Origin: Paeniglutamicibacter gangotriensis Lz1y
GTDB taxonomy: Bacteria; Actinomycetota; Actinomycetes; Actinomycetales; Micrococcaceae
Assembly (NCBI RefSeq): GCF_000348945.1
Contig: NZ_AOCK01000005.1
Span: 1 to 64,000, forward strand
Length of the DNA: 64,000 nt
Direction: 5' to 3'
Shown: in pieces, positions 1-64,000 of the stretch
Position numbering within the stretch: position 1 is the first letter of the stretch
How the letters are laid out: every line of letters begins with the position of its first letter
Notes under the pieces: model-generated
What the model was told of the DNA's origin: nothing
Databases searched by the model: none
Seen by the model: only the letters and a program-made list of their open reading frames with translations
Program-made: the position numbers and the translations under genes

Positions 1-116
1 TTGCGGACGCCCCCGCGCAACGGAGACCGATCCATGCCCACCCCGATCGTTGCTGGCGGGACGCGTCCCTCAGCCCGTGCCAAGGCGGACCCCATAGGTT
101 TGGATAAGGTGGAGGA

Positions 117-1157
117 ATGACCGCTGCCGAATTGCTTCCGCTTCCCGACGACTATGCCGAAGTGTTGGCGGCGTTGAAGGACCAAGTGCGCCAGGCACAG
201 GTCACCGCCCAGCGCCGGGTGAATAGGGAATTGATCGGCCTGTACTGGGGCATAGGCCGACAGATCCTGCTCCGGCAAGAGGCCCACGGCTGGGGCGCCG
301 GGGTCATCCGCCGGCTGGCCGAGGACCTGCGTGCGGAGTTCCCCCAGATGCGCGGCTTCTCCCAACGGAACCTGCAATACATGCGGAACATGGCCAGCGA
401 GTGGGGCGCCGAGGCAAATGTGCCACAGCTTGTGGCGCAATTGCCCTGGGGACACATCCGCACCATCCTGGACAAGGCCCAATCACCTGAAGAACGTGAG
501 TGGTACTCGGCCGCAGCAGTGGAATATGGATGGTCCCGCAACGTCCTGATGAACATGATGATGAACCGCTCCATGCAGCGCACCGGGACCGCGCCGTCGA
601 ACTTCACCCAACATCTGGCCGCCGACGATTCGGAATTGGCGCAACAGGTCGCCAAGGACCCCTACGCCTTCGAATTCCTCGGGCTTTCCGGCGAAGTAGC
701 CGAACGCGACCTGGAACAGGCACTCATGGACCGCATCGTGGAGACCCTGCGCGAAATGGGACCAGGGTTCGCCTTCGTCGGACGCCAGGTGCACCTGGAA
801 GTGGACGGCGATGATTTCTACCTCGACCTGCTGTTCTTCCATGTCGAGCAGCTGCGCTATTTCGTCATCGAGCTCAAGACCGGGAAATTCCAACCCGAAT
901 TCGCAGGCAAACTGAACTTCTATGTCGCACTGGTGGATGACAAGCTCCGCCGCAAGGCCCACTCCCCCACCGTGGGCATCCTCATTTGCGGCAGCAAGAA
1001 CGACCACACCGTGCGCTACACGCTCGGGCGGTCCACCTCCCCGATGGCCGTCGCCGCCTACACCTACGACCAGCTCACCAGCGCCGACCGCGCACTGGTG
1101 CCAGCCGAGGACCAACTCACCGCGGCCCTCGACGCGCTCCCGGAGGCCACCGAATAG
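117..1157 (+). CDS. YhcG/DUF1016 family PD-(D/E)xK nuclease-domain protein
   Basis: This 346-aa protein has the two-part YhcG layout. The N-terminal helical/winged-helix domain (about residues 15-150) contains the family signature around YWGIGRQI (residues 43-50) and FSQRNLQYMRNM (81-92). The C-terminal PD-(D/E)xK nuclease-like domain (about 180-330) has Asp237 in FYLDLLFF and the ELK motif at 252-254. Start: the ATG at 117 follows an AAGGTGGAGGA ribosome binding site directly. Family members are found as lone genes or beside restriction and defence genes, and their substrate is not settled. The first annotated gene downstream is a tiny basic peptide and no modification or restriction partner is visible. 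Nuclease activity is inferred from the fold only. Confidence 0.9.
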   Translation: MTAAELLPLPDDYAEVLAALKDQVRQAQVTAQRRVNRELIGLYWGIGRQILLRQEAHGWGAGVIRRLAEDLRAEFPQMRGFSQRNLQYMRNMASEWGAEANVPQLVAQLPWGHIRTILDKAQSPEEREWYSAAAVEYGWSRNVLMNMMMNRSMQRTGTAPSNFTQHLAADDSELAQQVAKDPYAFEFLGLSGEVAERDLEQALMDRIVETLREMGPGFAFVGRQVHLEVDGDDFYLDLLFFHVEQLRYFVIELKTGKFQPEFAGKLNFYVALVDDKLRRKAHSPTVGILICGSKNDHTVRYTLGRSTSPMAVAAYTYDQLTSADRALVPAEDQLTAALDALPEATE

Positions 1158-1242
1158 CCTGCAGCCGCTAACCGTCGGAGCCGCCTTGTAAGGTGTGGCC
1201 CATCTGCACCAGTGGCAGGGGCACCCTGGAAGGAGGTGAAAC

Positions 1243-1362
1243 ATGGGCAAGTCATCGAAGCCGTCAAAGGCTGCGCTCTCCAAGGCGGGAGCGAAGCTCG
1301 CCTCGAATTCCTCGAGCAAACCGGCGAAGTCCAAGGCGGGATCCACGCTCGGCAAGGGTTAG
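1243..1362 (+). CDS. 39-aa Lys/Ser/Ala-rich basic small protein
   Basis: This short frame encodes 39 residues starting MGKSSKPSKA and ending AGSTLGKG. Lys, Ser and Ala make up most of the chain and there are no acidic residues. An AGGAGGTGAA ribosome binding site at 1231-1240 sits at ideal spacing before the ATG, which is the main evidence that it is translated. It lies 85 nt after the YhcG-family gene on the same strand. The C-terminal pattern SKPAKSKAGSTL resembles, from memory, a widespread group of tiny uncharacterised Ser/Lys/Ala-rich bacterial proteins. That similarity is unverified. The composition would suit nucleic-acid or ribosome binding, but no function can be assigned. Confidence 0.6.
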   Translation: MGKSSKPSKAALSKAGAKLASNSSSKPAKSKAGSTLGKG

Positions 1363-1573
1363 GCACCGAGCCAGCAGTGGTGGGTGCCTGACGCAGGGCC
1401 CCACCACCTTCTCCTTGCGAACGCACCTAGGTAGTGCAGACGGCTTCTGATATTCCGTTCAGTTGACTTCGGAAAACGACAGAGCCGGTTCGCTATCCCG
1501 TGAATTTTCACGGCAGTGCAACGGCTCGCGGGGACACCGCATGATTGCCTTCAAACTCAGGTGAGGCCGTAGC

Positions 1574-2779
1574 ATGCTCAGCATGACCCCTCGCACCTCG
1601 ATGAAGCTGCTTGCCCCGCTGCGCGACCGGCAGGCCGGTCCCCTGCTGGCAAGTTTCTGGGCCGCTGAACTCGCCGACGGCATCATCTCGGTACTGGTGC
1701 CGGTGGCGGTCTACGCCGTGACGCAGGATGTCAGCGCAGTCGCCCTGGTGTTCCTGGGCAGGATGCTGCTGGGGATCGTCATGGCGCACCTGGGAGGGTG
1801 GTTGGCCGACCGGTATCAGCGCAAATACTTGTTAGTCGCCAACTACCTTGTCCGGATGCTGTGCGCCACAGCGATCCTGGTGTGGCACGAGCAGGTGCTG
1901 TTCCTCGCAGTCCTTGGCATCGTGCTGGGTGCGCTGGGTGCTTTCGACAATCCGGCAGCCGAGGCCGGAGTCAGGTCCATCTTCCGGCACGACCTGCAAG
2001 CCGTGGCGGTCATGCGCAACGTTGGGCAGACCCTCTCTCAGATGATCGGCCCGGCCCTCGGCGGGCTCCTGTTCGGAACTGTTGGTGTTGCCGGTGCCTT
2101 GTGGGCCAGCATCGGGCTCATGGTGATCGCGGTCCTGGTCATTATTCCTGTGGCACCGTTACCCAAAGGTTCCCCGCGCGAGAAGAACCCTCCGGGCCAG
2201 AAAACCAGCAAACCGGAAAAGCCCCGGCTGATCGGCGCCGTCTTCATGGCGACCTTCCTCAGTTCATTCCTTGTCGGCGTCGTAGTCGCTGTCGGTGTCC
2301 CGCACTTAGAGCAAGACAGTTCAGCCCCTGCTGGCGCTTATGGCTATGCGTTGGCCATCTACAGCTTTGGTGCGGTGATTGGCGGCTGGGTTGCGGGCCT
2401 CATCCGGTGGCGCGATCGTCATCTTCCTCGGGTGCTGTTGATCTCGGCGGGGGCCTACGGGCTGATCGCCGCTGCGGGAATGCTCGGACCTTGGTGGACG
2501 ATCCTGATTTCCTGGTTTGCCTGGGGCATTTGTTTCGGGCCCGAGGGCATTCTCACCGACCGATACGTTGTGGCGCGTACTCCCGACCGGGACTTGGGCC
2601 GTCTCTACGCACGCTGGTCCAATATCGGCCGGCTCGGAGCCGCTGCGGCCTATGTCAGCATGCTCGTCTGGGGAACAGCCAACCCCACCATCCTCGCACT
2701 GGTCCTCTCGCTGGGGGCGGTTGTCATCGCACCCTTGCTCATCGCCATCCCCCTCCTGCGCCAACGACAACACCAATGA
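1574..2779 (+). CDS. MFS family transporter
   Basis: This 401-aa protein has about 12 hydrophobic segments arranged as two halves. A hydrophilic charged loop (about residues 195-215, rich in Pro, Lys and Gly) separates them, as is usual for the major facilitator superfamily. The cytoplasmic loop-2 motif A appears as GGWLADRYQRK near residue 75. The length matches drug or small-molecule exporters of the 12-TM group and the protein probably acts as a proton-coupled exporter at the cytoplasmic membrane. Substrate cannot be read from the sequence. The ATG at 1574 has GAGG seven bases upstream; the Met four codons on is an alternative. No regulator is adjacent, so it is probably monocistronic. Confidence 0.88.
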   Translation: MLSMTPRTSMKLLAPLRDRQAGPLLASFWAAELADGIISVLVPVAVYAVTQDVSAVALVFLGRMLLGIVMAHLGGWLADRYQRKYLLVANYLVRMLCATAILVWHEQVLFLAVLGIVLGALGAFDNPAAEAGVRSIFRHDLQAVAVMRNVGQTLSQMIGPALGGLLFGTVGVAGALWASIGLMVIAVLVIIPVAPLPKGSPREKNPPGQKTSKPEKPRLIGAVFMATFLSSFLVGVVVAVGVPHLEQDSSAPAGAYGYALAIYSFGAVIGGWVAGLIRWRDRHLPRVLLISAGAYGLIAAAGMLGPWWTILISWFAWGICFGPEGILTDRYVVARTPDRDLGRLYARWSNIGRLGAAAAYVSMLVWGTANPTILALVLSLGAVVIAPLLIAIPLLRQRQHQ

Positions 2780-3004
2780 TCGCGGGACTTGGCGACTCCG
2801 AGGCCAGAATCTCAAGAGTAAGGATTGAACGTTTTGACCTCAGGAAGCGCCCTTGCATGGCTTTCAACGCCCACGTCTGGAAAATCAACGGAGTACAGCA
2901 GTCCCGTTGAGACACGCGGGTAGGCTATCGCCAACAGACAAGATGGCTAGCGACATGCCCCAGTACTATCCATGCCGGTCGCCCCGAAATCGTAGGAGAC
3001 CGAT

Positions 3005-3439
3005 ATGCGCCGTAGAAATTTGTTCGCGTTGACAGCAGTTCTTCTCGTCCTTCTGGTCTTGTCCGTTGTCACGCAAGTTTGGATTTTGCCTTCCGAAGTC
3101 AGGAGCGTGGTCGCGGTGTTCCCGGAAGTCAATCCAATCGCAATCGCCATCGCCTGCTGGCAAGTTGCTGCGGTCATAGGGTTTAAGCTCGTCCACCTAG
3201 CTCGCGACCACGGGCTCGATGCCTCGAACTACGGGTGGATTCAAGCAATGATCGGTTGCATACTCGCCTTCATCGTGCTCGTTTTGGCAGCCTTTATCAC
3301 GCTGAACATTATGGGATACACACCGCCGGGCGTGATGCTCGGACTCATCGGCGGAGGAATCCTGGCCATGATCGCCGCTGGCTCACTTGCACTATTTCTG
3401 GGAACTAGGCCCCTGGCACGGCAATACTGGAAAAGCTGA
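3005..3439 (+). CDS. Small four-TM membrane protein of unknown function
   Basis: This 144-aa hydrophobic protein has four predicted membrane helices at about residues 5-27, 42-63, 83-107 and 112-134, with basic N- and C-termini. The start ATG is preceded by TAGGAG at good spacing. Size and layout recall DUF2975-type membrane proteins, which are often encoded next to a small xenogeneic-response-element type regulator, but no such regulator follows here, so the family call is tentative. It lies between the MFS gene and the convergent Fic gene. Base composition is less GC-biased than in the core genes further on, in keeping with an accessory region. Confidence 0.65.
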   Translation: MRRRNLFALTAVLLVLLVLSVVTQVWILPSEVRSVVAVFPEVNPIAIAIACWQVAAVIGFKLVHLARDHGLDASNYGWIQAMIGCILAFIVLVLAAFITLNIMGYTPPGVMLGLIGGGILAMIAAGSLALFLGTRPLARQYWKS

Positions 3440-3543
3440 GCCCGCCCCTCAGCGCCGACCCAAGCCCTAGAACCCGGTCAGCCGGCCTGGGTATAGAACA
3501 TGGAACAAGCCGCGATGGGAAAAGTGTCCCGTAGAGGGTTCCC

Positions 3544-4740
3544 CTATCGGCGTCTCTTGGCCCGAGCGCCGAACTCGTCAAGAACCCGTACAACATCTTC
3601 CGCCAGCCAAATGCGGTTGCGTCTTCCGCTCGAGATTTGAACCAAGACACCGGCATCGACAAGGCGGTTGATAGCGACCTGGGCGTTGACGGCTGAGATG
3701 CCAAGTTGAGTTGCAGCGGCGGCGCTGTCAATAACTGGCTGGCGAAGGAGGATACTCACGAGCCGGTGGGCCGCGGAGTCTCGCCTTGCCTTAACGCGGT
3801 CGCGCCACTCAAGCTGGACGGTTTCCAAGTCGTCGACGAGGATACGACCATTGTGAACCGCCGCGAACGATGCCTCAGCGATGGAGCGGACTATCGGTGC
3901 GATGTCCCCGGATCGGTAAGCACCGTGGGCATCGAAATAACGACCCGTGTCGTGGAGCAAACCCGCGGAGACCGGAACGGCGACATTGCGCGTTAGCTTC
4001 CCCCCACGCAGCATCGCCTGGATAAGCGCTCGACCGACTCTGCCATTGCCGTCGGGGAATGGATGGATCGTTTCGAATTGGGCATGGGTAATCGCGGTCT
4101 GAACAAGAACAGGAAGGTCAACGCGATTGGCGAAAGCGACAAGATCGTCCATGAGTGCGGCGACTCGTTCGTGATGGGGCGGAACGAACTGTGCGGTGTG
4201 GGGCCCGAGGCTCCCCCCTCCGATCCACACCTGCTGATCACGCCAATGGCCGACGATGTCGGGGTTGCTTTGCTCGAGTAGCGCGCGGTGCATTTCCAGG
4301 ATGGCGTGGCCATCAATGGATTCGGACAGTGCAAGAGCTGCTTGCATGGCTCTGACGTTGCCCACGATCAGCTGCGCATTCCTCGAGGCGTGCTCACCGA
4401 GCTCCGCCAACGCGATCTGTCGCGCGCCGCTGGTTAGGTTCTCAATCTCTGAGCTGGAGGCACTTTCGGTGCGCAAGAGAATGGATGCGAATGGTGCTGC
4501 AATCTGCCCCACTTCGGCATCGAAGCGGGCAAGCTCACTGGCTGCTTCTTCAGCCAGCGCTTGCAGTTCGCCATCGATATGGATTTCCAGACCGGAAATG
4601 AATGGTGGCACCGCCGCCAGATACGGTCCGGCAGCCCGGCGCCGTTGCGTGCGTGAGCCATAATCGTCTTGAACGTTGTGCCAGGGCCGCTCTTCATAGC
4701 CGAGTGGTGGCCAGGCCACGTTCTGCTCAAACATTGACAT
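3544..4740 (-). CDS. Fic family protein adenylyltransferase (class II, with inhibitory motif)
   Basis: This 398-aa protein carries the catalytic Fic motif HPFPDGNGRVGR at residues 226-237. His226 is the general base and the GNGR loop binds the nucleotide phosphates. Fic enzymes usually transfer AMP from ATP to Ser, Thr or Tyr of target proteins. The inhibitory motif (S/T)xxxE(G/N) is present as SSEIEN near residues 96-101, ahead of the Fic core, which marks a self-inhibited class II enzyme that needs no separate antitoxin. The C-terminal region (about 315-390) looks like a winged helix with a QLGIS-type recognition segment, so the protein may bind DNA. ATG at 4740 is used; MSMFEQ gives a second Met at codon 3. 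A perfect inverted repeat sits just upstream, consistent with autoregulation. Confidence 0.9.
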   Translation of the reverse strand: MSMFEQNVAWPPLGYEERPWHNVQDDYGSRTQRRRAAGPYLAAVPPFISGLEIHIDGELQALAEEAASELARFDAEVGQIAAPFASILLRTESASSSEIENLTSGARQIALAELGEHASRNAQLIVGNVRAMQAALALSESIDGHAILEMHRALLEQSNPDIVGHWRDQQVWIGGGSLGPHTAQFVPPHHERVAALMDDLVAFANRVDLPVLVQTAITHAQFETIHPFPDGNGRVGRALIQAMLRGGKLTRNVAVPVSAGLLHDTGRYFDAHGAYRSGDIAPIVRSIAEASFAAVHNGRILVDDLETVQLEWRDRVKARRDSAAHRLVSILLRQPVIDSAAAATQLGISAVNAQVAINRLVDAGVLVQISSGRRNRIWLAEDVVRVLDEFGARAKRRR

Positions 4741-4748
4741 GACACAAG

Positions 4749-4782
4749 CATACCAATGGTTAAGTAATTAAGCATTGGTATG
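4749..4782 (-). promoter_or_regulatory. Perfect 10-bp inverted repeat upstream of the fic gene
   Basis: CATACCAATG at 4749-4758 and CATTGGTATG at 4773-4782 are exact reverse complements separated by 14 nt of AT-rich DNA that itself contains TTAA...TTAA. The nearer arm ends 8 bp before the fic start codon, so the repeat lies in the promoter or extreme 5' end of the transcript. A dimeric DNA-binding protein could occupy it. The winged-helix tail of the Fic protein is the obvious candidate, by inference. Confidence 0.6.
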
Positions 4783-4895
4783 TGCCGCTGCTATTCTGAT
4801 TTGCTCCAAGCGACGCCGTCCGGCGGACGAGTCCGGTTTCGGGTGTCCCGCAAGCCGTTCCGTTTGCGGTTGGAAATGCGGGAGGCCGAGTTGAA

Positions 4896-4923
4896 CCGAT
4901 ATCCGATATCCGATATTCGATAT
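4896..4923 (+). repeat. Tandem heptanucleotide repeat, CCGATAT x3 plus TCGATAT
   Basis: Four consecutive 7-bp units occupy 4896-4923: three exact CCGATAT copies and one TCGATAT. They lie 60 bp upstream of the unknown gene at 4984. A 7-bp unit is open to slippage, and outside a reading frame it would change promoter spacing. Confidence 0.75.
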
Positions 4924-4983
4924 GAGCGTGCCGTAGGCTCAAGCCACGCAGGATTTAGCTTGAAAGCACGGATGGGATTCAGG

Positions 4984-5358
4984 ATGACCGACAAGTACTA
5001 CTACGAGCCTATTGAGGCGGCCGACCTGCCCGCACTCGAAGCAGGTCGTTACCCAATTCTGCACCGTCTCTGGGACGCAGTGGAGAACCCGGCTGGCGTC
5101 ACCGAACCCGGAGTACTCGACCGGGCTGAAAGACACGCTAGTGAGTTGAAGATGGCATCCGTGGACGTGGGCGTTCCTGGGTGGCAAGGCGAACTCGCAT
5201 CGCCAGCTGTAGATCTCGCGTGGTTTGCCGAGAAAGGCTTCTCAATCTTCGCCGTACTCGACGGGAAAGGCGACCCCGGCCCCTCTTGGTGGCTGTCGAT
5301 TAAGGATTGCTTCTTTGGAACCAGATCTGCCACTCCCCCATTCCGAACCTTAAATTGA
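4984..5358 (+). CDS. Hypothetical protein, 124 aa
   Basis: I do not recognise a family. The protein begins MTDKYYYEPIEAADLPALEA, is acidic and soluble, and has no signal peptide or membrane helix. Its C-terminal half holds several aromatics (residues WFAEKGFSIFAVLDGKGD and PSWWLSIKDCFF). The same frame stays open upstream to 4780, but the sequence before 4972 reads like non-coding DNA (it includes the heptad repeat), so the ATG at 4984 is preferred. ATG at 4972 is the alternative. No strong ribosome binding site is visible (GGGATTCAGG precedes the start). The abrupt hydrophilic ending may mean a truncated gene. Confidence 0.5.
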   Translation: MTDKYYYEPIEAADLPALEAGRYPILHRLWDAVENPAGVTEPGVLDRAERHASELKMASVDVGVPGWQGELASPAVDLAWFAEKGFSIFAVLDGKGDPGPSWWLSIKDCFFGTRSATPPFRTLN

Positions 5359-5451
5359 GATTGCACTAGAGCACGGAGTAATTTGTACCTGTGGGGCGCC
5401 GTCCCGCAGAAGGTTCGGCTTGCGGGCAGGCGTCCTCGGTAGACTTCGACC

Positions 5452-5646
5452 ATGAGAGCCAGAGCGTCTACATACGGATCAGTCGGTACAGTCCTACTCA
5501 TCGGCGGGCTCGCCCTGACCCTCGGCTCGGGCGGCTCAGCCCTTCTCGTCGCGCTCGGCGCTCTTGTGGCCGTCGCAGGCGTCGCAGGCTTTGCTACAGG
5601 CGTCGTCCTGCACGTCCGTGCTTCCAGGACAATCCGCCGAGTCTAG
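5452..5646 (+). CDS. Small two-helix membrane protein, 64 aa
   Basis: This 64-residue protein has two closely spaced Gly/Ala/Leu/Val-rich membrane helices (about residues 9-27 and 30-54) and basic ends (MRARAS at the N-terminus, RASRTIRRV at the C-terminus), which suggests a hairpin with both ends in the cytoplasm. There is no Shine-Dalgarno sequence, but TAGACT lies 6 bp before the ATG and could be the -10 of a leaderless transcript, a common arrangement in actinobacteria. Function unknown. Confidence 0.5.
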   Translation: MRARASTYGSVGTVLLIGGLALTLGSGGSALLVALGALVAVAGVAGFATGVVLHVRASRTIRRV

Positions 5647-5740
5647 CTACACTGCCAGTGAACGACCCCGTGAGGTTGCTTTCCCGGTGAGGGTTCCCAT
5701 CTGAAAACGGTGCGAACCTAACCAAGTTTCAGGTAATCGT

Positions 5741-5914
5741 CTACTGCTGCGCCAGTTTTGGCCGAGTCACCGCGATGATAAAAACGACGATTCCCATTCC
5801 AGTTAAGGCCCAGCCCAGTATGCCGAGATTAGTGAACGTAACAACAAGCGCTCCGGCAACTAAAAGCGCAATGGATACGGCCAGGCTCGTCCGTGCAATT
5901 TTGGTCATCATCAT
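5741..5914 (-). CDS. Small two-helix membrane protein, 57 aa
   Basis: Starting at the first Met of MMMTKIARTSLAV, this protein has two membrane helices (about residues 7-25 and 29-50) and a short basic tail, PKLAQQ. An upstream in-frame ATG at 5959 would add 15 residues of no membrane character and is less likely. TATAGT seven bp upstream may be a -10 for a leaderless message. No family recognised. It resembles the protein at 5452-5646 in size and topology but not in residues. Confidence 0.45.
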   Translation of the reverse strand: MMMTKIARTSLAVSIALLVAGALVVTFTNLGILGWALTGMGIVVFIIAVTRPKLAQQ

Positions 5915-5959
5915 GAAGTCAACTATACGATCCAAGGAAAAACTGATCGAGGCCAGCAA

Positions 5960-6347
5960 CTTCGCTGCTTAGCGCGACCCCACTGAAAACATCTTTATCA
6001 AAGGCACTTCAGGGATGCGATCCGTATCCGCTGTCCCACCAAGCGTTCCCCCTCCGCAGCACCAGCTCTCGACCACCGGGATCGACGTCATCCAGCGATC
6101 CGACGGCTCAATATAGACATCGGATTTCACAGGATATACACCCCGAATGCGGGATAACCTCATGCGTTGGAGTCTCGCCACGGGACAGGATTCAGTTCGT
6201 CCATGGTTGCTCCCCCAGTCCGTTTTGTACGAGCATGACTGGCGCCGTTCGGCGGCAAACACCATCCGTTCTCTTCGAATCGTTACACTGTTCCCTTGGG
6301 CAATCCTTGGGGACAGCCGGCCCTACAAGATCTGGAGCTGAAAATTC
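5960..6347. other. Intergenic stretch without a supported gene
   Basis: About 390 bp between a small membrane protein and the YibE/F gene. A 98-codon frame on the minus strand covers part of it, but it lacks a ribosome binding site and any recognisable domain. No repeat or hairpin stood out. Confidence 0.5.
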
Positions 6348-7658
6348 ATGGGTGGACACCACCACGCGGACGTACTCGTTGACCCGGCCCGGCGCAGGCG
6401 CGCCAACATGATCCTGTGGATCCTACTGGCCCCCATTGGTGTACTCGCCCTGGTGGCCACCATTGTCTTATGGCCCAGCGGCGGACTTGCCAAGTCACCA
6501 CTGGGCGACATCTTCGGAACGGCAAACGGCGCGGAATTGTCTACCGGCACCGTCACCCGAACGGTCAGCGAGGTCTGCCCCTCAACCGAAGGATTGGACC
6601 AAGTCGGCGGCAAGGAACTGCAATGCCAGATTTCCTATATCGCGCCAGCGGAGGGAGGTGCCTCCTTCGCCCTTGAGGTTCCGCCGGAAACTACCCAATC
6701 CCGGCCCCTGAAGGCCGAGGACAAGATCAAATACCTTGATATGTCGCACACCAGTGACTCGTCAGCACCCTACGTGTTTGTTGACTTTGTCCGTTCAACG
6801 CCATTGGTGCTGCTGGGCCTTGCCTACGTGGCGGTGGTATGCCTGGTGGCGCGATGGCGCGGGTTGCGGGCCTTGGCCGGACTCGTAGGCGGCCTGTACT
6901 TCATCATCGGTTTCATGGTCCCGGCGCTACTCGAAGGCAAGTCGCCGACGTTGGTCGGGCTGACCACCGCCACGGTGGTCATGTTTGCCGCGTTGTATTT
7001 TGCTCACGGTTTCTCCGCCAGGACCTCCACAGCCCTTTTGGGCACTTTGTTCGGGCTCGGTGTCACCGCCGTCATTGCGGTCTGGGCCACCGATGCCGCT
7101 GCGCTGACCGGAGCCACCGATGATTCCGCGCTGACGTTGAGCACCGTGGTGCCGGACTTGAGCCTTTCCGGGTTGCTGTTGTGTGGCCTGCTCATCGCCG
7201 GCATGGGAGTACTCAACGACGTGACCATCACCCAGTCCTCAGCCGTGTGGGAACTGGCGGAACTCGCCCCGCATTCCAGTGCCAAGCAGCTGTTCACCGC
7301 AGGTATGCGCATCGGTCGCGACCACATCGCCTCGACCGTGTACACCATCGCCTTTGCCTACGCCGGTGCCGCCTTGCCGATCCTGGTGTTGGTCAGCTTG
7401 TATGACCGGCCCCTGCTCGATTCCCTCACCACCGGGCAAATGGCTGAAGAGGTCATCCGCATCCTGGTGGGCTCCATCGGTCTGGTCTTAGCGATCCCGG
7501 TGACGACCGCAATCGCCGTGGCAGTGGTTAAAGCCACGGGCTCGGGCGCCAAGCCTTCGGGACGACGATCCTTGGGAACGCCGGACGACGGAGAAGCAAC
7601 GCATCCGGGCCACGGCCGCGAGATCGAAGTGGGCGCGGCGCCACCCCTCAACATCTAA
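6348..7658 (+). CDS. YibE/F-like multi-TM membrane protein
   Basis: This 436-aa protein has a His-bearing N-terminus (MGGHHHADV), one N-terminal membrane helix (about 22-44), an extracytoplasmic domain (about 45-150) and then a cluster of about seven helices forming the YibE/F domain. The family signature around GMGVLNDVTITQSSAVWEL near residue 290 is clear. Family function is poorly established; some members have been linked to metal or thiamine transport. The stop codon overlaps the upstream edge of a Zur-like site before znuA, so the two genes are neighbours in the same orientation (76-nt gap) but znuA probably has its own promoter. The C-terminal 40 residues are charged and cytoplasmic. 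Confidence 0.85.
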   Translation: MGGHHHADVLVDPARRRRANMILWILLAPIGVLALVATIVLWPSGGLAKSPLGDIFGTANGAELSTGTVTRTVSEVCPSTEGLDQVGGKELQCQISYIAPAEGGASFALEVPPETTQSRPLKAEDKIKYLDMSHTSDSSAPYVFVDFVRSTPLVLLGLAYVAVVCLVARWRGLRALAGLVGGLYFIIGFMVPALLEGKSPTLVGLTTATVVMFAALYFAHGFSARTSTALLGTLFGLGVTAVIAVWATDAAALTGATDDSALTLSTVVPDLSLSGLLLCGLLIAGMGVLNDVTITQSSAVWELAELAPHSSAKQLFTAGMRIGRDHIASTVYTIAFAYAGAALPILVLVSLYDRPLLDSLTTGQMAEEVIRILVGSIGLVLAIPVTTAIAVAVVKATGSGAKPSGRRSLGTPDDGEATHPGHGREIEVGAAPPLNI

Positions 7659-7673
7659 TGCGAATGATTCTTA
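7659..7673 (+). promoter_or_regulatory. Candidate Zur operator upstream of znuA
   Basis: TGCGAATGATTCTTA contains the palindromic core GAATGATTC flanked by TG and A, close to the actinobacterial Zur pattern TGAnAATnATTnTCA. It ends 61 bp before the znuA start, as expected for zinc-repressed control. Two outer positions break the symmetry. Confidence 0.5.
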
Positions 7674-7734
7674 TTTAAGTTAGGGTGGAAATCCGAGTAA
7701 TGCACCACCACTCCTAAAGGATCCAAAAAGCCTC

Positions 7735-8787
7735 ATGAATCGCCGCACCCGCATCCTTCTCCCCCTAGCCCTCGCCGGGTCCCTCGCCCTGGCCGCATGC
7801 GGTGGCAACGACACCGGCCAGGAGCCCGCCGACTCCGACAAGCTCCGGGTAGCCACCAGCACCACGGTGTACGCCGATCTGGTCCAGCAGATCGGCGGTG
7901 ACACCATCGAGGTCTCCCCCGTGATCGATTCCCCGGCTCAAGACCCGCATTCCTACGAAGCGACCTCGCGTGACAAGCTTTCGCTCTCCAAGGCCCAGCT
8001 GGTGGTCGCCAACGGCGGCGGGTATGACGCCTTCATGGACGTGCTGGCCCAGGACCTGGAGCTTCCAGATTCCGCGGTGATCAACGCCGTGGACACCTCC
8101 CCGGTCGCCCACGAGGACGAAGGCGAACACGAGGGACACGAGCGCGCCGAGTCGGAGCACGAAGGACACAACCGCGCCGAGGCGGAGCACGAAGGACACG
8201 ACCATGAGGACGGGCACACCGGCGAAGCCGAAGGTGCCGACGCGCATGCCGGTCACGACCATGCGGCCTACAACGAACACATCTGGTACGACCTCGAATC
8301 CATGCGCCTACTCACGGACGAAATCGCCACACGTCTGGGAACCCTCCGCCCCGTAGACGCCGAGTCCTACAAGAATAATGCTGCGGCGCTGAATGACGAG
8401 CTCCGGGGTCTCGAATCCCGGGTTGCTGCGCTGCAGGGACCCTTGGAATCCACGGCGTTCGCCATGACCGAACCGGTACCCTTCCACCTGCTTGAGGATG
8501 CGGGCATGACTGATGCCACCCCCGAGGGCCTGAGTGAATCCATCGAGGGCGGCGGCGAAATCTCCCCGCAAGCGCTCAACGAGATGGAAAAACTGTTCAG
8601 CAACGACGCCATCGACGTGCTGGCCTACAACACCCAGACCGAAAGCCCGCAAACCGAACGGGTCCGCGCTCTGGCCGAAGCCGCCCAGGTCCCGGTCATC
8701 GACTTCACCGAAACCCTGCCGGCCAACACCACCTATGTCTCCTGGATGGATACAAACATCCGCGCCCTGGAGGCCCTGACAAGCTAG
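7735..8787 (+). CDS. znuA: Zinc ABC transporter substrate-binding lipoprotein ZnuA
   Basis: This 350-aa protein has a lipoprotein signal peptide with lipobox LALAAC (lipidated Cys about residue 22), then the cluster A-I metal-binding fold. Metal-site histidines are visible in DPHSYEAT and in the NEHIWYD stretch. Between about residues 120 and 178 lies a His/Asp/Glu-rich loop with three imperfect EHEGH(E/N/D) units, typical of zinc rather than manganese binders. The protein would capture Zn2+ outside the membrane for a ZnuBC transporter. No znuB or znuC follows: the next element is a strong terminator, so this is an orphan binding protein in this window. AAGGA lies about 12 nt before the ATG. 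Confidence 0.92.
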   Translation: MNRRTRILLPLALAGSLALAACGGNDTGQEPADSDKLRVATSTTVYADLVQQIGGDTIEVSPVIDSPAQDPHSYEATSRDKLSLSKAQLVVANGGGYDAFMDVLAQDLELPDSAVINAVDTSPVAHEDEGEHEGHERAESEHEGHNRAEAEHEGHDHEDGHTGEAEGADAHAGHDHAAYNEHIWYDLESMRLLTDEIATRLGTLRPVDAESYKNNAAALNDELRGLESRVAALQGPLESTAFAMTEPVPFHLLEDAGMTDATPEGLSESIEGGGEISPQALNEMEKLFSNDAIDVLAYNTQTESPQTERVRALAEAAQVPVIDFTETLPANTTYVSWMDTNIRALEALTS

Positions 8788-8812
8788 TGCAGACGGGCTA
8801 AGCACGGCACAA

Positions 8813-8859
8813 AAACTCCCGGGGGCCGCGAACCATTGGTTCGCGGCCCCCGGGAGTTT
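8813..8859. terminator. Bidirectional terminator, 22-bp perfect stem
   Basis: A 22-bp perfect GC-rich inverted repeat with a 3-nt loop (ATT), flanked by A-run on the left and TTT on the right, lies between the convergent znuA and baeRF genes. It can act in both directions. Confidence 0.9.
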
Positions 8860-8880
8860 GTACTCCAAGCACCTACTTCT

Positions 8881-10026
8881 TTAGCTGGCGGACTCCGAGG
8901 CATTGGGCCAACGCAGCAGCGCGGCAATCCCCGTACCCTCGGGCAACACCCCGTCGGGGACGTAGCGGATCGAGGCGTCGGTGAGCGCGGTGGCGCGCAG
9001 CAGCACCTCCGGTGCCGGCCAGGAACCCATGACCGATTCGGCATGGTCTCCGGAATCCTCGCCGCAGAGCCACGGCTCGGCATTCAGCGCGGTGAGCGTC
9101 TCGTCGTCCTGGTACTGATTCACCAACACGGTGGCCGCTTGCGCCTGTTGCAATGCCGCGACCACTTCGTCGAAGCCCAGGGCCAATTCCGGCCTGCCGC
9201 TTCCGCTGCGGTTTGCCACGCGTTCGGAGAGTTCCTGCACGTCTCGGCCCAAGACTTCGTCGACCCGTTCCTGCACGGCCGCAGCAAAAGCTGCCTGGTC
9301 GGCTCCGCCGGTGCGGGTGTGCTGGTCCAGGATGCTGGTGATGGGTTTGTGTGCCACCGCGAGCATCCCGGCCACCATCTCGCGAGCCTTGACGTCACCG
9401 GCCAACACAATGAGCCTGACATAGTTTTCGCGGGCCAGCTCGTCGATCTGCTTGGCCAATTCGTCGGCATTGCGCCGCCAGATTTCCTCCGTGTTCGACT
9501 GGTTCTTGGGTTCGTCGTACTGTCCCGGAACCTTGCGTGCGTGATGTGCTTCGTCGGGGTCCCCGGTGACTCCCCGGGACTCATCGGCACCCTTGACCGA
9601 CGAATGGTAAAGGCTCACCTCGCCGCCATCCTTACCGGCCTCGGCCACAAGATAGGGGAATTGGCCTCCCCTGGCTCGGGCCAATGCCACCAGATTCGGG
9701 AAGGGACCGCAGTCCACGTCCGCGAACTCGACCTTCAGTCCATCAATGATTTCATCCACCACGACCTCTCCGTTGTTCACCGCCACAAAGCGGGCAACCG
9801 GGGAAGCATGGCCTTCTGCCGACACCAGCGCAGCGGTCAGCGCCTCAATGTCGGCATCCGAGGCTTGTTGGGATCCAAGCAGTTTTCCTACCTGGCCGGG
9901 AAGCGAGTCAACAGCTTCCTGGGCCGAGGTGGTTCCCAGCGAAACGTCTACGAGGGCGGTACACCATTGGCCCTCTCGACGGTAGAGCGAGGCGTCGATT
10001 CCTGTGGAACCTGCGCGTGATGCCAT
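8881..10026 (-). CDS. baeRF family 2 protein (Rv2629/Balon-like, eRF1-related)
   Basis: This 381-aa protein resembles the actinobacterial Rv2629-type bacterial relatives of eukaryotic release factor eRF1 (also named Vms1/Ankzf1-type). It starts MASRAGSTGIDASLYRREG and has an alpha/beta middle domain with an RLIVLAGDVKAREMVAGM segment, plus an L7Ae-like C-terminal domain ending near ALLRWPNASESAS. Family knowledge: members bind the ribosomal A site, and Balon, a member of this group, is a hibernation factor. I see no GGQ peptidyl-hydrolysis motif. A GTG at 10044 is possible, but the ATG at 10026 has AGGAG upstream and fits better. It is followed by the znuA-facing terminator. Confidence 0.8.
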   Translation of the reverse strand: MASRAGSTGIDASLYRREGQWCTALVDVSLGTTSAQEAVDSLPGQVGKLLGSQQASDADIEALTAALVSAEGHASPVARFVAVNNGEVVVDEIIDGLKVEFADVDCGPFPNLVALARARGGQFPYLVAEAGKDGGEVSLYHSSVKGADESRGVTGDPDEAHHARKVPGQYDEPKNQSNTEEIWRRNADELAKQIDELARENYVRLIVLAGDVKAREMVAGMLAVAHKPITSILDQHTRTGGADQAAFAAAVQERVDEVLGRDVQELSERVANRSGSGRPELALGFDEVVAALQQAQAATVLVNQYQDDETLTALNAEPWLCGEDSGDHAESVMGSWPAPEVLLRATALTDASIRYVPDGVLPEGTGIAALLRWPNASESAS

Positions 10027-10180
10027 GGGGGAGCTCCTTCCCACGCGGGGTGCTCCCGCGTGCCGATTCGATCCGTCTGCTCACCGTAGCATCGCTGGAG
10101 ACCTGCCGAAAGGGTCTGCTCAAAAGCGATTTCATTAGGTACGATGATGCCCACCATGACCCGCCGCGAAGTACAGGGAT

Positions 10181-10210
10181 GGGCACCTCAACACGCATGT
10201 CGAGGTGCCC
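10181..10210. terminator. Hairpin downstream of mgtE
   Basis: GGGCACCTC (10181-10189) and GAGGTGCCC (10202-10210) form a perfect 9-bp stem with a 12-nt loop just past the mgtE stop codon. No U-run follows on the mgtE side, so termination strength is uncertain. Confidence 0.5.
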
Positions 10211-10223
10211 TTTGCCGTATTTT

Positions 10224-11582
10224 CTAGAGCCCCAGCACGCTGGTGGCGATCAGGAAGTAGATGATCAGTCCGGCGGCATCCACGAAGGTGGAGATGAACG
10301 GGTTGGAGAACACCGCCGGATCCGCGCGCACCGCCTTGCCCAGCAACGGCATCAATCCGCCGATGCTCGCGGCCATGGTGCACACCCCCAGCAGCGTCAA
10401 CCCAATGACCAGCCCAATGGACACCTCGAAGGCGAGCCCGGCGATGACAAAGCCGAGGGTCCCGAGCAACAAGCCCAGGAGCGCGCCGACCCGGACCTCA
10501 CGCACAAACACCTTAAACACGTCCCGTGGTCGCACATCGCCCAGCGCCAGGGCCCGGGTGATGGTGGTGGCCGCCTGGTTGCCGGTGTTCCCACCGGTGC
10601 CGATCAGCAACGGGATGAACAGTGAGAGCACCACCTGCGCTTCGAGGGTCGCCTCGAAGGCGCCAATGACCTGGACCGTCAGCGTCGCACCCAGGGCCAG
10701 CACCAGCAGCCAGACCACCCGGGCTCGGACGATCGAACGAACAGGGGTTGCCAGGTAGGGACGGCGCAGCGGCTCGGTGCCACCGGAGCGTGCCGCATCC
10801 TCCGATTCGGCGTCTTCAAGGACCTGCAAGGCATCGTCAACGGTCAAGATCCCGACCAGCCGGTCCTCGGCATCCACGATCGGCAAGACCAACACCTTGG
10901 CATCGGCACAGTAACGCGCGGCTTCCTCCACGTCGCTGGTGGCTTCGACGCTGATCGGCTTCTTCATGATGTCCTGGACCCGTTCAACGGGTTCGGCGCG
11001 CATCAGATCACGCAGCGACACCACCCCCTTCAGGCATCGGCCGGCGTCGGTGACCATGATGGTGTAAACGCTCTCGGCGTCATCCAGCTGGGCACGGACA
11101 CGTTCGAGTGTCTCGCCCACACTCATTTCCGGGTGGGTGATCACGAACTCCGGGCTCATGTAACGCCCCACCGCGCCCTGCGGGTACCCCAGCACGGTGC
11201 TGGTCAACGCGCGTTGCCTCTCATCCAGACCCAGGATCAGCCGGTTTGCCACCGAGGCCGGCAGCTCATCGAGCAACGCCACCCGGTCATCGGGGCTCAG
11301 CTCGGCAAAAACCTCCGAGACGTCTTTCTCCTGCAACCCGGCAACCAGATCCGCCTGCAGCGAGGCGTCAAGGCGCTCGAAGACTTCCACGGCCCGGTCC
11401 TTGGGCAACGTTCGATAGGCCAGCGCCCGATCGATGGTGTTCAGCCGTTCAAGTTGTTCCAGGGTCTCGGTGGTCCCCAATGGGTGGAAGACCATGGCGA
11501 TGGCGGCAATGTCGTTCGTGGCCAGGGACTTGGCCAGCTGCTCCGCGCTTTGCTCAAAAGTGGTGGTAGGGGTTTTGATCAT
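10224..11582 (-). CDS. mgtE: Magnesium transporter MgtE
   Basis: This 452-aa protein has the full MgtE order: a superhelical N domain (about residues 20-130, with the ELSPDDRVALLDELP segment), two CBS domains (about 135-255) that sense Mg2+, and five membrane helices (about 290-450). The channel signature GTGGNTGNQAATT is present near residue 345. It imports Mg2+ and closes when cytoplasmic Mg2+ is high. The ATG at 11582 has GGAGGG about 8 nt upstream. The frame stays open to 11687 but the extra 35 residues do not look like MgtE. A long structured 5' region precedes it. Confidence 0.95.
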   Translation of the reverse strand: MIKTPTTTFEQSAEQLAKSLATNDIAAIAMVFHPLGTTETLEQLERLNTIDRALAYRTLPKDRAVEVFERLDASLQADLVAGLQEKDVSEVFAELSPDDRVALLDELPASVANRLILGLDERQRALTSTVLGYPQGAVGRYMSPEFVITHPEMSVGETLERVRAQLDDAESVYTIMVTDAGRCLKGVVSLRDLMRAEPVERVQDIMKKPISVEATSDVEEAARYCADAKVLVLPIVDAEDRLVGILTVDDALQVLEDAESEDAARSGGTEPLRRPYLATPVRSIVRARVVWLLVLALGATLTVQVIGAFEATLEAQVVLSLFIPLLIGTGGNTGNQAATTITRALALGDVRPRDVFKVFVREVRVGALLGLLLGTLGFVIAGLAFEVSIGLVIGLTLLGVCTMAASIGGLMPLLGKAVRADPAVFSNPFISTFVDAAGLIIYFLIATSVLGL

Positions 11583-12082
11583 GATCCGGTTCCCTCCGGT
11601 GCAGACACACAGGTTCATCGCGCCGGTAGTGGCCGGCGAAGTGTGCCAGGGATGGGTGTTGTGGGCTGGTATTACGTAAAACCACAACCGCGCAGTGCTT
11701 GCTGCGGCACGAGAACCCTAGGGTCACACGCAACCATGGGCCATGAAGGGATCAACGCCCCGGGTTCAGATTACCCGGGGAAGAGGATGGTGACATCGTT
11801 CCCCACCGGGACAAAGGTCATCCGGTGAAAGAAGAAGAATGGTTCACGGCTGGTTGATGAGGGATTCCCGAGCACACAGGTGATGCTCGCGCGGTTTGGT
11901 AGATCGACTAGATCCGTCGTCCATGCGTGCGGTCACCTCCATCCGTGTCTGGGCCCCCGGCCAATACCCGTGCGCCCGCCGTTTCCGGTGGGCCGCGCCG
12001 GGTCCGGGCGCCGTCCTTATCCTAGGCCACCGCGGACCCGAAGGGCCAATGCGGGTGGTCTTGGCCTCGGCTGCCTGTCTGA
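11583..12082 (-). other. 500-bp gap with structured mgtE leader
   Basis: No gene is supported between mgtE and the acetyltransferase gene. Read toward mgtE, the first 250 nt hold several inverted repeats: an 8-bp perfect stem at 11758-11765/11773-11780, the palindrome ACCCTAGGGT at 11715-11724, and a 7-bp stem at 11658-11664/11682-11688. I do not recognise the M-box (ykoK) consensus. The remainder, 11830-12082, shows nothing clear. Confidence 0.5.
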
Positions 12083-12604
12083 TCAGCTGCAGGGCACGAC
12101 AGTGGTGGGGACCCAATAACGTTTGGTCGGCCCGTCTGAGGCCTCCACAATGTTCTCCAGCACTCCCCCATTGGCTTCGATGGTTCGTGTCGAACCGATA
12201 TTGTCGTCACGGCAGGTCACCAGTGCCGGGTCGATATTGCGTTGGGCCAATTGCGCCAATGAAAGCCGCAGGATTTCAGTGGCGTAGCCGCGCATCCGTT
12301 GTCCCGGGCGCACTGCGTAGCCGATGTTCCCGCCGACGGTTCGCAGGTGCTCATTAAGCTCGAACCTGATGGAGGTGCGGCCCACCAGTTCCCCCTCGGC
12401 GAAGGCTCCCCAGAGGGTGGAGCGAACCCAGCCCGGAGGCAGACCCAGCCCCTCTTCGTGGGCCCGCAATTGTTCCAGGTAGGACTCGAATCCGCGTCGG
12501 GCCGAGTAGCCGAGCAGGAAGTCGAAGTCCTCGGCGTCCAATTCGGTGTGGGCGGCAAGCGCCTCGGTGGCATCGCTGGAGGTGAAGGGGCGGATCAAGA
12601 GCAT
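12083..12604 (-). CDS. GNAT family N-acetyltransferase (RimJ/RimL-like)
   Basis: This 173-aa protein has the acetyl-CoA binding motif A in the form VRPGQRMRGYATEILRLSL (about residues 98-116, Q/RxxGxG/A-like) and a following CRDDNIGSTRTIEANGG segment, which is the typical 'ArDeNigS.r..Ek.GG' stretch of RimL-type enzymes. It would transfer an acetyl group from acetyl-CoA to an amine; the substrate is unknown. Length is standard for the family. The ATG at 12604 has no clear ribosome binding site; a TAACCT-like -10 just upstream could give a leaderless message. It is probably transcribed alone. Confidence 0.85.
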   Translation of the reverse strand: MLLIRPFTSSDATEALAAHTELDAEDFDFLLGYSARRGFESYLEQLRAHEEGLGLPPGWVRSTLWGAFAEGELVGRTSIRFELNEHLRTVGGNIGYAVRPGQRMRGYATEILRLSLAQLAQRNIDPALVTCRDDNIGSTRTIEANGGVLENIVEASDGPTKRYWVPTTVVPCS

Positions 12605-12665
12605 GATTTGTAGGTTATCAGCCCGGCCCGAGGGTCTCGGACCACCGGGTCAAAGCATTCCGGCG

Positions 12666-12707
12666 CGGCGGGTGGGGTTTCTGGATGTTGCCGGACCCCA
12701 CCCGCCG
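12666..12707 (-). terminator. Terminator hairpin after sdaA
   Basis: A 12-bp perfect stem (12666-12677 with 12696-12707) and an 18-nt loop lie 31 nt past the sdaA stop, ending the glycine/serine operon. No strong U-run is visible. Confidence 0.7.
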
Positions 12708-12738
12708 TCATGAAGCCGCCGGAGGCGGTTTTAGAAGC

Positions 12739-14148
12739 TCAGCATTCGATGACGTTCACGGCCAGGCCGCCCATCGCGGTTTCCTTGTACTTGTCGCTCA
12801 TGTCCTTGCCGGTCTCGCGCATCGTGATGATGACCTCGTCGAGGGTCACGTGGTGCTTCCCGTCGCCCATCAGCGCCATCTTGGCGGCGTTGATGGCCTT
12901 CGAGGCGGCGATCGCGTTGCGCTCGATGCACGGGATCTGCACGAGCCCGCCGATCGGGTCGCAGGTCAGCCCGAGGTTGTGTTCCATCGCGATTTCCGCG
13001 GCGTTCTCCACCTGGTCCACCGTCCCGCCCAGGATCTCGGCCAGCCCGCCGGCGGCCATCGAGGAGGCCGAGCCGACCTCGCCCTGGCAGCCGACCTCGG
13101 CGCCGGAGATCGAGGCCTGCTCCTTGTAGAGCACGCCGATCGCCGCGGCCGTGAGCATGAAACGCACGATCACGTCCTCACGCTCCTCCTGGTTCCAGTA
13201 CTGGGCACCCGGGGCGTAATGGGTTGCGTAGAACATGACCGCGGGGATGATGCCCGCGGCCCCGTTGGTTGGAGCGGTGACCACACGGCCACCGGAAGCG
13301 TTTTCCTCATTGACGGCCAGCGCGACCAGGTTCACCCATTCCTGCCAGTACACCGGGTCGCGGTCCTTGTCTTCCTTGGCCAGGCGTTTGTGCCACTCGG
13401 GGGCGCGGCGGCGTACCTTGAGCCCGCCGGGCAGCACTCCTTCGCGTTCCAGGGCCGAATCCTTGCAGTCCTCCATGACCTGCCAGATGTGCAGCAGGCC
13501 CTCCCGGATCTCATCCTTGGTGCGGTAGACCTCTTCGTTGGCGGCCATGACCCCGGCGATGGACATGCCGGTGGTGGCACAGTGCTCCAGCAGCTTCGCC
13601 GCGGTGGTGAACGGGTAGGGCTGCGAGCTGACGGCTTCTTCGATGTTTGCCGCGATCTTGTCCTCGGCACCCTCACGGACGATGAATCCGCCGCCCACCG
13701 AGTAGTAGGTGTCCTCGGCCAGGACGTTGCCCGCGGCGTCGAGCGCAGCCATCTTCATGCCGTTGGTGTGCCGAGGCAGGATCGTCAGCGGATGTTGGAT
13801 CATGTCCTCGACCTTGTAGTCGATTTCCTTGCCGGAACCGACGGCCTTGCATAGCTGCAGTTTGCCGGTGGCAGCCATTTCCTCGAGGCGTTCATCGACT
13901 TCGGCGGGCAGGATCTCTTCGGGGTCGTAGCCCTCCAAGCCCAGCATGATGGCCGTGAAGGTTCCGTGCCCGCGGCCGGTGGCTGCCAACGACCCGTACA
14001 CGTCGACGCGCAGGTTCGCGGTTGCCTCCACATGTTCCTCGCGCACCAGTTTGGCGGCAAAGGCATGTGCTGCACGCATGGGCCCCACGGTGTGCGATGA
14101 GGATGGCCCGATGCCTACGGTGAATAGATCAAAAACGCTGATAGCCAT
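12739..14148 (-). CDS. sdaA: L-serine ammonia-lyase (dehydratase), iron-sulfur type
   Basis: This 469-aa single-chain L-serine dehydratase converts L-serine to pyruvate and ammonia. The N-terminal beta-type domain begins [20 protein letters not shown]; the SSSHT loop is the family hallmark. The C-terminal alpha-type domain carries the cysteines that hold the oxygen-sensitive 4Fe-4S cluster, in [19 protein letters not shown] and IPCIERN. The ATG at 14148 follows AAAGGAA; the frame extends upstream to 14268 without SdaA-like sequence. It lies downstream of glyA in the glycine-riboswitch cluster, so serine made from glycine by GlyA can be degraded to pyruvate. A 161-nt gap with hairpins before it suggests reduced read-through or its own promoter. 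Confidence 0.96.
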
Positions 14149-14200
14149 GAACGTGTTTCCTTTACGAGTATTGCTTGAACTGGCTGGTACCAATGCTGTT

Positions 14201-14285
14201 GCGCCAAGAAGGCGCCCTGTGATGCACGCCACTATGAGTGGCGCATAAACCGCGAGCCCGGGGTCCAAGCGGATTCCCGGGCTCG
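14201..14285 (-). terminator. Cluster of hairpins between glyA and sdaA
   Basis: Three inverted repeats lie in the 161-nt gap: CGAGCCCGGG/CCCGGGCTCG (14253-14262/14276-14285), GCCACT-ATG-AGTGGC (14228-14242) and GCGCC/GGCGC (14201-14205/14211-14215). The first could terminate or attenuate transcription from glyA; the others sit in the sdaA leader. Confidence 0.55.
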
Positions 14286-14309
14286 TGGCGCCATGCCTGT
14301 GATCCGGGA

Positions 14310-15629
14310 CTAGGCCAGTTTGGCGAGTTCAGGGTATAGGGGGTGGGCGTTAGCTAGGGCATGCACCCGGTCCTTGAGGGCCGCGAGCGTCGCCTCGTTG
14401 TTCTCCTGGGTGCCGGCGATGAGGGTCTCGGCAATGATGTCCGCAACCTCCACAAACGCTGCCTCCGAGAAACCACGGGTCGCCAACGCCGGAGTACCGA
14501 TGCGCAGACCCGAGGTCACCATCGGCGGACGCGGATCAAACGGCACCGCATTGCGGTTCACCGTGATCTCCACCTTCGCCAACAGATCCTCGCCCTGCTG
14601 CCCATCAAGTTCCGAGTGGCGCAGATCCACCAGCACCAGGTGCACATCGGTGCCCCCGGTCAACACGCTGATGCCCGCAGCAGCAACATCAGGAGCATTC
14701 AAACGCTCCGCCAAGATATGCGCCCCGGCCAGCGTGCGCTCCTGACGTTCCTTGAACTCCTCGGTCGCGGCGATCTTGAACGCCACGGCCTTACCGGCAA
14801 TCACATGCTCCAACGGGCCACCTTGCTGCCCGGGGAACACCGCGGAGTTGATCTTCTTGGCGATGTCAGCATCGTTGGTCAGGATGATCCCGCCACGTGG
14901 ACCGGCCAGGGTCTTATGCGTGGTGGAGGAGACCACATGTGCATGCGGCACCGGGGAAGGGTGCAACCCCACGGCGACCAGACCGGCGAAGTGCGCCATG
15001 TCCACAAACAGGTACGCCCCGACCTTGTCCGCGATCGCTCGGAAGCGTTCGAAGTCCAGCTGGCGCGGGTAGGCTGACCAGCCGGCGACAATCATCTTGG
15101 GCTGGTGCTCGATGGCCAGGGCCTCGACCTTGTCCATGTCCACCACCAAGGTGTCCTCTTCGACACCGTACGGGACGATGTTGTAGAGGCGCCCGGAGAA
15201 GTTGATCTTCATCCCGTGCGTCAGGTGCCCGCCGTGGGCCAGGTTCAACCCCATGATGGTGTCGCCCGGACGGATCAGCGCGTGCATCACCGAGGCGTTA
15301 GCCTGAGCTCCGGAGTGCGGCTGCACGTTAGCGAAACCCGCACCGAACAGGGCCTTGACCCGTTCGATGGCCAGCGTCTCAATGACGTCGACTTCTTCGC
15401 AGCCGCCGTAGTAACGGCGTCCCGGGTAGCCTTCGGCGTACTTGTTGGTGACCACCGAACCCTGCGCCTGCATCACGGCCACGGCCGTGTGGTTCTCCGA
15501 GGCAATCATTTCCAGGCCGCGCTGCTGGCGGGCCAGTTCGGCGTCGATGCGTTGGGCAATCTCCGGATCCAGGGTCCCGATGTCTTGAGTCAGTGACGCT
15601 GGGGCCAGTGATTCAAACACTGCCGTCAT
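14310..15629 (-). CDS. glyA: Serine hydroxymethyltransferase
   Basis: This 439-aa PLP enzyme interconverts glycine plus 5,10-methylene-tetrahydrofolate with serine plus tetrahydrofolate. The PLP-binding lysine is Lys239 in [14 protein letters not shown]. Other hallmarks are MIASENHT (41-48), [14 protein letters not shown] (63-76) and AHGGHLTHG (131-139). Its start codon overlaps the gcvH stop by 4 nt (ATGA), so the two are translationally coupled. Placed behind gcvPTH, it uses the methylene-tetrahydrofolate released by glycine cleavage to turn a second glycine into serine, which SdaA then degrades. This may be a second, catabolic copy in the genome; that cannot be judged here. Confidence 0.97.
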
Positions 15630-16006
15630 GCTACGTCCCCACCATTGGCCGAGGCGTAGTCTGCTGCAGAAAGCAGCGGGCCTTCCGCGGTGACCTCGAC
15701 GGTGAACAGCCAGCCGGCGCCGTATGGATCCTCATTCAGAATGGCCGGGTTGTCGATGGCTTCCTGGTTGATTTCCAGGATGGTGCCGGTGACAGGTGCG
15801 TACAGGTCGGAGACCGACTTGGTCGACTCGACTTCGCCGCAGGTCTCCCCTGCGGTGATGGCGTCGCCGACCTCGGGCAGGTCGACGTACACGACGTCGC
15901 CCAGCGCATCAGCCGCAACCTGGGTGATTCCGACCTTGGTCGGGGTCGAGGCGTCGACCCATTCGTGCTCGGCCGAGTAACGAAGGGAGGCAAGAACCTT
16001 GCTCAT
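15626..16006 (-). CDS. gcvH: Glycine cleavage system H protein
   Basis: This 126-aa lipoyl carrier shuttles the aminomethyl group between the P and T proteins. The lipoylated lysine is Lys63 in [15 protein letters not shown], and the start of the chain (YSAEHEWVD) is typical. The ATG at 16006 is preceded by AGAGGAAA; an upstream in-frame start at 16024 would add six residues and lacks support. It overlaps glyA by 4 nt and lies 91 nt after gcvT. Confidence 0.96.
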
Positions 16007-16097
16007 GTGGATATTTCCTCTCAAAGAATGACGGGTACTGAATTTAGCTGGCTGTCAGGTGGTGGAGGCACACGAGGCGCCAACACCACCGACAACG

Positions 16098-17210
16098 TTA
16101 CTTGGCTCGGGTGTAGAACGGCAGTGCGACGACCTCGAAGGCCTCCGGCTTGCCGCGAAGATCCACATCGACCTTGGTGCCGACGGCCGCATGGGCCGGC
16201 TCGACGTAGGCCAGTGCCACCGGGAATCCCAGGGTCGGGGATGGTTGTCCGGAGGTGACGGCACCGATCTGCGTGCCGTCGATGGACACCGGGTAGCCGC
16301 CGCGGCCGGCGCGACGGCCCAGTCCCTTCAGCCCAACCAGGACCTTCCGGGGGCCTTCGGCCTTGATGGCTTCCAAGGCCGCCCGACCCACAAAGTCCTC
16401 TTCCTTCTTGAAGGAGACGATGGGGCCCAGGTTGGCTTCGAAGGGGTTGCCCTCGAGGGAAAGCTCGTTGCCGTACAGCGGCATGCCGGCTTCCAGTCGC
16501 AGCGAATCGCGGCAGGCCAGTCCGGCGGGGACCAGCCCGTGGTTAGCTCCGGCGGTCATCAGTGCATCCCAGAGGGCAGGTGCCTGCTCGTTGGGCAGGT
16601 ACAGCTCGAAGCCGTCCTCACCGGTGTATCCGGTGCGGGCCAGCAGCACATCGAAGCCGGCCACGGTGGCGTCATCCGCGGAGTAGTACTTCATATCGGA
16701 GACATGGCCCCTAGTCGCTTCATCGACGAGTTCGTGCAGGATGGCCACGGAGGCCGGCCCCTGCACGGCGATCAGCGAGGTCTCATCCGAGGCGTCGGTG
16801 ACCGTGACGTCGAAGCCGGCTGCGCGTTCGGCCAGTGCCGCGGCAACCACCGGAGCGTTGCCGGCGTTGGGCACCACGAGGAACTTTTCCTCGCCGCGGC
16901 GGTAGGTGATCAGGTCGTCAATAATGCCGCCTGCTTCGTTGCAAATGACCGAGTACTTGGCCCGGCCCACCTTCATCACCGCCAGGTTTCCTGCCAGTGC
17001 GGAGTTCAGGAACTTCGCGGCCTCGGGTCCCTGGACCCAGACCTCGCCCATGTGGGAGAGATCGAATAGGCCGGCGGTGGCGCGCACGGCCTTGTGCTCC
17101 GCCAATTCCGATGCGTACTTCAGCGGCATGTCCCAGCCACCGAAGTCGGTGAAGGAGGCACCAAGCTCGGCATGTTTTCCATGCAAGGAGGTTTTTTTCG
17201 GGTCGCTCAT
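16098..17210 (-). CDS. gcvT: Glycine cleavage system T protein (aminomethyltransferase)
   Basis: This 370-aa tetrahydrofolate-dependent aminomethyltransferase accepts the aminomethyl group from GcvH and releases ammonia and methylene-tetrahydrofolate. Landmarks are FTDFGGWDMPLKY near the N-terminus, FDLSHMGEV (about 50-58), the folate-site segment ARTGYTGEDGFELY (about 190) and ACRDSLRLEAGMPLYG. The start is the ATG at 17210, with AGGT upstream; a TTG one codon before is possible. The gap from gcvP is 39 nt, so the two share a transcript. Confidence 0.96.
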   Translation of the reverse strand: MSDPKKTSLHGKHAELGASFTDFGGWDMPLKYASELAEHKAVRATAGLFDLSHMGEVWVQGPEAAKFLNSALAGNLAVMKVGRAKYSVICNEAGGIIDDLITYRRGEEKFLVVPNAGNAPVVAAALAERAAGFDVTVTDASDETSLIAVQGPASVAILHELVDEATRGHVSDMKYYSADDATVAGFDVLLARTGYTGEDGFELYLPNEQAPALWDALMTAGANHGLVPAGLACRDSLRLEAGMPLYGNELSLEGNPFEANLGPIVSFKKEEDFVGRAALEAIKAEGPRKVLVGLKGLGRRAGRGGYPVSIDGTQIGAVTSGQPSPTLGFPVALAYVEPAHAAVGTKVDVDLRGKPEAFEVVALPFYTRAK

Positions 17211-17249
17211 CAAGCTACCTTTCGTGAGGCAAAAACGAGTGGTCTGGGA

Positions 17250-20087
<2,838 letters not shown>

Positions 20088-20159
20088 GGGGAACTCCATT
20101 GGGTCATCGGCGTGCGTACACACCGAACGAGCTGCAAGTCCCTCCCCGACCCTGTTGCT

Positions 20160-20352
20160 TGACCTGAGAGTTTCCGCGTCGTGCCATGGTAGGCGGCACG
20201 AGCTTGCACCTTCGGTGAGCATCACCGCCGGGGCGATGTTGCTGCTTTCCAGAGTTGCCTCTTCGCGGCGGTACGGGGGCCTGAGAGTTTCCCGGGGAGG
20301 AATTGCTCCTACGGCGCCCGACCAACAAATGTTGAACGGGACTCTCCCGCCG
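20160..20352 (-). promoter_or_regulatory. Tandem glycine riboswitch upstream of gcvP
   Basis: Read on the minus strand, two gcvT-type aptamers are visible. The first runs from GGGAGAGT (about 20348) through a TAGGAGCAA core to GGGAAACTCTCAG (about 20281). The second runs from ACTCTGGAAAG (about 20255) through CACCGAAGGTGCAAG to GGAAACTCTCAGG (about 20163). Both the CCGAAGG-TGCAA core and the GAAACTCTCAGG 3' strand are conserved glycine-riboswitch features. The two closely spaced copies match the cooperative tandem class, which activates glycine cleavage genes when glycine is abundant. I cannot see a clear terminator between aptamer 2 and gcvP, so control may act on translation. Confidence 0.93.
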
Positions 20353-20526
20353 CATGTCAGTGGCTGCGCCCCTTGCGGGGCACGGTCACCATCCTACCGG
20401 CGAAGCGTGAGCCATACAACATGGGACCTGACGGCCCAATCCACTGCGCGCTATTGGCGCTTCACCAGCGGATGCCGGGGCTTCGAGTCGGCGGTCTGCT
20501 CCCCCCGCGCCGACGCGGATGACTGT

Positions 20527-21114
20527 TTACTCTTCTCCCTCGTCGTCGAGCAGGCAATGGGGTTTGGCTTCGAAACCCATCGGCAGCTCGACGGAATAGG
20601 GAATACCCCACGCGCTGCGATAGGCAATGCGCACCCCATCGAATGAGGACTCCGCGCCCCGGTCCACCGGCTCAACGGCGATGATGGCGGATTCGGTCGC
20701 GCCGCCGCCGAGCACAGCAGGCAATTCGGCGAGCCCCCGCCAGGCCGCTTCCGCATCGGTCCCCTCGGTGCGCACCGGAAAATGCTCCACGCCGATGCCA
20801 CCAACCACGTGTTGGACCCCGGCGTCGACCAGCCTGAAGTTCACGGAGCCCAGCAACTCAATGGACCGCACAATGACCTTCTTGCCCGGTTTCACCTCAA
20901 GGTGCGGGGTGGTGATGGCGCCGGGCGACGTCCCGGGGGTTCCCGTGCTGTAACACGTGAGGCCACCACCGCGTTCGGCACCCACCGGGTCAAGCATCCG
21001 GTATCCCACCCAGCCAGCGGTGGCGACCACCACGGCGATGGCACCGAAGGCAACCGGTCGCGGCCAGCAGGCCGACGGGTTACTTTCGAACGACTGTGAA
21101 GTGGTTTCCAGCAT
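20527..21114 (-). CDS. Hypothetical membrane-anchored protein, 195 aa
   Basis: No family recognised. A short cytoplasmic N-terminus is followed by one membrane helix (about residues 20-40), then an extracytoplasmic domain of about 150 residues with two cysteines (in LTCYSTGTPG and KPHCLLDDE). The pattern suggests a single-pass anchored protein. The ATG at 21114 is preceded by GGGAAAGG. It lies 174 nt upstream, in transcription terms, of the gcvP riboswitch and on the same strand, but the long structured gap argues against co-transcription with the gcv genes. Confidence 0.65.
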   Translation of the reverse strand: MLETTSQSFESNPSACWPRPVAFGAIAVVVATAGWVGYRMLDPVGAERGGGLTCYSTGTPGTSPGAITTPHLEVKPGKKVIVRSIELLGSVNFRLVDAGVQHVVGGIGVEHFPVRTEGTDAEAAWRGLAELPAVLGGGATESAIIAVEPVDRGAESSFDGVRIAYRSAWGIPYSVELPMGFEAKPHCLLDDEGEE

Positions 21115-21251
21115 GGCACACGGCCTTTCCCTGATGCCGCACCGCGGGTCCTCCGCGTGCTGAGGTTCAGATCATCCTAGTCGGCGGGGAAGAAACCGGA
21201 CAGCGCCCGGCGAACCGCGACCGGAACCAGATCATGACCCCGACGTGGGAG

Positions 21252-22010
21252 CTACACGATCCCGGTGACCCCCAGCCACGAACCAATGGCAAAGGTGACC
21301 CCGAGCGCTGCGGCCCCGCCGATCAGCACCCGTAGCGTCGGTCGAAGCATGGGCGCCCCGCCCAGCCGGGCACCGAGCGCGCCGGTGATTCCCAGCGCCA
21401 GCATCACGGCCATGAATGTCACCGGGATCTTCAATTCCATAGGCAGGAACACCGCGGTGGCGAAAGGCAGCATGGCACCCACAGTGAAGGCGACCGCCGA
21501 GGCCAGTGCCGCATTCCAGGGGTTGAGCACCTCGTTTTCATCAAGCTGCAATTCGATGTCCAGGTGTGCAGCCAGCGCATCATGGGCGGTCAGTTCCTGG
21601 GCCACCTGCGCGGCGGTCTCCGGCTTGAGGCCCTTGGCCTGGTAGAGCCCGGTCAGTTCGGCCAGTTCCTCCTCGGGCATCTGTTTGAGTTCCAGGCGTT
21701 CTTTTTCGATGAGCGCTTTTTGCGAATCGGCCGAGCTGGATACCGAGACGTATTCGCCCAGCGCCATGGAGATGGCCCCGCCGATCAACGCTGCGGCACC
21801 TGCTGTCAGCACCGGGCCCGTGGCCGTGGTGGCACTGGCTACGCCGATCACCACGGCAGCGACGGACACGATCCCGTCGTTGGCGCCCAGTACCCCGGCG
21901 CGCAACTTGTTCAGCCGTTCGGCAACTCCGGTGTCGTGTGGTTCATCATGGTGCTGCAGCTGAGGTTCTTCTTGCCCATTCATGCTCCCCAGCAAAACAC
22001 TCAAGTCCAT
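21252..22010 (-). CDS. VIT1/CCC1-family iron/manganese transporter
   Basis: This protein of up to 252 aa matches VIT1/CCC1 (DUF125) transporters. The N-terminal signature LRAGVLGANDGIVSVAAVVIGV gives the first helix and its conserved Asp. It is followed by GAISMALGEYVSVSSSADSQ (second helix), a charged helical domain rich in Glu (about 85-150, the metal-binding region) and three further helices. It would export Fe2+ or Mn2+ from the cytoplasm. Start: ATG at 22010, or ATG at 21983 (MNGQEEP), which follows GGGGAG too closely; both leave the domain intact. The preceding gene is 51 nt away on the same strand. Confidence 0.88.
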   Translation of the reverse strand: MDLSVLLGSMNGQEEPQLQHHDEPHDTGVAERLNKLRAGVLGANDGIVSVAAVVIGVASATTATGPVLTAGAAALIGGAISMALGEYVSVSSSADSQKALIEKERLELKQMPEEELAELTGLYQAKGLKPETAAQVAQELTAHDALAAHLDIELQLDENEVLNPWNAALASAVAFTVGAMLPFATAVFLPMELKIPVTFMAVMLALGITGALGARLGGAPMLRPTLRVLIGGAAALGVTFAIGSWLGVTGIV

Positions 22011-22061
22011 CGATTGGCCAGCATCGACGCGCTGATCCGCCCAAAGCGCACCGAGGGTGCG

Positions 22062-22835
22062 CTACCGTGCCACGGCGCCCAAGGAGACGAAATCCGGGTA
22101 GCGGGCCGAGAGCTTGTCCCCCGAAGAGGTGCCGGTCAGCCGGCGTTTGACCCACGGACCCAAATGTTCCCGAGCCCAGATCGCATCGGCGCGCAGCTGC
22201 GCGGCACGCGATAGGGCCAGTGGTGCGGCAAGATCCGGTACCTCGATCTCGCTCTGGTGTTCGAGTACGCGCAGCACCTTCCTGGCCATCAGGGTGTGGC
22301 CTGCACCGTTCATGTGCAGACGGTCGGTGGACCAATAGCGCAGGTCCCGGAATTCACGCCACCTCCAGTAATCGGCGATCACCGCACCGGTTTCTTCAGC
22401 GATTTCGCGTACCGCCTCGTTGTAGATTGCGGTGCGGCCGCGTGTGGTGGAGAAGATCGCTGACCCATTGGAGTCGAATCCGGTAAAAAGCAGTAGCGTC
22501 GTCCCGGTTCCGGCCAGCGTGATCGCCATGTCGCGGTATCGGACCATCAGCGCATCGATGTCGACGCTGGGGCGCAGGATGTCATTGCCGCCCATGTACA
22601 AGGTGGCCAGCGTGGGCTTCAGGGCCAGCGCGGCGGGCAGTTGCTCGGCGATCACCTGGTCGATCTTTTTTCCGCGGATCGCAAGATTCGCATATCCCCA
22701 GTCCGGGTGGATGCAGAGCTGCTCGGCCACCCGATCGGCCCAGCCGCGCACCTGGTTGGGGCGGGTTTCATCCACGTCTCCCATGCCTTCGGTGAAGGAG
22801 TCGCCCAATGCCACAAATCGTTTCGAGAATTCCAC
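22062..22835 (-). CDS. SGNH/GDSL-family hydrolase
   Basis: This 257-aa esterase/lipase-like enzyme has SGNH block I as FVALGDSFTEGMGD (nucleophile Ser about residue 13), block III as LYMGGNDILRP (oxyanion Asn about residue 84) and block V as DRLHMNGAGH (catalytic Asp and His about 192-198). It has no signal peptide, so it is probably cytoplasmic. The start is a GTG at 22835. The substrate (ester, acyl or carbohydrate acetyl group) is unknown. The VIT1-like gene follows on the same strand. Confidence 0.9.
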   Translation of the reverse strand: MEFSKRFVALGDSFTEGMGDVDETRPNQVRGWADRVAEQLCIHPDWGYANLAIRGKKIDQVIAEQLPAALALKPTLATLYMGGNDILRPSVDIDALMVRYRDMAITLAGTGTTLLLFTGFDSNGSAIFSTTRGRTAIYNEAVREIAEETGAVIADYWRWREFRDLRYWSTDRLHMNGAGHTLMARKVLRVLEHQSEIEVPDLAAPLALSRAAQLRADAIWAREHLGPWVKRRLTGTSSGDKLSARYPDFVSLGAVAR

Positions 22836-22922
22836 TCGCCCAGCTTAGCGCCAGAGCGGTTCATGGGCAGCACCGGGCCGGGACACAGCAGGCACCCAGA
22901 AATCGGGTGCACGCTGGAAAAC

Positions 22923-23189
22923 ATGAAGACCAAAAAACGTCGCACCGCACCTCACGGCACCACCGCCAGCAATCGCGCGGTCATGGGACATGACGCTGCT
23001 CCAGTAGCGAGTCCCACGTCTTTGCCCGGAGAAGAGATCGTGGCTCCGCGGACCGTGGGACCCGAAACCTATGAAGTCTCGATGGAATTTGTGGCCACCG
23101 TGCAGTCCGCCAACCCGGCGCAGATTCCGTGGCTTGATCAAATCCGTCGCGATCAGCAACTCAACGATTCCTTCAGCGAGGTCATCTAG
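22923..23189 (+). CDS. Hypothetical protein, 88 aa
   Basis: This small protein starts MKTKKRRTAPHGTTASNRA and is very basic at the N-terminus and acidic toward the C-terminus (NDSFSEVI). It has no membrane helix and I recognise no family. The frame is open further upstream, to 22641, but that region is antisense to the SGNH gene, so the ATG at 22923 is preferred. It diverges from the SGNH gene and converges on the serine-hydrolase gene. The C-terminal half (FVATVQSANPAQIPWLDQIRRD) looks like a structured helix. Confidence 0.5.
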   Translation: MKTKKRRTAPHGTTASNRAVMGHDAAPVASPTSLPGEEIVAPRTVGPETYEVSMEFVATVQSANPAQIPWLDQIRRDQQLNDSFSEVI

Positions 23190-23213
23190 CACCCAGGCGG
23201 CTTGTTCCCCAAC

Positions 23214-24365
23214 TTAGCCGCCGAGCAATACCTGGCGCGCCAGGACGCTAAGCTGTCCGCCGTGCGAGCCGGTCCCGTTGACCTCGGCGCGCGCCGGAAT
23301 GTAACCCAGCGCCAGCCCGTAGGCGGGATCCGCGTAACCCAGCGAGGCATTGGCCCCATCGTGACCAAAGGCCCGGGCCGAGCCGAAGTCGTTATTGGCA
23401 TGTGCCTTCATAAAGCCGATGGCGAAGGCCCCCAGGTGCCCTCCGGCCCGATCCAGACCGAAGACACGATCCTGGCTGACTTTGGCAATGGTTTCCTCGG
23501 TCAACAGTGGCGCATGTTCGTCGCCTGACTCGTCAATGAACCCGGTGCCCACTGCCGCGTAGAGCCTGGCCAGACCCAGTGCGCTGGCCACCCCGCCGAT
23601 CGCTGCCGGGCCGCCCTCGCGGATGGCACGCACGTTGGGCACCTCCATGATCTCGAAGCTTTGCCCCTTGGGTCCGTCAAAGCCTCCGGTGGAATTCAGC
23701 GCCAGACCCAACGGGGAGAACGGGTCAATGAAGGGTGGTGGTGGGCCTTGGGCCGCCGTGAGCACCGGGTGATAGCGCGATTCCAGTTCCTCGGGCAACC
23801 CGAGGTAGAAGTCAATGTTGTGTGGTGCGCGGATGCGCCGCTCGAAGATGTCTTGCAGGGATTCTTGGGCGCAGCGGCGGGCCAGTTCCTCCATGAAGAC
23901 GCCCATGGTCAGCGCATGATAGCTGTGCGTTCCCGGCGATTTCCACAGCGGGGCGGTTGCGGCGATGATGCTGGCCGCCAACCGCGAATCGAGCAGTTCT
24001 TCCTGGGTGAACCCGCCGGGAACCCCGGGCAGTCCCCCCTGGTGGCTCAGTAGCTGTTCCACGGTGATGCCGGCCTTGCCTGCCGCGGCGAACTCGGGCC
24101 AGTACAGGGCCACCGGTGCTTCAAGATCCAACAGGCCCTGCTGCACCAACAATGCCATCACGATGGCCCCGGCTCCCTTGGAGCAGGAGAACACTCCGGT
24201 CATGGATTCAGGGGTGGAGTCCTTCCCCACGCTCATATCCAGCACCAGGTTTCCACCCTGGTAAATGGCCAGCTGCCCGGAATAATCCGGGTCCTCGGCG
24301 GCGAAGGAAGCCATGAGCTGCGCCACCGGGGCGAAGCGCTGGTCGATGACATGGGTGTGGTTCAT
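23214..24365 (-). CDS. Beta-lactamase-fold serine hydrolase (EstB/class C type)
   Basis: This 383-aa protein (from ATG 24365) has the SxxK nucleophile motif as SCSKG, the second-motif tyrosine in HSYHALTMG and a HDG-type third motif in GHDGANASLGY. The last replaces the KTG of true beta-lactamases and is usual in esterases of family VIII and related carboxylesterases or D-aminopeptidases. No signal peptide is visible, so a cytoplasmic esterase is more likely than antibiotic resistance. Upstream in-frame starts at 24395 and 24410 are possible and no ribosome binding site decides between them. Confidence 0.87.
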   Translation of the reverse strand: MNHTHVIDQRFAPVAQLMASFAAEDPDYSGQLAIYQGGNLVLDMSVGKDSTPESMTGVFSCSKGAGAIVMALLVQQGLLDLEAPVALYWPEFAAAGKAGITVEQLLSHQGGLPGVPGGFTQEELLDSRLAASIIAATAPLWKSPGTHSYHALTMGVFMEELARRCAQESLQDIFERRIRAPHNIDFYLGLPEELESRYHPVLTAAQGPPPPFIDPFSPLGLALNSTGGFDGPKGQSFEIMEVPNVRAIREGGPAAIGGVASALGLARLYAAVGTGFIDESGDEHAPLLTEETIAKVSQDRVFGLDRAGGHLGAFAIGFMKAHANNDFGSARAFGHDGANASLGYADPAYGLALGYIPARAEVNGTGSHGGQLSVLARQVLLGG

Positions 24366-24423
24366 CTGCGTAGTCACGTCCCACACATTACCCATCGCCG
24401 CGGGTCCCATGCCTTATTTCGGC

Positions 24424-25395
24424 TCAGGAGGAGGGTGTTTCCTGGCGGTAGCGCAACAGCCAACGATCTTCGACTCGCTGCCAGAAGGAGGAGCAGAGGA
24501 TCACTTGGTCCCCGGCCAACAGCCGATAAGCCAGTTGGACCTTGTCCCTGCCCCACGGGGTTACGGCCAGGACCTGCAGCGCACCGCCGGCATGCAAGGG
24601 GGCCCCGGAGTTGAAGGCGGTGATGATGGTGGAGCGGTCGGTCAATGATCCATCCCGGCTGATCTCTTGGAACTCCGGGTGCAGGAATGCCATGACTTCG
24701 GTCAGGTCGCTGCGTACCGTCGGTGAGAGCAGCTCGCTTTCGAGTTCAAAAACCATCTGTACGTCCGCCGTGCTGCTGGCCGAGGGGTCGGTGGCCTTGG
24801 CTGCTCCGGATTCGGGCACCGGGGCCGCTGGGCGTGCGTCCGGGGCGGGGGAAGTTTCTTCGGCAGCCGGGGCGGGGTCTGCCGGTTCCGTTGTCTTGTC
24901 GGCAGCCGTGGGATCCGTTGTCCCCGAGGTTCCGGCAAGCCCGGGACCGGCATTAGGTGCCCGCCCTGCCTGGTAGGCGGTCGCCGCGTCGCGCGCTCGT
25001 ACGTCTGCGGCCTCGTTCAGTTCGTGGCCGGCATGTCCCTTGACCCATTCGAAGGTGTATTTGCGGCCCTTGATGGCTTCGTCGATTTCCTTGAACAGGT
25101 CCAGGTTGAGCACCGGCTTGCCGTCGGACTTCTTCCACCCCTTTTTCTTCCATCCCGGCATCCACTTGGTCACCGAGTTGATGACGTACTGCGAGTCGCA
25201 CAGGATGTGCAGATCTTCATCGGGCAGGTGGGCGGTGGAGCGGAAGAGGTCGAGCACCGCCATGAGCTCACCCATGTTGTTGGTGCCGTGTGCCCAACCG
25301 CCGGAGCGCCAACGCGCATCGTCGATGTACCAAGCCCACCCTGCGGGTCCTGGGTTTCCGAGTGCTGATCCGTCTGCGGCTGCGGTGATCGTCAT
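24424..25395 (-). CDS. Ribonuclease HI fused to a DUF4440/NTF2-like domain
   Basis: This 323-aa protein has an N-terminal RNase HI domain (about residues 1-150). It shows the active-site acid Asp8 in AADGSALGNPGPAGW, Glu43 in MGELMAV, the Asp of LCDSQYVI and a final Asp in NEAADVRA; the WVKGHAGHELNE segment is diagnostic. It cleaves RNA in RNA:DNA hybrids. A Pro/Ala/Glu-rich linker (about 155-215) leads to a C-terminal NTF2-like (DUF4440/SnoaL) domain of about 110 residues, with FELESELLSPTVRSDL and FWQRVEDRWLLRYRQE. The ATG at 25395 has AGGA upstream. The linker length and composition argue for a true two-domain protein and not a read-through. Confidence 0.88.
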   Translation of the reverse strand: MTITAAADGSALGNPGPAGWAWYIDDARWRSGGWAHGTNNMGELMAVLDLFRSTAHLPDEDLHILCDSQYVINSVTKWMPGWKKKGWKKSDGKPVLNLDLFKEIDEAIKGRKYTFEWVKGHAGHELNEAADVRARDAATAYQAGRAPNAGPGLAGTSGTTDPTAADKTTEPADPAPAAEETSPAPDARPAAPVPESGAAKATDPSASSTADVQMVFELESELLSPTVRSDLTEVMAFLHPEFQEISRDGSLTDRSTIITAFNSGAPLHAGGALQVLAVTPWGRDKVQLAYRLLAGDQVILCSSFWQRVEDRWLLRYRQETPSS

Positions 25396-25628
25396 GGCTT
25401 CAATCCTGCCACGGCTCCACCGACACAATCGCATCGGTCCCGATCGTGGTCCCCCACCCATGGTCTTGTCCGATCCCAGGTCGTACGCTGGGGCCATAGG
25501 GATGGGCTGGACACCGCGACACCATTGAACCGCCGCCGAAGACTTGGGTTTGGTGCCGGACCCGGGACACATCATCTGCCCGGTTCCCGAACGCCTTCCA
25601 ACATTTTAAGTTTCTTGGATCCCGTCCG

Positions 25629-26882
25629 TTGAGCAAAAAACTGCGGAAGGCAGTGGTGCCATTGTCAGGTAACCAAGCCGTCGCCTACAAATCCCCGGGA
25701 ATCGTGGAAATCATCGATACCCCCTACCCCACCTTTGAACTCAAAGACGGACCCGGAGTCAACCCTTCCAACATCGGGCGAAAAGTCTCGCACGGAGTCA
25801 TCCTGCGCACCGTCACCACCAACATCTGCGGCTCAGACCAACACATGGTCCGCGGCCGCACCACCGCCCCGGCCGGACTGGTCCTGGGACACGAAATCAC
25901 CGGCGAAGTCATCGAGACCGGACCCGACGTCGAATTCATCAAGGTCGGAGACATCGTCTCGGTCCCCTTCAACATCTCCTGGGGACGCTGCCGCAACTGC
26001 AAGGAAGCGAAAACCGGAATCTGCCTGAACGTAAACCCCGACCGACCAGGCTCCGCCTACGGCTACGTGGACATGGGCGGCTGGGTCGGCGGACAAGCCG
26101 AATACGTGCTGGTCCCCTACGCCGACTGGAACCTGCTCAAATTCCCTGACCGCGACCAAGCCCTGGAAAAAATCATGGACCTGAGCATGCTCTCGGACAT
26201 CCTCCCCACCGGATTCCACGGCGCGGTCAGCGCCGGGGTCACCGTGGGCTCCACCGTGTATGTGGCGGGAGCCGGACCCGTGGGACTCGCAGCAGCCGCA
26301 GCCTCCCAGCTACTCGGAGCCGCGGTGGTCATCGTCGGGGACATGAACGAGGACCGACTCGCCCAGGCACGCTCCTTCGGCTGCGAAGCCATCAACGTCG
26401 GAGCCGGAGACCCGGCGGACCAAATCGAACAGATCCTGGGCGTACGCGAAGTGGACTGCGGCATCGACGCGGTCGGCTTCGAAGCCCGTGGCCACGGAGG
26501 CGGAGCCGGCGCCCAAGAAGCTCCGGCGACGGTGCTGAACTCCCTGATGGATCTCACCGCCGCCGGTGGTTCGCTGGGCATCCCGGGCTTGTATGTCACC
26601 GGGGACCCCGGGGCCGCGGACGAGGCGGCGAAGAAGGGCAGCCTGTCCCTGTCGCTGGGCACCGGCTGGGCCAAGTCCCTGTCCTTCACCACCGGCCAAT
26701 GCCCGGTGATGAAGTACAACCGCCAGCTGATGATGGCCATCCTGCACGATCGGATCCACATCGCCAAGGCGGTCAACGCGCAGGCGATCTCCCTGGCCGA
26801 TGCACCGCGCGGCTACGCGGAGTTCGATGCCGGCGCAGCCACCAAGTACGTCCTGGACCCTCATGGCTACCTCTCCGCGTAG
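25629..26882 (+). CDS. fdhA: Glutathione-independent formaldehyde dehydrogenase (Zn-dependent ADH family)
   Basis: This protein of 406-417 aa closely follows the FdhA group of medium-chain zinc alcohol dehydrogenases, which oxidise formaldehyde (and disproportionate aldehydes) with tightly bound NAD and need no glutathione. The catalytic-zinc region is TTNICGSDQHMVRGRT with GHE in VLGHEITGEV. The structural-zinc cysteines lie in WGRCRNCKEAKTGICLN, and the NAD site is VAGAGPVGLAAAAAS. The coding region opens with a TTG at 25629; another TTG at 25662 (giving MSGNQAVAYK) matches the usual FdhA N-terminus better and has GGAAGG upstream. The HbpS-like gene follows after 33 nt, probably in the same transcript. 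Confidence 0.93.
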   Translation: MSKKLRKAVVPLSGNQAVAYKSPGIVEIIDTPYPTFELKDGPGVNPSNIGRKVSHGVILRTVTTNICGSDQHMVRGRTTAPAGLVLGHEITGEVIETGPDVEFIKVGDIVSVPFNISWGRCRNCKEAKTGICLNVNPDRPGSAYGYVDMGGWVGGQAEYVLVPYADWNLLKFPDRDQALEKIMDLSMLSDILPTGFHGAVSAGVTVGSTVYVAGAGPVGLAAAAASQLLGAAVVIVGDMNEDRLAQARSFGCEAINVGAGDPADQIEQILGVREVDCGIDAVGFEARGHGGGAGAQEAPATVLNSLMDLTAAGGSLGIPGLYVTGDPGAADEAAKKGSLSLSLGTGWAKSLSFTTGQCPVMKYNRQLMMAILHDRIHIAKAVNAQAISLADAPRGYAEFDAGAATKYVLDPHGYLSA

Positions 26883-26915
26883 TCATCCACCATCCCCACC
26901 AGTAGGAGCAGTGCC

Positions 26916-27314
26916 ATGTCATTGAATCTCGCGGATGCCCGCACCATTATTACCGCCGCCGAGGCGAAAGCCACCGAAATCGGCCAGCCCATGAACATCG
27001 CTGTCGTCGACGCCGGAGGGAACCTCGTCTCCCATGTCCGGATGGACGGGGCGTGGCTGGGCAGCATCGATATTTCCATCAATAAGGCCTTCACCGCGCG
27101 TGCCTTCGACCTGCCGACCAAGGATCTTGCGGATAACGCGCAGCCGACCCAGCAGTTCTACGGCATCCATGCGTCAAACCACGGGCGCATCATGATTTTC
27201 GCCGGAGGCATCCCAGTGAAACGTGACGGTGTGGTCGTCGGTGCCATCGGGGTCAGCGGCGGGGCCGGAGACCAGGACCAGTCCGTGGCGGAGGCCGGCA
27301 GCACCGCTCTCTAA
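26916..27314 (+). CDS. HbpS/GlcG (DUF336) family heme-binding-type protein
   Basis: This 132-aa protein belongs to the DUF336 (Haem_degrading/GlcG/HbpS) family. Signatures are NIAVVDAGGNLVSHVRMDGA (about residues 27-46), FYGIHASNHGRIMIFAGGIPV and the closing GAIGVSGGAGDQDQ. Members bind heme or sit beside oxidation pathways, and many have no proven role. TAGGAG precedes the ATG at 26916. It follows fdhA by 33 nt and is ended by a strong bidirectional terminator, so a two-gene fdhA transcript is likely. A role with formaldehyde oxidation is inference from position. Confidence 0.9.
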   Translation: MSLNLADARTIITAAEAKATEIGQPMNIAVVDAGGNLVSHVRMDGAWLGSIDISINKAFTARAFDLPTKDLADNAQPTQQFYGIHASNHGRIMIFAGGIPVKRDGVVVGAIGVSGGAGDQDQSVAEAGSTAL

Positions 27315-27441
27315 CTGAACCGGGCGGTTCCCCACCGGCGTCGATGCAGACTGCACGGTTGACTGTGGGGGTGCCACAGCCGACGCTGCCCAGAGCATTT
27401 TAGATCCTTGACCCACAGCGGGTGAGGCACCTACCGGGCAT

Positions 27442-27488
27442 AACAAAGACACTGGCCCCACCTTTACGGTGGGGCCAGTGTCTTTGTT
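27442..27488. terminator. Bidirectional terminator, 21-bp perfect stem
   Basis: A perfect 21-bp stem with a TTTAC loop, ending in A-rich and T-rich flanks, lies between the convergent DUF336 and flotillin genes and can serve both. Confidence 0.92.
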
Positions 27489-27501
27489 GCTATTAGTTCT
27501 G

Positions 27502-29118
27502 CTAGGAGACCGATTCATCCGATGGCACGGCAGATTCCGGCTCGTAGTCCGACTCATCCGATGGCACTGCTGGTGTCGGCGCAAAAACTGGCGCCGAGAA
27601 CGTCGAAGGGGCCGTCTCTGCGGTTTTTCCCGTGCTATTGAGGAGGCCGGAGAGCATTCCGGCGATATCAATATCGGTGCTGCCCTTGATCATGGCAAGT
27701 CCCTCGGTGACCACGCGGTTCGCCTGCTTAACGGCATCCGAAGCACCGTCTGAACTGATCACCGTGTAGTTGTCGATACCTGCCACGGCATCCGAACTGG
27801 CCTTGACGATCTCCGGCAACGCGCTGATTGCCAAGAACGCCAGTGAGGCTTCGTTGTGACCGGTCAGTGCCACGGCCTTGGCATCTTCAGCCCTAGCGGT
27901 TGCTTCACCAATGGCCGCGATGGCGGCACCCTCCGCCTCGCCACGTACGCGAACGGCGTCGGCTTCCGCCCTGGCCTTGAGTTCAATGGCCGAGGCTTCA
28001 CCCTCTGCTTGGAACACCTCGGCGTTCTTCGATGCCTCGGCTTCAACGGTCTTTGCCTCGGCACGGGCCTGAGCATCGGCGATAGACGCCTTTTTGGAAC
28101 CCTCGGCTTCAATGGCCTTCGAGTTGGCGCGCGCGGTGGCGCTGAAAATGTCGGCGTCTCGCTTGGCCTCTGCTTCGGTACGCATCTTGTAGGCCTGGGC
28201 ATCGGCGGGCTTGTGCACTTCGATGTCCAGGCGTTCCTGTTCCACCAGGGCCTGCTCCGTCAGGGCCTTGCGCTCCAGTTCAGCAACCGTCACGTCCTGC
28301 TCTGCCTTGGCGATTCCTTGGGCAGCGCCGGCAATGGCTTCGGCCCGGTCCTGTTCTGCCTTGAACTCGGACTTCTTGATCGCCAGGTCGCGCATCAATG
28401 CGGCGGTGGCACCCTCTTGCTCGATGCGGGCCGCCTCAGATTCTTGGAAGGCCCTGGACGTGGCGACACGAGCTTCACGCTTGGCTCGTTCCAGACCCGG
28501 CTTGCCGACTTCTTCGAGGTAGTCGATGGTCGTTGGTACGTTGTCCGGGCCGATCACGATACGGGAAGGAGTGCTGACCGAGGAGATGTTGAATGCGTCG
28601 ATCTGGATTCCCTGCTCCGCGAACTGGGTAACCGCCGATTCCAGGGACTGGTCCTGGAATTCCTTGCGGTTGTTGTTCGCGTCCTCCACCGACATGGCAG
28701 AAACGATGCCGCGCAGCACGCCCTCTGCAGACTTGGTCACCGAGGCGTTCAGGTCGTCCTTGGAGTGCGTGAGGAACCGTTGGACGGCCTTGCTCATGCC
28801 ATCGACAGAATCGTCGTACTTGAAGTTCAGGCTGGCTGTCACCGAGGTGGTGATGAAGTTCTTGTCAACGCCTTCCACAGCAAGCTCTACCTGTCGCTGT
28901 TCGAGAGACATGACGTATTTCTGGTGGATTACCGGCAGGAAAAGCACGATGCCCTTGGTAAATATTTGCACCTGCCCCTTCGCGCCCTTACCGGCGCGGA
29001 TGATTGCCTGGTTGGGTGCGACAGTAACCAGTCGGGTGGTGGCGTACCAGACGAGGGCTATGAGGACAGCGATGATCGCTGCGACGGCGATGACAGTTCC
29101 ATTTTCGGCAAAAGCCAT
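27502..29118 (-). CDS. Flotillin/SPFH-domain membrane scaffold protein
   Basis: This 538-aa protein has one N-terminal membrane helix (about residues 8-27), an SPFH/band-7 domain (about 28-215) and a long Ala/Glu-rich coiled coil (about 215-440) containing repeated EAEA/EAKR units typical of flotillins. The C-terminal region (about 440-538) is flexible and holds two copies of AVPSDES near its end. Flotillins organise membrane microdomains and support other membrane proteins. The NfeD-like gene sits 2 nt upstream on the same strand, the same pairing as yuaF-floT in Bacillus, so the two are almost certainly co-transcribed. Confidence 0.94.
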   Translation of the reverse strand: MAFAENGTVIAVAAIIAVLIALVWYATTRLVTVAPNQAIIRAGKGAKGQVQIFTKGIVLFLPVIHQKYVMSLEQRQVELAVEGVDKNFITTSVTASLNFKYDDSVDGMSKAVQRFLTHSKDDLNASVTKSAEGVLRGIVSAMSVEDANNNRKEFQDQSLESAVTQFAEQGIQIDAFNISSVSTPSRIVIGPDNVPTTIDYLEEVGKPGLERAKREARVATSRAFQESEAARIEQEGATAALMRDLAIKKSEFKAEQDRAEAIAGAAQGIAKAEQDVTVAELERKALTEQALVEQERLDIEVHKPADAQAYKMRTEAEAKRDADIFSATARANSKAIEAEGSKKASIADAQARAEAKTVEAEASKNAEVFQAEGEASAIELKARAEADAVRVRGEAEGAAIAAIGEATARAEDAKAVALTGHNEASLAFLAISALPEIVKASSDAVAGIDNYTVISSDGASDAVKQANRVVTEGLAMIKGSTDIDIAGMLSGLLNSTGKTAETAPSTFSAPVFAPTPAVPSDESDYEPESAVPSDESVS

Positions 29119-29120
29119 GG

Positions 29121-29597
29121 TTAGAATCCGTTCAGTTCGGAGGTAGATGCGACTCTTATACGGTCTTCAACAATTGCCACGACAGCAATTGGTGTGCCCT
29201 TCACGATCGGGCTGGTTGAAAATACGAGACGCTGGTTGATTTCGTCGGGGTGGTCCAGCTGCACTTTCCCGACGATGTCGTTGATGTCTGTGGTGGCGAC
29301 GCCAAGTAGTCCGATGACCTCGTGCGGCTGTGCGTCAGAGATACTTGCCAGCTTTCGGGCAAGCAGCGCTACGCCCACGATGGCAATCACTCCTAGAACG
29401 GTTCCCGCACTGTAGGCCAGAAAGAGTGGACCGTCGTTGAGCAACACAATCGCACCCGCGGCGCCGAAAAGCGTGGCTGCCGCACCGACGGCAGTGGTGG
29501 AGATGATGCCGTCGAAGAAATCGACAAGCTCTCCCAGCGTCATGGACACGATGAGGAGCAGGAGGCCAATGCCTCCGATCACTGCGAATGCGAGCAT
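29121..29597 (-). CDS. NfeD-like membrane protein, partner of flotillin
   Basis: This 158-aa protein has three membrane helices (about residues 4-20, 32-52 and 58-78) followed by a soluble beta-rich domain (about 95-155) of the NfeD OB-fold type, with GLLGVATTDINDIVGKVQL. It starts at the ATG at 29597, after AAGGAA; the frame opens 15 codons earlier, but that extension is hydrophilic and lacks support. NfeD proteins are encoded beside SPFH proteins and are thought to help their assembly in the membrane. Confidence 0.88.
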   Translation of the reverse strand: MLAFAVIGGIGLLLLIVSMTLGELVDFFDGIISTTAVGAAATLFGAAGAIVLLNDGPLFLAYSAGTVLGVIAIVGVALLARKLASISDAQPHEVIGLLGVATTDINDIVGKVQLDHPDEINQRLVFSTSPIVKGTPIAVVAIVEDRIRVASTSELNGF

Positions 29598-29939
29598 GCG
29601 GATTCCTTCTTGGGTTGTTTTCCGGACCTCATGGCACGGCACGATTCAAGTACTCGGCGTTGGCGAGGGCCCACGTTTCCGACGCTTCGCGTGCTGTGAT
29701 TACTTCCTGAAGCGTCAGGTTGGGCACCCAGTCGAGCTCCCTCGATTGCCTCACCTGACATAAAGTCTATTGGTTAGCTGTATAAAGTGGGGCCAGCGCA
29801 GTCGCAAGCCGACCTGACGCGCAAGGCATTTGCTCCCCGGACGATACGTACCGACATGGTTAGTTCGCCAAAAAGAGCATCCAACCAGAATTCGGTTCGC
29901 GGACCGTTCGAGGTGGGCCCATCTCTAGGCGGTGAACTT
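29598..29939. other. Intergenic region upstream of the nfeD-flotillin pair
   Basis: About 340 bp with no supported gene. The part near 29761-29800 is AT-richer (TATACA and TTTATG on the minus strand) and may hold the promoter for the nfeD-flotillin operon. Confidence 0.45.
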
Positions 29940-30500
29940 CTAGCCGGCCGATGATCCAGCTGGATCGCCCACCGGAAGCAGACGGGCAAAGACGAGAGAA
30001 TCCTGCGCCTGTCCGTCGATGCGCTTGTGCTCGCGCAGGTAATCCACCTGTTGCATCCCGATCTTTTCCAGCATCCGTACCGAGCCGGTGTTCTCCGGCC
30101 GGCAGGTGGCCACCACCCTGGTGATCCCCAGATGTGACCCGGCCCAAGCCAGTAGCGCCTCGGCGGCCTCCGCCGCATACCCGTTGCCCCACGCATCACG
30201 GCGCAGGACGTAACCGATCTCCGCTTCACCGGGCCCGCGGACCAGATCCGATGTCCCGGTCATCAGCGCCACCGAACCGATGACCGATCCGTCCATGGCA
30301 ACCGCCAAGGTCCAGGTCTCCCGTGGCACAGCACGCTGTTCCGCGGCGTATTCATCCAAAAACGCCGCGGTCTCTTGCGGCGTGTTGGGACCCCATTCGG
30401 CAAAGGCACACACCACCGGGTCGGAAGCGAAGGCCTGCACGGCGTCTAGGTCGCCGGGGTCGTATTCGTGCAATAGCAACCGTCGGGTGGAAATCTCCAT
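29940..30500 (-). CDS. GNAT family N-acetyltransferase (RimL-like)
   Basis: This 186-aa protein opens with STRRLLLHEYDPGDLDAV, the usual RimJ/RimL N-terminus. The acetyl-CoA motif is YVLRRDAWGNGYAAEAAEAL (about residues 98-117) and the C-terminal stretch ATCRPENTGSVRMLEKIGM is characteristic. It would acetylate an amino group of a small molecule or protein N-terminus; the substrate is unknown. It diverges from menG (128-bp gap). Confidence 0.9.
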   Translation of the reverse strand: MEISTRRLLLHEYDPGDLDAVQAFASDPVVCAFAEWGPNTPQETAAFLDEYAAEQRAVPRETWTLAVAMDGSVIGSVALMTGTSDLVRGPGEAEIGYVLRRDAWGNGYAAEAAEALLAWAGSHLGITRVVATCRPENTGSVRMLEKIGMQQVDYLREHKRIDGQAQDSLVFARLLPVGDPAGSSAG

Positions 30501-30628
30501 GCTTCTTATGATGGCACGGTGCCAAAACCTTGCCCGGGACTGGTGCCCGCAATGTCGCTTCGGACCGCGCCCTCACATAGACTCGAAGGCGAACCCCCAT
30601 CAGCACTCCCACGCAAGAACCGGCGGCA

Positions 30629-31318
30629 ATGCAAAACAAAGATTCCTCAGTCCAAGCGACCTTCAATTCCGTCGCCCGGCGCTACGACCTGATCAACCGT
30701 CTGATGACCCTGGGCTCGCACCAAACGTGGTGCCGGGAGGTCGCCGCCCGCGCCACCTCATTCCCGGGACTCGACTACCTTGATCTGGCCACAGGAACCG
30801 GCGTCATCGCCCGCGAAATACGCAAACAGCACCCCGCGGCCAACATTACCGGCGCCGATTTCTCTGAATCGATGTTGGATCTGGCCCGGCAGATCAATGG
30901 CGGATCGGGAATTGAGTGGCAGTTCGCCGACGCCCACGAGTTGCCCTTCGCCGATGAGTCGTTCGATGCCGTGACCCACGGTTACCTGTTGCGCAACGTC
31001 AGCGACCTGGATACGGTGCTGGCCGAGCAATTCCGTGTCTTGAAGCCCGGCGGCATGGTCTCGGCCCTCGAGTCCTCTCCCCCGGCCGGCCCGCTGGCAC
31101 CGGTCATCCGCATGGGCATGCGTATGGTCATCCCGACACTGGGACAGTTCATCGGCAAGGACCGCGCCTCCTACGAGTACCTGGTCGATTCCACGCTTGG
31201 TTTCCTGACCCCGGAGGCCTTGCGCGAGCGCTTCACCCGAGCAGGTTTTGAAGACGTGAGTGTCAAGGCCAAGTACCTGAGCACCAACATGCTCTGGAGC
31301 GCGCGCAAACCGTCCTGA
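30629..31318 (+). CDS. menG: Demethylmenaquinone methyltransferase
   Basis: This 229-aa class I SAM-dependent methyltransferase of the UbiE/MenG family catalyses the last step of menaquinone synthesis. UbiE motifs are VARRYDLINRLMTLGSHQTW (about 13-32), the SAM-binding DLATGTGVIAREI (about 51-63), SEGM-equivalent SESMLDLA, and YLLRNVSDLDTVLAEQFRVLKPGG. Actinobacteria use menaquinone, so the MenG name is preferred over UbiE. The ATG at 30629 has only a weak GGCGG upstream. It is followed after 70 nt by a second, unrelated methyltransferase gene on the same strand. Confidence 0.93.
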   Translation: MQNKDSSVQATFNSVARRYDLINRLMTLGSHQTWCREVAARATSFPGLDYLDLATGTGVIAREIRKQHPAANITGADFSESMLDLARQINGGSGIEWQFADAHELPFADESFDAVTHGYLLRNVSDLDTVLAEQFRVLKPGGMVSALESSPPAGPLAPVIRMGMRMVIPTLGQFIGKDRASYEYLVDSTLGFLTPEALRERFTRAGFEDVSVKAKYLSTNMLWSARKPS

Positions 31319-31388
31319 TGAGCTAGGTGTAACCGCCCCTCGGGTACCGCGATCCACACCGGATTTGCCGCAGGGCTAGGATCAAGCC

Positions 31389-32123
31389 ATGGAATCCCTC
31401 CTCAGCACCGAACAACATGCCCAGCTATACGATGCTGAAAACATTTGGTCAGCCGACGACGAGTTCTTTCTGGCCTTCGCCAACGAGCGCTCCGCGAGCC
31501 GGATCCTGGACCTGGGCTGTGGGACCGGCAGGTTGACGCTCGCACTTGCCGCCGCCGGACACGAGGTCACGGGCGTGGATCCGCACCCGGGGTCACTGGC
31601 CGCGGCACGCAGCAAACCTGCAGCCGAAACCGTGCGCTGGATCGAGGGCACCTCGGCCGTACTGAACGACGAGGCACCTTTTGATGCGGTGCTGATGACC
31701 TCGCACGTTGTCCAAGCCATCACCGACGACACAGAATGGGCTCGGACGCTCTTAGACATCTACCGGGTGCTGGCTCAGGGTGGACGGTTGATCTTCGACT
31801 CGCGTGATCCCCGATCACGAGCCTGGGAACGTTGGACGCCGGCCCAAACCAGGAACGAACTCACCCTGGCCGACGGCACCCACGTGCAGCTGTGGATCGA
31901 TTCTGCCCCGAGCGACAACGGGCTCGTGAACATCACCGAGCACCGGCTCTTTGCCGATGGATCCCGGGAATTCGAGGATGCAGTCTTAGCTTTCCGCAGC
32001 GAGCAACAACTGCGTACGCACCTCTCCGACGCAGGCCTGCACGTCAGCTCGGTATTCGGCGGATGGCACCGGCAACCAGCGGGCCACGGCACCGGGGAAC
32101 TGATCTGCATCGCCACCCGGTAG
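31389..32123 (+). CDS. Class I SAM-dependent methyltransferase
   Basis: This 244-aa protein has the Rossmann methyltransferase fold with motif I ILDLGCGTGRLTLALA (about residues 38-53), an acidic residue after strand 2 in VTGVDPHPGSLAAAR, and a late RVLAQGGRLIFDSRDPRS segment. The overall pattern is that of small-molecule methyltransferases, and the acceptor is not predictable. It lies downstream of menG with its own apparent spacing; a weak promoter of its own is possible. Confidence 0.88.
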   Translation: MESLLSTEQHAQLYDAENIWSADDEFFLAFANERSASRILDLGCGTGRLTLALAAAGHEVTGVDPHPGSLAAARSKPAAETVRWIEGTSAVLNDEAPFDAVLMTSHVVQAITDDTEWARTLLDIYRVLAQGGRLIFDSRDPRSRAWERWTPAQTRNELTLADGTHVQLWIDSAPSDNGLVNITEHRLFADGSREFEDAVLAFRSEQQLRTHLSDAGLHVSSVFGGWHRQPAGHGTGELICIATR

Positions 32124-32203
32124 ATGGGCGTGGCCAGAGTTGTTAGCGGTGATTTCGTCCCGTTTGCACGGTCGCCAACGCGCGGTGCAACGAAGCAAAA
32201 ATC

Positions 32204-32240
32204 AAGGACCCCCACCCGGGAATTTCGAGTGGGGGTCCTT
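32204..32240 (-). terminator. Terminator for the GST-like gene
   Basis: A 12-bp perfect stem (32204-32215 with 32229-32240) lies 35 nt past the stop of the minus-strand gene. Read on that strand it is followed by GATTTTTGC, the U-run of an intrinsic terminator. Confidence 0.88.
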
Positions 32241-32275
32241 GGCCTGCTACAGATGAGCTTTTGGCCCAGTGGTTC

Positions 32276-33388
32276 TTAGAGCAGCGGGTAGAGCGGGTTG
32301 TGGCCGGATGCCACGAGCTCGGATTCACGCACGGGTTCCGGCGCGGTGCCGTTGCCCCAGGGGTTGCCGCCGAGAGCTTCGCGCCCGTGCGGTTCGAGCC
32401 AATTGGACAGGTCCGGGCCGACCGGGACGATCTGCGTCGGGTTGATGTCCTCGTGCACCACGTAGTAGTGCTTCTTGATCTGGTCGAAGTCGATGGTGTC
32501 ACCGAATCCTGGCAGCGCGAACAGGTCACGGGCGTAGCCCCAGAGGTTCGGCATTTCGGTGAGTTTGTTGCGGTTGGCCTTGAAGTGGCCGTGGTAGACC
32601 GGGTCAAAGCGCACCAGCGTGGTGAAGAGTCGCACGTCGGCTTCGGTGATGGAGTCGCCCATCAGGAACCTGCGGGTGGCCAAGCGTTCCTCGAGCCAGT
32701 CCATGGCGATCCACAGACGGTCGTAGGCCTCATCGTAGGATTCCTGGCTTCCGGCGAAGCCGCAGCGGTAGACGCCGTTGTTGACCTCGGTGAAGATGCG
32801 CTTGATGATGGGCATCATTTCCTCAAGCTGGTCCTCGGGCAACAGATCCGGGGCACCGGCGCGGTGAAATTCCTTCCACTGGGTGGAGAGATCCAGGGTG
32901 ATCTGCGGGTAGTCGTTAGTGACCACACCGCCGGTTGGCACATCGACGATGGCCGGAACGGTGATGCCGCGCGGGTAGTCATCGAAGCGCTTGAAGTAGT
33001 TCTCTTGGATGCGTTCGGTGCCCAGTATCGGGTCGACTCCGCCCGGATCCAGGTCGAAGGTCCAGGAGCGCGCATCGTGCACCGGGCCGGGGGTGCCCAG
33101 CGAGATGGCATCCTCCAGGCCCAGTAAGCGGCGCACGATGATGGCCCGGTTGGCCCAGGGGCAGGCCCGTGCGGCGACCAGTCGGTAACGTCCGGCCTCG
33201 ACCGGCCACAGCTCGGCGCCCTCGGCGAGACCGCCGTGCACAGTGCCGATGGATCCCTCGTTGGGTTCGCCGGAAGTGCGCACCGCGTCGGGATCAGCGA
33301 CGATTCGATCCTGGATGTAATTCGTGTCGCGCGTGAATTCCGCGCCTGTCACATAGGCACCGGCGGTGCTGTGCTGTTCTTCGCTCAT
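32276..33388 (-). CDS. Glutathionyl-hydroquinone-reductase-type glutathione S-transferase (Xi class)
   Basis: This 370-aa protein matches the Xi-class GST/YqjG family. The catalytic cysteine is Cys76 in ARACPWANRAIIVRRLLGL. The thioredoxin-like domain continues to about 190, with TVPAIVDVPTGGVVTNDYPQI, and the helical domain carries the family segments FMGDSITEADVRLFTTLVRFD and YHGHFKANRNKLTEMPNLW. These enzymes reductively remove glutathione from glutathionyl-hydroquinones. Actinobacteria such as this normally make mycothiol and lack glutathione, so the thiol actually used is uncertain. It is encoded alone and followed by an intrinsic terminator. Confidence 0.92.
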   Translation of the reverse strand: MSEEQHSTAGAYVTGAEFTRDTNYIQDRIVADPDAVRTSGEPNEGSIGTVHGGLAEGAELWPVEAGRYRLVAARACPWANRAIIVRRLLGLEDAISLGTPGPVHDARSWTFDLDPGGVDPILGTERIQENYFKRFDDYPRGITVPAIVDVPTGGVVTNDYPQITLDLSTQWKEFHRAGAPDLLPEDQLEEMMPIIKRIFTEVNNGVYRCGFAGSQESYDEAYDRLWIAMDWLEERLATRRFLMGDSITEADVRLFTTLVRFDPVYHGHFKANRNKLTEMPNLWGYARDLFALPGFGDTIDFDQIKKHYYVVHEDINPTQIVPVGPDLSNWLEPHGREALGGNPWGNGTAPEPVRESELVASGHNPLYPLL

Positions 33389-33459
33389 GACCCAACCCTA
33401 GGTTCGGGTGCCCTCAAGCACCAAGGAGAATACGTAAGGACCTGCCCGGTGGCCCATAT

Positions 33460-33556
33460 GCCGGCCCATGCGCTGAAGCATGGGCCGGCTTCCGGGGCAA
33501 CGGGGTGGCAGGTCACCGAAGAACCCCCATGGTTTCTCCGGTGACCTGCCACCCCG
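33460..33556 (-). terminator. Two strong tandem hairpins downstream of the FMN reductase gene
   Basis: GCCGGCCCATGC/GCATGGGCCGGC (33460-33471/33478-33489) is a 12-bp perfect stem. A second, 18-bp perfect stem lies at 33501-33518/33539-33556 with a 20-nt loop. Together they separate the FMN reductase gene from the promoter of the GST-like gene. Neither has a clear U-run. Confidence 0.75.
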
Positions 33557-33575
33557 CAAGACTTGGGGCGAACCC

Positions 33576-34151
33576 TTAGGCGGAAACGAGTGCTGCTTCG
33601 CGCACGGACTTCATCGCCACGGTCCACGGCACCAGCTGGTCCAGGACCGGTGCCAACGAGGCTGCCTGCAGCTCGGTCGGCTTGAAGACCGAGAAGTTTT
33701 CGAAGTCGGTGAACAGCGAGAACATGCCGGTCTTCTGCACGTGGGCCACCTGCAACTCAGACAGGATGCCGCGCAGGTGTTCGACGGCTCGCACTCCGTG
33801 GGCCGAGCCGTAGGAGACGATGCCTGCTGCCTTGTTGGCGAATTCGGCGTTCAGGTAGGACAGCGCGTTGGCCAGGGCTGGTGCGACCGAGTGGTTGTAC
33901 TCGGGGGTGACGAAGATGTAGCCATCAAACTCGGCGATCTTCGCCGACCACGCCTTGGTGGTTTCGTTCTGGTAGTTCTGGTAGGCAGCCGGGTAAGCTT
34001 CATCCAGCAGTGTCAGCTTGAAGTCCGCGATGTCAACGAGCTCGTAGTCGGCATCGCCGCGCAGCTGGGCCTGTTCCAGAACCCACTGGGCCACGCCGGC
34101 GTTGTTGCGGCCCGGGCGGGTTGAACCGGTGATGATGGCAATCTTGGTCAT
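33576..34151 (-). CDS. NADPH-dependent FMN reductase
   Basis: This 191-aa flavodoxin-like reductase has the FMN phosphate loop GSTRPGRNNAGVAQW (about residues 8-22) and the isoalloxazine-site TPEYNHSVAPALANALSYL (about 85-103). Such enzymes reduce quinones, azo dyes or chromate with NAD(P)H. AAGGAG precedes the ATG at 34151; an upstream start at 34226 would run through the regulatory region. It is transcribed divergently from a MarR-family gene, with three operator-like elements between the two starts, so electrophile- or quinone-induced expression is likely. Confidence 0.92.
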   Translation of the reverse strand: MTKIAIITGSTRPGRNNAGVAQWVLEQAQLRGDADYELVDIADFKLTLLDEAYPAAYQNYQNETTKAWSAKIAEFDGYIFVTPEYNHSVAPALANALSYLNAEFANKAAGIVSYGSAHGVRAVEHLRGILSELQVAHVQKTGMFSLFTDFENFSVFKPTELQAASLAPVLDQLVPWTVAMKSVREAALVSA

Positions 34152-34195
34152 GGGTGATCTCCTTGTTCGTGGGGCGGGGACGCATCCGAACTTTG

Positions 34196-34254
34196 CTGAC
34201 ACGTCAACTACAACTTGATATTTCAATACTCTCGCGAGAAGATTGATGTGTCAA
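34196..34254. promoter_or_regulatory. Three-copy YTGA-N4-TCAA operator in the FMN reductase/marR divergent promoter
   Basis: Three 12-bp inverted repeats of one design lie between the divergent genes: CTGACACGTCAA (34196-34207), TTGATATTTCAA (34215-34226) and TTGATGTGTCAA (34243-34254). Centres are 19 and 28 bp apart. TCTCGCGAGA (34230-34239) is a separate 10-bp palindrome between sites 2 and 3. MarR dimers commonly bind sites of this size in divergent promoters. Confidence 0.7.
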
Positions 34255-34282
34255 CTAAGTCGAATCAAGTGTGAGGAGCACC

Positions 34283-34750
34283 ATGTCCGAGCCCCGATGG
34301 CTCACCGAAGAGGAACAGCAGTTGTGGCTGGAGTTCCGGGAATTTCTCTGGGGTTACCCCCGGGCGATGGACCGCCAATTGACCCGTGACGCCACGATGT
34401 CCAGCGGAGAGTATGCCGTTCTCGCCGCCGTCTCGCAGGCAGCCCCCGAGGCCCTGCGCTCGGGCGATCTGGCCACCACCTTGGAATGGGAACGCTCACG
34501 TGTCTCCCACCTTTTGCGGCGCATGGAGGCCAAGGGCCTGATCGAACGCTGCGCGTCCAGCGGCGACGGACGAGGCCAGGACATCACCCTGACCAGCGCC
34601 GGATGGGACACCGTCCGCAGCGCGGCACCCGGCCATGTCACGTTTGTGCGTGAGACTCTTCTTGACCCACTGTCCGCGGCCGAACAGGACCAATTGGGCC
34701 AGATGCTGTCCAAGATCCGTTGCGCGGCAGTCGAGCGCAACCTCTGGTAG
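34283..34750 (+). CDS. MarR-family transcriptional regulator
   Basis: This 155-aa winged-helix regulator has the MarR dimer helices at both ends. The DNA-binding core is LRSGDLATTLEWERSRVSHLLRRMEAKGLIERCAS, with the wing SGDGRGQDITLTSAG; the ERSRVSHLL recognition helix is very typical. The ATG at 34283 follows GAGGAG. It most likely represses itself and the divergent FMN reductase gene through the repeated elements between them. It has one cysteine after the recognition helix (IERCAS) and another near the C-terminus (KIRCAA); a role in redox sensing is only a guess. Confidence 0.93.
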   Translation: MSEPRWLTEEEQQLWLEFREFLWGYPRAMDRQLTRDATMSSGEYAVLAAVSQAAPEALRSGDLATTLEWERSRVSHLLRRMEAKGLIERCASSGDGRGQDITLTSAGWDTVRSAAPGHVTFVRETLLDPLSAAEQDQLGQMLSKIRCAAVERNLW

Positions 34751-34799
34751 CAGCCCCGCAGCGCATTGGCCCGGGCAGGGCCAAGCCTCGGAGGAAGCC

Positions 34800-35249
34800 T
34801 TACTCCCCGTGTTCGGTAGTGGAGGGCCAGTGACCGTCGGCGGTGAACGAAGTCGCCCAGTAGTACGGGTTCAACGCCCGTAACGGGAGCATGTCCCAGG
34901 TATTGGTTCCCTCTGGTCCCGGCACGGCGGCCAAGACGTCCGGCCCCCAGACGGCCAGTCGTTCCTGGCAGATGCCGCATGGGGCCAACACTTGGTAGGT
35001 GCCCTCCTGGGTACCGTTGGTCACGCAGGCCGAGGCGATCACACGCTTGCCCAAGGTGTATGCCTGGGCGACGGCTCCGGCCTCGGGACACATGGTCGCT
35101 GCCGCATTAAAATTATCGAAGCTGACGCTGGTGAGGATCTGTCCATCCTCCAAGCGGACGGCCGCGGCCGCGACCGAATCCTGCGCCCCGGGCCACCTGG
35201 CCCGAAGTTGTTCAATGGCGGAATTGACAAGAACCTGATTCGAATCCAT
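34800..35249 (-). CDS. Cytidine deaminase family protein
   Basis: This 149-aa protein has the zinc-dependent deaminase fold. The first zinc motif is CPEAGAVAQA (about residues 54-63), with Cys as ligand and the proton-shuttling Glu two positions on. The second is PCGICQE (about 90-96). The common CAER sequence is replaced by CPEAG, which marks a divergent actinobacterial branch of cytidine deaminases as I remember it. Activity on cytidine/deoxycytidine or on a related aminopyrimidine is possible. The gene is monocistronic and converges on the marR gene. Confidence 0.85.
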   Translation of the reverse strand: MDSNQVLVNSAIEQLRARWPGAQDSVAAAAVRLEDGQILTSVSFDNFNAAATMCPEAGAVAQAYTLGKRVIASACVTNGTQEGTYQVLAPCGICQERLAVWGPDVLAAVPGPEGTNTWDMLPLRALNPYYWATSFTADGHWPSTTEHGE

Positions 35250-35462
35250 GCGCTTATTCTGCCACGTTCCCGCGGATTCCGGCCGTTGTTCCCGTGCGTT
35301 GGTCCCCGAAACCGACAGGTTCCGGGTAGACGGCCCAAATGGCCACGTTTAATTGCAGGGGCGGCTCAGCGCGGTCCTCCAGGTCGGCTCCCCCGCCTAA
35401 CGATCAGGTCGGCATGCCGAAGATTCAGCGCGTCACCGGCACCACAGCCCTGGGCAGAGGCC

Positions 35463-35963
35463 TTAGCTGCGTGCCTGGACGAGATTGGCGAACGGCAAGG
35501 GTCCGTGGACCTGGCGGAATTGAGCATGATAAAGGGCGTGGGCCCCGTTGAGCTCCGCTGCCGGAAATTCTTTCCATGCCACCAGCAGGTTCTCCGCGTC
35601 CGCCAGCTGCCAGATCAGCCGTCCGTCCCAATGTCCGGGTGGTTTCCCGCGGCCAAAATCGATAAATTCCTGGACCTGGCGTCGAAGTCCACGGTTGCCC
35701 TTGCTCCCGGGACCTGCCTTGCCGATGTACAGGACCTCCGCATCCGCGACCCAGTTGGCGGCGAGCTCGGCCTGAGCCAGGGAGGGGTTCTTCTTCTTAA
35801 ATATCCCGGCCGTGCTCTTGGCCAGGAACCGCGGTTCACTGACCTCGGGCAGTAACAGGGCGAAGATCCCCTGATGTTGCGGAATTCGATTGATGTCAAG
35901 CGCCGTGAGGGGCCGGAACCCGGTGAATCCGTCGGCTTTGAGCGTCTTCTTGTTCAACGTCAT
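35463..35963 (-). CDS. GIY-YIG-like nuclease-fold protein
   Basis: This 166-aa protein has a GIY-like segment, HQGIFALLLP, followed about 45 residues later by VLYIGKAGPGSKGNRGLRRQ. The YIG motif and the conserved basic residue after it match the GIY-YIG fold. The next conserved block, GHWDGRLIWQLADAENLLVAWK, recurs in a family of standalone bacterial proteins. Whether it cuts DNA is not known. The start is the ATG at 35963 after AAGGA; the open frame extends to 36029 without support. Confidence 0.7.
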   Translation of the reverse strand: MTLNKKTLKADGFTGFRPLTALDINRIPQHQGIFALLLPEVSEPRFLAKSTAGIFKKKNPSLAQAELAANWVADAEVLYIGKAGPGSKGNRGLRRQVQEFIDFGRGKPPGHWDGRLIWQLADAENLLVAWKEFPAAELNGAHALYHAQFRQVHGPLPFANLVQARS

Positions 35964-36185
35964 CGATTCCTTGGATCTGGGCGGAGGGAATAGTGCTGGG
36001 CGATCTGCGATGCTAACGACGAATCGCACCTATCGATGGTACCCGGCACGGCCTTGCTCCTTCATCGGATGCCCTCCTGAAGATGGTTATCTCCGGCGTT
36101 GCCGCCTCTCCTGGTCCCGCCGAGAGCACAGCATGAGCAAGTACACGGGCGCCGAAAAAACAGCTGCGGCGGCGTCAACGACGAA

Positions 36186-36223
36186 GGGTGTCGTTTGCCT
36201 CCCGGGGGAAGCAAACGACACCC
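36186..36223. terminator. Terminator downstream of mtlD
   Basis: A 13-bp perfect stem (36186-36198 with 36211-36223) and a 12-nt loop lie 41 nt past the mtlD stop. The rest of the 300-bp gap between the GIY-YIG gene and mtlD holds nothing else I can support. Confidence 0.8.
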
Positions 36224-36264
36224 TATTATCGGTCCGGCCCCACGATGTGGCCTGTAGCAGAGCC

Positions 36265-37410
36265 TCAGCCGGCCTGAAGGGCCTTGACCAACTCGTTCAC
36301 CGAGTCGAAGAGCGGGTGCTCGGCATCAAGCCCGGTGATCTTCGCCGTAGCCTCCACACTGGTGTTCTCGGCCAGGATCACGGCCATCTCCGCGGCTTCG
36401 GTGTCCTCCGGTGCGTTGAACCGAAGTGCCGCGCCCATGGCCTCAAGCAGTGCCACCGGCTTGACGCCTTGCTGGGCAAGTTCTGCCGCGGGGCCGATGA
36501 ATCGCTCGCGGCGGCTGAGCTTGCGCAACGGTGCCCTGCCCACACGCACCACGGTGTCGGGCAGATGCTCGTTGGAGAACCGGGCCAGGATCTTTTGCAC
36601 GTAGGCTTCCTGTTCCGCCTCGGCAAAGCCGTACTTGGAGACCAGCAAGGACTTGGTTTCCGCCAGTACCGCGGCGACCTTAGCGAAGACCTGCGGGTCG
36701 TTCATGGCATCGGAGATCTTTTCAAGTCCCGCCGCGTATCCCAGGTACGCCGTCGTGGCGTGCCCGGTGTTCACAGTGAAGAGCTTGCGCTCGATGTACG
36801 GGGCCAGATCGTCCACGAACGTTGCCCCGGAGATTTCCGGAACCGCATCTGCGAACGGAGTCCTATCGATGACCCATTCGAAGAACGTTTCCACCGTGAC
36901 GTCCAAGCCTTGGCCCGGAGCCTGGTTGGGCACAATGCGGTCCACCGCGGTATTGGCAAACAACGCTTTGGCGTCGACGGCGTCGGCAGCTACCGAGTCA
37001 TCGGCGCGTACCGCCGCTTCCAAAATGTCCGTGGCGTTGATCGCGTTCTCGCACGCCATCACCTGCAGCGGTGCCAGGCCTGCATCGCGTCCGGCGATGC
37101 CAGCGGCAATCAGCGGGGCCACGAACTTCAGGATGTGCGGTCCCACCGCGGTGGTGACCATGTCGGCGTTCGCGATCTCCGCAATCACCGCATCTTTCTG
37201 CGTGGCCGAGTTCAGTGCGCGGAAGTTATCCACCGTGCGTACTTGTGCTCCCTGCCCCACCTCGTGCACCTGGTAACTCTGCGCTGCATCGAGCTCGGAG
37301 ATCAGCGCGTCGGCCACATCGGCAAACACAATCTCGTAGCCCGAGTCGTGCAACAACAGGCCCACGAAGCCTCGGCCGATGTTCCCGGCCCCAAAATGTA
37401 CTACCTTCAC
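36265..37410 (-). CDS. mtlD: Mannitol-1-phosphate 5-dehydrogenase
   Basis: This 381-aa NAD-dependent enzyme oxidises mannitol 1-phosphate to fructose 6-phosphate. The Rossmann motif is VVHFGAGNIGRGFVGLLL (residues 3-20), with Asp in FADV as the NAD-selecting acid. The catalytic lysine region lies in ERKLFTVNTGHATTAYLGY. It overlaps the mtlA stop by 4 nt (start 37410, mtlA ends 37407), so the pair is translationally coupled and forms the mannitol operon. Confidence 0.96.
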   Translation of the reverse strand: MKVVHFGAGNIGRGFVGLLLHDSGYEIVFADVADALISELDAAQSYQVHEVGQGAQVRTVDNFRALNSATQKDAVIAEIANADMVTTAVGPHILKFVAPLIAAGIAGRDAGLAPLQVMACENAINATDILEAAVRADDSVAADAVDAKALFANTAVDRIVPNQAPGQGLDVTVETFFEWVIDRTPFADAVPEISGATFVDDLAPYIERKLFTVNTGHATTAYLGYAAGLEKISDAMNDPQVFAKVAAVLAETKSLLVSKYGFAEAEQEAYVQKILARFSNEHLPDTVVRVGRAPLRKLSRRERFIGPAAELAQQGVKPVALLEAMGAALRFNAPEDTEAAEMAVILAENTSVEATAKITGLDAEHPLFDSVNELVKALQAG

Positions 37411-39398
37411 GATGCGTTGACCTTTCCGAAAATATCGAGGATTTCCTCGCGGGTGGTGGCGTTTTCCAGCCGTGCCACCTGCGTCTTGTCGGTGAAGACC
37501 CGCGCAATGGAGGACAGGATGGCTAGGTGCTCGTTGTTCATCCCGGCGATGCCGACAACGAACTTGACCTCCTTGCCGTTCCAGTCAATGCCCTCGGGAT
37601 AGCGGATGATCGATACCGCGGAGCTGGCGATGTTGCCCTTGGCTTCGTTGGTTCCGTGCGGGATGGCCAGGAAGTTGCCCATGTAGGTGGACACCGAGGC
37701 CTCGCGGGTGTGCATCGAGGCCACGTACTCCTCGTTGACGGCACCGCGTGCCAGCAGCAGGGCTCCGGCCTCGTCGATGGCAGCATCGCGCGAGGCTGCG
37801 GTGCCGGTGAGTACCACGCTCTCGGCCACCAGCACACCACGGCCCGGAGCAAGATCCTCCTGCGCCGGTTCCGCCACGTGCCTGGCGCTCGTCGAAACCC
37901 CTGCTGCACCAGTTCCGGCTGCTGCAGCAGATGCCGCGCCGGCGGAAACCGACACGGATTCTTCCGGAGCCGAGTTGCGGGTGCGCACCAGCTCCACGAT
38001 TTCGTCATAGCGCGGGCTATTCATGAAGTTATCCACCGCCACGTGCACGGCACTGGCCGTCACCGGCTTGGCACGTGCGGCCAGGTCCTGGTGGGTGACC
38101 ACGATGTCGTAGGTGTCGGTGAGGTTCGCGATGGCCGAGTTGGTGACCTTGACGTCGGTCAGTCCGGCCTTCTTGAACATATTGCGCAACACCGAGGCTC
38201 CCATGGCACTCGAGCCCATGCCGGCGTCGCACGCGAAGACCACGTTGTTCACCGGGCCAGCATTCGCATCGGCGGCAAAGGCAAAGCCCACCGAGCTCTT
38301 CTTGCCCTTCATGGCTTCCATCTTGGCCGCTGCCTCGCCCAGCTCGTCACCCTCGGGGGTCTTGGAGATCTTGAGCAGGAACGAACCGATCAGGAAGGAA
38401 ACGACCGTCGCTGCGAGAACCGAGAGCGTGACGCCCAGGTAGCTGTCCGGGGACGTCATGGCGAACACCGCGAAGATGCTGCCCGGGGCGGCGGGGGCCC
38501 GCAAGCCCGCACCGGTGAGCACCAGCATGAAGATCCCGCTCATGCCGCCGCCGATGGCGGCCAAGATCATGATCGGCTTCATCAGGATGTAGGGGAAGTA
38601 GATCTCGTGGATGCCGCCGACAAACTGAATCAGCGCCGCACCCGGGGCCGAGGCCTTGGCCATCCCCTTGCCGAAGATCGCATAGGCCAGCAGAATGCCG
38701 AAGCCCGGGCCGGGGTTGGCCTCAAGCAAGAAGAGGATCGATTTGCCCTGCTCCAGTGCCTGCTCCGTGCCCAGCGGGGTCAGGATGCCGTGGTTGATGG
38801 CATTGTTCAGGAACAGGACCTTGGCCGGTTCAATGAAAATGCTGGTCAGCGGCAGCAGGCCGTTGTTGACCAGGAACTGGACGACGGCTCCGGCACCGTT
38901 GGAGAACGCAACCACCAGCGGGTTGACCAGCACCATGCCAAAGATCGCCATGATCGCCCCGACGATGCCCGAGGAGAAGTTGTCGATCAACATCTCGAAG
39001 CCGGGCTTGATTTTCCCAGCCCACGCGCCGTCGAGCTTCTTCATGACCCAGGCCGAGAGCGGGCCCATGATCATCGCGCCAATGAACATCGGGATGTCGG
39101 CACCGACGATGACGCCCATGGTGGCGATCGCACCGATCACCCCGCCGCGGACCCCGTGGATCATCTTGCCGCCAGTGAAGCCGATCAGCAGCGGCAGCAG
39201 GTAGTTGATCATCGGGCCCACCAGCAACGCAAATTGCTCGTTGGGCAGGAACCCGTCGGGAATGAACAACGCGGTGATCAAGCCCCAAGCGATGAACGCC
39301 CCGATGTTGGGCATGATCATCCCCGAAAGGAAGGTGCCGAACTTCTGCACCCCGACCCGCAAGCCACCGCGGGTGGCAGCCTCAGTTTGTGTTGCCAT
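37407..39398 (-). CDS. mtlA: PTS mannitol transporter subunit IICBA
   Basis: This 663-aa protein takes up and phosphorylates mannitol. The membrane IIC domain covers about residues 15-345. The IIB domain (about 385-475) has the phosphocysteine in VFACDAGMGSSAMGAS, and the IIA domain (about 520-660) has the phosphohistidine His581 in LAIPHGTNEAKG. A Ser/Ala/Gly-rich linker joins IIB to IIA. All three domains on one chain match the E. coli-type MtlA. AGGAAAC precedes the ATG at 39398. It is co-transcribed with mtlD and lies next to a TetR regulator and the ptsI-ptsH genes. Confidence 0.96.
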   Translation of the reverse strand: MATQTEAATRGGLRVGVQKFGTFLSGMIMPNIGAFIAWGLITALFIPDGFLPNEQFALLVGPMINYLLPLLIGFTGGKMIHGVRGGVIGAIATMGVIVGADIPMFIGAMIMGPLSAWVMKKLDGAWAGKIKPGFEMLIDNFSSGIVGAIMAIFGMVLVNPLVVAFSNGAGAVVQFLVNNGLLPLTSIFIEPAKVLFLNNAINHGILTPLGTEQALEQGKSILFLLEANPGPGFGILLAYAIFGKGMAKASAPGAALIQFVGGIHEIYFPYILMKPIMILAAIGGGMSGIFMLVLTGAGLRAPAAPGSIFAVFAMTSPDSYLGVTLSVLAATVVSFLIGSFLLKISKTPEGDELGEAAAKMEAMKGKKSSVGFAFAADANAGPVNNVVFACDAGMGSSAMGASVLRNMFKKAGLTDVKVTNSAIANLTDTYDIVVTHQDLAARAKPVTASAVHVAVDNFMNSPRYDEIVELVRTRNSAPEESVSVSAGAASAAAAGTGAAGVSTSARHVAEPAQEDLAPGRGVLVAESVVLTGTAASRDAAIDEAGALLLARGAVNEEYVASMHTREASVSTYMGNFLAIPHGTNEAKGNIASSAVSIIRYPEGIDWNGKEVKFVVGIAGMNNEHLAILSSIARVFTDKTQVARLENATTREEILDIFGKVNAS

Positions 39399-39458
39399 GA
39401 TGTTTCCTAATCGTTGGTCCTGCAGCGTCGCAGGGAAGGAACGGACGAGTATTCATTC

Positions 39459-40181
39459 TCAAGAATCCTTTGAGATGCGATGGAGCCATTCAAGGAACAT
39501 CTTCATCTCGGTGTTGGAAAGCTGTTGCGGGTTGGAAGATTCCAGCGCGGCGTTCAATGCGATCGCCGCCACGACCACCGATGAGGTTTCCACCGGTGTC
39601 GCCGAGTCGGCGATGCCTGCATCCGACGACACTGCGGTGATCACCGCGTCACGGGTCATATCGGAGAGCTCGAAGTTGCGCTCGGTCTCGGGTTCGGAAA
39701 TGAGCATCAGGGTGACCCCGATGTTCGCCGCCAGAATGCTGCGCACCGCGTCGGCCGGGGGCACGTTCAGGTGCCCGGACTCCGCGGCTCGATCAATCTT
39801 TTCGCGCAGCAGCGCCTCGGCCTCCGAGACCCTGTTCGAGCGGTTTCCGGGACGCACCTTGCCGAACATCACCAGATAAAGGTGCGGTTGCTCGATGCCG
39901 AAGCGCACATGTTGGTCCCACATGCTCCGTACATCATCAAGCGGTTTGCCGGTGGGGGCGAGGTCCATTTCGCTGGCCACATACTGTTCGAATCCCACGG
40001 CTACCACCGCGTCGAACAGTCCTTCTTTGTCCCCAAAGTGGTGGTACAGCGTTGGCGCCGTGACCCCTGCCAGCTCGGTGATCTTCCGGGTCGAAACCGG
40101 TGCCCCGTCAGAATTCGCCAAGAGTTCGACCGCTGCCTGCAGCAATCGTTCCCTCGGCGGAAGCTGGATGTCTAGACTCAT
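39459..40181 (-). CDS. TetR-family transcriptional regulator
   Basis: This 240-aa protein has a typical TetR N-terminal helix-turn-helix: RERLLQAAVELLANSDG, then VSTRKITELAGVTAPTLYHHFGDKEGLFDAVV (about residues 27-60). The remaining 180 residues are the ligand-binding and dimer domain. It lies 60 nt upstream of mtlA on the same strand and diverges from ptsI. A perfect palindrome sits 18 bp before its start. Control of the mannitol and general PTS genes is inferred from position; the ligand is unknown. Confidence 0.92.
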   Translation of the reverse strand: MSLDIQLPPRERLLQAAVELLANSDGAPVSTRKITELAGVTAPTLYHHFGDKEGLFDAVVAVGFEQYVASEMDLAPTGKPLDDVRSMWDQHVRFGIEQPHLYLVMFGKVRPGNRSNRVSEAEALLREKIDRAAESGHLNVPPADAVRSILAANIGVTLMLISEPETERNFELSDMTRDAVITAVSSDAGIADSATPVETSSVVVAAIALNAALESSNPQQLSNTEMKMFLEWLHRISKDS

Positions 40182-40199
40182 GGCTGCTACCCTAGCACC

Positions 40200-40214
40200 T
40201 ATAGCATTGCTATA
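40200..40214. promoter_or_regulatory. TetR-type palindrome in the tetR-ptsI intergenic region
   Basis: TATAGC-ATT-GCTATA is a perfect 6-bp inverted repeat with a 3-bp centre, located 19-33 bp upstream of the tetR start, where it would overlap that gene's promoter. Probably the regulator's own operator. ptsI starts 104 bp further on the other strand. Confidence 0.6.
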
Positions 40215-40318
40215 TGAAGAGGATCACAACTTGAGTTTATGCTCGAGTCCAAGCGTGATCTACGGCTGCATCGCGCAACGGACAACCCAAGAGCAACCCA
40301 TGGGATCGAGGAACTCAA

Positions 40319-42004
40319 GTGAACAACTTCTCAGGAGTGGGCGTTATGCCCGGTCGCGTCATCGGCAACATCCGGCATATGCCGCCGGCGCTGGCCGAAC
40401 CCCCGGTCGGTGAGCAGCTCTCGGATTCGGTCACTGCGGCCCAAGCCATCGCCGGGCTGAAGGAAGCCGCCGCAACTGTACAGTCTGATCTGCGCACCCG
40501 CGCCGCCACCGCCAGCCCGGAGGCCAAGGCCGTGCTTGATGCCACCGCCCAGATGGCCACCGATTCCATGCTGCTCAAGGGCGCCAACAAACTCATCAAC
40601 ACCGGACTTTCAGCCGAGCGCAGCATCTGGGAGTCGGGCGAGACCGTCGCCCAGATGCTGATCACCCTCGGCGGATACATGGCCGAACGCGCCACCGACG
40701 TGCTCGATGTCCGAGCGCGCATCGTCGCCGCGCTGCGCGGGGTCCCGGCCCCCGGAATCCCCGACTCCGCCGACCCTTTCATCCTGGTCGCCGAGGACCT
40801 GGCCCCGGCAGACACCGCCACCCTAGATCCTGCCAAGGTCATCGCGCTGCTGACCACCGGCGGCGGACCGCAGTCACACACAGCCATCATCGCCCGGGCC
40901 ATGGGATTGACAGCGATCGTGGCGGCCAAGGGGCTGCAGGCCTTGGATGCCGGCACCGAGGTGTTCGTCGACGGCGCCGCAGGCATCATTTCCACCTCCC
41001 CGGGAGAATCCGAACGCGCCGCCGTCGCCACCTGGCTGAAGAACGCGGAGGCACTCTCGGTCTTTGACGGCAACGGAGTGCTGGCCGACGGACACTTGGT
41101 CCCGCTGCTGGCAAATGTCGGAGGCGGCAAGGACGCCGTGAAGGCCGCAGCCGCCGGCGCCCAGGGCGTCGGGTTGCTACGCACCGAGTTCTGCTTCCTG
41201 GGCCGCGAAACCGAGCCAACCATCGAGGAACAGGTCACCGAGTACAAGGCCGTGTTCGACGCCTTCGGATCCAAGAAGGTAGTGGTGCGCACGCTGGATG
41301 CCGGCGCCGACAAACCGCTGCCCTTCCTCACCGACGCCTCGGAGCCCAACCCTGCCCTGGGTGTGCGCGGCTACCGAACCGACACCACCTCCCCCGGCGT
41401 ACTGGCCCGCCAACTGTCGGCCATCGCCACCGCATCCGAAGGATCCGAGGCCGAAGTCTGGGTCATGGCCCCGATGATTTCCACCCCGGCCGAGGCCGGT
41501 GACTTCGCCGCAATGTGCGCCGAGGCAGGACTGTCCACCCCTGGGGTGATGGTCGAGGTCCCCTCTGCAGCGGTGAGCTCCGAAGCCATCCTGGGCCAGG
41601 TTTCCTTCGCTTCTCTGGGCACCAACGACCTGACGCAATACACCATGGCCGCAGACCGGCAGCTCGGCCCGCTGGCCGCGTTGAACAACCCCTGGCAACC
41701 GGCGGTGCTGCGCCTGATCCAGCTGACCGTGGAAGGCTCCCTCGCCGAGGGCAACAACAAGCCCGTGGGAGTATGCGGCGAGGCGGCCGCCGACCCGGCA
41801 CTGGCCGTGGTGCTGGTGGGCCTGGGTGTCTCGACACTGTCAATGTCCGCACGTTCACTGGCCGCGGTGGCCGCGGTGCTCAAGACCGTCACGCTTCAAC
41901 GCGCCGGAGAATTGGCCAAGCTGGCCTTGGCCGAGCCGAGCGCGGAATCGGCCCGCGCAGCGGTGCGCGAGGCTTTGCCCACCCTGGCCGAGTTGGGCCT
42001 CTAA
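40319..42004 (+). CDS. ptsI: PTS enzyme I (phosphoenolpyruvate-protein phosphotransferase)
   Basis: This 561-aa cytoplasmic enzyme passes phosphate from PEP to HPr. The active-site histidine is His187 in GGGPQSHTAIIARAMG. The PEP-binding TIM-barrel domain contains LLRTEFCFLGRE (about 280), RTLDAGADKPLPFL and the loop FASLGTNDLTQYTMAADR near residue 440. The start is a GTG at 40319 with GAGGAA upstream. Length is normal. The ptsH gene follows after 84 nt; the mannitol EII genes are divergent on the other side of the tetR gene. Confidence 0.96.
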   Translation: MNNFSGVGVMPGRVIGNIRHMPPALAEPPVGEQLSDSVTAAQAIAGLKEAAATVQSDLRTRAATASPEAKAVLDATAQMATDSMLLKGANKLINTGLSAERSIWESGETVAQMLITLGGYMAERATDVLDVRARIVAALRGVPAPGIPDSADPFILVAEDLAPADTATLDPAKVIALLTTGGGPQSHTAIIARAMGLTAIVAAKGLQALDAGTEVFVDGAAGIISTSPGESERAAVATWLKNAEALSVFDGNGVLADGHLVPLLANVGGGKDAVKAAAAGAQGVGLLRTEFCFLGRETEPTIEEQVTEYKAVFDAFGSKKVVVRTLDAGADKPLPFLTDASEPNPALGVRGYRTDTTSPGVLARQLSAIATASEGSEAEVWVMAPMISTPAEAGDFAAMCAEAGLSTPGVMVEVPSAAVSSEAILGQVSFASLGTNDLTQYTMAADRQLGPLAALNNPWQPAVLRLIQLTVEGSLAEGNNKPVGVCGEAAADPALAVVLVGLGVSTLSMSARSLAAVAAVLKTVTLQRAGELAKLALAEPSAESARAAVREALPTLAELGL

Positions 42005-42088
42005 CCACCACCGGCTCCGCACCGTAGGATTGTTCCTACCTGCCCGTCTACAGCTTTCCCACACATCGTCGTATACAGGAGAAAACAC

Positions 42089-42367
42089 ATGTCTGAACGT
42101 CTTGCCACCATTGCCAGCGCCTCCGGCCTGCATGCCCGTCCCGCCGCACTCTTTGCCGAGGCCGCAGGTGCCCTGGACATCGAGGTCACCATCGCACCCA
42201 AGGGCGCTCCGGAAGACGACGCGCTCGATGCCTCAAGCATCCTCTCGCTGATGACCCTGGGCGCGGCCAAGGGCGACGAAGTGGTGCTGCGTGCATCCGG
42301 CGACGGCGCCGAAGCGGCGCTGGATTCCCTGGTAACCTTGCTGGAAACGGACCTGGACGCCGTCTAA
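42089..42367 (+). CDS. ptsH: Phosphocarrier protein HPr
   Basis: This 92-aa HPr has the phosphorylated histidine at His15 (ASGLHARPAA). The region equivalent to the regulatory serine reads ASSILSLMTLG, with serines at 49-50. AGGAGA precedes the ATG. It receives phosphate from enzyme I and delivers it to EIIA domains such as that of MtlA. It is followed by a clear hairpin, so ptsI-ptsH form one unit. Confidence 0.96.
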   Translation: MSERLATIASASGLHARPAALFAEAAGALDIEVTIAPKGAPEDDALDASSILSLMTLGAAKGDEVVLRASGDGAEAALDSLVTLLETDLDAV

Positions 42368-42388
42368 CCAATCCCTTCGCCTACGCCG

Positions 42389-42430
42389 ATGGCGTGGAGC
42401 TCGAACCTCACCGTTCTGGCTCCACGCCAT
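42389..42430 (+). terminator. Terminator after ptsH
   Basis: A 12-bp perfect stem (42389-42400 with 42419-42430) follows the ptsH stop by 21 nt, with TGTGTTTTGTCTT downstream. The remaining 260 bp to the next gene hold no supported feature. Confidence 0.82.
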
Positions 42431-42687
42431 CTGTGTTTTGTCTTGAGTTCCACTGCCCGCACCTGGTCTTCAGCCGTGGACGGTGCTGCTCTAGCCCGAA
42501 CGCAGCCAGTCCCAGCAGGCGGAGGACCGGTTGCCGCCGTTCAATGCGGGACTGCTGAGCTCTTCCGGCCACCTGCTCGGTCGAGGTACGGTAGCGCCTA
42601 CATGGCACTTCGATCGTGCGTCGACCACTTGGGGACGAGCGTCCTCTGCGGACCGAGCCAATGAATGGTTCAGGTAAGGAACAAGAC

Positions 42688-43395
42688 ATGGAACTGATCT
42701 TTGTTCACGGCGCCTTGGTGCGTGAGGGACAGTGGTGGTGGCAGCGGACCGCAGAGCTGCTCCACGAACACTCCGGGATCCGCAGCAGAGCCATTGCGTT
42801 GCCCTCCTGTGGCGAGGGCGCACCCGAAGAGATTTCCGGCGGCCTGGCTGCCGATGCGGCGGCGCTTCGCCGCGCGCTGGATGAGGTGGACTCCGCCATC
42901 GTTGTCGGCCATTCCTACGGCGGCACCGTGATCGCCGAAGCCGGACACCATCCGGCAGTTGCGCACCTACTCTATATCTCGTCCTATCTGCCCGATATCG
43001 GGCAGTCTCAGGGTGAGATCATGAGCGGTGAGGGCGACCCGGTGTCCATCGGCGACAACGGTGACGGCACGCTGAGTGTGTCCGGCTACGACGCGGCTTC
43101 CTTCGGAGCCCGATTCCTTCAGGACGCGGACGAGTCGACCCAGCAGCAGGCCTGGGCTCGGGTGACCGCACAGGCCTCCGGGGCGTTCATGTCCCCCACG
43201 AGTGCCGCCGGCTGGGAGGGAGTCGATTCGACGTACATCATCTGCGGCCAAGATCGCAGCACGTCGGTCGAGTTGCAACGTTTCCATGCGAACCGAGCCA
43301 CACGCTCCGTCGAACTACCGACCGGGCACCACCCGTTTATTTCCCGGCCCGACCTCGTCGTTGAACAAGTTCAAGCGCTACTGCACCGGGGATGA
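42688..43395 (+). CDS. Alpha/beta-fold hydrolase
   Basis: This 235-aa protein has the oxyanion-hole stretch ELIFVHGALVREGQWWWQ near its start, the nucleophile elbow GHSYGGTVIAEAG (Ser about residue 77) and a C-terminal His in GHHPFISRP. It resembles small esterases of the salicylate-esterase/methylesterase-like group. AAGGAA precedes the ATG at 42688; the frame is open to 42616 but has no better start. Substrate unknown. Confidence 0.9.
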   Translation: MELIFVHGALVREGQWWWQRTAELLHEHSGIRSRAIALPSCGEGAPEEISGGLAADAAALRRALDEVDSAIVVGHSYGGTVIAEAGHHPAVAHLLYISSYLPDIGQSQGEIMSGEGDPVSIGDNGDGTLSVSGYDAASFGARFLQDADESTQQQAWARVTAQASGAFMSPTSAAGWEGVDSTYIICGQDRSTSVELQRFHANRATRSVELPTGHHPFISRPDLVVEQVQALLHRG

Positions 43396-43620
43396 GTCAT
43401 CAAGGCCCGGTGGATTCCGGCCGCCGGAAATATTGCAGCCTGCCGGTCTCGATCCCGAACAGACCAGCGACCGATTGTGGGCGAGCGTGGGGCCGATGCT
43501 CCAAGAAGCATGCCCTTGGATCACCTCACCGCAGGTTCGTGGCCCATCGATTGATCACACCGAGGGCCCACGGCGCCGGAGAATATGATCCTTCGTGACG
43601 ACCTTGACCGGGACGGAACT

Positions 43621-43995
43621 CTAGATTTTGAGGTCTTCCCATTCGAAAGTGGTCACGGTTCCGTTTTCCCAATCTTGGCGCAGGATCGAGTAAGCAATGA
43701 AAGCGACATGACCACCGTCGTTGGTGGGCCATCCCAATCGGGAGTGTGCTTCCTTGAGGAAGCCGGCGCGGAGGAAGGTCTTGCGCATGGCGATGTTGTC
43801 TTCGCGCGTTTGCCCTTCGAAACGGAGCGTATTGGGCATCGTCTTGAAAACCATGTCGCAGAGCGCACGCAGCACTTCCACTCCCGCACCTTTGCCACGC
43901 TGGGACTCGTCCAAACGCAGGTCAAAGAGCGGGGAATCATCTTCCTCTAAATCCTCCAGCGCGGCCAGACCGAGACGTTGTTCGTCCCGCAGCAC
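43621..43995 (-). CDS. GNAT acetyltransferase with unresolved or lost start
   Basis: From the only ordinary start (GTG at 43995) this gives 124 aa, with acetyl-CoA motif LDESQRGKGAGVEVLRAL and a conserved-looking RFEGQTREDNIAMRKTFLRAGF block. The same frame is open upstream to 44142 and reads as protein (SDLKQFPFHVQP, then ENEHFWNEDTQGYWVLRDEQ). The second segment continues directly into the GNAT core, so the true N-terminus lies upstream. No ATG, GTG or TTG occurs in those 49 codons. Either the gene starts at a rare codon, or a point change or frameshift has broken the start and this is a young pseudogene. Acceptor unknown. Confidence 0.6.
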   Translation of the reverse strand: MLRDEQRLGLAALEDLEEDDSPLFDLRLDESQRGKGAGVEVLRALCDMVFKTMPNTLRFEGQTREDNIAMRKTFLRAGFLKEAHSRLGWPTNDGGHVAFIAYSILRQDWENGTVTTFEWEDLKI

Positions 43996-44224
43996 CCAAT
44001 AGCCTTGGGTGTCTTCGTTCCAGAAATGTTCGTTTTCAATTTTCGTCCGAGTTTCGGCGGCCTGCGGGGCGGGCTGGACGTGGAAGGGAAACTGTTTGAG
44101 GTCAGAAAGCCGATAATTTCTTCGGCAACGATGGCTGTCCCGCTAGCAGAACCTTGTCGGGACACCAGGGCAGGTAGTGGTCCATAGCCGGTCACAGTGA
44201 TTGAAAAGCGTTTCGGCCGAGGTT

Positions 44225-44533
44225 CTAGTTTCTTGGAACTTCTTCGAGGTGGAATGGGCTGTGGTTCAGCACGCCGTTGCGAGCCGACAGCACTGTCTCA
44301 CGGTCATTGCTCAGCGTGACAGTCCTCAGCGATACTCCCAAGACACCGCTAGTTCCTCGATATCGGATACCTGCACCGAGAATATGGTCACCGGCTTCCA
44401 CGTTGCCTGTCCAGGGAGCATCCCAATTGGCGAGGTATTCGGTTCCATCGATATGCACGATTGGTCGGGCAAATACCCGGAGGAACATTGAGGAAAGCCA
44501 GTGTGAGCGCACCATGATTTTCAGGGAAGCCAT
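44225..44533 (-). CDS. Hypothetical protein, about 102 aa
   Basis: From the ATG at 44533 (MASLKIMVRSHWLSSMFLRVF) this protein has a short basic N-terminus followed by a beta-rich domain: PIVHIDGTEYLANW, then VEAGDHILGAGIRYRG. The 'hDGxE...G.H.l' pattern recalls small bacterial beta-sandwich proteins of the PEGA/DUF2846 kind. I cannot name a family. The frame extends to 44641 with unlikely sequence. Codon bias is weaker than in the core genes, as in the neighbouring unknown genes. Confidence 0.5.
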   Translation of the reverse strand: MASLKIMVRSHWLSSMFLRVFARPIVHIDGTEYLANWDAPWTGNVEAGDHILGAGIRYRGTSGVLGVSLRTVTLSNDRETVLSARNGVLNHSPFHLEEVPRN

Positions 44534-44887
44534 ACCCACAGCGTATCCAACCCCGCGCAAGTGCGAAGCTGGGAACATCAGCGGACATCGAACATACGAG
44601 TTCCCCTGGTTGGTCCCGGCGCGAGTGTCCAGAAGAAACAAATGGACACGGAGGTTTGCGAGATATCCGGTGGGAAGGAGTCGGCGCTATCTGGCCTCAT
44701 CCGGAGAATTCGGGACCGTCCCGGCATCCGCGCTTCGTCAGCGTGTAGGTAGTTCCGTGGCGAACGATCTGCGAATCTTTCAGGGCTTAGCCCGGTGACG
44801 CACTTACGAGCGTTCCGAGTCTGCACGTGCCGGTCGGTTAGCAGCAGGCCAGCTAGTCTCGAGGGCTCTCACCGTGGCAATAAAAAG

Positions 44888-45667
44888 TTATAGCAGGAAG
44901 TTCTGGATTGCTTCCACGACGCGTGTTCCGACGAATTCAAGACCAAATACGAGCACGCAGAAGCCCAATGCCAGGGCCATGAGCAGGGCGAGGATTATAA
45001 CGACGGAATCCAGAAGTCCACGTAACTTTTCTGGCATCGGGGCTTTGGAAGCAGCGTCTTTAGCGCTTCGTTTCTTCGACCCGTCTAATTCGACGGTGCT
45101 GCTCCTTGGGCCAGCGCCCCTGGACCTTCTCCGCCGTGACATGATTACTCGCGCCAACCAGACAGCTAACCAGATGCAGGTTGCCACCACGAGTACGCTG
45201 ACATAGATTCCGACAACTCCAGCATCAGTCGGCAGCAAGCGCTTGAGCATCATCGTTGGCTGATTATCGGAGCGTTCCTCGGGTTTGTATGTCACCAAGA
45301 CTGTTGAGCCAACTTCCACCGTGTCCCACAGCTCCCTGGGCAACGCGACATTGCTGGCGTGTTCCTCAGCGTGCTTGGGTGGAGTAAAGGTGTAGTCAAT
45401 CAGGAATTTTTCAGTCGTTCCTCTGTCAGAAGGTATGACTTTGCTGTGGTGCTTGGTGATTGTTGCAGTTGCTTGTATTCCGGTCTGTGTGAGCTCTTTT
45501 TTCTCGACAATCGTTGCGATCAGTCCAAGGCTTTGCCACAGAACCAGCGCCACCAACACCGTTACAGCCATCGAAGTGAGAAGGACGGACGCGATTTCAC
45601 CTCGTCGCGCCTTATCTGGGGGCTCGCTCCGCCTCGACTTCGTTGGGGTGGGGATAGAGGCGTTCAT
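44888..45667 (-). CDS. DUF3592-type membrane protein
   Basis: This 259-aa protein has a charged N-terminus, a membrane helix (about residues 27-52), an extracytoplasmic beta-rich domain (about 58-145) with ATATITKHHSKVIPSD and VLVTYKPEERSDNQP, a second helix (about 147-172), a basic loop (RRRRSRGAGPRS) and one or two C-terminal helices. The extracytoplasmic domain matches the DUF3592 pattern (a 'tgtItkv....d....v.Y.p.nP' type domain). Function unknown. The ATG at 45667 lacks a strong ribosome binding site. Confidence 0.65.
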   Translation of the reverse strand: MNASIPTPTKSRRSEPPDKARRGEIASVLLTSMAVTVLVALVLWQSLGLIATIVEKKELTQTGIQATATITKHHSKVIPSDRGTTEKFLIDYTFTPPKHAEEHASNVALPRELWDTVEVGSTVLVTYKPEERSDNQPTMMLKRLLPTDAGVVGIYVSVLVVATCIWLAVWLARVIMSRRRRSRGAGPRSSTVELDGSKKRSAKDAASKAPMPEKLRGLLDSVVIILALLMALALGFCVLVFGLEFVGTRVVEAIQNFLL

Positions 45668-45977
45668 CGTTGGGGAACCTTGATCAATTCTTTGTAGAGC
45701 TTCGTTGGTGCACCGGGACCAAACGGCAAAGTCCAGGTTCAGCGGCTGGTTGAGTTGGCTTTGCGGGCAGCAATGACGCCGTCCCGCGTTCCTGCCCTAA
45801 TGCTCCGGTACAGCGAGTCACGAAGATGGCAACAAATGCGGCGGCAAGAACACCTTTCATTTGCACTGCCGGCGTAGATTACTGCCCGGAATCGAACGAT
45901 GCAACCCTACTCTAGGCACACAGCCAACCACCCAAAGCTTCCGCAGGTCCCCCTCTTGGCGTTAGATGCTCTCTCCG
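45668..45977. other. Intergenic region without a supported gene
   Basis: About 310 bp between the DUF3592-type gene and the end of the ABC exporter gene. A 58-60-codon minus-strand frame with a signal-peptide-like start (about 45684-45866) is the only candidate and is too weak to call. Confidence 0.45.
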
Positions 45978-47888
45978 TCAAGGCACCAGTTCGCTGGCCT
46001 GCTCATGCCCCGCCGCCACGAGCCCGGCATAGGCCCCCTCGGAGGCAAGCAGTGCGGCGGGCGTGCCGCGCTCAACGATCCGGCCCGCTTCGAGCACCAC
46101 CAGCTGGTCCGCGTCCTCGACGGTCGACAGTCGGTGGGCAATCGTCAAGGTGGTTCGTCCGATGGCCAAGCGGTCCAGCGCGTGCTGCACCAGGGCCTCG
46201 GTGGTGTTATCCAGCGCGCTGGTGGCCTCATCGAGCACCAGCACTTTCGGGTTGCGCAGGATGGTTCGGGCAATGGCCAAGCGCTGCTGCTCGCCCCCGG
46301 AGAAGCGGTGCCCGCGGGCACCGACCAGGGTGTCGAGTTCCTCGGGCAGTGAGGCCACAAGGTCTGCGATCTGCGCGCTGGCCAATGCCTTCCACAAGGT
46401 GGCGTCGTCCGCTCCGGGGTCGGCCAGCAAGAGGTTCTCGCGGATCGAGGCGTGGATCAGATAGGTTTCCTGCGAAACTACTCCAACAATCTTGTTCAAT
46501 GCCTCCGGTGCCATCTCACGCACGTCGATCCCGTCGATGGTGATCCGCCCATGGCTGGGGTCGTGGAGTCGGGGCAGCAGCGAGCCCAGAGTGGATTTAC
46601 CCGACCCGGTAGGCCCGACCACGGCGGTGGCGGTACCCGGTGCCAGCTCCAGATCAATTCCCTGCAGCACGGGCTCTCCCCCGTGATAGGCGAAGGACAC
46701 GTCTTCGAAGCGGACGTGACCCCGGATCTGTTCCGGATCCAGATTCACCGGGTCAAGCGGCACAGCGATTTCCGGTTCCATATCCAAATATTCGAAGATC
46801 CGGCTAAACAGGGCCATCGCTGTCACCCATTGCACGCCGACATTCAGCATCCCCATGATGGGCCGGAAGATCGCACCCTGCAGAGCGGTGAAAGCTACCA
46901 GAGTGCCAATGGTCATCCCGCCCGAGGTTGCAGGGAAGCCAGCGGCCAGATAGATCACCGCGGGAATCGCGGCGAACACGATGCTCATGGTGGCCATGCG
47001 CCAACGTCCGGCCAGCTGGCTGCGAAGCTCGAGATCGACCAAGCGGTGTGAGGAGGCGCCGAAGCGTTGGACGTCCCGTCCGGTGGTACCCAAGGTCTTG
47101 GCCAAGCGGATCCCGGAGACCGAGAGTCCCTCCTCGATCATCGTGTACATCCCGGCCAGCTCCTGCTGGCGCGCGGTGGTGATGTCGCGGCGCATCAGGG
47201 CTACCTTGCGCGAAAGCCAGATGGCAGGTGGCAGCACGATCAGCGACAGCAGGCTCATCCTCGGAGAAAGGGCAATCATCGCGATGGCCGTGGCCACCGC
47301 GGTGGTCAAGTTCGAGGCGACCGAGGTGGCGGTGGAGGTGACCACCGATTGCATGCCGGCGATGTCGTTGGTCAACCTGGATTGGACCTCGCCACCGCGG
47401 GTGCGGGTGAAGAATCCCAGGGACTGCGCCTGCAGGTGGGTGAAGAGCCGGGTGCGCAGGGTGTGCATGACCTTCTGGCCCATTTTGGTGGCCATCCAGG
47501 TCTGCACCACACCGATTGCGGCCGTGGCCGCGGCGACGGCCACGAGCCCGCCGGCGAGCCAGGCCAGCAGCACGGTGTTCTGCTGCGGAAGCGCGTCATC
47601 GATGATCGCGCGAATAAGGAAGGGTTGGGCCAGCCCAATGACCGAAGCCACCGAGATCAGCACGACCACCACGAGGATGGTCCATTTGTGTGGGGTGAAG
47701 AGCGCCGCGATCCGGGTCAATTTTACTGGATGGGCCTTGACCTGCAAGAGGTCCGCAGGATTCAGTCGGGCGACGGGTCCGCCACCACGGCCTCCCCCGC
47801 CACCAGATCCGCGGGCGCCGCCCGCAGAACCCTTGGCCGATCCACTCTGGGCCGAGCGGGCTGCATTGGAAGATGAAATCGATTCCAA
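45978..47888 (-). CDS. ABC exporter, fused membrane and ATPase domains
   Basis: This 636-aa half-transporter has six membrane helices (about residues 75-360) and a C-terminal nucleotide-binding domain with Walker A GPTGSGKST, signature FSGGEQQRLA and Walker B VLVLDEATSALD. The N-terminal 50 residues are a Gly/Ser/Ala/Arg-rich tail (GSGGGGGRGGG), an unusual extension. It would export drugs, lipids or peptides as a dimer. The start is taken as the TTG at 47888, with AAGGTGG eight nt upstream; GTG codons just before are alternatives. It diverges from a MarR gene, a common arrangement for drug-responsive exporters. Confidence 0.93.
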   Translation of the reverse strand: MESISSSNAARSAQSGSAKGSAGGARGSGGGGGRGGGPVARLNPADLLQVKAHPVKLTRIAALFTPHKWTILVVVVLISVASVIGLAQPFLIRAIIDDALPQQNTVLLAWLAGGLVAVAAATAAIGVVQTWMATKMGQKVMHTLRTRLFTHLQAQSLGFFTRTRGGEVQSRLTNDIAGMQSVVTSTATSVASNLTTAVATAIAMIALSPRMSLLSLIVLPPAIWLSRKVALMRRDITTARQQELAGMYTMIEEGLSVSGIRLAKTLGTTGRDVQRFGASSHRLVDLELRSQLAGRWRMATMSIVFAAIPAVIYLAAGFPATSGGMTIGTLVAFTALQGAIFRPIMGMLNVGVQWVTAMALFSRIFEYLDMEPEIAVPLDPVNLDPEQIRGHVRFEDVSFAYHGGEPVLQGIDLELAPGTATAVVGPTGSGKSTLGSLLPRLHDPSHGRITIDGIDVREMAPEALNKIVGVVSQETYLIHASIRENLLLADPGADDATLWKALASAQIADLVASLPEELDTLVGARGHRFSGGEQQRLAIARTILRNPKVLVLDEATSALDNTTEALVQHALDRLAIGRTTLTIAHRLSTVEDADQLVVLEAGRIVERGTPAALLASEGAYAGLVAAGHEQASELVP

Positions 47889-47944
47889 TATATGCACCAC
47901 CTTTCTTGGTGGTTGTGGGTGCGGGTTTCGCACCTTGCTTATGC

Positions 47945-47957
47945 TGAGGTTACCTCA
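47945..47957. promoter_or_regulatory. Palindrome in the ABC exporter/marR divergent promoter
   Basis: TGAGGT-T-ACCTCA is a perfect 6-bp inverted repeat, extended imperfectly to TATG...CATA. It lies 57 bp from the exporter start and 51 bp from the marR start, a good position for a MarR operator. Confidence 0.6.
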
Positions 47958-48008
47958 CCATACGGCTTCCAGTCAATGTCGCCGACCCCCGACGGTAAGC
48001 TGAAAGGC

Positions 48009-48473
48009 ATGGCATCACGCAAAAACCCAGCAAGTCCCGGGGATCTTTCGGAGCTATTCCATCGCTCTTTCCGATTGCTTCGCCATTCATGGTCACAACG
48101 TCTGGCCCCTTTCGAGCTGACCCCGCACCAATTCCGGGCATTGCACACGCTGACGCGCAATGCCGCGGACCCGCATTCCGCCGACGGGATGCGCCTGAAA
48201 GACGTGGCAGAACGCCTGCGCATTGCCGCTCGTTCGGCCACCGAAGTTGTTGACCACCTCGAAGCCAAGGGGCTCGTGGCCCGCGGGGCCGACCCGGTCG
48301 ACCGACGCGCCACCTTGGTCACGCTCACCGATGCCGGACGCGAGCTGACCGAGCAGGTGCGCACCGCACGCCGCGCGCACACCGAGGACTACTTCTCACA
48401 GCTAGACGCCGCCGAGCGCGCCGAGCTCGCCCGTATCCTGGGCAAGCTCTCGGGCCCTGCCGAACACCAGTAG
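48009..48473 (+). CDS. MarR-family transcriptional regulator
   Basis: This 154-aa winged-helix protein has the core LTPHQFRALHTLTRNAA, MRLKDVAERLRIAARSATEVVDHLEAKGLVARGADPVDRRATLVTL, split here as helix 3/4 and wing, which is fully typical of MarR proteins (DPxDRR wing). The start is ATG 48009; AAGG is very close, so leaderless translation is possible. It is divergent from the ABC exporter and probably represses it through the palindrome at 47945-47957. Ligand unknown. Confidence 0.92.
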   Translation: MASRKNPASPGDLSELFHRSFRLLRHSWSQRLAPFELTPHQFRALHTLTRNAADPHSADGMRLKDVAERLRIAARSATEVVDHLEAKGLVARGADPVDRRATLVTLTDAGRELTEQVRTARRAHTEDYFSQLDAAERAELARILGKLSGPAEHQ

Positions 48474-48520
48474 CCGGCGCGGCATCCTGAGCATGCGTCG
48501 CGCCGGCCGGAGACCGTATT

Positions 48521-50482
48521 TTAGGTTTCGGATTTGCCTCGGCGCCAGTAACCCATGAAGGCCACCTGTTTGCGGTCCATGCCTGCATCGCGCACCAGGT
48601 AGCGGCGCATATCCTTGATGACGCTTGCCTCCCCTGCCAGCCATGCATAGAACGGCTGGGTGGAGGCGGTGGAGGTCTCCCAGAGGATCTGTTCATCGAT
48701 GTCAACGTCTTCGGGTTCGGCACCGGTCAGTACCGCTCCGGCCGCAGGTATCGCCACGATGTCACGCACCGCGGCGGCCAGCAGCTCACCATGCGGATGG
48801 GAGCCGCGCGGCAGCCACTGCACCGAGACCCCTGAGCGTGTGGAGGAACCCTGGATGTCACCGGTGTCGGGGACCTCAATGAGCGCGTGCCCGGTGATAC
48901 CTGCCGGCAGGGACTCGAGAATCGAGCAGATGGCCGGGGCAGCCGTCTCGTCACCTGCCAAGAGAATGCGTTTGGCGGTGCCTGGACGGAATTCGATGCC
49001 ACCGTAATCGGCTCCGCACAAGGCAGCGTTGGGACCCAACAGCAGGATCGGGTCCCCGAGCCGCGCCTGGGCAGCCCACACCGTGGCAGGGCCTCCGGTG
49101 AGCTTCCCGCCGTCGGTACGCAGATGCAGCACGAAGTCGATGTCGATTTCCGGTTCGCTGCCGCAGTTATCCCGGTGCCCTGCTTCGCGCAGGGCACGCA
49201 CCGTATAGGTACGCATGACCCCACGGGATTCGGCCGGCAGTGCCAGCCAACGCCGATACCAGCCGGTGGCGTCGGCACGTGAGAGCAGTGCGCCGGGGCG
49301 CAGCGACTCGAAGGCTGCCGGCAACTGGTCCCCGCCCCCGGCAGGGTCCATGTCCGGGGTGAACATCAGCTTGATGCGCAGATCCAGCGGGGCGTCCCCG
49401 GCACCGAAGTGTTCCAGGTCCTTCCCAGCCAGGGTCAGGCGCCGGAAGTTCTCGCCGATCGGTTCGATGCGCACCACCTTGGTGGCGAAGGCGAGCATGT
49501 CACTGATTTCCTCGGCACGCTCGATCCCCTCCCCCGCCGGTGTGTTTGACCCGGGATCAGCCGCCGTGGCGCGGGCCTGCACTTCCTGGGTTCCGGCTTG
49601 CGGCCCCTGCACCGGCGCAGGGCCTGCATCAAGGTCGGCATCGGGGTTCTGCGTGCGGTGGATGCCGTTGGCGGCCAACACGGTTTCGGCGCGCAGCACC
49701 CGGTGCCGACCAATGGGTAGCACCAGTGGGGTGCCGGCCACCGGGTCAGGGATAACGCGGCACGGCATGCCGAAGACGTTTTTTACCATCGCCTCGGTGA
49801 CGACCGCGGCGGGGTGCCCGGCGGCAACAATCTTGCCTTCTTTCAAGGCGATCAGGTGATCGGCGTAGCGGGCGGCAAGATTCAAGTCGTGCAGCACGAT
49901 TACCACGGTGGTGCCGCGGGTGCGGTTGAGCTCGGAGATCACATCGAGCACCTCCAGTTGGTGGGCCACATCTAGGTAGGTGGTGGGCTCGTCGAGCAGC
50001 AGCAACTCGGTTTCCTGCGCCAGGGCCATGGCGATCCAGACGCGCTGGCGTTGGCCCCCGGAGAGCTCATCAACGGGGCGTTCGGCCAAACCCGTGGTGC
50101 TCGTCAGCGTCATGGCGCGCTCCACCGCGGCCTCGTCTTCGGAGGTCCAGCGCTTGAACCAGCCCTGATGTGGGTAGCGGCCGCGGCCGATCAGTTCGCG
50201 CACGGTGATTCCGTCGGGCGCGGTGGGGGTCTGTGGCAGCAACCCCAGCATTTTGGCGACCTCGCGGGCGGGCCGGGAGTGGATGTCTTCCCCGTCCAGT
50301 AGCACCTTGCCGCCGGCGGGCTTCAGTAGCCGGGCCAGCCCACGCAGTAGCGTGGATTTGCCGCAGCCGTTGGCCCCGACAATGATCGTGACCTCGCCGG
50401 CCGGCAGCGCCAGGGAGAGCTCGTCGACGATGCTCACCGCGTCGTAGGCGAGTGTGAGGTCCTGCGCTTCGAGAAGTGCCAT
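48521..50482 (-). CDS. FepC-type siderophore ABC ATPase fused to a siderophore-interacting FAD protein
   Basis: This 653-aa protein joins two iron-uptake functions. Residues about 1-270 are a complete ferric-siderophore ABC ATPase: Walker [10 protein letters not shown], signature LSGGQRQRV, Walker [13 protein letters not shown] and the H-loop [14 protein letters not shown] Pro/Ala/Gln-rich linker (about 285-340) leads to a siderophore-interacting protein domain (about 345-653) with FAD motif MRTYTVRAL and NAD(P)H motif [12 protein letters not shown]; the end, [13 protein letters not shown], is the usual SIP terminus. SIP proteins reduce Fe3+ from siderophores in the cytoplasm. There is no stop or frameshift between the domains. 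The start is ATG 50482, eight nt past the permease stop. Confidence 0.9.
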
Positions 50483-50490
50483 AAAGACCC

Positions 50491-51621
50491 TCAGGTTCCT
50501 TCCTTGTTGGTGCGCACCAGGACCCAAATCAGGAACGGTGCTCCCAGTGCGCCGGTGACGACGCCAACTGGTAATTGTATGTCGGGCAAAATGTTGGCGG
50601 CGAGGAATGTGGCCGTGGTGACCAGCAGCGCGCCGGTCAGCGCCGCGGACCCCAGGTGGCTGCGGCCCTTGCACAGGCGCAGGGCCAGCGGCCCGGCCAG
50701 GAATGCGACGAAGGCCAACGGGCCGGTCACCGCGGTGGCCACTGCACACAACCCGACCCCCAGCAGGATCAGTCCCAGCCGGGTGCTGCGGACCTTGAGC
50801 CCGAGCCCGGCGGCGGTGTCATCGCCCAGTTCTAGGATGCGTAGTTTTGCCGCGGCAGGTACCAGCAGCGGGAACAGGATCGCCAGCGCCGCTGCCAGCA
50901 GGGACGCACGCTCCCAGGTGCTGGCCGATAGCGACCCGGTGAGCCACCGCAGGGCATCGCCGGCGGTGCGCACATCGGTGCGGGTCAGCAAGTATTGGAT
51001 GACGCTTTGGAGCATGGCCGCCACCGCGATGCCGGCCAGGATCAGCCGTGGCCCGGTGTTCTTGCCCGCTTCGGCGATCGAGTAGATCAGCAGGGCCACG
51101 GCCAACGCACCGGCGCAGGCGATCAGCGAGAGCCCCAGGCCCTGGGCCCCGAAGAGCAGCATGCCGGCCACTGCCGCAGCGCTGGCCCCGTAGCCGACGC
51201 CGATCACGTCGGGGCTGGCCAAGGGATTGCGGAGCATGCGCTGGAAGATTGCCCCGGAGGCGCCGAATGCCGCCCCGGCAAGGATGCCCACCGCGGCCTG
51301 GGGCAGGCGGTCCTCCCAGAGCATGAAGGAAACCCCGGGGACTGTTTCACCGGCCAGTGCCGCCAGCAGCTCGGGCACGGAGAACGGGTGGCGGCCAGCC
51401 AGCAGGTTCAGCAGCACCGCGGCCAGGATCCCGGCACAAGCCAGTAGGTTCACCCGGGCCACCGTGGACTTCCTGCGTACCCGGGGCAAACGTTCGGGTG
51501 CAGAGGCGGTGTCGAGAGTTTGCGAGCGAGGAGCCGGGACCGCCGGGGCAGAGAGGGAAGAGGGGCGCCGAGCAGCGGGTCGGACAATCTTTCGGGCCGG
51601 GCCCAGGAGCTGACGGGTCAC
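50491..51621 (-). CDS. Iron-siderophore ABC permease (FepG/FecD type)
   Basis: This 376-aa permease of the FecCD family has an unusually long basic N-terminal region (about 50 residues, rich in Arg, Ala and Pro) and then about nine membrane helices. Landmarks are [23 protein letters not shown] (about 145-167) and the C-terminal [21 protein letters not shown]. The start is a GTG at 51621 that overlaps the stop of the upstream permease by 4 nt (GTGA), showing translational coupling. It forms the membrane channel with the permease at 51618-52682 and the ATPase of the fusion protein. Confidence 0.93.
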
Positions 51622-52682
51622 AGGGAAACCTTCTTTCCGCGGCGCAACAGCCAGAGAAACAGCGGGGCGCCAAGCACCGCGGTCATGACCCCGACCTGGA
51701 TCTCGGCGGGCGGGGCAATAACCCGGCCCAACACGTCGGCCAGCAAGAGCAACACCGGGCCGGCCAGCATGGACAGCGGCAACAGCCAGCGGTAATCAGC
51801 CCCGGCCACGGCCCGCACGGCGTGCGGAACAATCAGCCCGACAAAACCGATGGGCCCGGCCAGTGCCGTGGCAGCACCGCATAACAGCACCACTCCGGCC
51901 GCCGACACCGCGCGCCCGCGGCCCACCCGGAAACCCAGCCCGACCGCCGAATCATCACCCAATGCCAAGGCGTTAAACAACTTCGCACCGGCCAGCACCG
52001 CCAGGGCACCCAGCGCCAGGAACGGGGCGACCGAAAGCATCTCGGGAACATCCCGGGCCCCGAGCGTGCCGACCTGCCAAAACCTGAAATTATCTAGTGC
52101 CTCCTGGCCGATCATCAGCACCGCATTGGTCAGTGAGCCCAGACCCGCGGCCATGGCCGCCCCGGCCAGCGCCAATTTCAGTCCCGTAGCCCCGTCGCGA
52201 CCCAGCGAGGCCACCACGTAGACCAGCGCCGCGGCACCGCCTGCGCCCACAAAGGCGAAGAGCATGTATCCGTGCAGCGTGGAGACGGAAAAGAAGTGGA
52301 TGCCGGCAACCACTGCCAACGCGGCGCCGGCGTTGACCCCCAGGATTCCGGGGTCGGCCAGCGGGTTGCGGGTGATTCCCTGCATTCCCGCGCCGGCCAG
52401 GCCCAGGGCCGCCCCGATCAGCAATCCCGCCACGGTACGCGGGATGCGCGAGGCCACCACCACGTGATCGCTATTGGCTGGGTCAAGCTCCAGCAAGGCC
52501 TCGAACACCGTAGGCACGGCGATCGGGCGGGCTCCGATGAGCAACGATGCGAATACCGACATCAGCAGGATTCCCAGCAACACCAACCCCACCAGCGGCG
52601 CGCGCAGGGAACTGCGGGGTGTTCGTGGTTTCGCCGGGGCCGCCAACCCGAGGGAAGAGACGGCCTTCGTGGGCGTGCTCAT
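51618..52682 (-). CDS. Iron-siderophore ABC permease (FepD/FecC type)
   Basis: This 354-aa FecCD-family permease has nine to ten membrane helices and the family landmarks LGLAGAGMQGITRNPLADPGILGVNAG (about 100-126, read in two parts) and GFVGLIVPHAVRAVAGADYRWLLP near the C-terminus. It is the first gene of a three-gene unit (permease, permease, ATPase-SIP). The ATG at 52682 is only 56 bp from a divergent metallo-hydrolase start, and I see no iron box in that gap. The substrate is a ferric siderophore of unknown type. Confidence 0.94.
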   Translation of the reverse strand: MSTPTKAVSSLGLAAPAKPRTPRSSLRAPLVGLVLLGILLMSVFASLLIGARPIAVPTVFEALLELDPANSDHVVVASRIPRTVAGLLIGAALGLAGAGMQGITRNPLADPGILGVNAGAALAVVAGIHFFSVSTLHGYMLFAFVGAGGAAALVYVVASLGRDGATGLKLALAGAAMAAGLGSLTNAVLMIGQEALDNFRFWQVGTLGARDVPEMLSVAPFLALGALAVLAGAKLFNALALGDDSAVGLGFRVGRGRAVSAAGVVLLCGAATALAGPIGFVGLIVPHAVRAVAGADYRWLLPLSMLAGPVLLLLADVLGRVIAPPAEIQVGVMTAVLGAPLFLWLLRRGKKVSL

Positions 52683-52738
52683 AGTTTCATCCCGCGAGCA
52701 TGGACCCTGGAGGGGGCCGTGGACCTAGACTGGGGGCC

Positions 52739-53533
52739 ATGAGCAAGCAGTACGCCATTCGCGTTACCGACAATGCCAGCTTCTTGTTGGCCCCCAACCC
52801 CGGGCCCATGTCCCTGGACGGAACCAACTCCTGGATCCTGCGCGCGCCCGGATCCGAACATGCACTCATCGTCGACCCTGGCCCGTTGGATGCCAGTCAT
52901 CTCGCGGCGTTGGCCGCCGAATCGGTGGAGCTGATCCTGATCACGCACCGCCACGGCGACCACACCGAGGGCATCGACACACTGCACCGGCTCACCGGTG
53001 CTCCGGTGCGCGCCGCGCTGCCCGAGCACTGCCGCGATGCGCCGGTCCTTGAAGACGGGGAACAGATCGAGGCCGCGGGCCTGCGCCTGCTGGCCATCGC
53101 CACCCCGGGCCACACCTCGGATTCCTTCAGCTTCCTGCTGCCCGAGGACGGTGCCCAAGGATCGATGCTCACCGGGGACACGATTCTGGGTCGCGGCACC
53201 ACCATCTTGGATGCGCCCGATGGAACTCTGGCCGATTATCTGGCCACATTGGATGTCTTGGAATCCTCCCCGGATGCGCTGGTGCTGCCCGCACACGGGC
53301 CCACCCTTCCCTCGCTGCATACGATTGTGCGGCACTACCGCGCCCACCGGCATGAGCGGCTGGATCAGATCCGCGCCGCGCTGGCGCAACTGCGTGCGGC
53401 CTCCACTGCCGACCCGACCATCGGACAGGTCACCGACGCGGTCTACGCCGATGTCGACCCCGCGGTGCGCGGGGCAGCCGAGACCTCGGTGATGGCGCAA
53501 CTTCGTTATCTCAAGGAATTCGAAGGGGTCTGA
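52739..53533 (+). CDS. MBL-fold metallo-hydrolase
   Basis: This 264-aa metallo-beta-lactamase-fold protein has the zinc motif as THRHGDHTEG (HxHxDH variant, about residues 68-77), a downstream ligand His in TPGHTSDS, the GDTILGRG Asp and a final His in PAHGP. The winged-helix-like C-terminal region (about 195-260) is typical of the LACTB2/RNase Z-like branch, which includes RNA hydrolases; beta-lactamase activity is unlikely. The start MSKQYAIRV is conserved in relatives as I recall. It is transcribed against both siderophore gene groups on either side. Confidence 0.9.
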   Translation: MSKQYAIRVTDNASFLLAPNPGPMSLDGTNSWILRAPGSEHALIVDPGPLDASHLAALAAESVELILITHRHGDHTEGIDTLHRLTGAPVRAALPEHCRDAPVLEDGEQIEAAGLRLLAIATPGHTSDSFSFLLPEDGAQGSMLTGDTILGRGTTILDAPDGTLADYLATLDVLESSPDALVLPAHGPTLPSLHTIVRHYRAHRHERLDQIRAALAQLRAASTADPTIGQVTDAVYADVDPAVRGAAETSVMAQLRYLKEFEGV

Positions 53534-53582
53534 CATTGCGTGGAGGTTCTTCCCGTAGTGATGCGTTGCGGATGGGTGCCGG

Positions 53583-54623
53583 CTATTTCCCTGTCGAGGC
53601 CTCCGCGCCTGCGGCAAATGCCGGCACGACCTTGTCAAGGGCGTAGGGAACCGACAGCGGGGAGGCCGCCGAGATCGCCAGCGTCTCCATGTCGCTGGTG
53701 ACCGCCACCAGTCCGCCCTTGGAGATGGCCGGGATCTGGGCAAAGAGCTTATTTGCCATGATCGCGTCAACGCCGGCGGTGGCCGAGGTGAAGAAGATGT
53801 CCGAATCGAGTTCGTTGGCACGCTCGGCGGCCCAGGTCATGAAGAACTCACCCTCCTTGGCGTTTTCGTCCACGATCGGAGCCTGGGTCATGCCCAGCGC
53901 GGTGAGGAAACGCGGGCGCGAGTCGCCGGTGGCATACAGACTGATCACGCTGTCGGCGACGTTGAGGTCTCCGGCAATGAACGTGGTGTCCTTGAACACC
54001 GGGTTGGCTTCAGCCGCCGCGGTGATCTTGCCTTCGACATCGGCGACGACCTTGGCTGCCTCGTCGTCCATGCCCAGCGCCTTGCCCACTGCGGTGGTGA
54101 CTTCTTGCCAGCCCGCTGTGTAGTTGGCCGCCAACGGGCCGACGACCGGGGCGATCTTGGAGAGCTTGTCGTATTCGTCCTGGGTCAGGCCCGAGTAACC
54201 AGCCATGATCACATCGGGTTCCAGCTCGGCGATGGCGGTGAAGTTCACGCTGTCGGCTTCCGAGTACTGCTTCGGTGCTTTTTCGGTGCCGATGGAGGCG
54301 CCGAGCTCGGCAAGCTTGGCATCCTTCCAGTCGGTCGAGCCTTGCTCGTTGTTTCCCCACGTGTCTTCGGCCATGCCCACCGGCACCACGCCGAGCGCCA
54401 ATACGGCGTCGGCATTGACCCACGAAACCGTCGCCACGCGCTCGGGCTTCTTGGTGATCTCGGTGCTGCCATAGATGTGCTCGATGGTGACGGGGAAGGC
54501 CGCGTCGGCCGCCGTGCTCGAATCTGCCGGAGCCTGACCTGACGTCGCGCCACATGCGGAGAGAGTCAGGGCCAGTGCTGCCGAGGCCGCTGCAAGCAGG
54601 CCGGTGCGTCGTGTGATTTTCAT
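53583..54623 (-). CDS. Iron-siderophore ABC transporter substrate-binding lipoprotein (FepB type)
   Basis: This 346-aa lipoprotein has signal peptide MKITRRTGLLAAASAALA with lipobox LSAC (Cys about 24), then a type III periplasmic-binding fold with KKPERVATVSWVNADAVLALGVVP, IAELEPDVIMAGYSGLTQDEYDKLSKIAPVV read as two segments, and a C-terminal lobe. It binds the ferric siderophore outside the membrane and hands it to the FecCD permeases. The permease and ATPase genes lie about 900 bp downstream on the same strand, separated by the opposite MBL gene. An iron-box-like site is present upstream. Confidence 0.94.
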   Translation of the reverse strand: MKITRRTGLLAAASAALALTLSACGATSGQAPADSSTAADAAFPVTIEHIYGSTEITKKPERVATVSWVNADAVLALGVVPVGMAEDTWGNNEQGSTDWKDAKLAELGASIGTEKAPKQYSEADSVNFTAIAELEPDVIMAGYSGLTQDEYDKLSKIAPVVGPLAANYTAGWQEVTTAVGKALGMDDEAAKVVADVEGKITAAAEANPVFKDTTFIAGDLNVADSVISLYATGDSRPRFLTALGMTQAPIVDENAKEGEFFMTWAAERANELDSDIFFTSATAGVDAIMANKLFAQIPAISKGGLVAVTSDMETLAISAASPLSVPYALDKVVPAFAAGAEASTGK

Positions 54624-54726
54624 GTGCTTGAGGAATCCTTTAAGAATCGTCAGGGAGCGGGTGGGTAAAGAAGCTGGCCAATACTTGGTGGCAGGCTTCG
54701 TGGATTGGCCGTTTCACGATCACCTG

Positions 54727-54745
54727 ACGAGTAAGGCTAACCTCA
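54727..54745 (-). promoter_or_regulatory. DtxR/IdeR-type iron box upstream of the FepB-type gene
   Basis: On the minus strand the site contains AGGTTAGCCTTAC. It matches 13 of 19 positions of the actinobacterial consensus TTAGGTTAGGCTAACCTAA, including the AGGTTAG core. It lies about 105 bp before the start codon. Confidence 0.7.
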
Positions 54746-54863
54746 CAAAATCCAATTACGCAACAAGCATCGGCCCTAATTGAAACAAGAAGGTCATGGC
54801 GTGGCATGACAAAACCGCGTCATCACGCAGATCAATCGACAATTTGGTGACTAGGATCACGGA

Positions 54864-55664
54864 ATGAATGAATTTTTCCCGCCCGACACCAGGAATCCAC
54901 ACCGCACCCAAGGCACCGCCCTGATCACCGGAGCAACGTCCGGACTGGGCACCGAATTCTGCATGCAGCTGGCCTCCAGGGGTCACGACCTGGTGATCGT
55001 CGCCCGCGACAGCGGCGCCCTGATCGAACTAGCAACGCGCCTGCAGGCGCAATTCGCCATTGACGTCGAAGTTCTGTCGGCGGACCTGGTGACGGATGCG
55101 GGAGTCGAACGCGTCGCCGCCCGTCTTTCAGATTCTGCTCGACCCATCCGGGCGCTGGTCAACAACGCCGGGTTCGGACTGCGGGGCAACTTCGCCGACA
55201 ACAGCCTCCAGGACGAACTGGGGCATCTACGCATCCACACCCAAACGCCCCTAACACTGATGCACGCCGCCCTGAATTCGCTAGCGACAGCCGGCGGTGG
55301 CCAAATCATCAACGTCGCTTCGGTGGCAGCATTCACCCCGCGGGGAAGCTACTCGGCCGCCAAGGGGCTGATCGTGAACTTCAGCCGGTGGGCCAACGTT
55401 TTCTACGCCGATCGCGGCATTTCCGTCACAGCTCTCTGCCCGGGTTTTGTGCACACCGACTTTCATCAGCGCATGGGCGTCGACAAATCCACGATTCCGC
55501 CCTGGGGATGGCTTCATGCCCCGGACGTGGTGCGCCAGGGACTGAGTGACAGCGACGCAGGAAAATCCGTCTCGGTCCCCTCTAGGCGATACAAGATCGC
55601 GGTCGCGCTGGCGCGTATCGCACCGGACGCGCTCGTGGAGAAACTGGCCCGCCGCGGCCGCTGA
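54864..55664 (+). CDS. Short-chain dehydrogenase/reductase
   Basis: This 266-aa classical SDR has the cofactor motif ALITGATSGLGTEF (TGxxxGxG, about residues 18-31), NNAGFG (about 96-101), a catalytic Ser in INVASVAAF and YSAAKG (Tyr about 159, Lys about 163). The substrate is not predictable. Arg in the region after strand 2 (ARDSGAL) is compatible with NADPH use. It diverges from the FepB-type gene; the shared 240-bp gap holds the iron box. Confidence 0.9.
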   Translation: MNEFFPPDTRNPHRTQGTALITGATSGLGTEFCMQLASRGHDLVIVARDSGALIELATRLQAQFAIDVEVLSADLVTDAGVERVAARLSDSARPIRALVNNAGFGLRGNFADNSLQDELGHLRIHTQTPLTLMHAALNSLATAGGGQIINVASVAAFTPRGSYSAAKGLIVNFSRWANVFYADRGISVTALCPGFVHTDFHQRMGVDKSTIPPWGWLHAPDVVRQGLSDSDAGKSVSVPSRRYKIAVALARIAPDALVEKLARRGR

Positions 55665-55867
55665 CACGCCCGCTACTGGGGCGATGCCTTAGCAACGAGG
55701 CATCACCCATCGCCACCTTCCGGCCCCTACTGGAGAATGCCCGCGCTAATCTATGCCGCGTCTCGGGCAGGTGGCAAAGCTCCGTTTCATGACGTCGCCA
55801 AACCTATGTGTCGGGGATCACTTTCATGGCGTCGCGCAGACCACATTCCGCGACATGACGGCCCTTC

Positions 55868-55886
55868 TTAGGCAACCCTTGCCTTC
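55868..55886 (+). promoter_or_regulatory. Weak iron-box-like site 1 upstream of the second siderophore operon
   Basis: TTAGGCAACCCTTGCCTTC keeps the TTAGG-A-CT-CCT framework of DtxR/IdeR boxes (11 of 19 consensus positions). It lies about 155 bp before the binding-protein start. Confidence 0.4.
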
Positions 55887-55931
55887 ACTCCGGACCAAAA
55901 TGACAGCGCATCGAGGTTGTCCAGCTTGCAC

Positions 55932-55950
55932 CTAGGCATGCCTTATCTAT
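55932..55950 (+). promoter_or_regulatory. Weak iron-box-like site 2 upstream of the second siderophore operon
   Basis: CTAGGCATGCCTTATCTAT matches 11 of 19 iron-box consensus positions and lies about 90 bp before the binding-protein start, a more usual operator position than site 1. Confidence 0.4.
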
Positions 55951-56039
55951 AGCGTTTCACATAAGTTGATTTACGCAATGAGGTTGTTCCCTAATTAGCA
56001 GCAGGTTTGGAACAGCATCCACAACATCGGAGAAAAATC

Positions 56040-56984
56040 TTGAAGACCCCGCTTCGCGTCGTCCTGGGCGCATTTGCCGCCGGCGCATCCCTTCTTGCTT
56101 TGACCGCTTGCGGCGGCTCCACCGAGGCCGGCGCCAAGGCCGACTCCGGTGAGACCGTGAGTATCACCCACGCTCAGGGAACTACCGATGTTCCGGTCAA
56201 TCCGGAGACCGTTTACACCTTCGATTTGGGTGTACTCGACTCGATGACGGCCCTGGGGCTGGACGCCGATGGCGTGCCTGAAACCAAGTACCCGGAGTCG
56301 CTGGCCAAGTACAACGACGACTCGGTCACCAAGATCGGTTCCATGAAGGAACCTGACTTCGAAGCCATCTCCAACGGCAACCCCGATCTGATCATCATCA
56401 CCGGTCGCACCGCCACCTCCTACGAGGAACTCTCCAAGATCGCCCCAACCGTTGACTTGTCGGTGGATATCAAGAAGCCACTGGATTCCTTCAAGGAGCA
56501 GGCAGGCAAGCTCGGGACGATCTTCGCTGCCGAAGACAAGGTCACCGAGAAGCTCACGGCACTGGAAGCCAAGATCACCGATACCAAGTCCAAGAGCGCA
56601 GACGCCGGCAAGGGCCTGATCGTCATGACCTCCGGCGGTGAGCTCACCGCCTACGGCGCAGGCTCACGCTTTGGCCTGATCCACGACGTACTCGGGGTGG
56701 CAACCGTTGCCGACATCAAGTCCGAGGGTTCCCACGGCGAAGCGATCTCCTTCGAGTTCCTCAAGACCAACAACCCCGATACCCTGTACGTGATTGACCG
56801 CGATTCGGCCATGGGCACCTCCGGCGACGCGGCCAAGGCCGTGCTGGACAACGAGCTGGTCAAGTCCACCAACGCCGCCAAGAACAACAAGATCGTCAAC
56901 CTGGATTCCAACGCCTGGTACATGATCGGTTACGGCCTGAACAACACCGACAAGATGATCGACGAGGTAGCTGCGGCTCTGTAG
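56040..56984 (+). CDS. Siderophore ABC transporter substrate-binding lipoprotein (YclQ/FatB type)
   Basis: This 314-aa lipoprotein starts at a TTG (56040) preceded by GGAGAAA; the signal peptide MKTPLRVVLGAFAAG leads to lipobox LTAC. The binding fold is of the YclQ/FatB/CeuE group: TTDVPVNPETVYTFDLGVLDSM, EPDFEAISNGNPDLIIITGR and VIDRDSAMGTSG are recognisable blocks. It would capture ferric catecholate or similar siderophores. It is the first gene of a four-gene operon with two permeases and an ATPase, the standard order for this transporter type. Confidence 0.94.
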   Translation: MKTPLRVVLGAFAAGASLLALTACGGSTEAGAKADSGETVSITHAQGTTDVPVNPETVYTFDLGVLDSMTALGLDADGVPETKYPESLAKYNDDSVTKIGSMKEPDFEAISNGNPDLIIITGRTATSYEELSKIAPTVDLSVDIKKPLDSFKEQAGKLGTIFAAEDKVTEKLTALEAKITDTKSKSADAGKGLIVMTSGGELTAYGAGSRFGLIHDVLGVATVADIKSEGSHGEAISFEFLKTNNPDTLYVIDRDSAMGTSGDAAKAVLDNELVKSTNAAKNNKIVNLDSNAWYMIGYGLNNTDKMIDEVAAAL

Positions 56985-57012
56985 CCACCGAGCCACAGTC
57001 CCAAGCATCAAC

Positions 57013-58053
57013 ATGAGCGCACCAGTACTCAGCCGACCGGCCGCCGCGAATCAGGATCCCGCGGTGGCCGTTCGGCGTTCCAAAAAGCCGTCAGAAACAC
57101 TGTGGCTCATCGCCGGGACGATCCTGGTGGGGCTGCTCGCCGTAGTGAGCCTGTTCGTCGGGGTCTCCGATGTCACGCTCCCCCAGCTGCTGGCCGGGGA
57201 ACCCGAGGCATGGGACCTGCTGTGGATCTCCCGGGTGCCACGCACCCTGGCCGTCATCCTGGCCGGCACGGCGGTTGCCGTAGCCGGGCTGATCATGCAG
57301 CTGATGGTGCGCAACCGCTTCGTCGAACCTTCCACGGTGGGCACCGTGGAGTCCGCGACCCTGGGCATCCTGGTGATCACCGTATTGATCCCCGCCGCCC
57401 CGATCATGCTGAAGATGGGCGTGGCCTCCGTGTTTGCACTAGGCGGCACCGCGCTCTTCCTGGCCGTACTGGGCAGGCTCCCGGCCCGCAACACGCTGCT
57501 GGTGCCCATCGTGGGCATCATGCTCGGCGGGGTCATCGGCTCGGTCACCACCTTCTTCGCCTACAAGTACGATCTGCTGCAAACCCTGAGCAACTGGATG
57601 ATCGGCGATTTCTCCGGGGTGCTGCGGGGACGCTACGAGCTGTTGTGGATCGTCGCGGCGCTCACCCTGGCCGGGTACTTGGCGGCCGACAGGTTCACCG
57701 TGGCGGGTCTGGGCGCCGACTTCACCACCAACCTGGGGATGAATCACAAGGCCATCATGCGTCTGGGCCTGGTGTTGGTCTCGCTGATCTCCGCCGTAGT
57801 GGTCACCACCGTCGGTGCAGTCCCCTTCCTCGGATTGATCGTGCCAAACATCGTCTCACTGCTTTTCGGCGATAACCTGCGCCGTGCCGTGCCCTGGACC
57901 GCGCTCTTCGGGGCCGGCTTCGTATTGGTCTGTGACATCATCGGACGCACCATCCGATTCCCTTATGAGGTTCCCGTGGGCATGGTGATGAGCGTGCTTG
58001 GCGCCACCATCTTCCTGGCCCTGCTGCTAAAGACCAGGAAACGCAATGCCTAA
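57013..58053 (+). CDS. Siderophore ABC permease (YclN/FatD type)
   Basis: This 346-aa FecCD-family permease has nine to ten membrane helices. Blocks include LLWISRVPRTLAVILAGTAVAVAG (about 74-97, read in parts), MVRNRFVEPSTVGTVESATLG and the C-terminal TIRFPYEVPVGMVMSVLGA. It starts 28 nt after the binding-protein gene and its stop overlaps the next permease start by 8 nt, so expression is coupled. Confidence 0.94.
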   Translation: MSAPVLSRPAAANQDPAVAVRRSKKPSETLWLIAGTILVGLLAVVSLFVGVSDVTLPQLLAGEPEAWDLLWISRVPRTLAVILAGTAVAVAGLIMQLMVRNRFVEPSTVGTVESATLGILVITVLIPAAPIMLKMGVASVFALGGTALFLAVLGRLPARNTLLVPIVGIMLGGVIGSVTTFFAYKYDLLQTLSNWMIGDFSGVLRGRYELLWIVAALTLAGYLAADRFTVAGLGADFTTNLGMNHKAIMRLGLVLVSLISAVVVTTVGAVPFLGLIVPNIVSLLFGDNLRRAVPWTALFGAGFVLVCDIIGRTIRFPYEVPVGMVMSVLGATIFLALLLKTRKRNA

Positions 58054-59083
58054 GACACTTCCACCCGCCGTCGTGCGAACCCGCCGTCCAATTCCTTGGC
58101 GCCACTTCTCCCCCGCCATGCTTTCACCCAAACGGATTTCCCCCGCCGTGGTGATCACGGTGATGGCAGTGCTCACCTTGGTGTGCATCACCCTGTTCAT
58201 GACCCTGGGGCTGCGCGGGAACCTGTCCTACGCACTGAGTCTGCGCGGGATCCGCGTCGGGGCGATGCTGGTCGTTGCCGTCGCGGTGGGCCTGTCCACG
58301 CTGATGTTCCAGACCGTGACGGCCAACAGGATACTGACCCCCTCGATCATGGGGTTCGACGCGCTGTACATCCTGATCCAAACCGCCCTGGTGTTCATGC
58401 TGGGCTCCTCCACACTGCTCACCGCCGCCCCCGGGCTGAAGTTCGGGGTGGAGGTCGGGCTGATGATCGTCTTCTCCGCGCTGCTCTACCGCTGGCTATT
58501 CACCGGCGGCACCGGCTCGCTGCACCTGATGCTGTTGGTGGGCATCGTGATCGGCACGCTCTTCCGCGGGTTCTCCTCGCTGCTGCAGCGCTTGATGGAA
58601 CCCAGCGAATACATTGTTCTCCAGGACCTGTTCTTCGCCTCCTTCAACCAGGTCGAACCGTTGCTGCTGGGCATCTCCGCGATCATCGTGGCATTGGTCG
58701 CCGCGGTGGTGTGGAAGCTGCGCAAGAGCTTCGATGTGCTGGCGCTGGGCCGCGAGACGGCCATCAACCTGGGCGTGGACCACCAGCGCATCGTCACAGT
58801 GGTCCTGGTGCTCTGCTCGATTCTGGTGGCCGTCTCCACCGCGCTGGTCGGTCCGGTGACCTTCTTCGGGCTGCTGGTGGTGTCGCTGGCCTACCAAATG
58901 GTTCGCAAGTTCTCCCACGCCGCCCTGATTCCCATTGTCTGCCTGCTCGGGGCCATCACGCTGATCGGCGGCCAGCTGCTGCTCGAGCGGGTCTTCGGCT
59001 TCGCCACCGCACTGAGCGTGATCATCGAGTTCGCCGGCGGACTGTTGTTCCTCTACCTGCTGTTGAAGGGTTCCCTGAAGTGA
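58046..59083 (+). CDS. Siderophore ABC permease (YclO/FatC type)
   Basis: This 345-aa FecCD-family permease pairs with the preceding gene. Recognisable blocks are LRGIRVGAMLVVAVAVGLSTLMFQT (about 68, read in parts), NRILTPSIMGFDALYILIQT and VGPVTFFGLLVVSLAYQM. It overlaps the previous gene by 8 nt and the following ATPase by 4 nt (GTGA). Confidence 0.94.
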   Translation: MPKTLPPAVVRTRRPIPWRHFSPAMLSPKRISPAVVITVMAVLTLVCITLFMTLGLRGNLSYALSLRGIRVGAMLVVAVAVGLSTLMFQTVTANRILTPSIMGFDALYILIQTALVFMLGSSTLLTAAPGLKFGVEVGLMIVFSALLYRWLFTGGTGSLHLMLLVGIVIGTLFRGFSSLLQRLMEPSEYIVLQDLFFASFNQVEPLLLGISAIIVALVAAVVWKLRKSFDVLALGRETAINLGVDHQRIVTVVLVLCSILVAVSTALVGPVTFFGLLVVSLAYQMVRKFSHAALIPIVCLLGAITLIGGQLLLERVFGFATALSVIIEFAGGLLFLYLLLKGSLK

Positions 59084-59838
59084 TCTGCATTGATTCGGTG
59101 ACCAAGTCTTACTCCGGAAAAACCGTGGTGGACAAGGTCAGCACCACCATCCCTGCCGGCGGTGTCACTTCCATCATCGGGCCCAACGGCGCGGGCAAGT
59201 CAACACTGCTGTCCATGATTTCGCGGTTGATCCCCATGGACTCCGGCGCCGTATCCATCGCCGGGCTCGACATCGGGCGCACCCCCAGCAAGGACCTGGC
59301 CAAGTCCATGGCGATCCTGCGCCAGGAAAACCACATCACGATGCGCCTGCGGGTGCGCGACTTGGTGGGCTTCGGACGCTTCCCGCACTCCGGCGGACAC
59401 CCGACCAGCGTGGACGAGGACCATATCCTGGCGGCCATGGACCAGATGGGCCTTGGCGAGATGGCGGACAGGTTCCTTGACGAGCTCTCCGGCGGGCAGC
59501 GCCAGCGTGCCTACATCGCCATGGTGCTGGCCCAGGACACCGACTACCTGTTGCTGGACGAACCATTGAACAACCTGGATATGAAGCACTCGGTGGAAAT
59601 GATGCGCATGATCCGGCGCCTGGCCAATGAACTGGGCAAGACCGTAGTCATCGTCATCCACGACATTAACTTCGCTTCTTGCTACTCGGACAACATCCTG
59701 GCCATGCGCGAGGGTGCCCTAGTGCACCAGGGAACGCCGGCGGAAATCATGCGCGTCGAGGTGCTGCGCGATGTCTACGACATCGATATCCGCATCGAGG
59801 AGATCGACGGAAACCGGATTGGCGTGTACTTCGCATAA
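59080..59838 (+). CDS. Siderophore ABC ATP-binding protein (YclP/FatE type)
   Basis: This 252-aa ATPase powers the transporter encoded by the three preceding genes. Walker A is IGPNGAGKST, the signature [13 protein letters not shown] and Walker B YLLLDEPLNNLD; the switch His is in VIHDINFASCYSD. The start is a GTG at 59080 that overlaps the permease stop as GTGA. The frame is open much further upstream only as an antisense-like reading of the permease gene. Unlike the other siderophore system in this window, no SIP domain is attached. Confidence 0.94.
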   Translation: MICIDSVTKSYSGKTVVDKVSTTIPAGGVTSIIGPNGAGKSTLLSMISRLIPMDSGAVSIAGLDIGRTPSKDLAKSMAILRQENHITMRLRVRDLVGFGRFPHSGGHPTSVDEDHILAAMDQMGLGEMADRFLDELSGGQRQRAYIAMVLAQDTDYLLLDEPLNNLDMKHSVEMMRMIRRLANELGKTVVIVIHDINFASCYSDNILAMREGALVHQGTPAEIMRVEVLRDVYDIDIRIEEIDGNRIGVYFA

Positions 59839-60038
59839 CCCCCAACCTGCAAAAGAATTCATCCGAATGAATGAATCGTAGGTATTTCCGGGGATCCGAC
59901 GGGTAAGTTTAGCCACAGTGCCCGTTGCCCGGTACCACCCATATTTGCTGGTTGACCTGTGAACTAACGTCAATGTGCGGCGATTTTCGCGGACGTGACT
60001 GCGCGGGGTCAGCAGCCAAAAGATGCAAAGATTTATGC

Positions 60039-61508
60039 ATGAGTACGCAAAACATTGCACCGGGCGCCACCAGGCCCACGTTGCGTCAGCAATTGGGCGC
60101 ACGCAAGCCCATTGAGGCATTCATCGCCGAGGCCGGCAACGGAACCGGTGATGGGCCCCAGCTGCGCCGCACCCTGGGCCTGCTGCACCTGACCATGATC
60201 AGCGTCGGAGCCACCCTGGGCACCGGGATCTTTGTGGTGCTTTCCTCCTCGGTGCCGATGGCCGGTCCCGCTGTTTGGATCTCCTTTGCCATCGCCGGGC
60301 TTGCGGCACTCTTTGCCGCCCTGTCCTATGCGGAGATGGCAGGTGCCGTGCCGGTGTCCGGATCGAGCTACACCTACACCTACGCGACCATGGGCGAGGG
60401 GCTGGCCTGGGTCTGCGGCTGGTGCCTGGTGCTCGAATACGCGGTTTCGGTCGCGGCGATCGCGGTGGGTGCCGGTGAATACCTCAATGAGATGGCCCGC
60501 GCACTGGGTGTGAATCTACCGGCTGCCTTGACCAATCCCCCAGGCGTCGACGGCGGGATGTTCAACGTCCCGGCCCTGGCCATCGTGCTGTTCGCCACGG
60601 TCCTGCTGGTGCGCGGCACCAAAGAGTCCGCGATGGTCAACACCGTGCTGGTGTTCATCAAGATCGCGGTACTGCTCTTCTTCATCGTGATCGCCTTCAG
60701 CGCGTTTACCTCCGGGAACTTCGATCCGCTGCTGCCGATGGGCACCGCGGGGGTCTCCGCTGCCGCGGCCCGCCTGTTCTTCTCCTACATCGGCTTCGAT
60801 GCTGCCTCCACGGCCGGCGAGGAAGCGAAGAACCCGCAGCGGGATCTGCCACGGGCCATCGTGCTCTCGATGGTCATCATCACCACCTTGTACATCTTGG
60901 TGGCGATCGCTGCGATCGGCGCCCGCCAGTGGACCTGGTTCGAGGGCAAGTCCGCCGCGCTGGTACAGCTGCTCGAGGAAGTCACCGGGCAGGGCTGGGT
61001 GGCGCTGCTCTTCGCCGCGGGCGCGGTACTGGCCATCGTCTCCATCGTGATCACCGTGCTCTACGGGCAGACCCGCATCCTGGTGGCGATGAGCCGCGAC
61101 GGCATGGTCCCTGCGGTGTTCGCACGCATCTCCCCGCGCAACGGCGCCCCGGTGGCAGGCACCTGGATCACCGGCGGCGCCGTGGCCGTGGTCGCCGGCC
61201 TGATTCCGTTGGGCCAGCTGGCAGATGCCACGTCCATCGGCACGCTCTTCGCCTTCTCCCTCGTTTCCCTGGCGGTGATCATGCTGCGTCGTACCCAGCC
61301 CGAGTTGCCGCGCACCTTCAAGGTTCCGCTCTACCCGCTGACCCCGATCCTCGCGGTAGTCTTCTGCGGCTATCTGATGTTGAACCTGGGGGCCACCACC
61401 TGGGTGGTCTTCGGGGTGTGGATGATCGTCGGTGCGGCGATCTACCTGGGCTATGGTCGGCGCAAGTCCAAGCTTGCCGCCGCCTGGGGCACGGTGCCGA
61501 AGAACTGA
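60039..61508 (+). CDS. APC-family amino-acid permease
   Basis: This 489-aa permease has 12 predicted membrane helices. The first-helix motif is MISVGATLGTGIFVVLSS (about 52-69, GxGxF-type substrate loop); FFSYIGFDAASTAGEEAKNPQRDLP (about 250, read in parts) is the hallmark of the cationic amino-acid transporter branch (YfnA/CAT type). It imports amino acids with protons. ATG 60039 is chosen because the extension back to 59925 is not membrane-protein-like. A perfect palindrome terminator follows. No regulator is adjacent. Confidence 0.93.
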   Translation: MSTQNIAPGATRPTLRQQLGARKPIEAFIAEAGNGTGDGPQLRRTLGLLHLTMISVGATLGTGIFVVLSSSVPMAGPAVWISFAIAGLAALFAALSYAEMAGAVPVSGSSYTYTYATMGEGLAWVCGWCLVLEYAVSVAAIAVGAGEYLNEMARALGVNLPAALTNPPGVDGGMFNVPALAIVLFATVLLVRGTKESAMVNTVLVFIKIAVLLFFIVIAFSAFTSGNFDPLLPMGTAGVSAAAARLFFSYIGFDAASTAGEEAKNPQRDLPRAIVLSMVIITTLYILVAIAAIGARQWTWFEGKSAALVQLLEEVTGQGWVALLFAAGAVLAIVSIVITVLYGQTRILVAMSRDGMVPAVFARISPRNGAPVAGTWITGGAVAVVAGLIPLGQLADATSIGTLFAFSLVSLAVIMLRRTQPELPRTFKVPLYPLTPILAVVFCGYLMLNLGATTWVVFGVWMIVGAAIYLGYGRRKSKLAAAWGTVPKN

Positions 61509-61540
61509 GTATGCACCGGTGCCACGGCACCACAGAATAA

Positions 61541-61586
61541 GTGAGGCCTTGGTCCTTCCGCATGCGGAAGGACCAAGGCCTCACTC
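61541..61586. terminator. Bidirectional terminator, 23-bp perfect palindrome
   Basis: A 46-bp perfect palindrome centred on GCATGC lies between the convergent amino-acid permease and FtsX-type permease genes. With a small apical loop it would form a very stable hairpin for both strands. Confidence 0.9.
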
Positions 61587-61642
61587 GTTATCTGGGTTTC
61601 GGCGTGGCTGCCTCAGCAGCATGAGCGTCCCTCTGAGGGGTC

Positions 61643-62971
61643 TCAGGCGCTCGTGCTCCGGCTCAGGGTGCCTCGTACCGGGGTGAGGGCCACTGCGCCG
61701 CGCACGGCAAGCACCCCGGCCACCAGAGTCAGCAGAATGATGGCCACCGAAAGCGGCGCGAAGATGATGGCCATCCCCGCCAGCGGGAAGACCAGTGCCG
61801 CGCTGACGATGATCGCCCCGATGCCTACACCCAGCACCGGCCCCATCACAGAACCCACCCGGGCCCGTTCCATGGTGGCAGGTTCCATGCCCAGCCGACC
61901 CAGCCCGGCATAGAGTTCCGCACGGTCAAGTGTGGCCGCGGCCTGGGTGATTGCGGTGGAGCAGGCCACCGAGATAAACGACACGGCGATGGTGATCAGT
62001 ACCCCGGTCATGACATCTGCCGAGAGCAACGCGTCGGGGCTTCCCGGATCGGATTCGACCCCGGTGGTGCGCATCAATGCCGCACCGCTGCCACCGACCA
62101 CTGCCACAAAACTTGTCATCGCGATGCCCGAGACCTGGCGCCAAGCCTGTGCCGGGTTTTCCAGGATCATGCGTGCCGCGAGCAGATCGGCGGGCTTTTG
62201 CGCGGCCTTGAGCTTACGCTTCCCGATCAAGCCCACGGCCCACGGGCCGATCAGGTTCAGGGCGCCCAGTCCAAGGGCGAAACCGCCCAAAAGCACCCCG
62301 ATCACCACGGCCAAGGATTGGAAGGCAGATAGCTGAGAAAAGACCAGCGTGATCATGGCAATCAGAACCACCACGATCAGCGCGCGGATCCAGCGCGGCT
62401 TGGGCGTGGTATTCCGATTGCGCACGCCCAACGGGGAAACGATGATCTTGCGCAGGCCCACGGACGCGGAGAAGGCTGCCACCAGCACCACCGCGAGCAC
62501 CACCAAGGCCATGATGCCGGGGTTCAGCCACATCGCGGCGCCAATGGCCGATCCTTGGAACTGGATCAGTCCGACCACCGGGGCCAAGCCTGCATAGAGC
62601 AGCACGCCGCCCACGGCGCCTACCAGCGCCGTGGCACTTGATTCGATCATCGTCATGGCGATGACCAGCCCCGGGGTTCCACCCAACAGCCGGACGGTGG
62701 AGAGCCGAGTGTCTTGGCTGCGTGCCGAGAGCCGGGCCGCTGCCGCACCGAGGACCGCCAAGGGCACCAGCAGCAGCACAACCGCCAGCCCGGCAAGCGT
62801 CTGGTACAGGCCGGTAAGCTCGTTTTGCACCCGGGTGAAGGACAGGGCCCCGGCGGTGACGGTGAGCACCAGGGCGGAGACCAGGGCATAGGACCCTGCG
62901 GTCAGCAGCAGCGGGCCGCGACGGTCGGCAGTGGGTTTGCCCAGCAACCAGGCCAGCGAGACGGCGCGCAT
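61643..62971 (-). CDS. FtsX-like ABC transporter permease
   Basis: This 442-aa protein has about 8-10 membrane helices with two FtsX-type blocks: LAVLGAAAARLSARSQDTRLSTVRLLGGT (about 85-113, read in parts) and AAATLDRAELYAGLGRLGMEPATM near residue 355. Both carry the 'R...LrlLGat' pattern of MacB/FtsX permeases. The start ATG at 62971 overlaps the stop of the ATPase gene by one base (TAATG), so the pair is coupled. Its role may be peptide or antibiotic efflux, or cell-envelope stress signalling as in Bce-type systems; no two-component genes are visible. Confidence 0.9.
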   Translation of the reverse strand: MRAVSLAWLLGKPTADRRGPLLLTAGSYALVSALVLTVTAGALSFTRVQNELTGLYQTLAGLAVVLLLVPLAVLGAAAARLSARSQDTRLSTVRLLGGTPGLVIAMTMIESSATALVGAVGGVLLYAGLAPVVGLIQFQGSAIGAAMWLNPGIMALVVLAVVLVAAFSASVGLRKIIVSPLGVRNRNTTPKPRWIRALIVVVLIAMITLVFSQLSAFQSLAVVIGVLLGGFALGLGALNLIGPWAVGLIGKRKLKAAQKPADLLAARMILENPAQAWRQVSGIAMTSFVAVVGGSGAALMRTTGVESDPGSPDALLSADVMTGVLITIAVSFISVACSTAITQAAATLDRAELYAGLGRLGMEPATMERARVGSVMGPVLGVGIGAIIVSAALVFPLAGMAIIFAPLSVAIILLTLVAGVLAVRGAVALTPVRGTLSRSTSA

Positions 62972-63756
62972 TAGTTCACTGCCCCGGGGAATCGGTTGGT
63001 TGCCGAGGATGCCGCGGCATCTTCGGAGACGATGCGCCCGTCGCGCAGCCGGATGACCCGGTCGCATCGTGCGGCGACGTCCGCGTCGTGGGTGACCATC
63101 ACCAGGGTGTTCCCGCGTCCGACGGTGGAGTCCATCAGGATTGAGAGCACCTCGGTGCCGGTGCCCGAGTCCAGTGCGCCGGTGGGCTCATCGGCGAAGA
63201 TTACCTGGGCGCCGGTGACCTGGGCACGGGCGATGGCCACGCGCTGGGCTTGGCCCCCGGAGAGCTGACCGATGCGCCGTTCTTCTATCCCGCCCAGTCC
63301 CAGGGCCACTAACCATTCGGTGGCCCGCGGCAGGGCAGCGGATCGCTGCACCCCGTTGATCATCAACGCCATCGCCACGTTTTCCACGGCGGTGAGCTCG
63401 GGGATGAGCAGGCCGGACTGGAAGACGAAGCCAAAGGATTCCCGGCGCAGCTTGGAACGCTCCGACTCCCCCAGCGCCGTGATCTCCCGTGAGCTGCCCG
63501 CCGCGGAAGTGAAGAGCACCGAACCGGAGTCCGGGCGCTCGATCCCGGCCAGGGTGTGCAGCAGCGTGGACTTGCCGGAGCCCGAAGGGCCCATAATGGC
63601 CACGGATTCCCCTGCCCGGATATCCAGGTCCACGCCGTCAAGCGCCAAGGCCGATCCATAGGCGCGGCGCAGGGCCCGGGCACCAAGCACGGGTGTTGAG
63701 GAAGGATGGGCCGCCTTGGAAGCGGCGCTCTCTGATGAAGGGTTTGCGGTGATCAT
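62971..63756 (-). CDS. MacB-type ABC transporter ATP-binding protein
   Basis: This 261-aa ATPase of the MacB/LolD group has Walker A MGPSGSGKST, signature LSGGQAQRVAIARA and Walker B VIFADEPTGALD; the ADEPTGALD form is diagnostic for this group. The N-terminal 30 residues are Ser/Ala-rich. It couples to the FtsX-like permease encoded immediately downstream. It is the first gene of the pair, with no clear ribosome binding site beyond a weak purine stretch. Confidence 0.93.
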   Translation of the reverse strand: MITANPSSESAASKAAHPSSTPVLGARALRRAYGSALALDGVDLDIRAGESVAIMGPSGSGKSTLLHTLAGIERPDSGSVLFTSAAGSSREITALGESERSKLRRESFGFVFQSGLLIPELTAVENVAMALMINGVQRSAALPRATEWLVALGLGGIEERRIGQLSGGQAQRVAIARAQVTGAQVIFADEPTGALDSGTGTEVLSILMDSTVGRGNTLVMVTHDADVAARCDRVIRLRDGRIVSEDAAASSATNRFPGAVN

Positions 63757-63829
63757 GCCATTAGCTTTTCAAATCCGCGCCCCCGCGGCATCGGAGCAGG
63801 TGATGAACTGTTTTCCGCTGATCTCCTAC

Positions 63830-64000
63830 CTAGGGTGGAGAATTCGTAAGCTTCCGGCTTGCGCTCAATTTCCTAGCGGAGAAACTTTCCTCATTGAACG
63901 CGACAATTTCAGTGACTGTTTCTCTGTCGAACCCTACCGGCAGGAGGTTGGATTCGGGATCCACGTTCTTGCTACCAAGCATTCCACGAGAACCCACGCC
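63830..64000 (-). CDS. Possible 3' end of a gene entering from outside the window
   Basis: A minus-strand frame is open from the window edge to a TAG at 63830-63832 and gives at least 56 residues, including RGMLGSKNVDPESNLLPVGF and a charged tail ending LTNSPP. It reads as plausible protein but matches nothing I recognise. The start lies outside the window. Confidence 0.35.
   Translation of the reverse strand, partial: GVGSRGMLGSKNVDPESNLLPVGFDRETVTEIVAFNEESFSARKLSASRKLTNSPP

Follow-up and report, generated by a model that had tools for sequence, protein, structure and literature searches.

A gene in the window (i.e., the whole 64,000-nucleotide stretch of Paeniglutamicibacter gangotriensis Lz1y DNA analysed here) joins a siderophore-importer ATPase and a SIP-type flavin reductase in one reading frame, which raises the question of what the importer, or the reductase, could gain from being on the same chain. 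To our knowledge, ATPases of the FepC/FhuC/FecE type carry no SIP domain, and the reduction of ferric siderophores at the importer versus free in the cytoplasm has been little tested outside IrtAB. The initial annotation had proposed that the fusion would locate ferric reduction at the cytoplasmic face of the importer and thereby couple transport to iron release.

The gene is a single uninterrupted frame of 653 codons, starting with the ATG at 50480–50482 and encoding a product of 653 aa; its coordinates had been given exactly in the initial annotation (Table 1). Pfam recovered ABC_tran (residues 20–168, 1.8e-33 as a whole-protein value), FAD_binding_9 (residues 335–487, 9.2e-23, 81.2 bits with a gathering score of 23), and SIP (residues 504–649, 4.5e-35, 121.2 bits with a gathering score of 26.3) on this one chain, and as the last two domains both exceed their gathering scores the C-terminal half was classified as a putative SIP ferric-siderophore reductase. 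Motifs were located by pattern. The ATPase half holds Walker A (GANGCGKS, residue 36), the Q-loop (LLPQ, 81), the signature (LSGGQ, 140), Walker B (LLLLDEP, 160), and the H-loop (VLHDL, 196), i.e., the full set used to recognise a type II (BtuCD-fold) importer ATPase, and the SIP half holds the FAD motif RTYTVR (424), GDETAAPA (510), and GYWRRG (644). The best NCBIfam model for the ATPase half was FepC (NF007606; 5.4e-102, 340.7 bits vs. a cut-off of 497) with FecE and FhuC next to it, all under their curated cut-offs, hence we call this half FepC-like only and not a FepC equivalog. Its closest solved structure is FhuC (7lb8), and the SIP half has solved relatives in 6k2l, 7xlz, 2gpj, 8c4l, and 4yhb. 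The linker of 66 residues had been described as Pro/Ala/Gln-rich, which is only roughly right: alanine does dominate (13 residues), followed by Gly (7), Glu (6), Pro (6), Thr (5), Gln (5), and Asp (5). In Shewanella SIPs, a lysine triad was proposed to bind the ferric siderophore (PMC11965169, available part). K371 of the fused protein aligns with the first of these lysines within a weak stretch (~8 bits), and a hand count along the alignment puts the chain end before the second and third, which have no apparent counterpart here. Two more SIP-type FAD domains are present in the same genome (C8:137843-138184 and C1:279897-280244), in frames of 283 and 423 aa that are too short for an ATPase-SIP fusion.

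Table 1. Features of the fused gene and its surroundings in the window
Feature	Position	Strand	Basis or remark
Fused gene, FepC/FhuC-like ABC ATPase - linker - SIP flavin reductase	48521..50482	-	Open frame (stop codon included), Pfam
ATPase half, residues 1–262	49697..50482	-	Pfam ABC_tran, ABC motifs
Linker, residues 263–328, Ala/Gly/Glu/Pro-rich	49499..49696	-	Variable in length and sequence
SIP half, residues 329–653	48524..49498	-	Pfam, solved relatives
FAD_binding_9 domain	49022-49480	-	Pfam
SIP domain	48536-48973	-	Pfam
Met329, in-frame ATG, weakly supported candidate internal start	49496..49498	-	Comparison within the window's genus
FecCD permease 2	50491..51621	-	Pfam FecCD 7.1e-73; upstream neighbour of the fused gene (8-nt gap), codirectional
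FecCD permease 1	51618..52682	-	Pfam FecCD 1.9e-88; 4-nt overlap with permease 2
Metallo-beta-lactamase-fold hydrolase gene	52700-53533	divergent	Between the binding-protein gene and the permease genes
Substrate-binding protein, likely of the importer	53583..54623	-	Pfam Peripla_BP_2 9.6e-21
AAGGCTAACCT, resembles half of a DtxR/IdeR-type iron box	54733..54743	+	~110 bp upstream of the binding-protein gene

The fusion is encoded together with FecCD permeases and a binding protein, as expected of an importer ATPase, with the binding-protein gene set apart by the divergent hydrolase gene. The latter still adjoins the fused gene in the Arthrobacter rhombi group after the departure of the transporter genes (see below). 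The best NCBIfam model for the binding protein is of the FepB type (69.4 bits vs. a cut-off of 205), and the siderophore substrate is not nameable from sequence. Another genome of the window's genus (locus L253) has an exact copy of the half-site AAGGCTAACCT ahead of the same gene, at a distance of 111 bp. Allowing at most 1 mismatch to the half-site, for which a DtxR/IdeR-type consensus was assumed, 2 sites were observed in the window vs. 0.26 expected (a count of 2 is attained in 4 of 100 shuffles) and 1 in L253 vs. 0.06 expected (10 of 200 shuffles). A full iron box was considered and dropped: even with 3 mismatches allowed, the 19-mer has no match, and a looser pattern matched 4 times in the window vs. 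1.78 expected, a number attained in 13 of 100 shuffles; the claim is therefore limited to the half-site. A second siderophore importer lies on the plus strand (56007-59838), where Pfam identifies a binding protein, an FecCD permease, and an ATPase, including a second permease-like frame (58046-59083), and upstream of it are two weak iron-box-like sites (55868-55886 and 55932-55950, 2 mismatches each). The frame at 47892-48473, which adjoins the fused gene, matched no Pfam family at 1e-10 and has by eye the look of what we take to be a MarR-type regulator. The RUSTI iron island of cheese bacteria was also considered as the home of the fused gene and rejected, as its ATPase subunit and siderophore reductase are described as separate genes in the available part of PMC5526665; judged by this description, the fused locus looks different from RUSTI.

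Both halves share one stop-free frame in all 15 searched genomes of the window's genus, the window's own included (a whole-length match in 12, two same-frame pieces in 3), which is the reverse of the situation that the initial annotation had named as fatal to its proposal, namely a fusion confined to this assembly with stop codons in close relatives. When named genomes were scanned using an alignment of 23 SIP halves as query, the best 80 loci of at least 572 relatives comprised 16 fused genes, 63 separate pairs, and one locus (Brevibacterium) without an upstream ATPase, in agreement with the earlier statement that these are separate proteins in most bacteria. The 16 fusions belong to Glutamicibacter (2), Brachybacterium (5), Arcanobacterium (2), Arthrobacter sp. 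S41, Arthrobacter sp. MYb227, Zhihengliuella, Helcobacillus, and an uncultured Micrococcaceae (one each), as well as to the A. rhombi group (A. rhombi and one similar MAG), so that the species range, proposed initially as a check, extends to five other named genera plus the latter group. The junction in strain S41 is identical to that of a Glutamicibacter-group locus, and the one in MYb227 to that in a genome of the window's genus. With the same frame throughout the genus and 16 fusions among these 80 loci, the explanation that two genes were joined by an assembly or sequencing artefact, or that the fusion is a local oddity, is refuted, and we give it practically no chance.

The fusion is present in nine coded genera (g1, g18, g21, g23, g25, g27, g42, g82, and g113). 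Further loci (sets of 20, 20, 20, and 9) were hand-picked, partly for long open frames, and the share of fusions among them is not a frequency. In a sample of the phylum, 10 of 396 genomes gave a match at 1e-40, and the window's own was the sole fusion among their 10 loci. Of 64 distinct fused proteins, all have Walker B and the H-loop; Walker A is found in 62 (missing only in two g25 proteins), the Q-loop and signature in 61 (missing only in three A. rhombi-group proteins), and the FAD and GD(E/S)TA motifs in 63 each. No published report of an ATPase-SIP fusion of this architecture was found in the open-access library searched, including the available parts of PMC2991359, PMC8082909, and PMC12161575, which does not prove that none exists; in these parts, PMC2991359 gives ATPases and iron-release proteins separately, without an ATPase-SIP fusion, and the fusions treated in PMC12161575 are desGH.

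The separate pairs point to a way in which the fusion may have formed. A possible SIP start codon is located at -4 from the ATPase stop in 59 of the 63 separate pairs that lie among the best 80 of at least 572 relatives (55 ATG, 4 GTG), generating a 4-nt ATGA or GTGA overlap; Sinorhizobium sp. K101 has this overlap in its annotation, and Arthrobacter sp. StoSoilB13 has it as well. Such start/stop overlaps are the usual mark of translational coupling, and pairs that carry them stand one indel away from fusion. Given how common the overlap is, the fusion probably arose from a translationally coupled pair, and the overlapping gene pair is likely the ancestral state. In the SIP tree (106 of 112 rows; the long-branch rows L122, L166, L164, L169, L035, and L159 were left out), 34 of the 36 fused rows form one group (support 89) together with two stand-alone SIPs, and the remaining two, both of g25, are placed among separate pairs. 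The fused/separate label needs 2 changes on this tree against the separate rows alone, or 4 when counting the stand-alone SIPs, and 2 on the ATPase tree (91 sequences). The tree thus favours a second fusion event in g25, and one common origin of all fusions was not retained as settled. We do not take the second event as established either, since one common origin was not rejected by an AU test on 95 of the 112 rows (17 left out; p = 0.188). A second locus of Glutamicibacter creatinolyticus (L176) is a decayed copy of the cluster with the two halves mutually out of frame; it keeps pieces of the binding protein, hydrolase, and permease and was counted among the 63 separate loci, yet is no working pair.

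The linker is variable and weakly constrained. Over 36 representative fusions, the gap between the alignable halves ranges from 9 to 89 residues, and in 10 pairs from 5 genomes of the window's genus the dN/dS of the linker was 0.27–0.63, with 0.008–0.094 for the ATPase and 0.03–0.23 for the SIP half (computed with the experimental Biopython YN00 routine, some dS values being high). This order of constraint is reversed in the A. rhombi group, represented by all three sampled genomes of that coded genus (L250, L251, and L252), where the SIP half is tighter (0.07–0.11 vs. 0.20–0.35 for the ATPase in the three pairs, all dN/dS < 1). At this locus, the three genomes have kept the hydrolase, regulator-like, and exporter flanks but no longer contain either permease or the binding protein. 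The best match to permease 1 elsewhere in these genomes reaches 45–46% vs. 54–87% in four comparison genomes, hence the orthologous importer seems to have been lost. Other FecCD importers occur in each of the three, with ATPases 49–60% identical to that of the window, and the SIP half may serve them. Their own ATPase halves lack the Q-loop and LSGGQ and retain the H-loop and both Walker motifs (A and B). There are at least two distinct lesions among them, and the frame into the SIP half is intact in all three. None of the three has an ATG in the linker, and the in-frame GTG that they share at -7 has no SD match ahead, so the SIP half is probably translated only behind the ATPase remnant. The two stand-alone SIPs in the fused group of the tree (L146 and L148) are encoded in their own frame, each with an upstream sequence that by eye resembles an iron box. 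L146 neighbours two permeases and an ATPase (58%), divergent on the other strand, and L148 has no permeases or ATPase within 5.5 kb; the SIP has thus been retained here without sharing a chain with the importer. Together with the A. rhombi group, these two loci suggest that the tether is dispensable.

In Brachybacterium, the same gene may yield the reductase in two forms. Among 20 fused loci of this group, 18 are distinct, and every one of these has an in-frame start codon in the linker (10 ATG, 7 GTG, 1 TTG), 20–55 codons ahead of the SIP half and preceded at exactly 5 nt by an SD sequence (AGGAGG in 16, GGAGG in 2), while ~4.1 such sites would be expected over these linkers if they were as frequent there as in the coding bodies of these genes. 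All seven valine codons at the internal start are GTG, which accounts for 56% of Val codons, and the single leucine codon is TTG, which accounts for 0.6% of Leu codons; one locus of this group (L261) has a second internal SD and start site. The 18 genes are related and therefore not independent. As SD and start are kept in all of them, the Brachybacterium gene probably gives both a tethered and a free reductase. For comparison, the stand-alone SIP of L148 has GGAGG 5 nt before an ATG at -21. Outside Brachybacterium, a good linker SD with an in-frame start occurs in 3 of 46 distinct fusions, below the ~14 sites expected when the separate groups are summed, and the fused chain is thus likely the main product.

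Whether the window's genus also makes the SIP half alone, starting at Met329, was considered separately, and we find this quite improbable. An ATG at this place is present in 13 of the 15 genomes, with GAGGA(A/G) upstream in most, and 7 of 15, the window's not included, have an ATG that is preceded by an SD match of 5 nt at a spacing of 3–12. However, the ATG is absent from two genomes of the genus, and when the spacing is restricted to 4–8, a site remains in only 1 of the 14 distinct genes, where it is a GTG at another place in the linker, as opposed to 18 of 18 in Brachybacterium. In addition, GAGGA falls within the block RAEEIS...LAF, which aligns by eye with RPAxExxxTLAF in genera lacking the Met. 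As a general trait, the Met329 start was rejected, since, apart from an ATG in the two g27 genomes, it is not conserved beyond the window's genus, within which it leaves some slight room for a separate SIP product.

BtuCD-type importers have two ATPases beneath a pair of permeases, and SIPs reduce ferric siderophores using FAD and NAD(P)H. On this background, the fused protein would be the ATPase of a type II (BtuCD-fold) importer for ferric siderophores, and two copies of this protein would associate with the pair of FecCD permeases whose genes lie immediately upstream. Because there are two ATPases per importer, the fusion would set two reductase domains beside the cytoplasmic exit. Electrons would pass from NAD(P)H, the presumed donor, through FAD to the Fe(III) of the arriving siderophore, the presumed substrate, which once reduced would release Fe(II). 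The C-terminal SIP is, in the reading that we consider fairly probable from these comparisons, a flexibly tethered and autonomous reductase on the importer ATPase, whose tether may provide production at a fixed 1:1 ratio and a short distance, with no mechanical link to ATP hydrolysis, and which would have formed from a gene pair along the path outlined above. Of the initial proposal, co-localisation at the cytoplasmic face remains plausible given the importer architecture, and the coupling part is not supported. In a true coupling, the ATPase cycle would gate the reductase or reduction would drive substrate release, for which the physical linkage speaks and nothing else. Against this stand a linker that varies between 9 and 89 residues, a decayed ATPase in front of an intact and constrained SIP half in three A. 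rhombi-group genomes where the SIP outlives the importer genes, and stand-alone SIPs in two genomes of the fused group, so that mechanical coupling is not supported and appears to us very improbable. In the available part of PMC10246721, moreover, IrtAB lacking its SIP-like domain shows ATPase activity comparable to that of the wild type.

A more serious competitor to the autonomous tethered reductase is that an ATGA pair lost its stop through an indel and left the fusion as a neutral or stoichiometric by-product, in which each domain functions just as it would on a separate chain and proximity is useless. Overlapping pairs are indeed the common state among the separate relatives, the linker is weakly constrained, and the SIP outlasts the loss of importer genes from the locus and also occurs alone. 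Yet the fusion extends over nine coded genera, in the SIP tree 34 fused rows are grouped with no more than 2 stand-alone ones, and the tree favours a second fusion, a single origin being not rejected. We therefore regard the by-product explanation as unlikely and prefer the autonomous tethered reductase both over it and over mechanical coupling. Across the relatives, the join seems to have been made, kept, hedged by a second start site, and undone. These states could be stages of a one-gene, two-product reductase system, in which Brachybacterium would make a tethered chain for the importer and, from the internal linker site, a free SIP that acts on other siderophores; those without the site, namely Glutamicibacter, Zhihengliuella, Arcanobacterium, and the window's genus, would depend on the fusion; and in the A. 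rhombi group, the transporter being lost, the decayed ATPase would serve as a mere leader of an active reductase. We put the chances of this joint reading at even.

The nearest known system is mycobacterial IrtA, a subunit of the mycobactin importer IrtAB in Mycobacterium. In both proteins, a SIP-type FAD domain is joined covalently to an ABC subunit by a flexible segment (for IrtA, according to the available text of PMC10246721), and the domains are homologous, the SIP family profile also matching the IrtA SIP-like domain (chains 7wiu, 6tej, and 6tek). They differ in that the SIP-like domain of IrtA is N-terminal and belongs to a half-transporter of the exporter fold with TMD and NBD on one chain, while in the fused protein the SIP follows a FepC/FhuC-type ATPase that has no TMD of its own and is encoded next to FecCD permeases, with two identical copies expected per importer. 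As the SIP is C-terminal and no ABC_membrane domain is among the 25 Pfam families listed for the fused protein, it would work like IrtA but is not a member of the IrtA type. The same part of PMC10246721 reports that the SIP-like domain of IrtAB swings on a flexible loop, is required for the uptake of Fe-mycobactin, and is dispensable for Fe-carboxymycobactin.

Other systems share only part of this architecture. Importer ATPases of the FepC/FhuC/FecE type have the motif set of the ATPase half, which scores below their equivalog cut-offs, and stand-alone SIPs (ViuB, FscN-type, Shewanella- and Aeromonas-type) share the FAD_binding_9 and SIP domains and GYWRxG but are unfused. The internal SD and start in Brachybacterium resemble genes of the CheA-long/CheA-short type, as CheA is made as a full-length and a C-terminal product, the latter from an in-frame internal start. 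Nature thus provides this pair of domains in fused, split, dual-start, and transporter-less form, in several cases in bacteria of soil and cheese, which makes the value of the tether directly measurable. The ATPase-SIP pairs of Arthrobacter, Pseudarthrobacter, Paenarthrobacter, and Sinorhizobium sp. K101 have the same order and domains but on two chains. A further pair, recorded under Sporosarcina beigongshangi (L246), presumably a Bacillota species, groups with that of Arthrobacter psychrochitiniphilus (support 86), a placement that reflects a transfer, contamination, or a wrong name.
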